Source: Eremomyces bilateralis CBS 781.70 (Eukaryota > Ascomycota > Dothideomycetes > Eremomycetales > Eremomycetaceae). From it: a DNA stretch of 64,000 nucleotides. The DNA lies in assembly GCF_010015585.1 (NCBI RefSeq), contig NW_022985068.1, forward strand, positions 370,571 through 434,570, given 5' to 3'. The translations under genes were made by a program, and so were the position numbers. Below the pieces are notes generated by a model. That model worked only from the letters and a program-made list of their open reading frames with translations. It was not told the origin of the DNA and ran no database searches. Every line of letters begins with the position of its first letter. Position 1 is the stretch's first letter. Shown piece after piece: positions 1-64,000 of the stretch.

Positions 1-928
1 ATCGGCATATACTGATGATACCGTCAAGATCGGCTGCATCTTTGGAACCGGCTGCAACGCCGCATATGTGGAAGACTGCGGCTCAATACCGAAACTCGAG
101 CACATGAACCTCGACCCGAAGCTACCGATGGCTATCAACTGCGAGTGGGGTGCTTTCGACAACGAACACATCATCCTACCGCGTACTCCGTACGACATCA
201 TCGTCGACAAGGAATCTCCACGGCCAGGCCAGCAGAGTTTTGAAAAAATGGTCGCAGGGCTGTATCTCGGAGAGCTGTTCCGTCTGGTCCTGCTTGACTT
301 GCATACGAACCCAGAAGTCCAGATATTCAAAGGCCAAAACGTAGACGAGTTGCAAAAGATGTACTCTTTGGACGCGTCGTTCCTTTCAGCCATTGAAGTG
401 TGCGTATTTCTCAGCCCTCGATTCTGACCTTTCCCTAATCCCTTCCCAGGGACCCTTATGAGAATCTTCAAGAAACCGCGGATCTCTTCTCCTCAAAACT
501 AGGCATCCACGTCAACAAGCCCGAACTAGAGCTCTGCCGCCGGCTCGCCGAACTGATCGGCACTCGGGCCGCCCGACTCACCTCCTGCGGCGTCGCAGCC
601 ATCTGCAAGAAAAAGGGATATACGAGCTGCAAAGCTGGTGCGGATGGCTCAGTCTTCAACAGGTACCCGCACTTCAAAGCTCGAGGAGCGCAAGCTCTAC
701 GGGAGATTTTCGACTGGCCCAGCGACCTGAAGGATCCGATTGAGGTGATTCCTTCAGAGGATGGGTCCGGCGTAGGGGCCGCACTTATCGCGGCGTTGAC
801 GCTGAGGAGGTTGAAAGAAGGCAACCACGCTGGAATTCGGTATGTTCATTTTGTGCTGGTAAAGGTTTGTGCCATCCTAACGCAATCGCAGAGATCCACA
901 GGCAATTCTTGCTTCGGCGAAGTCCTAG
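1..928 (+). CDS. Hexokinase, C-terminal part (5' end outside window)
   Basis: This gene phosphorylates glucose and other hexoses with ATP in the cytosol, the first step of glycolysis. Only about 274 C-terminal residues are present; full-length fungal hexokinases have about 490. The reading frame is open from base 2. Exons are <1-399, 450-839 and 892-928, with GT-AG introns of 50 and 52 nt, and the last exon encodes only 12 residues. Visible family signatures are FGTGCNAAY near the start, the segment NCEWGAFDNEH, the PRPGQQSFEKM block, LIGTRAARL, and the C-terminal adenosine-binding motif EDGSGVGAALIAAL. The PRPGQQ block and GTRAARL match hexokinase (HXK1/2) better than the GLK1 glucokinase branch, from remembered family sequences. 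The gene is transcribed in the same direction as GCN1 downstream. Regulatory functions known for some hexokinases cannot be judged here because the N-terminus is missing. Confidence 0.9.
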
Positions 929-1367
929 GACGGACCAGCGGCCGTATAGTCCCGCTCTAGTATGGTCGATGAAGGAAATGATGAGGCTAATCCCGTCTTG
1001 AACCAAATGACAGATATGGTTAAGTGAATAGATGAATGAAAACAAAACTTGGAAGATAGATAGGTACCTGTGTAGCAACCTACCTCTAATGAACCTTTTC
1101 GCTCTTGGGCCGAGAAGTTTTGTCTTTGCCAAAGTTCACAACTAAAAGCCTATAACTAAAATATACTATAGTTAAATCAATAGAGCACTAAACCAAAGGT
1201 AATGTTCAAGCATCTAACTAGGTATCTGTGATGTAAGTTAGATTATTACTCACTAGAACTTTGCCACTCCGTCAGTCTTTGTGTTAAACAAACTTCATGA
1301 GTATGAATCATTGACGCTAACCCCAAAGAGGACTAGCGTACCATCCCCAACTTTTGATTTGCAGACA
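929..1367. other. Intergenic spacer, hexokinase to GCN1
   Basis: No protein gene is seen. The stretch is AT-rich after about 1140 and should hold the hexokinase 3' UTR and the GCN1 promoter. A pyrimidine-rich run ending in TTTGATTTGCAG at 1353-1364 looks like a splice acceptor, so GCN1 may have an intron in its 5' UTR. Confidence 0.5.
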
Positions 1368-1469
1368 ATGAACGTCAACCATCGACTCCAAGCTCTGCAC
1401 ATTTTGCGAGAATATCACTGTCCACCTCTGTCGAAACAGGACAATTAGACCATGCCATACACCTCTTGA
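1368..1469 (+). promoter_or_regulatory. Two upstream ORFs in the GCN1 leader
   Basis: The first small ORF has 26 codons (1368-1448). The second has five codons (1452-1469) and ends two bases before the GCN1 start codon at 1472. If the transcript begins upstream of 1368, ribosomes would meet both before GCN1. GCN1 itself acts in the pathway that changes start-codon selection under amino-acid starvation, so feedback through these ORFs is an inference worth testing. Nothing in the sequence proves they are translated. Confidence 0.45.
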
Positions 1470-1471
1470 GT

Positions 1472-4400
1472 ATGGCGAACGAAGATTCTGGGGAATCGTC
1501 CCCTACGATACAGGTGGAGAACGTCCAGAAACACCTGTTCTCTAGTTCCACAAAGCTGCGCACCGCAGAGCTTCATACACTGAAGCGATATGTAAACGAT
1601 GAGCGTAAGCATAACAACAATCCTTTGGACAATGCCATGATTTAACAGGAACAGATCTTAGCTCATCGGAAATAAAAAGCATCGCCACCCTTCTTTTCAA
1701 GTTACACCCCAGATACATCGATCAGGAATCACGAACTGCGGCCCGACAATGTCTGGCTGCGTTGATATCTTCCGAGCACGGGCAAGATGCGGTTGCCGTC
1801 ATCATCGATTCGATTACCTCCGAAGCATCCAAACGAACCATAGCACCGGGCAATGCTTTTGTACTTCTCTCCTGGTGCTCCGCTCTCCATAAAGAGACCA
1901 AGGACAACACAGCCTTCTGGGACAAATGGGGGGGTAAGCTCGTCGATGCCGAAGCGAATGCCCTTGATCTCGTACTCGGAACGGGACACCGCGAGAGTGT
2001 GAAAAAACATTGCAGAGGGAAGATAAGGAGTGCTTTTCGAGCATTGGTGGAAACCGGTCCTGCTGGAAACAGTATAGTGACTGGGCTGATCAAGAAGCTC
2101 ACAACCAAAGGATCTGCACCAGCAGCCAAGAATGCTCTAGTACTAGGCCTCATTGCGAGTGCTTGCTCACGAACACCGTCTACGCATCCAGTAATCGAGC
2201 AGAGCAAACCGGATATCTACTCCTTTTATGTTCGTGAAATCCTTGCTTCGCGGACGGCTGTCCCCGAGCATGTCGCGGGTGGGCTTCACCACTTCTTCAG
2301 ATCCTTTTCTTCGCTGGATGAGCTTCGGACTCAAGTGGTAGGAAGCATAGAAAAAGGGTTGCTCCGAGCCCCAGAAGTGCTCTTAAACAATGTCCTCAAT
2401 CAGCTGTTCGCCTCGGTCTCTCCTGAAGTCGACCTCTCGACTGTCCTCAAGGGGCTAGTCAAGCCTCTTATGTCGAATCTCAAGTCGACAAATCTAGTCG
2501 TCAAGAAGGGTGTTCTAGAAGCTTTCCATGCTCTCGCAGCGAAGTCGCACGATCAGACGGCTCTCTCTACTGTCGTGGATGAGTTGCTGAAACCTTTGAA
2601 ACAAGGAAAGGTCACAGCCGCAGACCAGAAAGCCGCCCATTGCCAGATGCTAGCGGCGTTGCAATGCAAAGATAGCCTAGCGCTGCGGGTGGCAACTGAC
2701 TTGACAGCGGTAGCGCAGAAAGAGTCAAACGATGTAGCTCTTCATGCCGAACTGCAAACAGCAGCTGCACATGCAGTGACCGCGTTTAAGGAAGGGCAGA
2801 GCTTTGATAAGGTCGTCAATGACGCGTTCACTAAGGGATGTAAAGAAAAGCGTCCGGCGTTCTCGAAGCGCTGGGCCCTGTGCTTTGGCAATATTGTCCT
2901 GGGCTCGTCAGAAGATACCCTTGGTTCACCAGGAATGGTAGCCTTCATCAAAGCCGCATTGAATGGGCTGGTAGATGCCTACAAGGACATAACCGCCAAT
3001 CCGATTCAAGCCACTCAAAACGGATCGATATCAACAGCCTACGTTACGGCTACATTGTCACTGTCCACACTCCGAACGATCAATGACAATGATGTCTCTT
3101 CGATCCTTCAAAAACTCGCGGTACAAAAACATTTGTACATGGTCGAACCAAAACCATCTTTCCTCCTAAACCCTCGCGTCTACACCAAACTGCTCGACGA
3201 AGAAGACATAGCCTGGTGTCTACGATGCCTCGAGGCTGCCGTGGATGGTATCGCAAGCACCAAAGACAACCAAGACGCGGCACGGCCGTGGTCACAAGGG
3301 ATCTTATATTTCTTATCAGAGAGACGATCTGCAGCGCTGTCAACGCGGTCAAGCGAAACGATTGCGAGCGCATTCAATGCTCACCCTGGGTTCGTCGGAC
3401 AGGCAGTGATTGATGGGATATGGACGTGGTTGGAGCAGTTGAGTAAGGGAGACAAAGACTCCGTTGCATTGATGTCAAAAGGAGGTGACCATGCACCCCA
3501 TGCTGCCCTTCACGCTATTTTCCCCCAGAAGACAGCTCAACTATCCGGACTTAAGGATGTTTTGTCCGAAAACCTAGTTCGAGCTCTTGTTATAAGCCAA
3601 CCCAATCTCATCCCGCGAGCATCGTGGATCAACCTTTGCCTACGGACGGGTATCGATCCTGGAAACCTAGTCAGCGCAAACACCGATCGTTTCCTGGATG
3701 CAGTTCTAGATGGAAGCAAGTCTGACCAAGACTCACAATGGGCAACATCTGTCAGGAAGGCCGCGTCCAGAGCCGCCGCAGAACTGGTGTTCGTGGCACC
3801 GGATGCCCTACTAGGACGCTTGCTGGACCGGACACAATCCCTTCTCGACCCTGCACAACTTTCAGACATCGGGCCAACCGAAGTGGGCATCTTCAATACC
3901 CCTGAAGGGACCCCCTTCGTAGATGTTCTCAGCAAGCAAGGCTCGGCACCCACATCCCATAAGGGATCGAAAGACCGGGATGCTGAACAGTGGGAGCAAG
4001 AGCTACGCAAAGAATTGGCCGCGAAGAAGGGCCACGCCAAGAAGTTGACGGCTGACGAGCAAGCGAAGGTCAAAACCCAACTGGCGAAAGAAACCGTCAT
4101 TCGGCGGCATGTTGCAGAGGTTCGCGAGAGATTGTTGCGCGGAGCCGGCATTGTCGATGCGCTCGTGAATGGTCCTCCCACTGATGCGCAGCGATGGGTT
4201 GTTCCCGTCATCAGATGTCTTCTCGACCTAATTGCAGGAGATAAGGGCGGTTTACTAGGCACAGAGGCAACGTCGACGTTCCTTGATTTGTCTAAGCTAG
4301 TGACTCCAAGATTGGGATCTCTTCGTCTCTTCGTCGGAGTGGCAACTCTTCGAGCGCTTGACGTGCAGCAAGTGTCAGCAGATCTCCAACGAGAGCCACT

Positions 4401-7400
4401 GGGCGAGCTCGTTACTCGCGTTCTCTACCGGATGAGGTTCGTGGGCGAACAGAGAACATTCGACCTTGTATCTCTGGCTTACATCCACCCTCTCATTATG
4501 CTTATCCTCGAGAAAGGTGGTATTTCCGCTCCCGATGCTGACGCTGCGGACGAGCAAATTACGCTTGCTATCGAGTTTTGTTCCGGCCATGCTGATCCGA
4601 TCGCAAACGCGGCGTTGCCCAGGGATCGAATGTTGTCGGCGCTAGTCTCTACGATGCAGCGGTTCACACAACACTACAAGATCACGAAAGACTGCTTCGC
4701 GGACTTTGTTCGAGCACTGTCACTGGACATTTCGAAGCAGGAACTAACGATCCTATTGAAGGCATCCCTTGTGCCTCAGACCGCTGTCCGCACAGCTGTG
4801 CTGCAGGCTATTGACGCTGAATTGGAGCTTGACTCCAACCAATTCTATCCAGAGATTTGGGTGGAATGCCATGATGACCTTGCAGAAAATCGCGAGATTG
4901 CGGAGACGATCAAGGAGGAGAATAGCATCCAGGTGCCCGAATCTGCGGCAGCCTCGATCATTGAACATCTGTCATCGCCTGATTCCCAGCGTCGGCGAGC
5001 TGCTGCACGTTCCATTGCAAGCGCCACGAAAAAGCATCCGAACACATTCAATAGTCTGCTAGACCAGTTGATTGACATCTACAATGCCAACGAGAAGCTA
5101 CGAGAACCGGAACGCGACAAGTTTGGCATGACCAAGAGCAAGGAGGCCAAAGACCTATGGGAATGGCGAAGCGGCGCTGCCCTCACTCTCCGTGAATTAG
5201 CTCCCGTATTCGCGGAGGTACGATTGGTGGACTTGGTACAGTTCTTGGTCCTAAAAGGCCCACTCGCCGACCGAAACGGAACGGTCCGTTCGCAAATGAT
5301 CGAAGCTGCCGCGGCCATCATCAACGCGAAAGGGAAGAACAAGCTGGCCGAACTGACCAAGCTATTTGAAGCGAAACTCGACAAGTCAGACAACGGTTCG
5401 GTGAAGGAAGATCGGGTCAACGAGGCCGTTGTCATTCTCTATGGTACTCTTGCGAGGCACATACCAAGCGGTGATGCACGAATTCCTAAAGTCGTGGCTC
5501 GCCTACTGGGAACATTGGGAACCCCCTCCGAGAGTGTCCAATACGCTGTAGCAGAATGTCTGCCGCCCCTAGTCCAAGCATCCAAAGATTCCGCGTCCGA
5601 CTACTTCAAAAAAACCATGGATGAGCTATTAAATTCCAAGAAGTATGCCGCCCGTCGTGGCGCCGCGTATGGACTGGCTGGTATTGTTCAAGGATACGGC
5701 GTCAAGGCTTTCAGGGAACAACGGATTATGAGCACGTTCCAGGCTGCTTCGGAGAACAAGAAAGATGCAGGCCAACGGCAGGGTCCATTCCTTGCCTACG
5801 AGCTATTCTCCCTTATCCTAGGGCGCGTCTTCGAGCCGTATGTTCTTCACATCGTCCCGCAGCTGCTCGCAGGCTTCGGTGATGCGAATGCCGATGTGCG
5901 AGAAGCTTGTCTAGACGCTTCGAAGACTTGCTTCTCTACTCTATCCCCTTATGGTGTGAAGAAGATCCTTCCGGAACTTCTAGATGGCCTTGATGAATCG
6001 CAATGGCGGAGCAAGAAGGGTGCTTGTGAACTGCTTGGCGCCATGGCTTACCTTGATCCAAACCAATTGGCAATGAGCTTGCCGGAAATCATTCCTCCAT
6101 TGACAAATGTACTGAATGACAGCCACAAAGAGGTCCGAGCTGGTGCGAAACAGGCTCTTCAACGCTTTGGCGAGGTGATCAACAACCCTGAGATCAGGGG
6201 AGTGGTGGACATTCTCCTGAAGGCATTGAGCGATCCCACGAAACACACTGAGACGGCTCTGGACTCATTACTCAAGATCTCGTTTGTGCACTATCTTGAT
6301 GCACCGTCTCTGGCCCTGGTTGTCAGGATTCTTGAGCGTGGATTGGCGGATCGGTCCGGCACGAAACGAAAGGCCGCCCAGATCATCGCGACATTGGCAC
6401 ATCTTACGGAGAGAAAAGATCTAATTACGCATCTCCCCGTCCTCGTCGCTGGCCTCCGTGTCGCGGCTGTTGATCCTGTACCGACCACCCGGGCCACTGC
6501 TTCCAAGGCACTTGGATCGCTAGTGGAGAAGCTAGGCGAAGATGCCCTTCCGGATTTGATCCCAAGTCTCATGGCAACCCTTCGTTCAGACACCGGTGCC
6601 GGCGACCGTCTGGGATCAGCACAAGCGCTCAGCGAAGTCCTTGCCGGACTGGGTACATCCAGATTGGAGGAAACCTTGCCTACCATCCTTCAAAACGTCG
6701 CCAGCTCGAAGCCATCGGTGCGCGAAGGTTTCATGTCGCTGTTCATCTTCTTGCCTGCGTGTTTCGGAAACAGCTTCTCCAACTACCTTGGCCGCATCAT
6801 CCCGGCGATCTTGTCGGGTCTTGCCGACGATCTGGAGTCGATCCGTGAGACTGCGCTGCGAGCCGGTCGCCTGCTGGTGAAGAATTTCTCGTCCAGAGCA
6901 ATCGATCTGCTGCTTCCTGAGCTTGAACGTGGTCTTGCAGACGACAGCCACCGGATCCGACTCAGCTCTGTCGAGCTGGTTGGTGATCTGCTGTTCAATC
7001 TCACGGGCATCAACAAAAACACCGAGGAAGAAGACATTGAAGAACAAGCTGTCGACGCCGGCGCCTCTTTGTTGGAGGTTCTTGGAGAAGATAGACGCAA
7101 TAGAGTTCTATCAGCGCTCTACATCTGCCGTTGCGATACCTCCGGCCTCGTGCGCGCTGCTGCTATCAATGTTTGGAAAGCCCTGGTGGCATCGCCTCGA
7201 ACTCTTCGCGACCTTGTTCCCACGCTTACGCAATTCCTCATTCGCCGCCTTGCCAGCTCCAACCCGGAGCAAAAGGTCATTGCTGGTAATGCTCTTGGGG
7301 AATTGATGCGGAAGGCTGGTGATGGGGTTCTGACCACATTACTGCCCACTCTCGAAGAAGGGCTACGAAGCTCGACAGATACGGATACGAAACAGGGTAT

Positions 7401-9612
7401 CTGTATTGCCCTGCGTGAGCTGGTGGGCTCAGCGGCTTCGGAGACTTTGGAAGACCATGAGAAGACCATCATTGCTGTGATCAGAACTGGTTTGGCCGAC
7501 TCCGATACCGATGTCCGGGAAGCAGCCGCCGAAGCTTTTGACTCGCTCCAGCGGATCCTCGGCAGGAGAGTTATCGAACACGTGCTTCCTCACCTGCTAT
7601 CATTGCTTCGCGATGAAGAGTCTGCAAGCAATGCTCTCCTTGCCCTCCTAACGCTCCTCACGGACAACAACCGCTCGAACATGATTCTTCCACATCTGTT
7701 GCCACCTTTGCTCGTGTCACCAATGACCACTTTCAACGCGAGAGCACTTGCGTCACTTGCCGAAGTTGCAGGCGGACCGATGGTCAGGAAGCTACCCACA
7801 ATCATCAATGCCTTTATGGACAACATCATTTCCTGCAAGGATGATGAGTTGCGAACCGAGTTGGAAGAATCCCTGGACACCGTCTTGTTGTCAGTGGATG
7901 AGTACGACGGCCTCAATACGCTCATGAGCGTTATGCTTGCTTTGGTTAAGCATGATGACCACCGAAAACGTCGCTGTGCGGACCAACGGTTGGCGGCCTT
8001 CTTCAGCAACACTGACAACGACTTCTCCCGATACTATCCTGACCTTATCCGCGCTCTTCTCATTTCATTTGATGACGGCGATCCGGAAGTTGTCCGCGCC
8101 GCATGGAGCGCTCTTAGCGAGTTGACTAAACAACTGTCCAAGGAAGAGATGGAGACGCTTGCCAATTCCACTCGACAAGTCTTGACCCAGGTCGGCGTCC
8201 CCGGCTCAAATCTCCCTGGATTCGGACTACCGAAGGGCATTAATGCCATTCTCCCCATCTTCCTCCAGGGCCTGATGAACGGCACTTCGGACCAGCGGAC
8301 ACAATCCGCACTGGCAATATCGGACATCATCGATCGCACAAGTGGCGACTCTTTGAAGTCGTTCGTCACACAAATTACGGGCCCGCTTATCCGAGTCGTG
8401 TCAGAGAGATCACCAGAAGTCAGATCTGCCGTGTTGTTCACGTTGAACAATCTTCTGCAGAAGATTCCGACATTCCTGAAACCATTCTTGCCTCAACTGC
8501 AGCGCACATTCGCGAAGTCACTTGCGGATACTTCAAGTGAGACCCTCAGAATGCGTGCTGCGAGGGCACTCGGAACTCTCATCACCATGACTCCTCGCAT
8601 TGACCCACTGATTTCCGAGCTTGTGACCGGCTCCAAGACCCCTGACATCGGCGTCAAGTCGGCGATGTTGAAGGCGCTGTACGAGGTCGTCAGCAAAGTG
8701 GGCAAGAACATGAATGAAGCATCAAGGGCGTCGCTTCTAGCCCTGATTGACTCCGATGCACCAGGCTCTGAACTTTCGATTATCATCAACCATGCACGGC
8801 TACTGGGGGTATTGGTCAAGGTGTTGGACCCGGATACCGCTAAGCACGTCGTGAAGACCAAGGCTCTGACGACGAATTTTACTAATTTCTCGGTACTGGC
8901 CATGAATGCGGTCTTGCTTGACTCGGCTGAAGCGATTACTGCTTCCATGGCAGAAGAGGCTCGGGCTGTCATCTGCCAAGGCATAAAAGACAGTGTAAGT
9001 GGAATTGATTCATATTACGATCTAGGAAGCTCTTGCTAATGACATGTTCAGAGAGCCGATATTGCAGAAAATTGTGTCATAGCAGCCGGCAAACTAATGC
9101 TCACCGAATCAAGCCCACGTTCCTTCGAGTTCCTTAAGCCCTTCTTCGAGTCCTTAGCGCAAGTCATCGAACCCGGCAATCCCCCCGATGTGCGCCGTCT
9201 GTCCCTCGTGGTTATCCGCACCTTTAGCCGGGAACACAATGACGAGGTCCGGCCGCATCTCGCGTTGTTAGCACCGCCAATATTCGCAAGCGTCCGCGAC
9301 ATGGTCATCCCCGTCAAACTATCTGCCGAAGCAGCCCTGCTTTCGATCTTCTCGGTTGTCGAGGAGGAGGGCGCAGTGTTCGAGAAGTGGATCGCAGGAC
9401 CAGGGGCGAACTTGCCGCCAAATGTGAAGAGGAGTATGGGGGATTATTTCAAGCGAGTCGCGATTCGTTTGGGAGCGCAGGCGAGAGAGAGGAAGGAGGC
9501 GGAGGGTGGTCAGGGTGGACTAGGGTTGTCGAGTGATGAGAAGGAGGACGAGCTGGAGCTTTGGCGGGTCGGCAAGGTTGACCTGGGAGAGAACGTGATG
9601 TTCGACGGATAG
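1472..9612 (+). CDS. GCN1: GCN1, eIF2-alpha kinase activator
   Basis: GCN1 binds ribosomes and recruits and activates the kinase GCN2 when uncharged tRNA accumulates, leading to eIF2-alpha phosphorylation and general amino-acid control. Exons are 1472-1604, 1649-8994 and 9052-9612, giving 2679 residues; yeast Gcn1 has 2672. The start is the first in-frame ATG, and the first junction (GAG C / GA ACA) restores the long frame. Almost the whole protein is HEAT-type helical repeats. A central block at about residues 1290-1680 (for example KKYAARRGAAYGLAGI and SQWRSKKGACELLGAMAYL) resembles the N-terminal HEAT region of elongation factor 3, as known for GCN1. The following C-terminal half corresponds to the GCN2 RWD-binding part in yeast. 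A charged coiled stretch lies near residues 810-860. The second intron contains a stop, so failing to splice it would cut the last 187 residues. Confidence 0.97.
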
Positions 9613-10215
9613 AGTAGAACCAAAAGGTCGCAGGATTGCGAGCCATTGACAGAAGTTTGCATACGGAGCCACGCTTTATAAATATTAGAATGTCTCCCCT
9701 AATGTTTTCAGCTATTGTTTGAGACTCTAACCCTCTGTTTATGGGCTTCGACTTGGTCAAAGTTCCTAGGTCTGAGTGCAACCTACCTTGTCTCAACTCG
9801 GCGATATGACGGGAAACAAGACAGTAAAGGAGATCTTCAGAGGAAACTCTACAATCATTGTCTCAATTGTATCTATTCCCATTGCCATTGCCGCTGTGTT
9901 GCTTATTACAGTGCTGCTCTAAAGCATTATAGACCCTGACCGGGTGTGGCTAAGGGGCCTGGTGTGGCTGAGCGCCAAGATCTCATCGGTCATCACTCAT
10001 CACCACTTCCAACCTCCATTATCATTTCACCTTGCGCTTCCGAATACCCCATGTGAATCCATCGCCCACCGCCTATGCAAATTCACTCTTGATTCACGTG
10101 CACAAGATGCTGGAGCGGGTCCGTACCGCTGCCGCAATCCAGCCAATTTTCCTTTTCGATACGAACTAGCCATAGAATCCATCGCCCCGGTAGATCGATC
10201 GGCCGTACTCTCACT
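9613..10215. other. Intergenic spacer, GCN1 to HFI1
   Basis: No gene is seen. It should contain the GCN1 terminator region and the HFI1 promoter; pyrimidine-rich tracts occur at about 9990-10060. Small open frames here have no recognisable similarity. Confidence 0.5.
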
Positions 10216-11636
10216 ATGGCGACCATTGTCCCCTCCGCGACGACGACGGTGACTCCGGCGCTCAAACCATCACAATCGATGCCGACGACGGCGCAGAAGT
10301 CGAACGGGACAAGTGCTCCGACTGCCCCGCGCATGGACCTGGAGCCCATCTACACGGCCCTCAAAAACACCATACCGGAACACTGGACGGAATATAAAGT
10401 CGCTGTCAGCGAGTTCATTCTGGGTACGTTGCGCACAAATGCGCTTCCCTTCGCATACAGTATCTGACTCCAACAGGCCGTCTGGACCAAGATGAATTCA
10501 CTAGGCGAATAGACCCATATATCAGCATTGACCCCACCCGGCTACACCATCACAATCAATTGATATGCGCCATTACATACAACTGCGGGCGCGATCCCCC
10601 AGAGCCTGGGGTTGCCGCTTGGGTGTCTGCCAATGACAAGCCGCTCACCGCGCCAAAGCCGACGTCGGGTGATGCAGCGGAGCACCGATTGAAGACGGAG
10701 GTGATGCAGCTTCCCGCTCGAGATCGGTTTAGGCTTAAGACAATACAAGATGTACGCAGATACAAACCTTTCAAGTTCGAGATAGAGTTGCTAATATGCT
10801 CACGGCAGGATCCGTACGATGAATTAGGGAAGACGTTCAATGACTACCATGCCGCTCGCCAGATCAAGATACCAGATATTGTTCCCACCTCCGCAGGTGG
10901 GTTCAACAAGACAAGTAAGGACTGCTCCCTCCTTGTATGGTGGAAAATAGACTAACCATGCATTCTTCTAGACTGGGAACTCGAAATCCGCAAACACTAC
11001 ACCCAACCCCTCTATTCCGAAACCAACGAATTCCCCGACGTCGACTCCATCCAAGGCCGTATGGTCCCGATCTGCTACGAAGAAGGCCTCGGCGGCGGCT
11101 GCGCGAACGGGTGCTCCGAATTCCTCAATATTGCCTCCGAAGCCTTCATCAAAGAAGCCCTAACCGTCTTTCTCGGCCGCGTCCGCTCCAATGGCCAGAA
11201 CTTCATCAAAACCCGCACGTTCAAGCGGCGCCTCGAACGCGAGGAGTTCCTTGCGCAAAACACAAACACGGTGGTCCAGCGTAACGCCGAGTGGCTGCTG
11301 CCATGCGAGGTCGACGCGATGCAGGAGTGGCGACCGCTCACGTTGGCGGATCTGCGGGTCGCGGTACAGCTCGGGGAGAGCTTCTTCGGGCAGGCGCCGT
11401 TGATCGCGCAGCGGATGATGGAGCGGTGGCCGGAGGCAGACGATGAGGATCCGCGGTGGAAGAAGGAGGTGCCAAAGACGAATGGGGTGCATCCCGCGGC
11501 GGCAGAATCGGGTGTCAATGGGCATCGGGAGGAGGAGGGAGTAGGGGATCAGGATTTTGGGTGGGTAGGGGCGACCGGAAGTGATCGTGATACGTTCCTT
11601 TCGGTACTTGATGATTGCCTTGCCGTGGGTCAGTAA
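10216..11636 (+). CDS. HFI1: SAGA coactivator subunit HFI1/ADA1
   Basis: This is a structural subunit of the nuclear SAGA histone acetyltransferase and coactivator complex, where yeast Hfi1/Ada1 pairs with Taf12 through a histone fold. Exons are 10216-10423, 10477-10751, 10809-10914 and 10972-11636, giving 417 residues. After a low-complexity Ala/Thr/Pro start, the SAGA-Tad1 type region begins at about residue 40 (MDLEPIYTALKN) and continues through GRLDQDEFTRRID, LHNQLICAI-like residues and a conserved late block around NAEWLLPCEVDAMQEWRPLTL. That last block fits the histone-fold end of the family. The C-terminal 80 residues are acidic and variable. All three introns are short (53-57 nt) with clear GT-AG ends and junctions that keep the frame. 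Identification rests on remembered family features and is strong for the overall family, weaker for exact domain borders. Confidence 0.85.
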
Positions 11637-12047
11637 GGCTAGGACCAATATCAAGGGACGTGAGCGGAGTAACGGTGTTGCATAACGGATGTTTACAGAT
11701 AGGACTTCCTATCGTGGTCGTCCGTGGAGGATTCCTCGATCCTTGCCCATGCCCGTCGATACTGATGTACGGCTTTATCAGTCATTGTCGGCGTTTTTGT
11801 GTGCTTTTTGCATCTTTCCGGCGCCAAGGGAATGGTTCAGATGGGAATAACGAAGCCGGAGTTTTTGGATATGGGTGCTCACGATACCCTGGGCATGGGC
11901 GATCTCATGTTGAACATGGCGGTTACATTGTCGGAGGGACGAAGGTGTTGTGTGACGATTACTATTCCATGTCATAATATGTCCCGCCCGAGGCGGATGG
12001 AACTACCGCCTGGCCTTCTGCTATCAAATTACGTGCCACCAGCAACA
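11637..12047. other. 3' spacer between convergent HFI1 and PRP1
   Basis: Both flanking genes end here, so this stretch should carry two 3' UTRs and polyadenylation sites. No gene or repeat is seen. Confidence 0.5.
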
Positions 12048-14971
12048 TCACACCGACTCCAGCTGCGCCGCCGTGAGTTTCAATATGTCCTCCACGTTCT
12101 TCACCTGCGCGTTGCCCGGATCCTTCGCGACCCGCTGCCACACCTCCCCATGCTTCGGCTCGTTCGCCACGCACGTCCTAATCATCTCCGCCCGCTTCTC
12201 CTCTGTCCCATGCTGCAGTAGGAACTTATAGTACCACGCCCACGTATCCCCCCGGTCGCTGTCCAGCACGACTGCCTTCTCGAACCACTTCGACGCCACC
12301 TCCAGCTTCCGCTCCGCCCAGAAGATGCGCGCCAGCGTGACGAACAGCACGGGGTCGTTCCCGACCTTTTCTATTGCCTCCTTCGCCGCCGTCTTGCGCT
12401 TCGTGCGCGCCTCGAAGTACAGGATCTTCTCCCCCCAGAGGAGCCCGGAGCTGGGGGCTTCTTGGAGCGCCTGCGCCATGAGCCGGTGGGCGTTGTCCAT
12501 GTCGTTGGCGCGGCGCTCCAGGCGGACGGACTCAGTCCACAGCTCGGGGTTATGGGGGACGGCGAGCCGCGCGCGGTCGAGGATCGAGCGCGCCTTGACG
12601 ATGGTGCCTTGGTTTTCCTCGAGGCGGGAGGCGAGGAGCCAGAGGGGGACGGAGCGGGAGCACGCCCGGGTGCCGGTCGAGTAGGCCTGGCGGGCTTCGG
12701 GGACGCGGTGGAGGCCTTCGTAGATCTGCCCTTTCATCATCCACAGCTTGTCGGCTTTCGGGTAGAGTTGGAGGCCCTGGCTGACGAGATCTAACGCGGC
12801 GTCCGTGTCGCCGTGCACCCGTTCGAACGTGACGCTCTTGATCCATACGCGGTCGGTACCGGCTTCGCGTCGCGCGTCGGCGAGAAATCCTCGCGCGTGC
12901 TCGATCTGGTCGTTGTCGGCCTCCAACTTCACCGCCGCCAGCCAGATGTTCTCGTTGTTTGGGTTCTGTGTGAACGCCCTTCCCAGAACGCGTCGGGCCT
13001 CGTCCGTCTCCCCTGCCGACCACCGCTCTTTTGCCAGCTGCAGCCACATCTCCTCGCTGTTCGGACAGGCTTCGACTCCCTTCTCGAGCAGCTTCAGGAG
13101 CTCTTCATTCGCGCCGTGAGAGCGCTCTAATTCGGCAGCGGCCAGCCAAACGGACTTCTTGTTCACGAATACCCGTAGCGCGTACGCATAAATGGCTCGC
13201 GGGGTTTCAAGTCGTCCGCGGTGGATGCTATGCTGCGCATCTTCCATCCATATCTCTCTCCGGTCGTCATCCTCGTCCAAACCCCAGCCAAGGGTTTCGC
13301 GAATAATGGCACCGCATGTGAGGACGGCGCCCTCCGCCTCGCATTTCTCTGCTTCTGCAATCCATTCTTCCCGTTTCAGCATCGCCGATTCTCTCGCTAA
13401 AGATTTGATACCACGCTCCATGACTTTGTAGACCATGTCACGGTGGCCCATTTGCTCTTGTAGACGGCCTGCGGCCACCCAGATCTCGTGGCTTGTAGGG
13501 ACCGCCTTTCGCGCCTTGTTGAGAACCACTTGCGCATTCTCTGGGGTTTCGAGTCGGGCCAAAGCGAGCCACAATTCGATCGAAAGCGGTATCTGCTCGG
13601 TCGCTGCTGCAAGGAGCATTTTCGCTTGGTTCGGATCTTCCTCCAAGTTCACCGCCTCTTTCCACAGGCGCGCTGACATAGGGACGTTATCCAGCGCTTG
13701 CCGTAGAACCTTCTTCTTCGCTCGCGTGTCAGTTTCGAGATTCATCGCCGCCAGCCAGAGGTCTATTGATCGGTCATTGTACAAAATTGCCTGCGCCGCG
13801 ATGATCTTGGCGTTGTGTGTATCGTTCAAAGCAATGTTCTCGAGCCACAAGTCCACATCCTTCGGGCACCTCTTACAACCTTCCGCGATAATGTTCCTCG
13901 CCGTCACCTGGTTTCCAGCGACTTTCTCGAGTCTCGCAGACGCTCCCCAAGCCGGTGCGTGCTTCGGGTTGGTCTTCCGGACGGACTCCAGGAGTTTCCG
14001 TACGCGCTGGATCTCGCCAATGTTCAGTTCGCCGGCCTTCATCTCGGACTGCACGAGGTTCGTGAGGTAGCCCTTTGGGTCAATCGTCGTCGCAGTACCG
14101 GATTCCGTCTTCGTTCCGGGCGCCTCCACCGCGTTGTCGAGCCGGACTTGAAGCATCTTCTCACGTGCGGCGCCAAGCTGGACGAAATTCGTCATATCCC
14201 CCCCAGGCGCATCCCCAGCTTGGGCATCATCCGCGATGGTCGTATCCATCTGCCCTGCATCCCTTGCGGCTGCAATGACCGTATCCGGAACGGCATAGAA
14301 TCGTTGTCGGAGATTCTGCTTTGCTCGTCGATTCTTCCCCGTCAAGTCACCGACCTCGGGGATACTCTGCCATTCCTCGTCCGTGACGCTTCCCAGCGCT
14401 CGTTTTAAATCCGCGAACTGTTGCTGGATTTTCGGGTTGTTCCGCTCGAAATCCTCGCGCTCTTTGTTCTCGCGTGCTTCCCTATACGTACGGACCGGTC
14501 TCAGGTTGGTAATCTGCCCGTTTAACAAAACAAAATCCAAGGAATTGTACGCTCAAGTATTGACAAAGGGATGGATGCCAGGGTAGGAAATGAAACGGGC
14601 TGTACTAACCGAATGATCTTCCGTCTCTTGTTCATCCTCTCATCCACGTCCTGGTATATCCGATCCGCCTCATCGTCGTCCCGATCGTACGTGCCACTAG
14701 CAAACAAGCCCACCTCATTCTCTGGGTCCTGATATCGTTCGTTGTCGTCGTTCTCCTCTGGTTTCTTGTCGGGGGCGCCGTAGGCAGTTGGTGCCGCTGC
14801 ACCCACCTGGGCGGCTCGCTTTGCGATCGCTTCCTTAATCTGCTCTTCACTGGGGCCTTCGCGTGCAGGACCTAGATCCGATCGCGTCGTGAAGCCGGTT
14901 GCGCCACGACCAAGACCGGCTACATAGTTCTCGGGAGCCGGCTGGCCCAGGAAATCTTTCCGCGCGGACAT
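12048..14971 (-). CDS. PRP1: Pre-mRNA splicing factor PRP1/PRP6 (U5 tri-snRNP)
   Basis: Prp6/Prp1 bridges U5 and U4/U6 in the spliceosomal tri-snRNP in the nucleus. Exons on the minus strand are 14971-14610 and 14481-12048, giving 931 residues, the usual size for the family. The N-terminal PRP1_N domain spans roughly residues 1-165: it starts with DFLGQPAPENYVAGLGRGA, contains GLFASGTYDRDDDEADRIYQ, and continues across the splice junction into NPKIQQQFADLKRAL and IPEVGDLTGKN. Residues from about 250 to the end are HAT/TPR-like helical repeats (motifs such as LWLALARLE and IWLAAVKLE). The 128-nt intron is longer than most here, and the acceptor chosen (after TACGTATAG) is the one that joins the conserved KRRK...REARE block. 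Other acceptors inside the intron either shift the frame or bring in a stop. Confidence 0.95.
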
Positions 14972-16015
14972 ATTGAGGTCGCGAACAGGGTGTGTTTGTA
15001 TGTGTCGAGTGGCGGTTCAGAAATTCATATGTATCAAGAACAGAATGGATTGCCATCAAATTAGTTGAATCCTGGAGGTTGAATGTCGCGTGGTCACGTG
15101 ATACAGCTTCTTCACCAATGATCCAGTACGGGATGGAACGCTTAGTACTCCGTTGATCGCGATACTCACTTTGGATGACGGAGGCTGAGAGGGAATTCTG
15201 CTTATGGGAAACCACGAGGAAATCGGTTTCAGTGATCATCGCGGTGATATAATTGCTACAACAGTGGAATTGATATGGGCAGCGCAGGCATCACTGATTG
15301 GTCGGATACCCATAATATGGCCTTATTGCCTAATTAAGGCAGCAAAATGACATCTGCGGATTCCCTTTGCACTGTAAACATCAAACTGTCGGTTACAGAG
15401 GAATTACAAAGATCACTTTAGCGAGAACCGTATTGACCATAGTATATATCAGGTCCTTTTCTTGTGTTCCATACAATCGTCTAAAAAGTGCAAGCATTGA
15501 AACCCCATCTTAACCGCAGAGTGTCTCAAACTTTCAATCATCCTCCATCTTCCACCCCCTGCACCTCCATCGTTCATTGCAATCAATTCGCCGGACGTCA
15601 ATTCGACAATTACTTTGGAGGCCAGCTGGCGACATTGAACTTGGAATCTCCTCTTCCCATTCTATGACATATTTTAACGAAATCTTTACGACGTTGGGAT
15701 TTTCTTTGCTTTCATACGACCTTGTTCTGGGACTTTGAGAGCTGCTATCGTTTGCCGCTTGTTGACGTCGTGGTAACATTGGTTTGCTGGAGACGCAACG
15801 TGTGTCGGAACAACACTGGAGGTTAACTTACCTTGGGGGGCTATACTGTGTTTGAGCTTGTTTGGCGTATGTTCTTCTTGTTTTACAGTCCCATTGTCCT
15901 GGGGTGTCCAAGGCTAATGGCTTACAGTTCACACGAGAGCTACTCTCCGTCATACCAAACTTCCATCCCTCTCCTCCAACGTACTCTCCCAACCTTCTCC
16001 TCTCATAACGACAAG
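14972..16015. promoter_or_regulatory. Divergent promoter region, PRP1 / Emp47-like gene
   Basis: About 1 kb separates the start codons of two divergently transcribed genes, so it should hold both promoters. No coding sequence is recognisable; one open frame on the plus strand (from 15833) runs into the lectin gene in frame but the signal peptide marks 16016 as the start. AT-rich stretches occur at 15240-15470. Confidence 0.5.
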
Positions 16016-17452
16016 ATGTACATAACAACCCTCTTCCTCCTCGCCCTCCACTCCCTCCTCCCCCCCGCCTCTGCCGCCACCATCATCGACAACCTCAGCT
16101 TCGGCCACAAAGGCGACCTCTCCCCCGACCGCCGCTCCCTCCCCGGCTGGCGCGTCACCGGCGAAGGCCACACCCCCCCCATCCTCTCCGACCGCATCAT
16201 CCTCACCCCCCCGGCCCCAGGAAACCGCCGCGGGGCCCTCTGGACCGACGCCACCAATACCCGTGCCGAGTGGACCGCCGAGGCGCACTTCCGCGCCACG
16301 GGCCCGGAGCGGGGCGGCGGGAATTTTCAGCTGTGGTACGCGCGGGACGGAGCGGCGGCAGTGGGGTTGGCAAGTTTGTATACGGTAGATAAGTTCGATG
16401 GGTTGGTGGTGGTGGTGGATCAGTATGGTGGACATGGGGGGACGGTGCGTGGGTTCTTGAACGATGGGACGAAGAGCTTCCGGGATCAGCAGAATGTGGA
16501 TTCGTTGGCGTTCGGGATGTGCACGTTTCCGTATCGGAATCAGGGGGCGTTTTTGGGGTTGAAAGTCGTGCAGACGCGGGACGTGTTCGAGGTGGAGATT
16601 CATGGGAAGTCGTGCTTTAAGAGCACCCACGTACGTCTTCCTCAGGGACTTGGCCCGTTCCAATCCGAAGTCGATATTGACGTGTGATTCAGGTCGGCCT
16701 CCCCTCCGGTAACCAATTCGGCTTCACCGCCGGATCCGCCGAGAACCCCGACTCCTTCGAAATCGCCCAATTCCTCGTCTCCGATACCCCCTCCGCCGCC
16801 CCCCCACCTAGCAACGACCGCCGCAGCGTCGAGCACGATGCCAGCAACGGCAAACCGAACGACGCCTCCAGCTGGTGGGACTGGAAAGACTCGCAGAACT
16901 CCCCCGCGTCAGCCTTCCGCACCGAGGAGCAGCGCTTCAGCGACCTCCACGACCGCCTAACCACCATCAACCACGACATGACGATCCTCTATGACGCGCT
17001 CCTCAAGCTCGAGAAGCAGATCAGCGACCAGAGCGGCCGAGTGTTCGACGAGGTGTCGAGCGTACATCGGCGAGTGGACGCACTAGAGCGGGAGGTGGGG
17101 CGGGGGAACGTAGGGAAGCTAGGGAAGATCGAGGGGATTGTGGAACGGGTGCAAAGGGAGGTGGAGGGGAAGGATTATAAGGAGATTTTGGACAAGATTC
17201 ATGCGGCGTTGCATGAGAGTCATGCGACGCTGATGTATAGCTTGCCGGCGCACATGTCGCAGAGTACGTACCCTCCTGCCTACCCACGACGCATCACGAC
17301 CGCCGTTTGCTAACTTGAATCCAGGCATCTCTGCAGCGTCGCCACGGATGGGCTTCTTCCTCTTCATCGTCATCGTGTTCCAGATCATGCTGGCGGCGAG
17401 CTACTTCGTGTACAAGAAGCGGAAGAACGCCATGCCGAAAAAATACCTATAA
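16016..17452 (+). CDS. L-type lectin cargo receptor, Emp46/Emp47/ERGIC-53 type
   Basis: This is a type I membrane protein that carries glycoproteins from ER to Golgi. Exons are 16016-16630, 16693-17263 and 17325-17452, giving 437 residues. A signal peptide covers about residues 1-20 (LFLLALHSLLPPASA), and this fixes the start at 16016 although the frame is open further upstream. The luminal lectin domain spans about 22-230; it includes FGHKGDL, WTAEAHFRA, the GGGNFQLWYARDG strand and FDGLVVVVDQYGG. A helical coiled-coil stalk follows at about 285-375 and one membrane span at about 405-425 (GFFLFIVIVFQIMLAASYF). The tail ends KKYL, which fits the KKxx ER-retrieval signal. The first intron junction falls within the lectin domain. 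Family assignment is firm; which yeast paralogue (Emp46 or Emp47) it matches best is not decided. Confidence 0.92.
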
Positions 17453-17912
17453 ATGATGGGGTTGTTCGGGACTGGTATAGCTTTTATTTGCACAGCTTTT
17501 TCTTGCACGTTTGCGGATATCATCTTCGTCTAGCCAGGTCCTACTATCGGTACGTATCTAGTATCTAACGGAACCAAAGCATGGGATGGAGTTTCAGGTG
17601 TGGATATGAGGTCGGGTGTTCTCTCGCAGGATGGTCTCACCCAGGTCACTTTTACGTACATATATGGGTTTCCGTTCGTACCTTATGTACAAATACACGC
17701 GTGCACTTCTTAGTAACGCGAAATTTGCATACTTTGTTACAGCGTCATCTATGCCACGAATATCCTACAAGACACAAAAGTGCTCCAGCTTCGCCCTGCC
17801 GAAGATATTTTACCCCCTCCTCTTTCCACCCCCGGAATGAACCTACGATGCGCTCAAGCAACATGAACTACGATATTCCCACCTTTCCTCTGCTTTCTTC
17901 TTTCTTTTCCGA
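17453..17912. other. 3' spacer between convergent lectin and LPD1 genes
   Basis: No gene is seen. Both neighbours terminate here, so it should contain two 3' UTRs. Confidence 0.5.
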
Positions 17913-19653
17913 CTAGAAATGAATCGCCTTGTCATACGTCGCCATCGCCGCCTCCTTCACCGCCTCCGACAACGTCGGATGCGCATGACACGTCCTCGCC
18001 ACATCCTCGCACGACGCGCCATACTCGACCGCCAACGTCCCTTCAGCAATCAGCTCGCCCGCCGCCGGCCCGACGATATGCACACCGAGGACCCGATCGG
18101 TCTCCGCATCCGCGATGAACTTGACCAAACCCTCAGAGTCGAGGTTCGTCTTGGCGCGGCTGTTCGCGCTGAACGGGAAGGTCCCGACCTTATACTTGAT
18201 CCCGGCAGCCTTGACATCCTGCTCCGCCTGGCCAACCCAGGCGACCTCCGGGTAAGTGTACATGACGGAGGGGATGGCGCCGTAGTTGACGTGGCCGTGG
18301 CCCTTGGTGATGTACTCGACAGCGGCGACACCTTCTTCCTCGGCTTTGTGCGCAAGCATCGGGCCGAAGGTCACGTCGCCGATCACGCGGATGTGCGGGT
18401 GCTTGGTGCGGTATTCGTGGTCGATGACGAGGCGGCCGCGATCGTCGGTTTCGAGACCGATGGACTCGAGGTTGAGGCCTGAGGTGTATGGACGGCGGCC
18501 GATGGCGGTGAGGACGACATCGGCATCGATCTGATACATGTCAATAGGGAAATAGTTTAAGGGTAGGAAATGTATGCTTACGGTCTCGGCTTTACCGCCC
18601 TTCGTTGACTCGACGTTCAGTGAAATGAGCTCGCCGGTGGTGTCTCCTGTCACAACCTTGGTGTTCAGCTTGAACTTCAGGCCTTGCTTCTGGAGGATCT
18701 TTTGGGTTTGCTTTGCGATCTCCTCGTCCATACCCGGGCCACCAATGCGGCCCAGGAACTCGACGACGGTGACTTCAGCGCCTAACCGAGACCATACGGA
18801 GGCCTGCAGATGTTAGTTATGGCCAATCAATCAGACGGGGGAACCCATACCATCTCGAGACCGATGATACCACCGCCAATGACCAGCATCTTCTTCGGGA
18901 CCTGTTCTAAAGCAAGGGCACCGGTGCTCGTGATTACCCTCTTCTCATCCACCTGAAGCCCTGGGAACGGCGACACTTCGCTTCCGGTTGCAATGAAGAT
19001 GTTTTTCGCACGCAGCAGCCGTTCTCCACCCTCCACCAAATCCGCCTTCACGGTGTGTTCGTCGACAAAAGAACCTGATCCCTTGACCCATTCAATGTTG
19101 TGTTTCTTGAAGAGGAACGCAATCCCCTTCGTCAACCCTGTCACGGACGTGTCCTTGGCTTTCATCAATTGCTGAATGTTCATCTTGACGTCGCCGACTT
19201 CGATTCCGCGGTTTTTCGTGTCATGGAGGATCTGGTGGTACAGGTGCGTGTTGTTGAGAAGAGATTTGGACGGGATGCAGCCGACGTTCAGACATGTTCC
19301 GCCCAACGCATCGCGCTTTTCTATACATGCCACCTATGTATTGTCAGTCGTTGATTTAAGGAAGAGAAAGGAGGAGCGCCATCACCTTCAAACCCGCTTG
19401 ACCGGCTTTGATGGCGGCGACATAGCCAGCCACACCTCCACCGATGATGACAAGATCTTTCTCTTCTACACCACGTCAGCAATGCTCTTCATATACCGTA
19501 GACTTCTTCATACTAACCAGCTTCACTGGCATACCCTCTTCGGAAGTTGGCCAGGGCTCCAAAAGCTAAAGGGTTCACGATAGCGGACTTTGTGCTGGTC
19601 AACGGTCTCAACAATGGTGACCGCGCCGATCGAGGCACTGTGATTTTGAACAT
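17913..19653 (-). CDS. LPD1: Dihydrolipoamide dehydrogenase (E3), mitochondrial
   Basis: E3 is the FAD flavoprotein that reoxidises lipoamide with NAD+ in the pyruvate and 2-oxoglutarate dehydrogenase complexes and the glycine cleavage system of the mitochondrial matrix. Exons on the minus strand are 19653-19518, 19465-19386, 19333-18851, 18803-18582 and 18530-17913, giving 512 residues. An Arg/Ser-rich mitochondrial presequence covers about residues 1-40. The FAD Rossmann motif [10 protein letters not shown] lies at about 53-62. The redox disulfide is C86/C91 in [14 protein letters not shown], a second dinucleotide motif [10 protein letters not shown] binds NAD, and the C-terminal catalytic pair is H491/E496 in HAHPTLSE. 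All key residues are present, so the enzyme should be active. Five exons with introns of 47-52 nt all keep frame. The gene is divergent from the ankyrin/DIL gene. Confidence 0.97.
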
Positions 19654-20398
19654 GTTGCCAACTTGTACAACACCAATTGGTGCGGGAACGGATGGAGTGG
19701 TAGTGTCTATATTATAGCAATGGAGGGAGAGGCGAAAAGGATGAGACGGCTTGAAGCGGATCAACGAAAGAAACGTTGGTGGTGGCCATGTTCTTTCCGC
19801 CGCCGGCTGTTGCTCTCCCTGTTCGCTCCTTCCTTGTTCCACTGAGGATTGTATCTCATGTGGCTAGTGGCAATGGACGTGTGGCGCAGGCGGTCCAGCG
19901 GAGATTTAGTCAGCACTCAGCAGAGGTTTGGTTAGTCAGCAGCATTCAACCACTCTACTGTCTACACTACACGTCACCATAGCAGAGAACTGGAAGCAGA
20001 GGCGGCAGCAGAGATCGCCGCGCAATTAGATACCCATCGTTATATCCGGTTTGCAAAGGCTATCAAGGGCATGTACTGTTCCTATTCATAAAATCCCGGT
20101 GCTTGACGATTGGACAATCCAGGTGAAACCCGTATTAGACACCCAGATTGGCTCTGAAGAATCCATGCCAAGAAAGTCTATGAGAGCTCCAGTCGTGCGT
20201 TGGTAGAGGGACTGACGGCATCCATAACACTTCCGGTGACAATCCCATTTCACTAAAGTACTACATCTCCCGTGTCTTGAAACCTTCTTCTTAATTACTC
20301 ATCCATCCGCTTGTGCCACTGGATTAGACTTTCGTATTGGAATGCTCCGATAGGCCCAGTCCCGAGATCTAGACTCCCCATGAGAGTGTCCCAAAGCT
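19654..20398. promoter_or_regulatory. Divergent promoter region, LPD1 / ankyrin-DIL gene
   Basis: This 0.75 kb stretch lies between two divergent start codons. Nothing coding is recognised. Confidence 0.5.
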
Positions 20399-22960
20399 AT
20401 GGAGGGCTACGGTAGCGATGACAATGAATTCGTAGATGCGCCGGAGAAGAGAGCATCCCGTCAACTACCCGCAGACCTTCCCACATCTCTCGATGATCGA
20501 CGAACCCCCGCTATTCACAGCACCGAAACCGAGATATATGATGCATGGCAAGGTACAATACCAACTCTTCGGTATCATAACTATTGTAACTAACGGATTG
20601 CGAAGGGCAATCGCAGTTCCTCACCACACCGGTCCCGGCGAAGCCGTTCAATTTCAACCTCGCTCTCGACGAGCCGGATGCCACCACGGCGCAGCATCTA
20701 GAAGACAATGAAAACAAGATGGTGGAGATGCTCGCCAACCAGGCAAGGCTGAAGTCCGACAGCGCCGGTGGCAACGAAGTCGCCATTCTAAAGGACGAGA
20801 AGCTGTCCGAGAGTGAGAGACGGGATATTCTGCAGGGGATGCTCAACATGGCGGCGTCGAACGGGGAGGCGGAGCGGGTTCGAACCTTGGTGACGGGTCC
20901 CACGAAGGAATATGTGGATGTAGATGCACCGGACCAAGAGGGGACGCCGCCGCTTATATATGCCAGCTGTTTCGGGCATCAAGAGGTTGTGGCGGCATTG
21001 CTAGATGCAGGTGCAGATGTGGACAAGCGGGATAAAAACCAGTGGACGGCGTTGATGTGGGCTCTAATCGACGCAACAAGCAAACATAAAGCGATCGCGA
21101 AACTACTGTTGGACCATGGTGCCAATCCCGACGTTAAATCGTCCAGCGGCCGAAGCGCGCTGGATTTCATACCACCGAACGGCGACATCTCGGCGTATCT
21201 TCATGGTAGCGGCTACTCGATAGGCAGTGCCGGGATGACGGATGACTTCTACGACCGTGGACTGTCACAGGATCGTTTTGAGGAGGAACTGGCCGAGAGC
21301 GAGCTCCGGAGGCGAATGATGATGGAGAGCGCAATCAATCTGGAGGTCGATCTTGGGAACCTTGGGCTTGATGAGCAGCCGGAGGTACGTGCTCAGTCGT
21401 TGCTCTCGTCCGCCATCGTACTAACAATAGTAGACTCTCGAGGAGCTGGAAGAGGAAGGCCAGGAATTTATCTGGGATCGCTGCCTCAATGACCAGATGT
21501 TTGTCTTTCAGGAGCCGGATCTAGAACGAATACTCGACATAATCATCACGAACATGACACCGCAACGATCACCCTCTCAAAAGCCGGTTCCAGCCAATAT
21601 CCTCTTCCTCGCGGCACGATACGCTCATTATTACGTGGGACCCGAACTCTTAGAGAAGCTCCTTGTCACAGCCATGGACAAGATCAACAACGTGGTGGAA
21701 CGGCATCAATGGGATATGACGATATTGGCATTCTGGATATCGAACGCAACTCTCCTCCTACATTACCTTCGAAAAGATGCTCAACTGGTGGAATCCACCG
21801 TGGAATTCCAAGAGCAGTTAGCCGATCTCATCAACGAAATCTTCATTCTTATCATCCGAGATGCCGAGCGTCGCATGGACAAAGTATTGGATGCCGCCAT
21901 GCTGGACCACGAAACGATCCCCGGGTTCGAAGGCGTGCATTTCCAAAACGAGTGGAAGATCTTCCGCACCAAACCGAAAATCAAAGAAGAACCGCCCGAA
22001 AAGCGCTTCCGACCTCCCTCGCCGAAACGACGAGCCCTCCCCTCCCCTCGAAACATCACCTCGCTTCTCTCATCCACCCTTTTCGTCCTCGACCTCTACG
22101 ACATCCACTCCGTCATCACCGCCCAGATCCTCTCCCAGCTCCTCTACTGGCTCGGTAGCGAGCTCTTCAACCGCGTCATGTCCAACCGCAAATATCTCGC
22201 GCGCACCAAAGCCATGCAAATCCGCATGAACGTCTCCTCCCTCGAAGACTGGGCCCGCGCCAACAACCGCCAACCCGAGCACTACGAGCACGGATCCGTC
22301 ACCGCCACGGGCGAGAACACCGTCGACGCTGCCAAGCGGCATCTCGCACCCGGGATCCAGCTCCTGCAATGGCTGCAATGCTTCTCCTCTCTCGGCGACG
22401 ACCTCGAGTCACTCGTCGGCACCTTGCAGCAGCTCCCGCGCCTCAATCCGCAGCAACTCCTCCACGCGGTGTCGTACTATCGCGCCGAAGTGGGCGAGAA
22501 AGGCCTCACCAAGAGCGCGAAGGACTACCTCGGCTACCTGCACGAAGAGCACACGGAGCGGAAAGCGCTGGGGAAGAAGGCCGCCGCCGCGAGCCACGCT
22601 GACGCGCCGCCGTCCCCGCCGAAGCCGCCCGCCGACGGAGCAGACCACCCCGCCACCCCGCACAAGCGTCAACGCAGCTCAGGCGACCAAATCGGAACCC
22701 CGCGCACGCCGCTGACGCCCAGCCAGCGCAGCCTGGATGAAGCCCCAGAAAATCTCCTCCTCGACCCGACGCACATGCTCCCGTTCGCGCTGCCGAGCTC
22801 GACGGACATGCTGGTGAGCTACGGGGCGGGGTTCGGGGGGCTGGATCGGGAACGGGAGCGAAAGTATATACCAACGGTGCCGGCGGAGTTTTTGGGGAAG
22901 CTGGATGCGGAGGGGGGAGGAGGTGGGTTGGGGGGGTATGATCGGCGGTGGGAGGAGTGA
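20399..22960 (+). CDS. Ankyrin-repeat and DIL-domain protein
   Basis: The product has 819 residues from exons 20399-20552, 20606-21384 and 21434-22960. An acidic N-terminus is followed by two to three ankyrin repeats at about residues 125-250 (TPPLIYASCFGHQEVVAALLDAGADV and WTALMWALID...AKLLLDHGANPD are the clear ones, partly quoted). Two helical regions, about 390-430 and 515-680, match the DIL (dilute) cargo-binding fold of class V myosin tails, including ATLLLHYLRKD and GIQLLQWLQCFSSLGDDL. There is no motor domain. The tail from about 690 is Pro/Ser-rich with SP/TP sites and ends in a Gly-rich segment. Fungal genomes carry such ankyrin-DIL proteins; by inference it binds cargo or small GTPases on membranes or in polarised growth, but its role is not established. 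The first intron acceptor was selected by phase; a competing AG eleven bases downstream would break the frame. Confidence 0.85.
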
Positions 22961-23513
22961 AGGGGGTGGTGAGGATGACCTGCATTGGGTTTGGGGGATG
23001 GGAAAAGTATGCGCTCGGGTTCGAGGCATTGTGGTGTTGGGATGTAACGAAATGCATATCCTCGAAGCGAGACATAATATTCATCTGGACCAACAGTACA
23101 GTCGCTTAAAGTATTCGTCTTGTTTGCTTACCGTATGATGTAGTTTGCCGGCAACATGAGAGTTGCCGATCCATCCATTCAATTCGCCCTAGATCGTAAC
23201 ATCGATATTTCTACCAAGGAGAATCTAAACCAAATAATTCCTCTGGATCCGAGAATCGGAGTGCGCTCTCTCGGCCCGTGTAAATCGCGACATCGTATTA
23301 CTCGACATGCTCACCAACCGATATTATTACACAGCCGACTCACAGGATAGCAACCAAGTGGGGCAGCGGGCAAGTCCGATGCCGTATTTAACAGCACGAC
23401 TTCGCGCCGACGGAGCACGAAATCCTCCCATTGCATTTCCCTTTTCCTTCTAATTGCCTCAAAAAGTTTCCGAAAGCTATTAGAAGGACTCGGTATATAT
23501 CTGAAGATCAACC
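22961..23513. other. Intergenic spacer, ankyrin-DIL to allantoicase
   Basis: No gene is seen. It should include the upstream 3' UTR and the allantoicase promoter. Confidence 0.5.
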
Positions 23514-24670
23514 ATGGCACGCAAACGAACTCGACCCGCCGCCAATGGCGCTGCAGCGAAGAAGGCCAAGCCATCTGGCCCGCAGCTTGTCGCGGCGGAT
23601 AAGATCGACGAGACGTTCGGAGGAAACAGCATAGGTACGTTGAACACCACCTCACTTCATTTCTATTTCTATTTATCTATCATAATCGCTAATACACACC
23701 AGACCTAATCTCCCAACCCCTCGGCTCCAAGATCCTGGCCTTCTCCGACGAATGGTTCGCCGCCGCCGCCAACCTCACCACGAAAACCGCCCCGGTGCGC
23801 AAACCCGGCGTCTTCGTGCACTCGGGCGCATGGTACGACGGCTGGGAGACGAGGCGGCACAACCCCGCGCCGTTCGACTGGGTGATCATCCGGCTGGGCG
23901 TGGCGAGCGGGACGGTCACGGGGGTGGAGATCGACACGGCGCATTTCGACGGGAACCACGCGCCGGAGATCGCGGTGGAGGGGTGTTTTGCGGAGGATGA
24001 TGCGGTGGTGACGGGAGAGGGGTTTGAGGGGTGGGAAACGATTTTAGGGAAGCAGGAGTGTGGGCCGAATCGGCGGCAGGCGTGGGTGCTGGAGAAGGCG
24101 ACGGAGAAGGCGTATACGCATGTGCGGCTGCAGATGTATCCGGACGGAGGGATCGCGCGGTTTCGGTTGTACGGGCAGGCGGTCCCGGTGTTCCCGGACG
24201 ACAAGGACGTGGTGTTCGAGCTGTCGGCGGCGGTGAACGGCGGGATTGCAGTAAGTCGGTCGGACGAGCACTTCGGGGTGAAGGAGAACCTGCTGCTGCC
24301 GAACCGCGGGATCAACATGGGCGACGGATGGGAGACGAAGCGCACGCGCGGGGAGCATGTCGATTGGGTGGTGTTCCGCCTCGGCGCGCCGGGGACGATC
24401 GATCATATCGTCATCGACACGGGGCACTTCCGCGGGAACTTCCCGCAGAAGGTGCAGGTGTTCGCGATCCAGTCGGAGGGGGATCCGGACGCGGACGACG
24501 AGGGTTGGGTGGAGGTGCTTCCGCCGCAGAAGTCTGGTCCAGATGCCGAGCACCGGTATGAGAAGGACCTGCAGAATATTGACCAGGCGTATTCGCATGC
24601 CAAATTGGTCATCATCCCTGACGGCGGTGTGTCGAGATTCCGCGTCTTCGGGAGACGAAGCGTAGAGTAG
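23514..24670 (+). CDS. Allantoicase
   Basis: Allantoicase hydrolyses allantoate to ureidoglycolate and urea in purine (urate) degradation, supplying nitrogen. Exons are 23514-23634 and 23703-24670, giving 362 residues, close to the family size. The protein is a tandem duplication of the allantoicase fold: repeat one at about 41-200 (SDEWFAAAANL, GWETRRHN, DWVIIRLG, IDTAHFDGNHAPE) and repeat two at about 220-360 (SDEHFGVKENLL, DGWETKRTRG, DWVVFRLG, IDTGHFRGNFP). Both repeats end with the same HxxL...PDGGxxRFRxxG element. The first 25 residues are unusual: they are Lys/Arg-rich with Ala and resemble a bipartite nuclear signal (KRTRP...KKAKP). The coding exon 2 is markedly GC-rich in the third position. 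In fungi this step is normally under nitrogen-metabolite control; I did not identify specific GATA sites. The stop lies only 30 nt from the stop of CMR1 on the other strand. Confidence 0.95.
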
Positions 24671-24700
24671 ATACTCTATACTTCAATCCAAACGTTCTGC

Positions 24701-26233
24701 TCACATAAACAGAGACAGTTTGCCACTCCCGTTCCCCCCCGCTACCCAATCGCGCGTCGGATGGAATTGCGCGACAGCCGGGACGGCGGTGATGCTGTCG
24801 TGGCCCAACTGTGCCAATTGCTCGCCCTTGCTGGTGTAGATATCGATGAACCGGTCCATGTTCCCAATACAGAATCGCTGAACGCCATCTTGCGGATCCG
24901 CCTGCCACTGCGCACGCAAGATCGTCACCCATCTCCCCGTTTGATTGTTGTGCTTCACAACGGTCGTCGGCTCCATCTTTTCTTCGGACAGAGTATGACC
25001 GGCCGACCACTTTGCGCACGCTCCGAAATCGTAGATCTTCACGGTGTCGTCGTAGGATGCGGTTGCGACCTGCCCCACGGAATTGAACGACGCGTGCGAA
25101 ACGCTCAGCCGATTGGCATGCTCCCCAACCAACGCAGGAAGGGACTTGCTGATCTTCCGTAAGTCCCACAATTTCATCGTGCGGTCGAGAGATGCGGTCG
25201 CCAGGAAGTGCGGCTTATTCGGATGCACGGAGAACCCGCCGATTTTCTTCTCGGAGAGCTGGTAGAGCGCGTTCGTCTCGGACATCGGGGTGCGAAGGTC
25301 GTGCATCCCGAATTCGCCGTCGAGGGTCGAGAAGTAGAGAAGGTTCGGATCGCTCTTCACTAATTGAAGCCCTGATATCGCATTCTCCACCTCCGGATCG
25401 GCGGGAGCGTATACTTCCGTCGCCACTCCTTTCACCAGATCCAGCACGCGGATCGATGAGTCGTAGGAAGCGGTATACAGATTATTGGAATCTGCCGGCC
25501 CTATTTGCATAGCACAGATGGTCCTTGTGTGGATTTTGAAGGTGGTCACGGCAATGGGAGCCTCCTCCACCTCGTCGTCGTCATCATCCTCTGCTTTGAT
25601 ATCGGCGGGACGCTCCTGAGCGCCGTCGAACAGTCCCAGATTCCCCAACTTATCGCCCGCAAAAACCAGCGGCTTCTCCGGATTGGGATGAAACGTGAGC
25701 GAATACACCCGCTCCGGCGTCAGCTTAATCCGATTCGGCTCGACGTCCCCCCACAGCGTCAGCCCCATCATCCGCTCCCGCAACTCCCTCAAGCCCCCAT
25801 CCGCCGTCTCTTTGACATCGTCCACCGTGAACGTCCGCTGAAACTGCTCCGGAAAACCCCCATCCCACCCCGTCCCTCCTACATTCACATCCACCAATTT
25901 TAACTCCCCACTCACCCTCATCCGCTTCGCCCGCTCTGCCGCCCGCCTCCCGTCATCGATCTCCTCCATCTTCCGCTTCGCGGCCTCGCTATCTGCGCCG
26001 ATCCCGCGAAGGCGCGATGACACGCGTCGCGGAACAACTTCCTCCTTCTCTTTCTTCGGAGCTGTCTTGCGCTTCGAGGATGACGGGGCGGTGGGTTTAT
26101 TCGGACGCGACGGGCCCAGGCCGGCGGACGCAGCGTCGAGGGCGAGGGAGCGAAGGAGGGCTTGGTTTTGGGCGATTTTTTCTTGGCGCTGGCGCTCGTA
26201 GTCGCTGATGGGGGTGGTGGAGGCGCGGGCCAT
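24701..26233 (-). CDS. CMR1: WD40 protein CMR1 (DNA damage-binding, WDR76/DDB2-like)
   Basis: Cmr1 is a nuclear WD40 protein linked to DNA replication stress, chromatin and protein quality control in yeast. The uninterrupted frame encodes 510 residues. The start at 26233 was chosen because the family begins with a motif like SDYERQRQEKIAQNQALLRSL directly after it; the frame also stays open 36 codons upstream to an earlier ATG at 26341. Residues about 40-120 are Lys/Arg-rich and likely bind nucleic acid or serve for nuclear import. Seven WD-type blades extend from about 185 to the end; visible units include VYSLTFHPNPEKPLVFAGD, KIHTRTICAMQI, SASYDSSIRVLDL-like and FLATASLDRTMKLWDLRK. The C-terminal blade HPTRDWVAGGNGSGKLSLF closes the propeller. 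It converges with allantoicase and is followed upstream by the kinetochore gene on the same strand. Confidence 0.93.
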   Translation of the reverse strand: MARASTTPISDYERQRQEKIAQNQALLRSLALDAASAGLGPSRPNKPTAPSSSKRKTAPKKEKEEVVPRRVSSRLRGIGADSEAAKRKMEEIDDGRRAAERAKRMRVSGELKLVDVNVGGTGWDGGFPEQFQRTFTVDDVKETADGGLRELRERMMGLTLWGDVEPNRIKLTPERVYSLTFHPNPEKPLVFAGDKLGNLGLFDGAQERPADIKAEDDDDDEVEEAPIAVTTFKIHTRTICAMQIGPADSNNLYTASYDSSIRVLDLVKGVATEVYAPADPEVENAISGLQLVKSDPNLLYFSTLDGEFGMHDLRTPMSETNALYQLSEKKIGGFSVHPNKPHFLATASLDRTMKLWDLRKISKSLPALVGEHANRLSVSHASFNSVGQVATASYDDTVKIYDFGACAKWSAGHTLSEEKMEPTTVVKHNNQTGRWVTILRAQWQADPQDGVQRFCIGNMDRFIDIYTSKGEQLAQLGHDSITAVPAVAQFHPTRDWVAGGNGSGKLSLFM

Positions 26234-26906
26234 GATGGCGAAGGAGTGTGGTCGAATTGTAATGGTATATGGTTGTTGGGGCTGTTGAAGGAGAATTGGG
26301 ACGGAAGCCAACGGTTGATGAATTATTGGCGACGACGCCACGCCAGACGGACGCGTTGACGCGCGCGATCACGTGGTGACAAATAGAACCAAAATCGATA
26401 TCACGATCTAACAAAGCCACTGTATTATTATGCTAATATTAGATGACGGAGCAGCAAGATGATATCTCTTTACAAGCTATGGTACATACGATGCTGTCTC
26501 CCTCTATAGACCATAAATATTGATGCTCAATCTGCACCTTCCACCACTCCGATTGCACCGTCGACTTCCTCGAACGAGCGCATCCTTATAGCATTCTTGA
26601 CTCATCCTCTCATACTCTCTAGACACGGTAGCATTTGGGAGCCCCCAGACAGAGTCACTGAAGGTGCCGCGCCTCTGCAACCGCTTCTAGGCGTTTTTGT
26701 CGCTGAGTGACATGGCCAGATACCTACTCCCTTCCTCCGGATGCAGGCAACCTCCATCGTCCACGTCCTTCTCGCCCGAGGGATATTGTATTCGCCAGTC
26801 TCCCACCTTCATTCTCCGCGGCATTTCCGCCTTTGACAGATCCCACCCGTTCTTCTCTACACAGCATTCATTTCAAACCAATTAACCCATTCCAACCAAT
26901 GCCCCC
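26234..26906. other. Spacer upstream of CMR1, downstream of Mis14 gene
   Basis: It should contain the CMR1 promoter and the Mis14 3' UTR. No coding sequence is recognised. Confidence 0.5.
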
Positions 26907-27781
26907 TCACCCACCCTCACCCTTCAACCCCACCACATGCCCCCCCACCCTCCCCGCCCTCTCTACCCTCCCTACCGTCTCCGTCAACCCCCCCTTCAAC
27001 TCCACCAACCCCCCCGTCCCCACCTCCCACATCTCTGCCACCTCCTCGCCGCGCGCCGGTTCCGTCAACGCCAGCCGCTCGCCCTTCGCGTCCTCTATCA
27101 TCGTCTCCTGCTGCGCGGCGAGTTGTTGGTCCTGCTGTTCGCGGCGCGCGAGGAGTTGCGTCTGGTAGGTGTGTGCGACAGGGTGGGGCCCGGTGCGCCG
27201 GAGGTCGGCGAGTTTAGTGGTGAGGGATTCTTTAGTGGATTCGAGGGCGCGGATGCGGTCGGCGAGGCGGGTGTCGAGGGGTTCGAATTCTAGGGTGGGA
27301 GCTGTGGTTAGCTTGATGTTGGGAAGGGTATTATGTGCATTGCCTAGATAGCAATTGTAGTAGTACGCCCCGCTTCCGAGTGGTCCTCGCAGCGTCTATC
27401 GTGGTAGTGGAGGTAAAGAGAGAAGAAATGAAGGCAGAAGTACCTTCACCCTGATCCTGCGGCTTAATCCCATCCTTTTCATCCATCCCATTCACCGTAA
27501 CATTCGCCCTAACTCCCTCGAACGTCGTCCGAACATACTATCCACTCACATGTCAGCTCTTCCATCCACATCCAATTCCCCGCCTATTTCTTCCTTTCGG
27601 CCCCACCTACCTCATCAATCAACCCCTCCACCTTCTTCCTCAACTCGTCCTCCCCCTCCGGTGCCGCGCTGGGCGGCAGCGCATGGTCGATCTTCTGGCT
27701 GGCGGCGCGGCGGACGTTGGATTCGATGTAGGCGAGGTCGGCGGGGGATTGGAGGTCGATTTTGCGGAAGGTGGGGTCCAT
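26907..27781 (-). CDS. Kinetochore protein Mis14/Nsl1 (MIND/Mis12 complex)
   Basis: Mis14 (Nsl1) is one of four subunits of the Mis12/MIND complex that links the inner centromere to the Ndc80 microtubule-binding complex. Minus-strand exons are 27781-27611, 27537-27444 and 27301-26907, giving 219 residues, the expected size. The diagnostic N-terminus reads RKIDLQSPADLAYI, followed by DHALPPSA, a helix ending KVEGLIDE joined by splicing to YVRTTFEGVRANVTVNGMD. A second block, FEPLDTRLADRIRALEST, starts a coiled-coil region at about 95-165. The last 50 residues are Gly/Glu/Val-rich and less conserved. Intron two is about 142 nt and contains the branch-like GCTAACC just before the acceptor. The assignment rests on remembered resemblance to Aspergillus Mis14 sequences and is quite specific at the N-terminus. 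Confidence 0.85.
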
Positions 27782-28658
27782 GGTGGATTGTATTCCGAGG
27801 TGTATAGGTTGAAATGCAAAAGGCGATGGAGAGCGGATTGCAGTTGGTTAAGTATGCTGAGGTTGTGGTGAGTTGATGGTTGATATTTGGCATTGTTTTG
27901 ATGCGAACCAGAGGTGCAGGGATGATGGGCTAGTTATGCAGGGGTCCCTGTCATGTCGACAATGAGGGGTCTCTAGATGCCTTGCTGCCTTCCTGCCTTG
28001 AGATGCGGGGCGGTGCTAGGCCCGCTGGTGGCTTCAGGGCCGCATATATCGAGCACAACTCAGGGGACTCCTGCTGCACGACGCCGGGTGAATTCGGCGA
28101 TCAGTATCCGGGCGATATCTATGCCACGAAATAAGGTACCAGTATCCTAAGATGGAATATGATAAGGAATTATGACTGAAATGAGATACAGCGGCCTAGA
28201 ACAGTCCGATGGCAGGCCTATATTATCTCAAAGACAACGAGTTCCGACGAAAGCTGAGTGAAGATAGAATCCATACCATGCCTCACGAGTTCAATATATT
28301 GCGGGGTACACGTCCTTTAAGCAATAAGGAGAGATATCCCACGAAGCCATGAATCTCCCCTTTGTATCCGTATCCGTATCCGTATCCTTCTCCATCCTCA
28401 TAACCCAATCCCAAAAACGCCCCGATTCCCAAACCTATAAGCCTGACTCCGTAATCCGTATAATCAAATAAACACCCCCATATCCGTATCGAGCCAATCC
28501 GACCGGCTCGGCTCGCTGACGCCGTGGCTCTGCAAAAGGAATGTCATGATTCACGTCATCCCCCCTCCTTCCTGCTCGGATGAGTCCAGAAAGTGTTCCC
28601 GCGTGTGTATGTGTTTGTGTATGTACTCGGGATGGAGTTCCATGATCGCGTGGATCCG
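27782..28658. other. Spacer between Mis14 and the 131-residue protein gene
   Basis: It holds the Mis14 promoter and the upstream gene's 3' UTR. A short tandem repeat lies inside at 28364-28387. No coding sequence is recognised. Confidence 0.5.
28364..28387. repeat. Hexanucleotide microsatellite (GTATCC)4
   Basis: Four exact tandem copies of GTATCC are visible, with a related TATCCGTATC at 28481-28490. It is a likely length-variable marker; no function is implied. Confidence 0.85.
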
Positions 28659-29319
28659 TTATGAGGGGAGATATGACGCGGCTTCCTCGTCCGTGAGGAT
28701 GATGTCGGTGACGGGGTCTTGCTTGTGTTCGAGCTCGGTGGAGTCACGCTCGGCGTAGGAGGGAAGGAAGATGTCTACGGTGGGTGGACGTGTTAGAGTC
28801 GTGGTTGCTAGTGGGGTGGAGTGTGGTGGGCCTAGCACGTAGACAGAATGAAGCATCAAGCCAGGTGCAAGGTCGATTAGGGGATGAATTACCTTGGTTC
28901 CAGTCGAATCCTTGAGATGCCTTGACGCAGGTAATCTAGGAACTTGTTAGCCATCGTATGAAATGAACCGACAATTCCAAATCAACTCACTAATCTCGGT
29001 GCATCCGGATGTCCAACATTCACAACCGTATGCTCAGCCTTCGAGAAAGCGGCGCCTAGATCGAACCCCCGTTAGCTCCAAGTCGCTATCTCCCGTCTAC
29101 AAAAATTGACAATGCCATCATTAAGGAAATCGAACAATAGTACGTACTCAAGAAACTCGGAGTCCGCTGATGTGATCCCCGGTACGGCGACCCCCCCGCG
29201 CTGCTCGACAGGGAGAAATCCGATGAGGAGCCACTGCTGGAGCTGGCTCCGGGTTGTGTAACGGGGATGGAAGGGGGACGGGTGGATTTACGTTGGGGGA
29301 TCTGGATAGAGGAGGACAT
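28659..29319 (-). CDS. Small conserved-looking fungal protein, function unknown
   Basis: Four exons on the minus strand (29319-29148, 29055-28991, 28935-28893, 28774-28659) join in phase to give 131 residues. The N-terminal 58 residues are Ser-rich with Pro and basic residues and end in RTPSFLS. The rest is compact: EHTVVNVGHPDAPRLITC, then SQGFDWNQDIFLPSY, and an acidic end with DPVTDIILTDEEAASYLPS. I recall similar short uncharacterised proteins in other filamentous ascomycetes, but no named domain. The splice sites are canonical (GTACGT, GTGAGT, GTAATT donors), and every junction falls inside the motif-like segments, which supports the model. No membrane span or signal peptide is present. 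No function is proposed. Confidence 0.75.
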
Positions 29320-30753
29320 TGTGGGGGGTGGTGGTCGGAGCTAATAGTACTGGGGGGGAAGGTCCTGGAAGAAACTAGGGCGGATTCTGTCGGTACAGTT
29401 CTGGAGCTCGATGGAGTGTAAAATGTGAATGAGGCTCTTTGTCAAGGCAGCAGTGAATGAACTACGGCTGGTGAAAGAGTGCAGGGTAGCGGTGACCCTC
29501 TCTCATGCACTGCAAGAAGATCCAAAGGATGATCGACTGGTAATGTAGCTGGAATCTGTGAAAGAAGATGGCGATTTGAAGTGGGAAAGGAGGAAGTCAA
29601 GTGCAGGTCGGATGGTGTTTGGGACCGATGGCAGGTGATAACTAAGGGTTGAGGGATGAGAGCTTTGGATATTTGGGTTCCGGTTCCTTTCATGCAGCCT
29701 CACTGCCAACTGTAAGCTCCAATGAGGGCGATGCCTGGGATGACTCCATCACTTGATTTACTACCGCCATTCACGGAACAAGAGTGCCGAAAGGGCTCTG
29801 TTGCTGGTGACTCAGTTGAGTCAGAACTGCACTGCCTTGCCCGTGCCAACACGTCACAGTCAGAACAGCTAGAAAAGGGGGCAGGGTAATTAATCGTAGC
29901 TTGGTGGTGGGTATGAACGAGGATCTGAATCCCCGTTTAAAATCAATTGGAGGATATTGCATCTGGGGAATCGGACCCTATTCAGATGGTCATATATAAC
30001 AGCGAGAACAATCGGCCGCTTTTCCATTGTCTCCTCCGCATAATAGGAGATGACTAGGAAACTAAGAAAAACCCCACTTGAACTTCAAATCAAGTGTTTC
30101 CATGATATTACTACTAACTCGCTCACTAGCTAAATCGTACATTAATCCATTCATCCGTCTCTTCCGTCCTCTCATCCCCAATCCCTTCATCAACGCACAA
30201 AAACACCATTTCCAACCCGCGAACGGAGAAGCGGACGTACCCAAAAACAACGCCATCCCACACCCGACGCGCGGAATCGATGGCGGGCGATAATAATAAT
30301 CAAGAGCAATTCCACCGCAGGAATCCAATCCACCGCATCGCGAAAGCCTGCCAGCAAGCTCGCAGGCAGCCCACGCTCCCCTTCCGAGCGACCCGACTTT
30401 GGTCGACCATCAACGAGAGGGGATAAAGCGGCCTTACTATTTCTGAAGGGGTAGGAAGCAGCACGGCGTAGAAACGAACCAGAAGTCGTCGAAAGTGTGA
30501 GCGTATTACAAAGTTCTTCGAGGACACAAGAAGCAAGATCGAGGGGTGGAAGAACGATGGTGAAGATCCAAGGGGGTGGGTGAGTGTCGACTCGGTCCAT
30601 CTCCTCCCTTCCTCGAAGAACGTGCTAAAGGGGGTATATCGGAAAAGCGTCACGGCTCCTACCCATACTATCCGACCCCAAAAAACCGAAAAAGCGCAAT
30701 GACCAGGAAAGACGTGCAGGGATGTCGCCTCCATAAGCGGGAACGGCGAGCGT
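29320..30753. other. 1.4 kb spacer without a recognisable gene
   Basis: It lies between the start of the 131-residue protein gene and the end of the RasGAP gene, both on the minus strand. It should hold one promoter and the RasGAP 3' UTR. Open frames of up to 165 codons exist but have no motif or plausible composition. Confidence 0.5.
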
Positions 30754-33414
30754 TTATCGGCCCTTCTTCCGGGAGAAACGCTTATTGAGCAGCGCAAGCA
30801 CCTTGGTGACGTTGAACTGGACGTATTCCAGATCCAAGTCCTCCTGGTTATCTTTCTGCATCTCGAGGAGGTCGTCGAGCTTCAGGTCGAGTTCGAGTAA
30901 TCCGCGGTTGCGTCCTACAGGGTACCGTGGTTAGTAACTGTGGCGGAAGGAAGTAGAAATAAGATGGAATGCGCACCCTTGTAATGCAGCGAGATCACAA
31001 ACGTCCCTGGAAGCGGGCTCGTGAAGTTGAAGAAGATGTTCGCCCGCCGGTTCTCCGGCACGTTACTCTTCTGAATCACCCCCTCCTTCTCCAGCTGCTG
31101 ATGCGTGAACTTATACGGCCCCAGCACCTGCTGCTTCTGCTGCTTCCGCGTCTTCCCCTCACTCTGGCTGCGCACGTTATGCAGGTAGCTCTTGTACGTC
31201 TCCAGCTGCGACACGAGGTACGCGTTATGGTCGCGGATCGTCCGGAACACCTCTTCCAGCTTCCGCGACTCCTCGATGACCTTCTCCTTCATGCTACCGA
31301 GGTGCACGAGTTCCTGCTCCACTTCGTCGCGTAGGAGCGCGAACGCGTCGTCTTTATCGATCACACCCATGTCTTGCAGCTGGCTGAGGAGCTCCATGCT
31401 GCGGATGCCCTTCTTGACCATGACCGAGTCGTTCTTGGTGGTGGCGGCCGCTTCGGCGACGCGGTCGAGGCGGAGGGGTCGGCGGGTGACGGTGGTGCTG
31501 GGGGGGAGGCAGCGGAGGATCATGACGAAGGTGGATTTCGCTTCCATGAAGTACACTTCTTCTTGCGTGATGTCGAGGGCGGCGGTCACATCGTCTAGGG
31601 AGGTCTCCCATTTGCTGAAGAGGGGGAGCTTGATAACGCGGTTTTCTTTGCGGAGGAGTTGGGCCGGCGCGGCTCCGAGTTCGGCGAGGAGCTGGCTGAG
31701 ATGGGATGATTCGTCTTTGGACTGCAGGCGGGTTAGCAATTTATACCTCCAGACCAAAGGATTGACGAACCAGCTCGGCGATATGTTTCTCAAGAAGGGT
31801 ATGGGTGGCGTAGATTTCGTTGAGTGTAATGGACAGCTCGAGGTCGCGTTTCGAAAGTGCAACATAGTTATCCAGTTCCAAGCTCTCATAAAAATCTCCG
31901 ACCTCGCAGAGATCAAGCATGAACTTGTTGATCCGCTCCTTGTTTTTATGGATAAATGGTTGCAGCTTCACCATATAGGGCTCCTTGGCATATGATGGCT
32001 TGTTCGCCAGGTTTTGGAGCATCTTGGCAATCTGCAGGACATTAGCCTTGTCGTGCTTCAATGGTGAACGCAAGTCTTACATAGGTCAAGGTTCGTCGAG
32101 GGTTCTCCCCGGGGGTGTTGTCGATCAGCATGTATGAGCGAGGAGTGACGATGGCGGGATTGATGAATCGTAGGAAAAAGAAACCACCAATGAGCGTGCA
32201 AATGGTATGGTCTTGTGCATCGGGATACTTTCGTTTCGACAAACTGCGAATCTGCTTGCAGATCCACCGGATGCCGTACGGGGTCTCCTCGAGTCCATCG
32301 ATAATCGTTGTCAAGAATGAGGTGCCAATCTCCATCAATGTTGTCAGCCGGGGCGCGATGATCTGCTGAACCGTCTCATTCTCTGCAGCTTGTTCTTGCG
32401 TGACGCCTCTCGGTAGATGCGGTGGCAGGCTGCCTTGCTTGGCGTAGATCTCTTCCACCATTTTCTCGTATACTTTCAGAGGGTTGATCTCAAGATCTAG
32501 ATCTTTCAGTTGAATCAGCGCATTGATTCGGTCGGCGAGAACGGTCTTGAGGTAACTTTGGCCAGGGCCTCGGCGGGTATATGTGGTCATCATTCGAGAA
32601 ACGGGGGTGTTAGCGCGAAGGAGGGATGAGTAGTCGGAGGTATGGTCGAATTGGTAGGTTAAGACAGACTGCGTTGGTAAGTATTGCGCTCTTCTGATCA
32701 CTGGGACAACACATACTTGGAACATGGTCAACAGCAGATGCTCTTCGCGGCTCTCATACTGATTACCATAGATGGTGAACATGACGGTTTGAAGAAGGGA
32801 GTCGATTTCAGCCAAAGATACCAAGCGGCAGAGGTGGGCGATATGGCGCGGTTCGCATTGAAGGAGGAAGAGGAGATTGCCGTATTTCTGCGTCTTGTCG
32901 TCATTTGGGAAATGCCCTTCCTGAACCTCCATCGCATCGTCCAGATGGCTGGCCATCTCATCTCGCTGTATCCCTTGTCAATGTGGGTGTATGTGAATGG
33001 AATGCATGAATGCATACCTCCTCCAGCGCCATTCGATTCTGAATAAGAAGCGCAATTCGCGAATCCAGATATCGAACATCTTTCTCGAGCACGAAGTTCT
33101 TCTTCGATTGAGACGAAATCTTCGATTTGAGCTCGCGCAGAGCTTTCTGTGCTACATGACGAACAACGATTAGTGACCACATCCACCCAACGGGCATGGG
33201 GAATCAAACCTCGCGCCAAATCATCTTCAATCTCCAAATCCTTCTCCTTCGCGCTCATCGACAAGTATAAGGCCGTAACGGAATATCGCTTCGACTGGCG
33301 CACGGAGCGCGCACCATCGTGGGACGACATGGTGTTTTGCCGAGATACGGGATGGTAGGAGGATGAGGACGAGGTCGAAGCCCGCGATGGACCTTGAAGC
33401 GTGGCAACGGACAT
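30754..33414 (-). CDS. Ras GTPase-activating protein, IQGAP-type (GapA/Gap1/Sar1 family)
   Basis: This protein stimulates GTP hydrolysis by Ras and so limits Ras signalling in polarity and growth. Seven minus-strand exons (33414-33210, 33151-33018, 32956-32717, 32668-32081, 32031-31771, 31721-30977, 30914-30754) give 777 residues. A Ser-rich N-terminus and a short coiled coil (about 60-125) precede the RasGAP domain at about 165-480. That domain contains [13 protein letters not shown], with R211 in the arginine-finger position, and the hallmark [14 protein letters not shown] at about 358-371. A RasGAP_C domain follows at about 560-735, ending with [17 protein letters not shown] and coiled coil. 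It has no IQ motifs or calponin domain, unlike full IQGAPs. Introns are 48-62 nt; the 48-nt intron at 32669-32716 is a multiple of three and has no stop. Its promoter faces the 3.7 kb gene-free stretch. Confidence 0.93.
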
Positions 33415-36400
33415 AACTTATTTATGCGCCGTCGATGGGACAATTGACGTGTTGACAGACGACTCGTCGGATTGCGCTGCAGAATTGAAGCTGCCGATGG
33501 TGGCAGACTTCGACTCCCTGGAGGGGAGCTCTGGCAACGTGGATTGTTGGGTTGAGTTCGGTAATAGCGGTGTGCGCTTGTACTCGTATAGTATGTTCGT
33601 GCAGGTAGAAATGCTGTCGTTACCGTTGTAGGTTTGTAGTCGGCAGTCTTTGGAGGGGTCTGAGGTGAGTTCGTGATGTTGTCGTGGACGATTATAATCG
33701 TGTTATCCACTCAAGCTTGTCGATGTCCACCGGGTTACAGCAAGACTGGGGCCACAGTGAGGGGAAGTTGCTGACAATAACAGGGCCGTGCAAGTGTTTC
33801 ACGAGTCAGATCCGGATGGCGCAAGAGGAACAGATGCGCGAATGGGAAGGCGAAGTAAGCTTGCTCTCCTCGTGGACGGTTGCGGCAATCGGAATCGTCG
33901 TTGGTCGAGGTGCTCGTGAATGAGAGGGAGAGAGCCCCAGTCGAGGCAATATGAGAGGTATCCAATCGTCGAGTGGCGGGTAACAGTGCCTGTCCCTGTA
34001 GTTGCAGCGTCGCAAGGCAGTCAATCAATTTGAGTGCTAGACCGCTGGCGAAGGGGTGGATCTGAAACCCCAATTACACGTCGAAGGAGATGGCGATAAG
34101 ATTGAGGATAGAGTAGGAGTGAGGATGGAGGGTAAGTTAGAGATGCGTATTGGACGGAGTTGGTGTAAGTAAAAAGGAGGGATGCTCGAGGTGGAGGAGT
34201 AAAAAGTGATGGCTGAAACGATATGGGGACGGGGAAGGGCTGGCGGGAGCTCACGGCACCAGTAGGGGGGGACAGTAGGGTTTGGTGGAAGGTATTGACT
34301 ATTGAGGGAAGATGAGGAGAAATGCTTAATATTATGCAGGAGAATTGGAAATTCGGAGTTCCTGAACGACATGGAGAGCGGCGCCAGGTGGGGATTACTC
34401 AGGAACACCCGCTCTTGGAATACATACACATTACCTACGCCCTGGGCTACGGTAGTCGTGGGTAGGTAGCGTCACAGGGAGTAGCTAGTACCTAGGATAG
34501 TTCCCATTCATGTTGAATTTTTAGTATTATTTACTCCATTATTGCAGCACGGGAGGGACGCTAATAGAAACCGACGCTCTTCTGTGACACGGCAGAACAC
34601 CAATATCATGGGATGGACACAACCCCCTCCATGACAACCTGATCCGTGATCACTGCCCTGATATCCTGCTTGCCCTACCACGTAACAACAGGAGACTACA
34701 GGTACTAATCCAAGGCATGATCACAGTGACTCTATCTTTCTCGAGTATTCTCCCTCTCTGCCATTGTGCCCCATTGTTCTAATTTCCTCCCTATTCGCAA
34801 GCGACACACAATAATCGGAAATCCATACCCACAATGATGCCGCCACACGCGGGACGTCTCCGATGGTCGGTGGGGCATCGTGGAGAGCAAGCGGGGAATT
34901 TCGTTGCATCCAAAGTGGGCTAATCTCGAGGAGATCGGGGCTTGCGCAAAACCCACCAACCCGCAAACTCGCGAAAAAGAAAGGAATACTCCGTATTCAA
35001 CAATAGATCGGGGATGGTGGACTGTTTGCGACATGCATCTGCCCTTTGGTAAATCGCCCCATTCAACCCACGAGGCCACGACATCATCCCTCGCGGGTGA
35101 TAAGACAGTAGGTAATCCACAGGGGATGGGCAAAAAGCTGATGGCGATTCCTTCCATTGGCTTTGCTTGTTGATCTCCAGTCCAACACCCATCATGACCT
35201 GGCTGCGTTTCACAAAGGTGGATTACTGATTAGTCGTTTTGTCGGTTGGAGAGAGTCGGGAAGATGGTTGATCCATCTGACCAGATCCCATAATATAATG
35301 CATCAATTAAGATGATGCTCGCCCTAGGTATCACTCTGCACACTGCAGGCTGCAGTCTGCACATATTACTGCACCCTGAGTCCCCAAGCATCCGGTCGGC
35401 CGAACGATTCTGGTCGCTCTTACCTCTCGGGACTCGAGAGTCAAAGACGCCATCCTCAAGATGGTGGTGGACTGTTGGCTTCCAGCTAGGAATGGATGGA
35501 CATCCCAGAGATACCTATTCTTGAATCTATCGCATGATGAATGACGGTGACGGATATGGATACACATGCAAAGAGGGGGCACCGACCATCCTCTGATCCA
35601 TCATCCCCTCTCCCTCTCCCTACCGAGCAAGCCAGCTGAACAGCGGCATACCGTCTGTATCGAGCAACGCGTGCCTGGAATCGCAGCTCAATTGGGAAAG
35701 GGGCGCCCTTCGGCAGCCCAGCAGCCGAGCGCCATGCTGCCACTTCGATATGCACCTGAAAATCTACCAAACCGGGCTGCTCTTTTGGGTTTTTCGGCTC
35801 GTGTCGAGTACGGTTTGGGGGGATCGGATTGGACGGGACGAGACGTGAGGGGCGCGAGGGATGCATCCAAGAGTTGCGTGCATTGAAAGGATCTGAGATC
35901 AATGCATCACGCAGATGACAGACCGCGATCTTTTGTTTTTGTTAAGCCTTCCTGTCTCCCAATCGGCTCAATAGAGTAACTTATATCGATCAATCCATAT
36001 TCGATTAGAGATGGGCTAGTTACTCAAGAGATAAAACGTGAAACCTCGAGGCGGAGGGATCACGGTATGGGAATTAAGGGGTCCGTCGTCTGACCATCAG
36101 GAGTGGAGTTAAGGCGAGAGGAACAAGAAATGATCGACGCTTGTGTTGCATACATAGTACATAGTAGAGATCCGTCACGCCAAAATTTCCTTACCCTGGG
36201 CCCTGATGATTATTTGGTAGTTATTTAGATCGACTACCACCGCCTTCTCCATGATCTTTGATATTTCATCAACCCAGAGAGTGCAGCGCTGCGTGTAACT
36301 GTGGCACGACGTTAATATTGCCCCTGCCCAATGCCGACTAGCTAAGAAAGTTAATGCCTCCATCGACTGAGCATGTCTTTGTTCGGTAAACATATCCGTT

Positions 36401-37076
36401 TGAGAGAAGCGTCAGGACGATGGCATAGCCAAGTTGAGGGAACACTCGCTGCATCGAGTGCCTTAAAAGGCTCGCAGAATCCTACTGGTCAAGTAGGCCA
36501 GCTGTCAATATTAACCATGGCACAAATTGGAGAGAACGGATATCGGTATGGTCGGTGTTCGTTGAACTACCTCCCATCATACTCAGACGGCAGGCTGCGT
36601 CGATCAACCAGTGCTTCTTCCATTCTCCCAGGAGTCATTGAATTATTTACATTTGAAATTTTCGAGTCACTATTTTCATTAATAACATGGTAATCAGTCA
36701 TTTCACCTTCTTCAAGAGTTTTGGCAGCCGCTGCCGAAATTTTTGCTAGCGACTCAGGTCATTCGTCCACAGATATGCACTGTTATTCTGCAACCTGGAA
36801 CGGAAAGACGAGGACCGTGGCATATTTAAACATTGCAACCTATTTCTCGTTCAACAGAGTAGCCAGTAATGAAAAAGCTTCCTGTATAAGCAAGCCCTAG
36901 ATCCTCTATATCTGCTCGATATGATCGGTCTATATTCTATATTACCTGGACCCTTCCCCACACCGGATGCTCGATTGCTTTCCCATGAAGGCTATATCGA
37001 AAACTTTCCATAAGATGCATTTCCTTTCCAGTCTCTACGTCAAGATCTGCATTTTCTGTTTCCATCATTTGGCAAA
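33415..37076. promoter_or_regulatory. 3.7 kb gene-free region between divergent RasGAP and LPMO genes
   Basis: No coding sequence, tRNA or transposon is recognisable in this stretch, the longest gene-poor segment of the window. It should hold the RasGAP promoter and leader at the left and the LPMO promoter at the right. Close to the LPMO start, CATATTTAAA at 36821-36830 could serve as a TATA element. CCCCAC at 36956-36961 fits the reverse complement of the CreA consensus SYGGRG, suggesting carbon-catabolite control; a six-base match is weak evidence. Non-coding RNA genes cannot be excluded. Confidence 0.45.
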
Positions 37077-38125
37077 ATGAAGGCGACCACGGGGGCCTTC
37101 GCCCTTACTTTCATCACATCGGTTGCAGCGCATGGATTTGTGAGGAGCGTGAATGTTGATGGAGCCATGTCAGTCACCCTTAAACTCATACGCACGGTTC
37201 TCCGACATACTAATAGAACCAGATATCCCGGTTTCAACCCGTAACTAGCCCCCACGGCTCCAATGTTTCTATTCTCACCACATACAGGCATATGGACGGT
37301 GAATTGGGCGCAAAGCGGATAGTATTCGGTTTCGACGCCAGCCGCGCCAACGTCGACGGAACCGCCGCAATCACCGACCCCAACGCGCCCGGCCTCGCGT
37401 GCAACAGCAAGCCCACCCCACCCGGCGACAAGGCCGAAGCGCGGGCCGGCAGCCAAATCGAGTTCCGCTGGACCGAATGGCTCCCGAGCCACCGCGGTCC
37501 GATCACCACCTACATGGCGCCTTACGAGGGCGACATCGCCGCCGTCGATGTGAATAAACTGCAGTTCTTCAAAATTGATGAAGAGGCGTTGTATGCGGAC
37601 GAGCAGTTCGGGGAAATAGACGATGTTCCCTGGGCGGTGAAGCCGAACTGGGCGACCGACAAGATGATCCAGGCGAACGGCGTGTGGAACGTCACGATTC
37701 CGTGGGATATCAAGCCGGGGAACTACGTGGTCCGCCACGAGCTGCTCGCGCTGCATTTCGCGACCGAGCACAGTAATTATAAGAGTTTCGGCATCGTGGC
37801 ACCGCAGTTCTATCCGTCTTGCTACCACGTCGGGATCACTGGGAATGGAACCGCCACGCCGACGGGCGTCACATTCCCCGGCACATACCAACCGACCGAT
37901 CCGGGGCTGATCTTTGACATATACCAGAACAAGACTGAGTATCCCATTCCCGGCCCGGCAGTGTATCTTCCCAAAGGCCCGGCGCCAGAGCTAGAGGCAA
38001 AGGAGCCGAGAATCATCAGTCCGACGGGGGATCCGGCGAAGGATGCGGAGTACATGAAAGCGATGGAGGGCGAGCTCAGCTTCTATGCAAACATAACTAA
38101 TCGCATCTACAAGGTCGGAGGATGA
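37077..38125 (+). CDS. Lytic polysaccharide monooxygenase, AA9 family (secreted)
   Basis: AA9 enzymes are copper-dependent and cleave cellulose or related glucans oxidatively outside the cell. Exons are 37077-37168, 37223-37240 (only 18 nt) and 37288-38125, giving 315 residues. The signal peptide is residues 1-18 and is followed by H19, which becomes the N-terminal copper ligand of the histidine brace (HGFVRS). The second ligand is H105 in WLPSHRGP and the axial tyrosine is Y212 in PQFYPSCY; Q210 is also kept, so the active site looks complete. C75 and C215 probably form the conserved disulfide. The segment YPGFNP encoded by the small exon is typical of AA9 proteins, which supports including it. 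There is no CBM1; instead about 60 residues, Pro/Glu-rich then amphipathic, follow the catalytic domain. Plant-cell-wall breakdown is the family role; the actual substrate is not known. Confidence 0.93.
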
Positions 38126-39524
38126 TGGCGCGGCATGTGAACATAAGACCATTACTCCTTCCGAAATTCTGTCTCGTCAAACTCTGTTACGGAATTACCT
38201 ACCTAGCTTGAAATCAAACATGTGTGGACGCAAGCCCTCGCCAGTCAAGTTGGCACAGAGGTCGCACTTCTATTGGTCATCGACGATAATAAGGAATTAT
38301 CAGACCCTGAAAGTGAAAACATGCTTCCCAAGCCCTCCATCATAGATCGATTATGCTCGGCCGCCTGCGCCAATACAGACAACAGTCCGGATGTTCCGCG
38401 TGCTTGTCCAATCGAATAACCGCGCGTTTAACCGCGAATGGGGTGGTGTCCGTAGTGCACATCATCGAGATTCTAAGAAGTGTAACTAGGTAGTCGGACT
38501 ATCGGAGTCCTCGGAGAGCATCGGCGATCGAGCTGCTTTATTGTCCAGGGGCTTCCATGATCCTGCATTTTAGCGGGGAGGTTGCTGAGCAAATGTATAA
38601 TTATTACTCGATAGTTTGCAACATTGTGAATCTAACAAAATGAAGTTATCCGAAGCATATAGCGATCGGCGACCGTCCATTCTCGAAGGAGTGTGCGTAT
38701 AGGATAATGTGGAAGTCAGTGGTGATCAGTGCCTTGTTCGTTGGACCCTGACTGTGGGGGGGAACCTGCAAGCACTTCTTCGTCTTCATCACCATCCTGG
38801 CACCTCGCTAACAACAGCCCGTTAGACTGTCCAGCCACTGGAAACATCATCTCAACATCGCTACACATATACCATATAACATATTGCAGCTATTTCTTGC
38901 AGTTGAGCCATCAAAGAATCAGTCTCGTGTGATGCTGAAGTGGTTGACACCTGACAGACGGTGGTGGTGCTGGTGAGACGTTACAGACGCAGGAGAAACG
39001 CGCCAATAAACCTTTGTTCCGGTCTCCGGAGCCAAATTCTAGAACGGTCCAATTCTTCGCCGCGGGTGGGAACAAGGAGATGGCACCGTAGCAGCCCTGG
39101 CCGGATCATGCGGGCACTAATTACAGGAATTAGTGCAACCTTGCGATCGGACGCATCACTGAAGATCGGAAATCTGTCGCCCTGTAGGCTGTAGCTGAGC
39201 GTGTGAACGAAACACCGCGGACCGCGATATCTGCGATGTGGTGAGATATGCGAGCCCTCGCTGTCTCTCTGTTATTTGACGATCTGACTACAGCATTATT
39301 GGCAGTTTCACCAGTTTGGCACACTACCCTACGGCTTGCGCATCCCGAAACTCCGTAACTCGGCGCCCGCTTGCCCGTGTGGTTCGATATATTGAGCCAG
39401 GACACCAAACACAAGACTCGGCTTATTCAAACGTTCGCTCAACGGCGATTCGAATACACTCGGCAACAGAACTATCGGCCAGTGCGCTGAACACTGTTTC
39501 GGGCCGTTATGAGTTAAGGACTGA
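38126..39524 (+). promoter_or_regulatory. FRQ upstream region with clock-box-like motifs and small ORFs
   Basis: This 1.4 kb interval precedes FRQ. In Neurospora the corresponding region is a long promoter and leader bound by the White Collar complex, whose sites centre on GATC-type cores such as GATCGA. Here GATCGA occurs at 38345-38350 and 38526-38531, and the palindrome CGATCG at 38525-38530, 38663-38668 and 39144-39149. Several short plus-strand ORFs (38222-38419, 38729-38932, 38961-39194, 39316-39528) precede the start, reminiscent of the uORF-rich frq leader. The functional reading is inference; only the motifs and frames are seen. Confidence 0.45.
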
Positions 39525-42317
39525 ATGACCCAATGTGTCCAGCGTAGCGCTGGATCACCAAATCCAATCTCCACCGTCCGACGTAGCAAAGTGGAGATGA
39601 CGCACCGGCTTCGAACGGACCCTATCGATGTCGAACGACCGGAACTGCATCCTCGACGACCTCCTGATTATCGGCCTGTTTTGCTATGGCATAAGACGCC
39701 AGGAATGCAACTGTCGCAGCAGAGCATCCTTGCGGATCCGTCTGGCACATCTTCGACTTCCGCAAGCCATATATCCGTGCCAACCAAACCCTCTATCCAC
39801 AAGAACATCTCCAGCAAAAGCAGCAATGCGGAACGATGGTTTGAGTTGTCGAACAACAACGTTCAAAGATGGAATTCCTTGATGGACAACGAGCCGCCGT
39901 TCTTCCTCCGAAATCCTTCGTCTTCTAAAGCGACTCCTTCCGAGGGCTGTCCCCCTTTCTTTCAGCCTCTCAACGCCCTTCCCTGCCACCCGGAACCTCC
40001 GCCGCAACAAGAGAGTTCGTCAGAGGATTTCCGGAGCATCATTGATGATCTGACGATCAAGAATAAGCGGCTTCGGCGGAGGTTGAGGAAGTACGAGAAG
40101 GTTCATGATGGCCATTTGAACGATCAGAAACTCTTCGAGATTCGGGTTCATGGTCTGAATCGGGAGCGGAAAACCGAATTGGAGGGTATCCTTCGGCAGT
40201 TTGCGACAACTGCTGACCATCAGAGGCCGATGGATGCGGTAACTGGCACTGGAGCTACAAGTAATGGGATAGGCACTGTGGAACCCAAGCGGAGTTTATT
40301 CATCAAAAATCCCTCTAGAAATTCCGATTCGGCATACGCATCGATGTTCATGTCAGGCCAGAACCCATCAATCCAGAACCTTTCCAAGCAGATCTCCACA
40401 CACTCTTCGTCGATGAACAGTAATCAAAGTACATCTTGGAGAGCCCTATCCTCCCGTCAGCAGCAAGACATCCAATCCTACCCTAAGGATATACCTACAG
40501 GGTTACGTCCACAACCATCCGCGACTCTGTCAGAAAAGGCTCGAAGGAAGCTTGTTGTTCGTCGACTGGAACAGATCTTCGCCGGTAAAGGTCCCGTGGG
40601 CGCGCACGAGCATCCCGAGCAGCAGGAAGAGATTGCACAATCCGCTGCGCGGGCGGATAAAAAGTTGATTGAAGACATGGGTCGGCGGGATAAGGATGAG
40701 GATATGCGTGAAGCGCGCATCATGCCAAAGGATTCACTGGATATAGCCAAGGCAGATCAACCAGGGAAGTTGGAAGATGGATCTACGAGTGACGTGGAGA
40801 TGACCAGCGACAACGGCCCCGATCAGCGACCGACACGTCCGCTGGATCTTGATCCACATCGTGCGCAGGACCCGCGAGAGAACATCGAGTATATCCGACA
40901 TCTGGGATTCTTGCCGGCAGGCTCCGATTCGAGCGAACCGCGAACAGATGACCACGGGTGGGTTTACCTGAACATCTTAACCAACATGGCGCAGCTGCAC
41001 ACGATCAGTGTGACCACCGACTTTGTGAAGAACGCGATATCGGAATACAGCCAGAAGTTGGAGTTGTCGCACGATGGATGCAAAGCGCGCTGGAGAGGTG
41101 GCCGCGACGTCACTCGCACCAGCAGCGATGCGTCGCTGGAAGAGAAGGACGAGCTCGGGGGCGAAGATGATAATGCAGGGCCCCCTCGAAAGCGGGCGAA
41201 GGTTAGCGTTGGTACAAGTGGTCAATCCTGCCGTGGCTCGAACGGAATGCAATCTACCCCCGACTCGAAGTCGAATTATAAATACGCCTATCAACCACTC
41301 TTCTTCCGGAGGGAAAGCTCGGAAGACGATGAGGAGGACTCAGACGAGTTCTCACCCTGGTCCTCGCCTCAACATGGTCAAGCAACTGGAAACTCTTCCG
41401 GCCTTACCAGCTCTGGCGTCGATAACGCCAACCGCCGACGACATCGAGAAGACGGTCCGATCATATTCTACAATAAAGCGCCGTTCTTCACCGACTTGAG
41501 CGGCGACCACACTCCTCTCTCCCACCAAATCCTGTCGCAGCCCCAAGCAGATGACCTCCAAGCTCGAAAGCCCATCGGCCTCAAGCGCGAACGCATATTC
41601 TCTTACGACTCCCGCGGCGACACCGACCTGTCCGATCGTCCCTTGAACTACGTCCCAACATCTGAAATCGGCGGGAATTCAGACAAACCCCCTCTGGAAC
41701 CCTCGTCCGATGACCTCAGATTCTCCCCAGGATTTCTCCAAAGCTACCTATCGTCCAACGACGAGCGACCCCGCGGCGTCGACTTCGAAGCCTCCGGGAT
41801 CGGTGGCGTCCAGCCGAGCGACCACTTTGCCATCGATGTCCGCAGCATACAGACCGTTCACGGACCCCGGGAGCAGAACCACCACTCCCATCGCCATCAC
41901 TCGCGGCTCTACCAATCGAAGATCGCCGATGCGTTATCGCAACGGCCAAGCCACGAGCGCAAAGGATTATGCGAACCCCACCAAGGAAGGCCCTCTCCCG
42001 CCGCCAATCCTAACCAGATCATCTCCTCCCGCCTCCGCAACCTCCCCGTTTCCATCCTCCCCCCACCCACGTTTCTATCACTCCCATCCACCGACTCCGA
42101 CGTCTCCGACTCCGACGAAGGCCGAGACACCTCGAGCGTCTCCGCCAAGCACGGCCTGGATCTGTGGCCCGCGCTGATAGATTCCCACGAGGTGGAGATA
42201 GAGGATTCCGGCGGGTATTTCTCGGAAGATGAGGGCGGATCCAGCGACCTGTTGGCAGACGTGGATCTGCGAGCTGCAGGTTATGCAGGAGGTAGCGGCG
42301 GCGGGGAATTGAAATGA
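39525..42317 (+). CDS. frq: Circadian clock protein FREQUENCY (FRQ)
   Basis: FRQ is the negative element of the fungal circadian oscillator: with FRH and casein kinase 1 it inhibits the White Collar complex and is progressively phosphorylated. The uninterrupted frame encodes 930 residues; Neurospora FRQ has 989. Conserved elements in order are SSNAERWFELSNNNV (99-113), NEPPFFLRN (122-130), a coiled coil at about 168-228 (DDLTIKNKRLRRRLRKYEK, KLFEIRVHGL), a CK1-interaction type helix LSEKARRKLVVRRLEQIF (335-352), and the second CK1-binding type segment ENIEYIRHLGF (452-462). Further on come GWVYLNILTNMAQLH (478-492), ARWRGG (521-526), a nuclear signal PPRKRAKVS (553-561), and the FRH-binding-like block DGPIIFYNKAPFFTDLSGD (643-661). 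Late LPVSILPPPTF (840-850) also fits. Low-complexity Ser/Pro/Asp linkers separate them, as expected for a disordered, multiply phosphorylated protein. In-frame ATGs at codons 1, 25, 61 and 120 leave the start uncertain. Confidence 0.93.
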   Translation: MTQCVQRSAGSPNPISTVRRSKVEMTHRLRTDPIDVERPELHPRRPPDYRPVLLWHKTPGMQLSQQSILADPSGTSSTSASHISVPTKPSIHKNISSKSSNAERWFELSNNNVQRWNSLMDNEPPFFLRNPSSSKATPSEGCPPFFQPLNALPCHPEPPPQQESSSEDFRSIIDDLTIKNKRLRRRLRKYEKVHDGHLNDQKLFEIRVHGLNRERKTELEGILRQFATTADHQRPMDAVTGTGATSNGIGTVEPKRSLFIKNPSRNSDSAYASMFMSGQNPSIQNLSKQISTHSSSMNSNQSTSWRALSSRQQQDIQSYPKDIPTGLRPQPSATLSEKARRKLVVRRLEQIFAGKGPVGAHEHPEQQEEIAQSAARADKKLIEDMGRRDKDEDMREARIMPKDSLDIAKADQPGKLEDGSTSDVEMTSDNGPDQRPTRPLDLDPHRAQDPRENIEYIRHLGFLPAGSDSSEPRTDDHGWVYLNILTNMAQLHTISVTTDFVKNAISEYSQKLELSHDGCKARWRGGRDVTRTSSDASLEEKDELGGEDDNAGPPRKRAKVSVGTSGQSCRGSNGMQSTPDSKSNYKYAYQPLFFRRESSEDDEEDSDEFSPWSSPQHGQATGNSSGLTSSGVDNANRRRHREDGPIIFYNKAPFFTDLSGDHTPLSHQILSQPQADDLQARKPIGLKRERIFSYDSRGDTDLSDRPLNYVPTSEIGGNSDKPPLEPSSDDLRFSPGFLQSYLSSNDERPRGVDFEASGIGGVQPSDHFAIDVRSIQTVHGPREQNHHSHRHHSRLYQSKIADALSQRPSHERKGLCEPHQGRPSPAANPNQIISSRLRNLPVSILPPPTFLSLPSTDSDVSDSDEGRDTSSVSAKHGLDLWPALIDSHEVEIEDSGGYFSEDEGGSSDLLADVDLRAAGYAGGSGGGELK

Positions 42318-42788
42318 GAAGGAAGACGGAGGTTGGGAGATTAAGAAATGATTCACGGTCATGGACATGATGTTTTAGGACATTGACGGCGCCTTTTTGG
42401 TTTGGCGATTCGAGTTCGATTGTCGCGTCGAGCATGGAAATGGTTACCATTTATGGTAGCGCATTTTACATGAGCGAAAGGTAACTCTTACCTATTTTTG
42501 ACAGCCTTACATAACATCGAGGAAATTGAGAAACCTTCGACGAGCAGAATTCAGACAATAGATGTCTCCATTGCGTCTACATTTTGACTCCCTAGTGACC
42601 GCGTCCTATTATGATTGCGATGCGTGACGTCAATTGCAACTCGCGTTCCCCTGTCAATCACGTGCAGACGCGTCCGCGTAAAGTGTTTCGCGTCGTCAGA
42701 ACAACCTTCAGATTCACTTCCATCCACGGCCCGGCATATCACACCAAAACCCAATTCTCCCCAAAATATACCAGACAAGCCAGGAAGT
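42318..42788. other. Spacer between FRQ and MSH2
   Basis: This 471-nt stretch holds the FRQ 3' UTR and the MSH2 promoter. No gene is seen. The MSH2 frame is open upstream to 42615, but family similarity begins at 42789. Confidence 0.5.
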
Positions 42789-45700
42789 ATGGGGTCACGT
42801 CCGGATTTGAAGGTGGACGACGAGGTCGGCTTTATTAGATTCTTCCGGAACCTGCCCACCACCAACGGGGACACCGTCCGAATATTCGACCGGGGCGAGT
42901 TCTACACGGCACATGGGGAGGATGCTCAGCTCATTGCGCGGACGGTATGTGTAGTTTTTCCTGGCAGTTGAATGAGGCAAAATTGGTCTAATTAGGCGCC
43001 TGCCAGGTCTACCGAACCACTTCGGTCATCCGACAACTTGGCCGCGAGCCAGGTCTTGACTCCGTCACGCTCTCCGTGACGGTGTTCCGAAACTTTCTTC
43101 GCGAAGCGCTGTTTCGGCTCGGCAAACGGGTGGAAGTATGGGAGAGTTCCGGCGGACGAATGAATTGGAAGATCACGAAGCGAGTATGTTCTCCAACCAG
43201 CCCTACATCTACCTTCGTACTGACCGAAACTTCAGGCTTCCCCAGGTAATCTCCAAGACATCGAAGACGATCTCGGCGGCCAAATCGACTCTGCCCCCAT
43301 CATCCTCGCCGTCAAAATCACCGCCCGCGCCGCCGAAGCCCGCCACGTAGGAGTTTGCTTCGCCGACGCCAGCGTGCGCGAGCTCGGCGTCTGCGAGTTC
43401 CTCGACAACGACCTCTACTCCAACCTCGAGTCGCTGCTCATCCAGCTCGGCGCGCGCGAATGCCTCGTACAGGCGGATGCGGCCGGCAAGAATGTGGATC
43501 TGGCGAAGATCCGCGCGATCGTCGACAACTGCGGGTGCGCGTTGGCGGAGCGGGCGTCGTCAGATTTTGCCACGAGAGATATTGAGCAGGATTTATCGAG
43601 GTTGTTGAGGGAAGAACGGGCCGCCGGGGTGTTGCCGCAGATGGATCTGAAGCTCGCGATGGGGAGCGCGGCGGCGCTGTTGAGGTATCTGGGGATCATG
43701 TCGGATTCATCGAATTTCGGGCAATATCAGCTGTACCAGCACGATCTGTCGCAGTACATGAAGCTCGACGCGTCGGCGGTTCGAGCGCTAAACCTGATGC
43801 CTGGCCCTAGAGACGGCGCGAAGACGATGAGCCTGTATGGACTCCTGAATCATTGCAAGACACCAATCGGGAGTCGGTTGCTCGCACAGTGGTTAAAGCA
43901 GCCACTAATGAATGTCGAGGAAATTGAGCGGAGACAGCAGCTGGTGGAGGCGTTCGTGGAGGATACAGCGCTACGGCAGACAATGCAGGAGGAGCATCTC
44001 AGGAGCATTCCGGATTTGTATCGGCTCGCGAAGAAGTTTCAGCGGAAAGCGGCGAACTTGGAGGATGTGGTAAGGACGTATCAGGTCTCCATACGGCTGC
44101 CAGGATTTCTGGGGCTGCTGGATGCCGTGATGGATGAGAGGTATCAAGATGCTTTGGAAAAGGAGTACACGACCAAGCTTCGAGTAGGAAATTCGATCTC
44201 CGTTTACCGTTCTATACTAACAGCTATACAGGAGTACTCCAACAGCCTGGCGAAGCTACAGGAGATGGTCGAAACAACCGTGGACCTCGAAGCGCTCGAC
44301 AACCATGAGTTCATCATCAAACCAGAATTTGATGACAGCCTCAGGACCATTCGGAAAAGACTAGACAAGCTCAAGTACGAGATGGGAGTGGAGCAGAGGA
44401 AAATCGCTCAGGATCTTGACCTAGACATGGATAAGAAGCTATTCCTTGAGAATCACCGTGTACACGGCTGGTGCCTACGTGTCACTCGAGCGGTACGTGT
44501 TTCTCCTGCATGTGGACAATACAGTTCTAACTTCTTGATAGGAATCAAGTTGCATCCGCGGCAAGAGGCAATACCAAGAATGCTCTACACAGAAGAACGG
44601 TGTTTATTTCACCACCTCCACCCTCCAGGCATATCGACGAGAGTTTGACCGGCTTTCTGAGACCTACAACAGAACTCAAAGTGGCCTCGTAAACGAGGTG
44701 GTTGGTGTTGCTGGTAAGTCGTTGTACCCCTTTAAACCCTTCCCTTCTAAATAATCCCAGCATCATATTGTCCGGTCATAGAAAAATTAGCAGGCGTCAT
44801 CGCCCATCTTGATGTCATCGTCAGCCTAGCCCATGTTTCCGTTCACGCCCCTACACCATACACCCGACCCAAGATGCATGCCCGTGGCACGGGCAATACC
44901 ATTCTCAAGGAAGCCCGACATCCCTGCATGGAGATGCAAGACGACGTCCAATTCATCACCAACGATGTCACCCTCGAGCGCAGCAAATCCGAATTCCTCA
45001 TCATCACGGGCCCAAACATGGGCGGCAAATCCACGTATATCCGACAAATCGGCGTGATCGCGCTGATGGCTCAAGTCGGCTGCTTCGTCCCCTGCTCCGA
45101 AGCCGAACTCACCATATTTGACTGCATCCTCGCCCGCGTCGGCGCTAGCGACTCGCAACTCAAAGGCGTGTCGACCTTCATGGCGGAGATGTTAGAGACG
45201 GCGAACATCCTGAAGACCGCGACGAAAGAGTCGCTCGTCATCATCGACGAGCTGGGCCGTGGGACGAGCACGTACGACGGGTTCGGCCTCGCGTGGGCCA
45301 TCTCCGAGCACATCGTTCGCGAAATCGGGGCGTTCGCGTTGTTCGCGACCCATTTCCATGAGCTGACCGCCCTGGTCGACTCGTACCCGCAGGTCCAGAA
45401 CCTGCACGTCGTTGCGCACATCTCCGACGACGACGACGGCTCACAGTCGAAGCGAGAGGTCACGTTGCTCTACAAAGTGGAGCCTGGCGTCTGCGACCAG
45501 TCGTTTGGGATCCACGTCGCGGAGTTGGTACGTTTCCCGACGAAAGTCATCAACATGGCGAAGAGGAAGGCGGATGAGTTGGAGGACTTCTCCGGGAAGC
45601 ATGAGAAACTGACGAAGCAGGCGTCGAAGGAAGATGTGGAAACAGGGACGAGGATGTTGAAGGAATTGCTGAAGCAGTGGAAGCAAGAAGTCGAGGGAGG

Positions 45701-45803
45701 GGAGTTGAGTGAACAGGAGCAGGTGGAGAGGATGAGATCCTTGGTGAATTCGAATAAGGAGCTGTTGGAGAATCCGTTCTTCCAGAATGTTCAAGTTCTA
45801 TGA
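42789..45803 (+). CDS. MSH2: DNA mismatch repair protein MSH2
   Basis: MSH2 is the common subunit of the MutS-alpha (MSH2-MSH6) and MutS-beta (MSH2-MSH3) mismatch sensors in the nucleus. Exons are 42789-42944, 43007-43183, 43236-44492, 44542-44713 and 44761-45803, giving 934 residues, normal for the family. The N-terminal MutS I domain starts [14 protein letters not shown] and contains [14 protein letters not shown]. The connector and lever domains cover about 130-600. The ATPase at about 640-860 has Walker [11 protein letters not shown] (about 671-680), the ABC-like loop STFMAEM, Walker [13 protein letters not shown] and the FATHFHELT motif. A helical dimerisation region follows to the end. 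All catalytic motifs are intact. Each of the four introns (49-62 nt) contains a stop or shifts frame, so accurate splicing is needed. Confidence 0.97.
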
Positions 45804-46126
45804 GGGACGAAATAATACGGTATTGAGGGCATGACTTCGGCGTTGTCGGGATTGGTAAGGATAAGATTCCAGAATCACCTCCGGGAAAATCTAAATAAAA
45901 TAATTCTTCAGCCCTCTTGCCCTAACTACCAAGGACTTTTAATGTTGTCATACAGGTCCAAGCCAGGATATAATCGTGGGCCATGTTGAAGCGATAGATG
46001 CACTGTATCGCCGTGCAAGAATGGTATTGTTAAACAAATACAGTAATATCAAACACGCAATAGATAATTTCAATGGAGGACCATCTGAATCCAAGTCTCG
46101 ACATGAGATAGGCTGAAAATGCACAC
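45804..46126. other. 3' spacer between convergent MSH2 and SDR genes
   Basis: AT-rich sequence holding the two 3' UTRs; no gene is seen. Confidence 0.5.
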
Positions 46127-47224
46127 TCAAGACCGGGAACCATCCGACTTCTTCCGCCCTCTATTAATGGCCCGTCCAACCGGCCGTCCGATCGCGTCTC
46201 GAGCAATTTCCTGCAACCAATTCGGCCACCACCGAATCCCCGACGCCGCCCATAAATTATCCGGCAGGATCAACTGCGCGCCCTTCCGACTGAAAATCTG
46301 CTCCACAATGCGACCCCCAACGTATTCCGGCGTCATCATCTTCCCCCCCTTCTCAATCTGCTTCGCGTCCTTGGCCGTCATATCGGTCCGCACCCAGCTC
46401 GGATGGGCAACCGTCGTGACGATCCCCGGCGCCTTATAGACGTGCTTGATTTCGCACGTCAGCCCCTCGTGGAAGGCGAGCGCGCCCGCCTTGCTGGCGG
46501 AGTAGGGGATACCGGCCGGTAGCGCGAGGTACGATGCCATGCTCGCGATCGTGACGATGTGCCCCTTGTTCTGCGCGATCATACTCGGGAGGCAGGCTTT
46601 CGTGGTGGTCCAATGTGCCAGGAGGTTGATGCCCATGATTTTATGGAGGTAGTCGTCGGGCGTGTGGAGGATGGGGTACGAGCCGCCGATGCCGGCATTG
46701 TTGACGAGGATGGAGGGGTCGCCGAGGGTTTTGCGGACGGATTCGATAGCCTCGTTAGTGTCGGAGGCGGAGGTGACGTCGCATTTGAAGTAGGAGACGG
46801 AGGGGTTCTCCTTCAGATCCTCGGGGAGTTCTTGTACGTCAAGAATGGCGACACGGACGCCTCTTTTGACAAGCCCAAGGACAATCTGTTTACCAATACC
46901 GTTGCTACCGCCGGTAACCACTGCAATCTCCTCATCCCATTTCCATCCTTCCTGGGCGGAGATGCGCCAATTGTTGGTCGCCAGTGTATTAAGCGCGCGG
47001 TTTAGGCGCTTCCCAAAGCCTAGTGCAAGGAGGATCCATAATCCAAGTTTCACTTTGTCATCCTGGATCCAAGAAGGAATGAAGTCTAGTTCTAGGAATT
47101 GACGCTGTACATTCTCAGGTAGGAACCTCATTGCAGCCAGAGTCGAGCCGGTGATGGCTGGCTCAAATGCAAGGCCGATAATGCCTCCCACCAACTTCAA
47201 TGTGAGCCTTTGGAGCGACGTCAT
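46127..47224 (-). CDS. Membrane-anchored short-chain dehydrogenase (retinol dehydrogenase/SDR16C-like)
   Basis: The product has 365 residues and no intron. A hydrophobic N-terminal part (about residues 8-30 and 58-70) should anchor it to a membrane, probably ER or lipid droplet. The Rossmann motif is TGGSNGIG at 104-111, NNAG lies at 175-178, and the catalytic set is S228, Y241 and K245 (YSASK), all intact. The PG-type region after it (PSWVRTDMT) is typical of classical SDRs. The overall shape, with an N-terminal membrane segment and a C-terminal basic tail (RGRKKSDGSRS), resembles the SDR16C/retinol dehydrogenase 10 and DHRS branch, which oxidise lipid alcohols; the substrate here is unknown. 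The start at 47224 was chosen over one 77 codons upstream because the conserved part begins there and the upstream stretch looks non-coding. Confidence 0.88.
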   Translation of the reverse strand: MTSLQRLTLKLVGGIIGLAFEPAITGSTLAAMRFLPENVQRQFLELDFIPSWIQDDKVKLGLWILLALGFGKRLNRALNTLATNNWRISAQEGWKWDEEIAVVTGGSNGIGKQIVLGLVKRGVRVAILDVQELPEDLKENPSVSYFKCDVTSASDTNEAIESVRKTLGDPSILVNNAGIGGSYPILHTPDDYLHKIMGINLLAHWTTTKACLPSMIAQNKGHIVTIASMASYLALPAGIPYSASKAGALAFHEGLTCEIKHVYKAPGIVTTVAHPSWVRTDMTAKDAKQIEKGGKMMTPEYVGGRIVEQIFSRKGAQLILPDNLWAASGIRWWPNWLQEIARDAIGRPVGRAINRGRKKSDGSRS

Positions 47225-48545
47225 CTTGGTTTTCACCTCAACCGAAGTAGTTGATTGACAAGCAAGAGTCTCGATTGCAAGAGGAAACGTATAAATATGG
47301 GTATGAATGGCTTTCGAGCACGGAACGCGGCGGCGTAGAAAAAGTAAGCAAGGCAAGCTGCAAGCCAGAAGAGGAATTGTTAACAACCCGAATGGACGGT
47401 AGAGATGGTGGCGCGATATAAATTGGTCACAGTCCCCAGGCTCTTTCTGTTCCAACGATGTTGGCGACTAGCAAATATCATTGATGTACTCCGGATATGT
47501 GCACGTTATTGAAGATTTCTCGAAGTTCATCAGATATTGCATGATGGATGTGATTCACGGAGGTCGAGATGTCTGGTGTAGAGATTGCGGAAGCGGAAAT
47601 ATCGGCTCGGCCCGCATTCCGGTAGCACATGCGGCTACAGGTGCCGGAACGCACCCGCGGAATAATAATATACCTCCCTTAGTAATCACTACAGGACCCG
47701 ATTCTCCAAATTCATCAGTTCTACATATTCTCCTTTACGGCTCTAACGCTGAATAAATGGGCCGGAGATGATCATCAGCGGGAATGTGGTGCAGTACTAT
47801 GACCCAGACCGACGTTGTGAGCTCATTTTGCGAGTAACGGGCGAAGAAACCTAGAATGACTTGCGTGAGACAACGTGGAGTGTGCAAACGTTTGTGGATC
47901 CACATGGGATTGGTGACTACGGGTCCGTACGGTAAGGATTTAGAGTAGGTTGTCCTGTCGTGTTTAATCTGACGGTGCTATGCCTTCTAGGGCTTGACTT
48001 TTTAAACACCTTAAAGAGACATGAACTGAGTCGCTGGTTATGGAAGAACAAAAATGGGCCTTAAGGAACCGGCACCTCCCGGGTTCTTATACAATCTCCT
48101 GAGCTAAGAGACACTTAGGCGAAGGTGTCAGCTAACAGATGGATTGGGTACTGCGGACATCTAGGTGGAATAGTCCAACACATATTGTTCCTAATGGTCC
48201 AGGAATCCCTCCCTTGTCGAAGAGACCTGCATAGTATATGTTCTCTTGTGATAGTTCCGATCAGTGGTCGCCAGGTAGCTCAATGTCACGCAACTTACAG
48301 CGCGCGTCCTTGGACTCATATGTGACTTCACCTGAGCCTCGTATCTTAAGAGGAGACATTCGTACGGGTAGTATATTCATCAGAGCCGCACATATTCGCA
48401 AGGATGACCTTGACGAACAGACAAGCAGAACCTCGCATCTCGATGTCGGTGAAAGAGGCGCAACACTAGGAAATGGGGAAACCTCAGTTCCGTCTTGCTC
48501 TAGCTTTCGCCACAGGTTTCTTTATATTCCTAGCCCTATTTTGTT
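47225..48545. other. 1.3 kb spacer without a recognisable gene
   Basis: It separates the start of the SDR gene from the end of the UsgS-like gene, both on the minus strand. Small open frames show no similarity that I recognise. Confidence 0.5.
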
Positions 48546-49868
48546 TCATGTGAATCTCTTCCCAGGGAATTCGTCGATGAACTTCTTTGCCGTGGGCTTT
48601 AACTGCGCGTTCAGTTCATCCAGTCTGTGGATCGGCAGGGATAAGAACTCGTGCTTGTTCGTCCACTTCACCTGACTTTGCGCATAATCCCGGGCAGCCG
48701 ATGGCGAAGGAGGCGGGTCGGTGATCTTTGTGATGAGATATGCAGTGCTCGCTTCAGCAATGCCGTAGACAAGGACACCGAGCAGCGGAATCTTCAGCAT
48801 GGCATAGAATGCCAAAGCGAAGCCGAAGAGAACGCCGGCGCGGTCATGGAACCATTCCTTCTTTTGAGCCTTAGTGTAGGGTACCCTTGAGAAGTATGGA
48901 TCAAGCTATTGAAACATTAGCCACGTGGCTCACTTGATAGAATCTATGAAACTTACCAGTTCTCGCATGAGACTGCGGGAGGAGAAGTAGGTTTGTAAGA
49001 AGACAACTAGGTAGCGTCTGGGAAGGAAGAGTCCACTTCCAAAAATCACCAAAGCCGGCGGAGTGCCGACTGACTTATTGAACGTGTAGAAACTCGCAGC
49101 CGGAAGGACGAATCGCCCAACAAGAGGCAAAAAGGACAGGGCGTATACCGCTAATGATATCGCTGCTCGTCTCCCGTACCGAATTAAGAACGCCAAAGCC
49201 GCATCCATCGGTGACTTCTTCTCCCCTGAACCGTGACGAGAATACAATTTCAGATTCTCGTAGTACATGGCCCGCAGTTTGGTTGGGTCATCGGACTTGT
49301 GCTTGGCGATATACGTTCGATCAACCCAATCCAGGGATTCCATAAACCTTAAGACGAGTTAGTGAATCGTTGACCCAACTATCTCCTTTTTAAGGGTCGG
49401 GAAATGCAGCTTCGCTTACATTCGGTCCAATGTTGGACTCACAAAGCGCATGAATGACATCAGGAAGAACGGTACTTGAAGGACCGAGTTCTCAATAAAG
49501 CTCAGTCCTTCAATCAGCTCGTTGTCCCAGTCCGCCGCGTCTAGATTCATAAATAGTCCAAGCATCCATATCAGGACTTTTACCACTACAACCTGCCTCG
49601 CGATTAGCATATGACTACACGGATTTACGATTGAGCTTACCGGGATTGAGATGATGATACGGATAGCAAGGCCCGAGACTACCGCCAATACTGCTTGCCT
49701 GTAATGGTCGGAGGTAAATAGAGCTGGATTTTGGAGTGCTCGATGTGCTGGAACCCTTCAAGTCAGCTGTAGCTCAACGAATGCAACAAGGTGATTGTCC
49801 GTACCACCAACGAGAGTTAGCTGCGCACCGCGTAAGATCGCATTGATGTCAAAGTTCGACATCGACAT
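48546..49868 (-). CDS. Fungal multi-pass membrane protein, UsgS-like
   Basis: Five minus-strand exons (49868-49805, 49747-49641, 49592-49420, 49347-48957, 48905-48546) give 364 residues. The N-terminus NFDINAILRGAQLTLVGAHRALQNP is followed by hydrophobic segments at about 45-75, 95-115, 170-225 and 265-300, so I infer four to six membrane spans. Conserved-looking loops include DWVDRTYIAKHKSDDP and RAMYYENLKLYSRHG. The C-terminus is soluble and basic (KWTNKHEFLSLP, KKFIDEFPGKRFT). It resembles proteins annotated as transmembrane protein UsgS in filamentous fungi, which have no established function; this is a remembered similarity. The gene model is supported by canonical splice sites and by phase at every junction. 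The 48-nt intron at 49593-49640 is a multiple of three without a stop. Confidence 0.8.
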
Positions 49869-50640
49869 CTTGCCGTCAGAGTAGCAACCTCCTGTTGCTC
49901 TTATGATGTTTGCATCCGAAGCCAGAAATATAACTAGATATTTGTAAGAGGTTCATAATTGGATCCATATGAACCCCAATGGTCGTCATCATTGGTGGGG
50001 GGTCTAGCTAACCCAATGAGGCTAGCGCAATATCTGGTTCCACTCAAGTGATTCAACTGATACAAAGCAATAACTTATCAACAAGCGTAGACGCGAACCG
50101 CCAAGCGGTTCGCCCTAACAGAGCCTTGAGGAACGAAGCTCGAGTTGGCGATTGTGAATCCCAAAACGGCACTCGAATTATTCACAGAAGCATCACGAAA
50201 GGTTTACGGTTCATTGGTTGGAATAGAGGATTGTTGAGATTAAAATGTCTGCAGAGGCTCAATGTCTAGCATAGTGGGATAGAACTTCACATGATTCAAG
50301 GAAAAGTATAAGACTAAGAGTAATACTAGCTGTCGCTCATTGGTCTCAGAATTACTGTCCAATATCTGTAGAAGAGCTGCGTAACGCAGGAGAAGACGAG
50401 ATGAGACGAAACAGACTCATCTCGATATATACACGGCCTGTTGGTCTTGCCACAAAGGACCCTGAATCACGACATAGGATCTTCAGTTCCAACAGACCTT
50501 CTCCTTCCTATTGTTCCTACAAATTACAATAGGATTTAGAAGGCTGTGTTGTCGTGAATCATAGAAGATCAGTATTCAACATATTCAACAGGGTCCAGGA
50601 TCAATAGGGTATCTAGACTGAGGGAGAGCATTGAATTTGA
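49869..50640. other. AT-rich spacer at the left edge of the accessory island
   Basis: It has no recognisable gene and should hold the UsgS-like promoter at its left end. A perfect 9-bp inverted repeat with a 10-nt loop lies at 50397-50424. Base composition is more AT-rich than in the coding neighbours, consistent with old repeat-derived sequence. Confidence 0.45.
50397..50424. repeat. Short perfect hairpin (9-bp stem, 10-nt loop)
   Basis: CGAGATGAG at 50397-50405 pairs with CTCATCTCG at 50416-50424. It could be a mobile-element end or a terminator-like structure, or chance; no run of T follows. Confidence 0.5.
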
Positions 50641-51531
50641 TTTGTATATCACAGTTCTGGATCGATAGATTCAGGTATCACCGTCGTCACGCCGCTGAAC
50701 CGGAACCGGTGGAACTTGAATGTCGAGGCTACGCTGTCGTTTCACAGGCAACGGCAAGGCCTACTCCGGATTTTCATGTCCGAACACAAGTGGAAAGACG
50801 GCCAGCCGACGGAGGAGGAAGCATTCATGATGTTCAGTTACGGGGACGATAGCGCCGTTCCGGTCCCAGCCATCTTCATGTTCGTGCCTGGGATGCCCAT
50901 CGTCGTCAATCACAATACCCACCAAGGCCTGAAGCTAGTCAACGGCGCCAGCTACGCGGCGTTGGACGTCGTTCTCGACGAGGCATACCCGGGCCATCGC
51001 ATCGACGCCGACACCATCCTTCACTTCGGCCCTCCGGCGGGGATCCTGCTGGCGTCCGGGACGACACGAGACTTCCATTTCGTTGGCATGCCGGCTGGCA
51101 CCATCCTCCTTACGCCGATCAGCGCCAAAATCGAGTGCCAGAAGAAGCGGCCATGGCAAAATCAGGACGTCAGCCGGCGAGGATTGCCATGTACAGCCGC
51201 ATTCGCCTGTACGGACTACAAAGTACAAGGCAAGACGCTAAACCCCGTGGCGCTGGAGTTGCGGGGGACGCAGGTGACCAACATCGACGGCAAGGCGGTG
51301 GCCAGCCAATGCGATCCGTACAGCTTGTACGTGCAGCTGTCGCGCTGCCCGTCGCCGGATGGTATCATGCTCCTGTCCCGGGCGCGAGAACGGGACTTCG
51401 TAGGCAATCGGGTGCCCGATAACATGGTGGCGGCGGAGGCACGGTTAGGACGGCTGAGCGAGACGACCATCCAGGACGCGGAATCTTGGGACTGGTCATC
51501 CGAGGGGGAAAGGTTCACAACGCAGAACTAG
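50641..51531 (+). pseudogene. PIF1-like helicase, C-terminal remnant
   Basis: The open frame of about 296 codons matches the C-terminal half of PIF1-type helicases as found in Helitron-derived and expanded fungal families. Visible are ITVVTPLNRNRWNLN, FVPGMPIVVNHNTHQGLKLVNG, the late helicase motif CTDYKVQGKTL (the AxxxHKSQGxT equivalent, here with TDYKVQGKT), and YVQLSRCPSPDGIMLL. There is no upstream Walker A or B motif in any frame nearby, and the frame closes upstream at 50638-50640, so the motor half is missing and the gene cannot make an active helicase. The remaining frame has no internal stop and is GC-richer than its surroundings, suggesting recent insertion, gene-conversion or constraint. 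No Helitron Rep domain or terminus is visible. Confidence 0.7.
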
Positions 51532-51604
51532 TGTTCGGAAAGGAAAGCAGCGAACCTGCGCGGATGTAATGTATATTCAGGTATTAGTTTGGTTAGCTAT
51601 ATTA

Positions 51605-51657
51605 GGCGCAAAGAAAGATCCAGGCACAAAGAAGATCGTGGCACAAAGAAAATCGCG
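51605..51657. repeat. Three imperfect copies of a 17-18 nt unit
   Basis: The unit GGCACAAAGAAGATCGT is repeated with small changes at 51605-51622, 51623-51639 and 51640-51657, just after the helicase remnant. Three CACGTG hexamers follow at once (51659-51664, 51682-51687, 51694-51699). Confidence 0.75.
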
Positions 51658-52248
51658 TCACGTGTCAAGTCACATGAAAATCACGTGCAATGTCACGTGA
51701 ATTTTGGTACCATGGGGAAAAAGGGCGGCATAAACCTTGAGTTCCTCAAGGCATAGTTAAGCATGTCGTCCAAGTCAGTCAACTCTTTGTCTTTGATATA
51801 ATGGAAGGTATTAGCTATTGGTTATGTTTGTTCCTAGGCTAGACTGTCATAATTAAAGAGAATCGAGACAAAGTTTCAGCAAGCAGACTGGACGAATTCC
51901 CTGGTCCACTAGAGGTCCACACTCCGAAAACTGCGTGCTACCGAATTTCCGTTTGTAGTTTAGCGCCGCCATTTCCATGCTATTATGACGGATATTATGG
52001 TATTCATGACCCTCCTATTGATATGTTGTTCCGATCGACCTACGATCCGAGCCCTAGAGCTTGCTTTGCTTTCAACTCTCTCTAGATTTAGTTAAGGATT
52101 TTTATGTAAGACTGGGAAGACATACATCAACGAGTATAATGGCAGCTGCGGCACACCCAATGTTGACAGCCACCCATCGGCCCGCCTGGGGGACCCAGGC
52201 ATCCACCCACGCGGTTCCCTTTTTCGCCGCAGCGACAGCAAGTCCACG
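51658..52248. other. Spacer between helicase remnant and NLR pseudogene
   Basis: No intact gene is seen. An N-terminal effector domain of the NLR pseudogene might have lain here, but I recognise none. Confidence 0.4.
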
Positions 52249-54013
52249 CTAATAGGAGCTAGGAAGTCGCAAATAGCTATCCGATACTGCCACGATATCC
52301 GCGATACATCGCCGCAAACGTCAGTCTTCTGGGTATACGCTAGCACCAAGGCCCGATTCGAAGAAGCGTACAGAGATATTGCAGACAGGCTAGAGCTTCC
52401 GGGGCGAGAGAATCCGAAGGCCGATATTTTACGGCTGGTCTACGACTGGCTGTGCGAGGAGACAAACGGCCAATGGACGATGATCCTCGATAACGTCGAC
52501 GACGTCGAGACCTTCTCGTCGCGAAAGGACGAGCAAGATAAGCCGCCCGAAAGCCCGCCAGTATCACTGGCAGCTTACCTCCCGCAAAGCCGGAACGGAT
52601 CGATCCTGATCACTTCTAGGAACAAGGATGCAGCAGCCGGACTGGCAGGAGGCTACAAGAATATCAAGGAGGTACAGGCAATGGACGAGAGCCAAGGCCG
52701 ACAACTCCTCCGGAACAAACTACTGCAGGACGCGTTGACCGACGACGCAATTGATCTACTGCGTGCTCTCGACTGCATCCCTCTTGCAATCACCCAGGCC
52801 GCTGCATACATTAACCGGCGAGCTCGAATGACGATCCCTAAGTACCTCGACGAATTTCGAAGAAATAATAATAAGAGAGAAAATCTCCTAAATTAGGATG
52901 TTGGCGATATCCGCAGGGGCGATAGTGCATCTAACTCGGTGGTATCGACATGGCAGATATCGTTTGAGCGTATTCGTAAAGGAAGGCGTTCTGCTGCAGA
53001 CTTACTATCGATTATGAGCTTCTTCAACCCGCAAGGAATTCCAGAGTCGATACTTCAAAGGCGTAGGAGGAACAGGGCAGAATTAAACGGCGAAGGCGAG
53101 GCTGACGCCGCCTTCGAAGAAGACTTTGATACCTTACGGGCATATTCGCTTATAGCAGCGACTGCCGAGCTCGACATGTATGAGATGCATGCTCTAGTGC
53201 AGTTCTGTACCCAGGTCTGGCTGTCGTCGTTTAGTGATGCGGAGAGATGGAAGCAAAGGTTTATAGGGCTAATGGCACAGGAGTTTCCAACAGGGCAATT
53301 CGAGAACTGGGGGAGGTGCCAGCAGTTACTTCCGCATATCGAATCCCTATACGACAAAGAGCCGGCGACCGACGAGTCCTTGAAGGACTGGGCTCAGATT
53401 CTTATAAATTCTGCGTGGTATATGTGGATGATAGGGAGGTATAAGATAGCACACGGCATGGCAGTAAAGGCGCTGAGTACTAGCGAAAGGGCATATGGGC
53501 AGGAAGACCAGATGACACTAATAAGGGCTACCGTCCTGGCGTTGGTGCTACAAGGTTAGGGGAAGTACTCGGAGGCAGAGAAGCTGGAGCGGCGAGCGCT
53601 AGAAGGGAAGGAGAAGGAGCTTGGAATGGATCATCGAGAGACACTAACTTCCGTCTACTACCTTGCCTATCTTTTACACAGGTGCAGGCGATATAAGGAG
53701 GCGTCCGAGCTCTACCAGAGAGCATCCAACGGCTATAAGCTGGAGCTCGGTTCTCAGCACCCGACAAACTATTGCGTGTCTAGATCACTTTGCAGCTATG
53801 CAACAAGAGGCAGAGGAGGAAAGACTAAGACCAAGCAGGACATCAGTTGACAATGATATAGAGGAGCTTAGAGAGATACCCACTGATGGTGTAGGTGCTA
53901 GTACTCTGCATGGTAGTGAGGCTATGCCTGAGCAAGCCAGCAACAGCTTGAAGAGCAAAAATGACTCGTTGTACACGCGCCTGAAAGGGAGGATGCGTAG
54001 AAAAGATGTATAG
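52249..54013 (+). pseudogene. Broken NB-ARC/TPR (NLR-type) gene
   Basis: The frame encodes an NB-ARC nucleotide-binding region followed by TPR repeats, the architecture of fungal NLR-like proteins used in non-self recognition. Matches include IAIRYCHDIRD, VFWVYASTKARFEEAYRDIA, the kinase-2 segment WTMILDNVDD, the RNBS/GSILITSRNK segment and LDCIPLAITQAAAYI. The later part has WQISFERIR, MSFFNPQGIPESIL and Kinesin-light-chain type TPRs. It is broken in several ways: the P-loop reads IGARKS instead of a GxGGxGKS form. There are in-frame TAG codons at 52894-52896 and 53557-53559, and the frame shifts by one base near 53770, where the last 80 codons continue in another frame. No credible start or effector domain precedes 52249. 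Both stops can arise by a single C-to-T type transition in CpA context, as in RIP. Confidence 0.8.
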
Positions 54014-54758
54014 AATAGAAATATGACTGTTCTATTACTGATGTAGTTTCCTAAGTAACATGCTGTACTGTGAAGAATAAATCACCCGATTTGGATGGGT
54101 TTAAGGCAGAAACGCCCAACGGTTCAGTTGAAATAGTGGATTATGTAACATAATTTTGGAAGCGGGATTAATTCCAAATTTACAATGCTATTTCTGCATT
54201 GCGCTGACAACGTATGAGATCTCTTGTTAGGAGGACAGTGCCGAGAACAAATCAAAGTGTAAAACCGGAAACCGATTCTGCTCGCGACTGTATATGGTCC
54301 ATGAAGTGGTACAGTATATATTAGATTAGGAAGGATAGGCCTGAGTAGTGGTAGCCTGCATATCCCACGGGAGAGGTCAGGGTAATTAAATGAATCGACA
54401 GGAACGTACATCCAAAGGTATTTGGACCCCGGTTCATATTCGCCTGCCATATACTGAATAGCGTTGTTATGTACGCGGGGGATGAAAACGACATCAACAA
54501 ATTGTCAGAGCGTTCGTTTGGTGCGTCTTGCAACAAGGCTGCCAGGAAACATTACCTTGGTCTCCGCTAGAAATCGGCACAGTAGCCGCGACCTTGCAGC
54601 ATATTGGCAAAAGAAAGGCAAAATAAGGCGACAGTTAGAGAAGGGTGAATAAACCAATCATAATGTGGAAGAAATGAGCTGGCTGGAAAAGCTTGGGATT
54701 GCTGAGCTAGTGGCATCGTAAGGCTGATATGAGCAGAACACTATCGCATTCCGACACA
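54014..54758. other. Spacer between NLR pseudogene and VAC14
   Basis: AT-rich left part and VAC14 3' UTR at the right; no gene is seen. Confidence 0.5.
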
Positions 54759-57700
54759 TCATGTCTTTTTCGATTTCCGTCCTCCAACACCTCCCGCAAA
54801 CCGCCCAAGATGACTTAGACTCGACTTCGCCCTCGAATGCGGCGCCGGCTGCTGATACGGCTGCGACGGCGCCAGCACCGGCGGCCGGGAGATACTCGCC
54901 GCCGAATCGGGTCTCACTGCCGCTCCTTTCGCCTGCGCGTCGGCCAGCGGCCTCCGCTCCCGGTCGTGCAGCGGCTGCGACCCCTGCGCGAGACCGTCGT
55001 CTTCCAACCCCTGCATCCGCTGCGCCTTGCGGCCGCGCTCCTGGGTTGCCTTGAATTTCTCGAGGAGGTCCATCCAGCGGACGGGGTCGTCGCGGGTCTT
55101 GAGACGGTTGGGGCGGTCGAAGTTGGAGGTGGCAGGCGTGGGTGGGGCGCTGAGGGTGACCACTGAGTCGGTGTTGCTCTTTTGACGGGAGTGGTGGTTG
55201 TGAGATACGTACGTTCTGGGGGCTATGTGAAGGTAGCCGATGGCGCTGACGCTATTGAGGCGGTTTTTGAGAGCGTAGAAAGCCGAGGATTGGGGGAGGA
55301 GCATGAGGAGGCCGTAGAGACATTTATAGAGGTGGGGGTAGCGCTCAGGTTCGAGGAGTTGCAAACGGAGGTCTAGGTAGAAGAATTGTAAGAACTGCGC
55401 TCACCGATTCGCACATCAGATCTTACATGTAAAAACCGGAGACTCCAGCAGCTGCACGAGTTTGTCAATCTGAATGAGGAGATTGACAGTCATCTCCAGT
55501 TCGGCACTAATCATGTTCAGCGGCTTCCTGTTACATATATAACGTCACTTACAAAATCTGTAATAGATTGTATGCTTGTTCGTACGCTTGACCCAACAAG
55601 CACAAAGAAAAGGTTGCGACGGAGTTATGACACCATGATCGAAACAACGCGACAAAGAAGTGTTGTCCCTCGCGAGAATCTAGATTGCGCAGTCGTCTCC
55701 TCAGGTCTGCCAATTCAGGGGCTGTGATCAAATTGTTGTTAAGGTTTTGAATCATGATGCTGGCGAATTCGATATCCTCATCTTTCTCCAGGCAATCAGC
55801 CATGGTGCGGTATATCCGCTCGGGACTGAGGCTCAGACATAGCTGTCGAATAATCAAATTGCCTCTCGTCTCTAGCAATCTGCGGTCGGTTGCAAAGAGT
55901 TTGAGGAGGTTGACCATGAAGGAGGTAAAGTAGGAGTCATCGCTTCCCTTGGATATCTGGGATAGGAGAAGCAAATCCCGAGTGACGACGGAGTCGGATG
56001 GATCGGAAAGTGTCTTTAGGAGAGCAGGGAATATCCCGTCGTTGATGGCTAAAATCTTTCTGGGCGACTTTCTATGCAGCATGATCAGCCACTGGAGCGC
56101 CGCGACACGTGTCGCTTCTTGCTCATTTAAGAACTGCAGCGTCAACGAATTGACAGCGGCCTCGTAGTCGAGGCCGACAGATGATAGCCGTGGCTGATCT
56201 TCGTTTTCGTATTGAACTGATGGTTGGGGAGGCTCCGCTGATGGTTTATCCTGAGACTCTTTGCCAGTGCTTCTCGAAAATTTGGATAGGCCTGATTCTC
56301 TGCGCTCCACCCCGACTGCCTCCTTCGATGATCCAGTTGAAGGGGTCGGTATACTAGACGGCGCCATTGGAGCAGAATGCGTCTGCGTTCGCGGAGCGTC
56401 ATCCGGTAGTGACAAAATATATTCGGTCAAGGAGGTGTTGACCCGGTTCGCTGCTTGGCGGACTTGCTCCACGTCATGAGCCATGGCAGGTAAAACCTGA
56501 GATAAGAGCCGTGGAACGAATGGTAAAATATCCTCCGGACAAATGTCGAAGAAGGTGTCGATCCATCGAAGACTGGTGATTTGGAGCTCCTCCGAGGATG
56601 ACTCGCTGAGAAAGGTGACCAAGATGTCGAGGATTTTAGCATGATCGACGTGTATGTCCTGACCAGGTATCCAATCGCTTTCGGTGCTGACGGATTTCTC
56701 ATCATTTGCGGTATATGATCCTTCCTCATCACCACTCAGGATGTCCTCCTGAATGTCTTCTCCCGCTGGACTGATTGGATCACTTGCCATGCTTGAGACT
56801 CCACTCTTACTGCTCATGAGGGACCGTTTGCCATTTCCACGACCCTTGCGGCTCTCTGCGATTCCTCGTTTGATCCGAGATATCTTCTTGATCTCCGCAA
56901 GGAAACGGTCGAGGCAAACCTGTGTGGTGGTATGTACATCCTTGTTCGGATCGCTCAGAAACTTGAATAAACCAGGCAAGAATGACGGTAGGAAAGTGAC
57001 CAACTCGAGATCCGGTATTGAATCGAGAAGAGTTATCCAGTTGACCAGAAACGTCCGTGTGAAAGGGTTCAAGACGTTGATTCTTTCCTCCAGGAGGGGT
57101 ATGAATTTGGAGAGGGAGAAAGCCGTGGGGAAGTCGACATGGGCCGCATCATCTTCCCTACCTTCATTGTCTGACTCGACAGTCTCACGAAGCATGGAGA
57201 CGTAGGATGAAGCTGATTCTGACACGATATCTTTCACAAGACGGTCCAGGAGTTCGGCCCCATTCTTGACCGACAACTCGGTGTCTGCGGCCAGCTAGAA
57301 CCCGTTAGCCTCGCGGCTCGACATAACCCAGCTTTCGAAGTCCTCTTTACCTTGCACAGCGCGTCAAAAACGTCGTTGAAGTAGACCAGTATTTCGCCCT
57401 TTGCGACCTTGGCAATGTTGTACATGCTCTCACAAGCGTAGTATCGGACTCGGGCATCTTGGTCGGTGAAGCAGGCTAAAACCGGGGGAACGATCTCTTC
57501 CAAATACCGCGCAACTTCCTGTATATGGCGTTAGAAGTGGTCTGCGCATTGTATGAATCGTGAAGCCAAACCGGTCCGAGAGCAATCGAAGCCGCAGCAA
57601 GTCCGATGAGACCTCCATTCCGGGCATGCGGCTGGTGGACAGCATATGCATACTCATGGCATAGCTGATGGACGATCTTCTGGATCTTGTCGTGCTCTTC

Positions 57701-57878
57701 TGCAGCGAGCGCCTCGCGTACCACACTTTCGAGTCTGTTGGGGAGCTCTGTCAGCTGGCTCGAGAGTCATATGTTCAAAACGGTAGTCCGGTGGATTTTG
57801 CGCCACTTACTCAAGGGCACCGCTCTTCCGCTTGTCGTATATCTTGTCGTTCAAGGCCTTCTGGATGCTTGGATCCAT
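54759..57878 (-). CDS. VAC14: VAC14, scaffold of the PI(3,5)P2 kinase (Fab1/PIKfyve) complex
   Basis: Vac14 is a HEAT-repeat scaffold on the vacuole membrane that holds Fab1 kinase and Fig4 phosphatase and controls PI(3,5)P2 levels. Six minus-strand exons (57878-57811, 57734-57572, 57518-57351, 57294-55553, 55506-55427, 55372-54759) give 944 residues. The N-terminus has HEAT units such as GLIGLAAASIALGP, EEIVPPVLACFTDQDARVRYYACESMYNIAKVAKGE and PFTRTFLVNWITLLDSIPDLELVTFLP. A Ser-rich linker covers about 210-390. The conserved C-terminal domain at about 450-750 includes ALQWLIMLHRKSP, HNSVATFSLCLL and [33 protein letters not shown], the last spanning two splice junctions. The end is Gln/Pro-rich and basic. 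The 80-nt exon 5 is set by the family sequence, not only by splice signals. Confidence 0.96.
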
Positions 57879-58625
57879 GGCTCAAACTAACCAATGGGTT
57901 CCTATCGGCCGGGGAAAGTTGAGGTTTGAAACCCTTGATGAAGCATAGCCGTTATCTCATGGCCATGACGTCTTTGGTGGGCTTGATGGAAATTCCCCTC
58001 GTTCGGCACTTGAAAGTCCGAAGATTGAGGCTGTTGTCACTTGTAAGACGGTGTGATCAAACCAGAATCCCGTGACACCCAACGGTGTAAACTTCAAGAA
58101 TGACGAACACCACATCCAACACAGAATGGAGGTGATTCCAACCCAACCAGGAATCCTGGATTCACATGTCCCTGTGCCGACTGGAGCTCTGTCGCGTGGG
58201 GGGCTCAAATGCGCTACGTACCAGACAACGCGTCACATTCATTCATTCAGTCATTTAAGAGCACAAGGCCAGGCGCCACTGTGGCGGGGCTGTCAACTCC
58301 CGCTGTGCTGCTGTGAGCTGTCAACCACCAGAGCACTTACATTTCATCATGACGGCGTAGATGGAATAGTTATCGGATCAGCTTCAAACAGGAACGCTTC
58401 CTTGATATCCAGTCCTGCAGGAAAGCACACTTGACTACTAAGCATTGAAACTTTGACCGGAGATGAGCGTCTCTACAGGTAGCTCCTGCAATAACCCCAT
58501 CGTTGCCCTTGATTAGTAGCGTGGGTATCGACGATCGATGTGAAGAGATCAAGAGATGAGCGGACATAAACCTTCACACTCAACGCCATTCTTGAAAAGT
58601 GTACAGCCCTAATAGAAGCCTCATT
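57879..58625. promoter_or_regulatory. Divergent promoter region, VAC14 / DENND6-like gene
   Basis: A 0.75 kb region between two divergent start codons; no coding sequence is recognised. Confidence 0.5.
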
Positions 58626-60343
58626 ATGGAGAACCCTATAGCATTTCTGCATCCCGGTCCCGATGAGAAGAAGTCTTCTTTCAGGCATTGGATAGTTGCT
58701 TTGTATGCTCCCAGTCCTGGACCTCAGTCACTGTCGCTGATCAGCGAATTCTAGTATTGTGTGCAACTTTAACGTTGATTTGGGTATCTCATGTCTTGAT
58801 GTTAGTTTCAAAGTACGAGCACTTCGCTAAAAGCACCCAGGGCCTGAGATCGAGCTCGTATATCCCCCCAATACGCCGTTCTCCCAATCCGACCTCTCCG
58901 CGATATGCTTCAACAGCTTCCCAGAACGACATGACGCAGACGTCACGGAGGATCTCGGCTTCCAATTCACCATTCGGAACAACAGTCCTAATGTCAGGCT
59001 TGAGTCTCCCAACGCCCCTTACGGGAGCGCGACTCTCCTCCACGGTAACTGTATCTTCCGACAGGAGTTCGATACCACAATCAAGCGGAGTTTCAATCAA
59101 CGGACGATGTGTATCATCTCAAATCAACCATTTCCTGCGTTGTTCATGCATGTTCTGCAGAGAATGACGTCGGAAACTGACTTTAGCAACCCGAACGTGT
59201 TGGAGCAGGCGTTCTTACACATCGCGAGCTGGCCAACCCCTTCGGTTGGGAGCCACAGCTTGCCCTTCATGGGATCTGTTTTGCCTTTCGAGATGTTAGT
59301 ATATTATCCTCTATTGCAGATTCTCATCTGACAGCCACAGCGCTCCACACGCTGCGTTTCCGCTTCAAGGGCTGCGTAGCGCGCAACTCCTATCTTCCTC
59401 CAGCGCCTTCATGGAATCACAACGACTTATCCACGCCTATGAGCCCGTCGGAGACTGGGAGAAGTTGTTGCCTCACTTTCCGTCGATATCAGAGCTCTTC
59501 GTCCTGTTCGAGCGGCTCATCCTCTGTGAGAGTATTATTGTCTTCTCCCGAAGTCCTCAACTGTGCAGCGAGATGGTGTCGGCTCTTGTCGACTTGGTGA
59601 AGCCCATCCCGTACGCTGCCATCTGCAGGCCGTATATGACGATGCAGTCCGAATTCAGTGGCACCGGCGCGAGTCGCGGGCTTCCACGCCAGTTCTTGAT
59701 CGGCATCACGAACCCGTTCATGCTCCAACGCATTCTAGGCCTTGCGGAGGAGCTGAATATCACGCGGCCACACGTCATCTCGCTTGGACCGTCCGACAAA
59801 TCGGTGCGGATCAAATCGCAAAACTCTCAGAAGCGGAAGGACCACCATACGATGGACTTCCCCAGCGGTATGGATGCCCAGAACACGTCCAAACGATACA
59901 TCAAGACGGACCGTGAGTTCGCCGGGACCGTCGAGTCGCTCCTTCGCGGGACGCTTTCGTCCTCGCACAGCTCTGCGAACGAGGATGTCGGGTCTTTCGT
60001 GCGCCGCTACTTCGGGCAACTCACCGCACAATTCCTCGCGCCCTTCAACCGATACTTCGCGAGCACGGCCCAGGCCGCCTCGACGACCGACACGGCGTTC
60101 CCCTCGACAACACGGCCCGATGCGCCTCAGTATGCCAGTTTCTCCCTTACCGCGTTCCTAGCGAGCCTCGGGAAGCACGGCACGGGGGTCACCTTTCGCG
60201 GGCAAGCGCCGCTGCAGCGCCACCGCGCCCGGGACGCGATGTACACCGCGTTCTGCTCGTCGCCGAACTTCTACGCGTGGTTGGAGATGAAGTTAGGGCT
60301 GGAGAAGGAGGCGACGGCGGGGCTTCTCGGGAGCGGTGAATGA
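58626..60343 (+). CDS. DENN-domain protein of the DENND6/FAM116 family
   Basis: DENND6 proteins act as Rab guanine-nucleotide exchange factors in membrane recycling; a fungal role is not established. Exons are 58626-58702, 58755-58783 (29 nt), 58841-59294 and 59341-60343, giving 520 residues. The family signature around the first junctions reads HWIVAFIVCNFNVDLGPEIELVYPP, which is what justifies the 29-nt exon. Then come LSAICFNSFPE, YGSATLLHGNCIFRQ-like residues, KRSFNQRTMCIISNQPFP and the DENN core with LFVLFERLILCESIIVFSRSPQLCSEMVSALVDLVKPIPYA (partly quoted). The C-terminal helical part ends FYAWLEMKLGLEKEATAGLLGSGE. An alternative 3' end is possible: a GT at 60336 and an AG at 60403-60404 would skip the stop and continue to 60763, giving 637 residues. 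Confidence 0.88.
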
Positions 60344-61104
60344 GACCCCCCCACGCATTACTATTCGGGATTTTCTTTGCAGCAGGAGCTAAATGCAATG
60401 CTAGGATGCGGCATGGGCCCCGACGAGATGATACAACGGTATGTCACGGTGGCGGAACAACTCCGTCGCCAGCAGCGGGAGGGGTCAAGGATATCAAGGC
60501 GGTTTCGTCGGGCGTATTCCTGCATCGGAGGGGCTTTGGGTCCGGTGATAGCAGACGGATCTCCCTCGCTCGCGGCGGCTAGTCCACGGTTGCTCAAGAA
60601 CCAGAGCCCCCGCCTCACGTCACTGGCCGTCAAGGAGAACGTGTGGCCCATACCTCATACCAAGACTCGCTCACCACCACCACCTCGGCGACGGTTCACT
60701 CGGAGCCACACCAGGGAACTCGGGAACGAAAAAGCGGTTCGAAGGATTCGAGATCGTCGATGATTGCCCCCCAACCTCTACTTATCTACCGTACGACATA
60801 CATATTCCAGCACACATATCCTCATCAGAATCCATGAGCGCGGACTTCTAACGTCCGCACGATCCAATATATTCGCTAATGCAACCCACCCGCCGATGAC
60901 CGTACTCCAAAAAGCCATGTGAATCGTGAAATCGCCAACCGCTTCAACTCGCTGCGCATCATGCAATGCAATGCAACTCGTCTCGAGGGTATCTCCGGCC
61001 CACTCGCCGTTCTTCCCTGCCATTGCAATCCCCTCATCGTCGCTACTCCCAGCATCATCACTCTCCCAAAGAATCGCAAATCGGCCGTTACATCCCGTCT
61101 CCCC
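60344..61104. other. Spacer downstream of DENND6-like gene, with a possible extra exon
   Basis: The part 60405-60763 is open in one frame and reads plausibly as protein (MGPDEMIQRYVTVAEQL). It may be an alternative terminal exon of the upstream gene. The rest should be 3' UTRs of two convergent genes. Confidence 0.45.
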
Positions 61105-61476
61105 TCATCTTCGCTCCTCCTTTATTGTCGGGATCCACCGATCTCTTGTCTCCTTGGGGCTCGTGATTGGCGAGGCGGTCGGCGAGTTGGTGCCTGTGGA
61201 CGCGTAGATGTATTCGCCGTCCACGTACCGCGCGTCGGAGATGAAGGTGGTGCGTTTGGAGCGGCGGGTGTACCGTTGTTCGAGGCGGTAGAGCTCGAGT
61301 TCTGGGAGGCGTGGCAGGTTGGTTAGTATACGATGTTTAATTATCTCGCGGTTGCGAAGGGACCGGGCTTGCACGACACTGATGAGCGAGGGATTGGATG
61401 GTTGCGGTTCGTCCGAGGTACGATACGGGAACACAGGGTCGAACATACTTGCTTGTAGCTTTCCCATGAGACCCAT
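61105..61476 (-). CDS. Small basic protein with a likely 147-nt intron, function unknown
   Basis: Exons are 61476-61449 and 61301-61105, giving 74 residues. The intron has a strong GTATGT donor, a TACTAAC branch site about 20 nt from its end, and a CAG acceptor. Its length is a multiple of three and it has no stop, so the unspliced reading is 123 residues; I prefer the spliced form because the splice signals are near-perfect and the joined helix LQAKLELYRLEQRYTRR is continuous. The protein then reads RTTFISDARYVDGEYIYAS and ends Ser/Thr/Pro-rich with TIKEERR. I recall similar short uncharacterised proteins in filamentous ascomycetes but no named domain. No signal peptide or membrane span is seen, and no function is proposed. 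Confidence 0.65.
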   Translation of the reverse strand: MGLMGKLQASMFDPVFPYRTSDEPQPSNPSLISVVQARSLRNREIIKHRILTNLPRLPELELYRLEQRYTRRSKRTTFISDARYVDGEYIYASTGTNSPTASPITSPKETRDRWIPTIKEERR

Positions 61477-63084
61477 CTTTGCAGCCGTTCGTTCCTTTCC
61501 TCGCGTTCGGTCTTTGCGTTCCCGATCCCTTAATTGCGCACTGAAAGGAAGATAAAGTCTGCTCGTCGTCGTAGGTCGTCGTGCTCGTTCACTCAGCGCG
61601 GAGAAAAAGGAGGAAGGATTTGCGCAGACCACAGGTTCGCAGGGGGGGGGAAGACAAGCCCTTTCAAGGATCTGCCGGCACCGGGAAGGGGAAATCGCGT
61701 AATGAATCCAAGCTAGAATCGGGAAGGCGAGGCTAATGTGCTAAGATTTGGGTGCCTGAGCCTAGCCGTTGTCGGATCGCGTCGTCTTCGCTTCGTCTCA
61801 GGTCTGGCACTAACTTCAAGCACGCAAGCCAAAACGTGCCCGTTCCCTGCATGGAACCCCAACAGAACACAGTTTGGACAGGGGAGGGTGGAGTGGGGTG
61901 AGGGGGTAAGATTATGCAGGTAGTTAATAAAGGAGGATGCAGTCTTACTACGTACAGGACAATTGCTAAGTCAATGAATGTAGATAGTGAAAGGAGTGTT
62001 TAAAGAGGCCTTGAAGATGAAGGATAATTGAGGTTGATTAATACCTAGGTATATGAAATATCAAATGAAGATCTTTGATCCTCAAACTGTCCAAGGGACC
62101 AAGATCAACGATTGTCGGACTGGTGATCTGGTCCAGGAGAACTGGGGAACCAAGAATAGGCTCTTGCTCGGCACTTGGCACTTGGGTCATGGGTAGCGGG
62201 CGGCCCCAGGGACCGACTTCTCAAGTCCGAAGTCTCTCAATCGCCAATTCGCCATCGCTGCCCATCAGGGGCAGAGGGAGCCAGTCGATAACGAATGAAA
62301 GTATAAAACATGCCAGACCCACCGTATTATCCGGGGAAATTACCCGTTCAGCTTCGACAGAACATGCCCGTGCATAACTAATGACAGTACTGATGATAGG
62401 AACAGACGATGCGATCCATGATTACTGGCCATTTGGGCAGTGTGCTGACTGCTACTGTTTGATTGACAGTGATGGGTGAGCGTACATAGTAACCAGGAAG
62501 GCTCTCTTGGTAAGTCGGTATAATAGACTTAATAGACTTGGGATAGCAATTGTGAATTGGTAAATAAACCATTGAGACTTGAGGCGCAGCAGGAGCTGCC
62601 AGGGCCACCACCGCTGATCAAGTCGATCTTGATCTCCAGAGTATGGAGATGCCGATCTGCTTTCCTACGACTTTGAAATAATAACGCATATCTGTAAATG
62701 TCAACTTGAAGAACAGTCTGTAGGGAACATCTTTAATATTGACTCCTCACTTCTCGATGTTATCATTGCGAAGAACGAAGATAGAAAATGGGGGCACAAG
62801 GCCACAAGGCACCAATGTATGTAATTAGGCCTGACCGGCGTATGAATCTCTCTCTCACCTCCAAATGTGCAGGGAAATACGGGGAGTTCTCAAGGTCATT
62901 TATTTTCCTTCGAGGCTTCGCTGTATAGTCGTTATTGTTGTTGTTGATTCATTTACCCTGACCTCTCCCGTGGGATATGCAGGCTACCACTATGGTACTC
63001 AGGCCTATCCTTCCTAAGCTAATTTACACTGTACTGCTTCTTGCACGAAGTGGTGATCACTATGTCCACGACCCCTGATTTGAG
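61477..63084. other. 1.6 kb AT-rich spacer
   Basis: No gene is recognised. The right part becomes AT-rich toward the LINE remnant. The left part holds the promoter of the small protein gene. Confidence 0.5.
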
Positions 63085-63425
63085 GCCGCCTTAGAGCCCT
63101 TGATGTGAACTTCTTAGATGCTTCCGCAAAAAGTCAAGCACTGCGTCTAGGATATCGCTGATTCGCTGTCAACTGCCCATCCCTTGGTTCTTCCTTAGTC
63201 CTAAGGTCTCCCTCTAAGCACTCCGGTGATACTGTTGAAATCGTCTCCTATTTTCTTCCGAAGCTGTTGTGGTAGCTCTCTGAGATTCGGACGGTCCACT
63301 AGGACGTGTACCACCGTCTCTCTTCCTCCGCATTCGGATTGGTCACCATCTCGAAAGCCGTGGATTTTGGCATGAGATGCAAGCCACGAGTGCCTTGTTC
63401 TAAGGAGACGGGTTGGGGGAGGCAC
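63085..63425 (-). mobile_element. LINE-type retrotransposon remnant (end of ORF2)
   Basis: A 74-codon frame (63425-63201) carries the zinc-knuckle-like tail seen after the reverse transcriptase or RNase H domain of fungal non-LTR elements: RTRHSWLASHAKIHGFRDGDQSECGGRETVVHVLV, quoted here only in outline as a C-x-GGRETVVHVLVD-x-PNLREL pattern. The final Cys of the usual pattern is Arg here. A second frame downstream on the same strand (about 63160-63085) continues with DAVLDFLRKH-like residues, so a frame break lies between. No other part of the element, poly-A tail or target duplication was found. Confidence 0.6.
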
Positions 63426-63605
63426 TATTTCTTAAACACTCTTAATAATAACTAGCACCAATCAGGTTTTAAAGCCTTTTGATTTCTAATCAAACATTAC
63501 TTATCGGCTGTCGCCACTCATGCTATTCATGTAGTATATAAAAGACACTATCTGTGAGGTAGGTTAGGTGGGCGGGGAGGAGGTTAAAGAAAGCTTAAGG
63601 AAATA

Positions 63606-64000
63606 TCACAAAGTAAGTTCCATGATCATAACTCTTCCAGATGCATATCCGAAAGCAATAATGCCCCCATAAACAGCACTATAGCTTGGTCGATACTCGG
63701 GAGGAAGCCAAAGGATCCGCTCTGTATAGCTACTCACCCAGTGGTCATTGACAAAGATAGAAGATGGATGTTGTACACTGGTCATACCTATACCACCAGA
63801 GAGAGGTGATAAAATAGGCAAGAATCCACGGTCCGTCTGGAGAGAGGTACCGTTGTCGGAGAAAGAGAGAGCGTAGACGATGTTTCCAATATCGAGCGTC
63901 TGCTGCAACGCGCCCGACCCGGCGTCCCATAGCTTGACCGTCTCGTCCCCCGATGCCGACGCCAGCGTCTTGCCGTCTGGCGCGAAGGCCACGGCGTGGA
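63606..64000 (-). CDS. WD40-repeat C-terminus of an NLR/STAND-type protein (5' end outside window)
   Basis: The frame runs off the right edge, so only about 131 C-terminal residues are visible. It begins inside a WD40 blade (AFAPDGKTLASASGDETVKLWDA) and continues with GALQQTLDIGNIVYALSFSDNGTSLQTDRGFLPI. A closing module follows that contains WVSSYTERILWLPPEYRPS and ends GYASGRVMIMELTL. This terminal module is typical of the NACHT/NB-ARC plus WD40 proteins related to HET-D/HET-E vegetative-incompatibility genes; that is a remembered pattern. The nucleotide-binding part should lie beyond base 64000. No stop or frame break occurs in the visible part, so the gene may be intact. These repeats are typically near-identical copies that diversify. 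Confidence 0.75.
   Translation of the reverse strand, partial: HAVAFAPDGKTLASASGDETVKLWDAGSGALQQTLDIGNIVYALSFSDNGTSLQTDRGFLPILSPLSGGIGMTSVQHPSSIFVNDHWVSSYTERILWLPPEYRPSYSAVYGGIIAFGYASGRVMIMELTL

Follow-up and report, generated by a model that had tools for sequence, protein, structure and literature searches.

The window analysed here is a 64,000-nucleotide stretch of the genome of Eremomyces bilateralis CBS 781.70 (contig NW_022985068.1), and positions in frq and its surroundings are counted from its first letter. The window contains 25 long frames. One of these, at 39525-42317 on the forward strand, comprises 930 codons followed by TGA, has neither an internal stop nor an intron, and is preceded by an in-frame TGA immediately 5′ of its first ATG. 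In Pfam, the frame hits the FRQ family (PF09421) at E = 3.5e-121; its score is 406.5 bits, where the curated cut-off stands at 26.6, and the match spans residues 43-869 of the product and positions 12-865 of the 983 in the model. When the whole assembly (26,628,646 bases, 62 contigs) was searched with the same profile, this frq frame was the sole match at E <= 0.001.

The neighbors of frq are of the kind ordinarily found on a filamentous ascomycete chromosome. Twenty frames besides frq were scanned with Pfam, four of them without a match. The named neighbors include GCN1, SAGA-Tad1, a PRP6-like HAT protein, a legume-like lectin, ankyrin and DIL frames, allantoicase, a WD40 protein, a RasGAP, a short-chain dehydrogenase, VAC14, and a pyridine nucleotide-disulphide oxidoreductase that is closest to dihydrolipoamide dehydrogenase. 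A gene for an AA9 lytic polysaccharide monooxygenase (37292-38125, forward strand; PF03443, E = 1.7e-53) lies in tandem 1.4 kb upstream of frq. Directly downstream follows a MutS gene, of MSH2 type by reading (42789-45800, forward strand), with Pfam matches to MutS II, III, IV, and V in the frames from 43224 on and a start near 42789 that was placed by eye. In Neurospora crassa, msh-2 and frq presumably also share a chromosome, so an old linkage of the two genes is possible.

The codon usage of frq is unremarkable (CAI 0.463, ENC 55.4) and close to that of WC-1, GCN1, RasGAP, and VAC14. The set compared consisted of 17 gene pieces minus MSH2 exon 3 and the 3′ piece of WC-1, both of which showed stops from a wrong frame. 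FAS alpha and one CK1a exon served as the CAI reference, so that their own CAI values are not independent.

For comparison with N. crassa, we used a working copy of its FRQ sequence, and all alignment landmarks rest on that copy. It is roughly trustworthy, because published residue numbers land on the correct letters, namely L165 and L169 (PMC4592989), the basic run 194-199 (PMC9911066), D660 (PMC10320511), and DHF 774-776 (PMC12796302). In phmmer, the frq frame scored 261.5 bits against this N. crassa sequence, whereas the best of 500 residue-shuffled copies reached 5.5 bits. The global alignment paired 842 positions, of which 303 (36%) are identical. A search of PDB sequences with the frq product returned no match at E <= 1 and no FRQ structure. 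Pattern searches for relatives of the frame gave 29 matches in viral contigs and 106 in genome contigs, none of which was confirmed; these patterns derive from one protein and pick up no more than close relatives.

Judged by these sequence comparisons, the gene is almost certainly orthologous to frequency, whose product FRQ acts as the negative element in the circadian clock of fungi. It is a further member of an already known family and changes no mechanism. The first-pass annotation had proposed a complete FREQUENCY gene with a coiled coil, two CK1-interaction-like segments, a nuclear signal, and the APFFTDLSGD block in the family order. The family search that it had suggested bears out the identity, the uninterrupted frame together with a match over most of the model supports completeness, and the alignment recovered each of the listed elements, the nuclear signal as a basic run resembling one, in the expected order (Table 1).

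Table 1. Features of the frq locus, in window coordinates
Feature	Position	Strand	Residues	Remarks
Intergenic region upstream of frq	38126..39524	+		Used for motif counts
Possible alternative start, ATG codon 25	39597..39599	+	25	G at -3; 906-aa product
Coiled-coil region	40035..40157	+	171-211	Placed by alignment, without a coiled-coil predictor
FCD1, putative CK1a-binding segment VVRRLEQI	40554..40577	+	344-351	7/8 identical to N. crassa FRQ
FCD2, putative CK1a-binding segment ILTNMAQL	40974..40997	+	484-491	5/8 identical, Q490 kept
S509	41049..41051	+	509	Faces N. crassa S513 in the alignment
Basic NLS-like run PPRKRAKV	41181..41204	+	553-560	Faces N. crassa basic run near aa 564-568
APFFTDLSGD family block	41478..41507	+	652-661	Placed by alignment
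Predicted FRH-binding region block SGIGGVQPSDHFAIDV	41793..41840	+		Placed by alignment
C-terminal LPPP block RLRNLPVSILPPPTF	42030..42074	+	836-850	Short acidic tail after the block

For the FCD1 and FCD2 segments, we relied on what we take to be their boundaries in N. crassa FRQ. N. crassa S513, at which position the sequence used indeed has a serine, is a period-determining phosphosite. Only two of the six positions of the N. crassa NLS1 (194-199) are identical in the window protein, and the basic run at 553-560 is a different one. N. crassa FRQ has a longer acidic tail at its C terminus. Within the coiled-coil region, L183 and L187 face N. crassa L165 and L169, which are important for the FRQ-FRQ contact (PMC4592989). 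The FRH triad D766-H767-F768 is intact and faces N. crassa 774-776, where a change of DHF to AAA abolishes FRH binding (PMC12796302).

Two starts come into consideration for the protein. The first ATG, at 39525, has a T at -3 and comes after an upstream frame of two codons whose end lies at 39517. The second candidate is the ATG at codon 25. The window protein and N. crassa FRQ align over their first ten residues, after which comes a gap of 18, and the alignment favors neither start. The N terminus is not settled by the PF09421 match either, because that match begins only at residue 43. FRQ may start at codon 1 (930 residues) or at codon 25 (906 residues). Six upstream ATGs lie within the 599 bases 5′ of frq, and N. 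crassa frq is likewise known for upstream frames.

The intergenic region upstream of frq contains nine GATCG/CGATC motifs, compared with 3.88 +/- 2.00 in shuffled versions; 7 of 500 shuffles reach this number, as do 1.8% of the equal-length sliding stretches in the window. The count includes three palindromic CGATCG sites, each counted twice, and is one of four motifs tried. The other three are ordinary, with GATCGA (n = 2) reached in 143, GATC in 163, and GATA in 229 of 500 shuffles. The mild excess is suggestive of possible White Collar sites, a weak hint given the palindromes and the several motifs. No bipartite GATNC...CGATN element was found in this region.

The partner genes were sought across the assembly. 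A GATA profile search gave seven matches at six loci; we read the frames of all six by motif and scanned the two on contigs C35 and C40 with Pfam. On C35, one open frame carries a LOV-type PAS domain with the motif GRNCRFLQ, and the adjoining frame contains PAS_3, GATA, and another PAS hit of lower strength; this locus is WC-1. On C40, PAS and GATA occur together in a single frame, which is WC-2.

A DSHCT search returned three exon matches that belong to two helicase genes. For the one on contig C19, the top solved chain is N. crassa FRH (5e02, 1081.2 bits with a query of 835 residues), and Pfam matches to the MTR4 stalk and beta-barrel identify it as the MTR4/FRH orthologue. The other, on C8, is SKI2, with a match to Ski2_N and also to the stalk. 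Next to the SKI2 gene, a frame of 438 residues (L018 1263-2576, reverse strand) looks by eye like a pogo/Fot1-type transposase.

The best of 39 kinase matches to an N. crassa CK1a reference sequence lies on contig C15, where the CK1a exons are 94% identical over residues 26-198 and 100% identical over residues 192-283. Of the two frames, the first matches Pkinase; no Pfam family matched the second at a threshold of 0.001. Weaker CK1-like genes were found on C19 (44-63%) and C23 (53%).

Loci for all four partners proposed for the search in the first-pass annotation (WC-1, WC-2, FRH/MTR4, and CK1a) are thus present, and the two findings that it had named as speaking against its reading, a missing FRQ-family match and missing WC-1, WC-2, and FRH orthologues, were looked for and neither was encountered. 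A search with the WC-1 LOV domain, in which exons were scored singly and only the best candidates considered, gave no clear copy of VIVID; it returned WC-1 itself and a 31% match on C3 (L037 146-2059, near 601400) that is apparently split by an intron. Judged by what we take to be the RGS-LOV motif, the C3 frame seems to be of the RGS-LOV type found in fungi and not VIVID.

Because all named parts are present in the genome, the standard FRQ/White Collar loop is the simplest reading. Following the N. crassa model, frq would be activated by the White Collar complex, formed by WC-1 and WC-2. FRQ, a mostly disordered protein, would form dimers through the coiled coil. With FRH bound at the DHF region and CK1a at FCD1 and FCD2, it would carry the kinase to the White Collar complex, and phosphorylation of that complex would shut off frq transcription. 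Slow hyperphosphorylation would then render FRQ inactive, and the cycle could restart; the standard loop is outlined in PMC12796302. Based on gene content, we assign a probability of about 0.75 to a working oscillator in E. bilateralis, with the interactions of FRQ with its partners, the light response, and the rhythm itself presumed by analogy to Neurospora. The hardly kept NLS1, the short acidic tail, the searches that found neither the bipartite upstream element nor a clear VIVID, and the second CK1a frame without a Pfam match count against this reading.

A true FRQ orthologue might instead serve a light response or development and drive no circadian clock, as has been suggested for Verticillium dahliae or the non-rhythmic Beauveria system. 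Precedents are given in PMC7493669, PMC7140403, and PMC9508176; according to the last, frq, wc-1, and wc-2 together are not sufficient for a clock, and frq of V. dahliae is largely unresponsive to light. The WC-1 LOV search of the genome, which found no VIVID, is compatible with such a role. However, the protein retains the landmarks on which rhythm in N. crassa depends, which suggests that selection on clock function continues, and we regard a role outside the clock as rather unlikely. It is highly improbable that the gene is a decaying pseudogene: nothing was found in support, the only uncertainty concerns the 5′ end, and the 930 codons are free of stops, the family match extends over model positions 12-865 of 983, and the functional motifs are intact. 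Since N. crassa FRQ is ∼85% disordered (PMC12796302), a serine-rich disordered protein that resembles FRQ in composition only is conceivable as a false positive, but the PF09421 match and the shuffle control (5.5 against 261.5 bits) rule it out, and VVRRLEQ, DHF, and other conserved blocks align in order.

In the first-pass annotation, the locus was proposed as the best clue both to lineage and to an intact oscillator. The oscillator would follow from gene content, and the claim on lineage finds no support. The gene frq is reported from Sordario-, Leotio-, Dothideo-, and Pezizomycetes (PMC4592989) as well as from Lecanoromycetes and lichenized Eurotiomycetes, and it is described as missing notably in Trichocomaceae, e.g. 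Aspergillus and Penicillium (PMC9508176). An older view had Eurotiomycetes without frq (PMC4592989), but the gene was later reported from the Eurotiomycete Dermatocarpon miniatum. The further claim that Eurotiales lack FRQ agrees with the literature as far as Trichocomaceae are concerned (PMC9508176). The same paper places the origin of frq before Dikarya. A search of open-licence literature found no paper on frq of Chaetothyriales in a circadian context. Because frq has been reported from no fewer than six filamentous ascomycete classes, its presence argues mainly against Trichocomaceae such as Aspergillus and Penicillium. As a weak clue, it fits Pezizomycotina outside these two genera and says little more.

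Other markers were compared with solved chains. FAS alpha scored 2962.5 bits to 4v58 and 2849.6 to 7q5s, which we take to be from Thermomyces (Eurotiales) and Chaetomium (Sordariales), respectively. The C-terminal exon of isocitrate lyase reached 222.4 to 1dqu, presumably from Aspergillus nidulans, and 208.6, 208.6, and 203.6 to 5e9f, 5e9g, and 5e9h, presumably from Fusarium and Magnaporthe. The N-terminal exon of AROM scored 312.2 to 6hqv, assumed to be a Chaetomium chain, and 296.3 to 1dqs, assumed to be from A. nidulans; for the large AROM exon, 6hqv was again on top, but 1dqs covers residues 1-195 only. The three markers disagree and leave the class undecided, FAS alpha and isocitrate lyase leaning toward Eurotiales and AROM toward Sordariales. 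For the dihydrolipoamide dehydrogenase piece, the top chain is, we believe, from yeast and uninformative on class. A first look for 5.8S rRNA in the 62 contigs, which scored 39 of 941 candidates, gave no match at E <= 0.001; the assembly may lack the rDNA repeat, or this search may have overlooked it.

The genome might represent a lineage of small genomes, close to Eurotiomycetes or Lecanoromycetes, with a complete and hitherto undescribed frq clock, in which FRQ, WC-1, and WC-2 operate without a VIVID-type photoadaptation protein. We consider this quite doubtful; if true, such a lineage would offer a natural experiment on how well the frq loop manages in the absence of VIVID. What the locus adds is one more well-supported genome on the map of frq clock retention, with genes for the negative-arm complex of FRQ, FRH, and CK1a and for both White Collar proteins together in a compact 26.6-Mb assembly. 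The identification is sound and the gene ordinary, a well-known fungal clock gene with its usual partner genes.

Compared with the 989-residue FRQ of N. crassa, the window protein of 930 (or 906) residues has a different N terminus, a shorter acidic tail, and two of six NLS1 residues, whereas both proteins share the order of coiled coil, FCD1, FCD2, basic run, APFxTDLSGD, DHF, and LPPP block. The lichens Umbilicaria pustulata and D. miniatum carry frq of the same family alongside wc-1, wc-2, and frh homologues, and light-dependent frq expression was measured in both (PMC9508176). In the FRQ of Pyronema confluens, as described in PMC4592989, the N. crassa NLS is not conserved, and it is hardly kept in the window protein. 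The FRH-interaction domain is moderately conserved in P. confluens, and the DHF triad inside it is intact in the window protein. The FCDs are strongly conserved in P. confluens and are conserved in E. bilateralis too.
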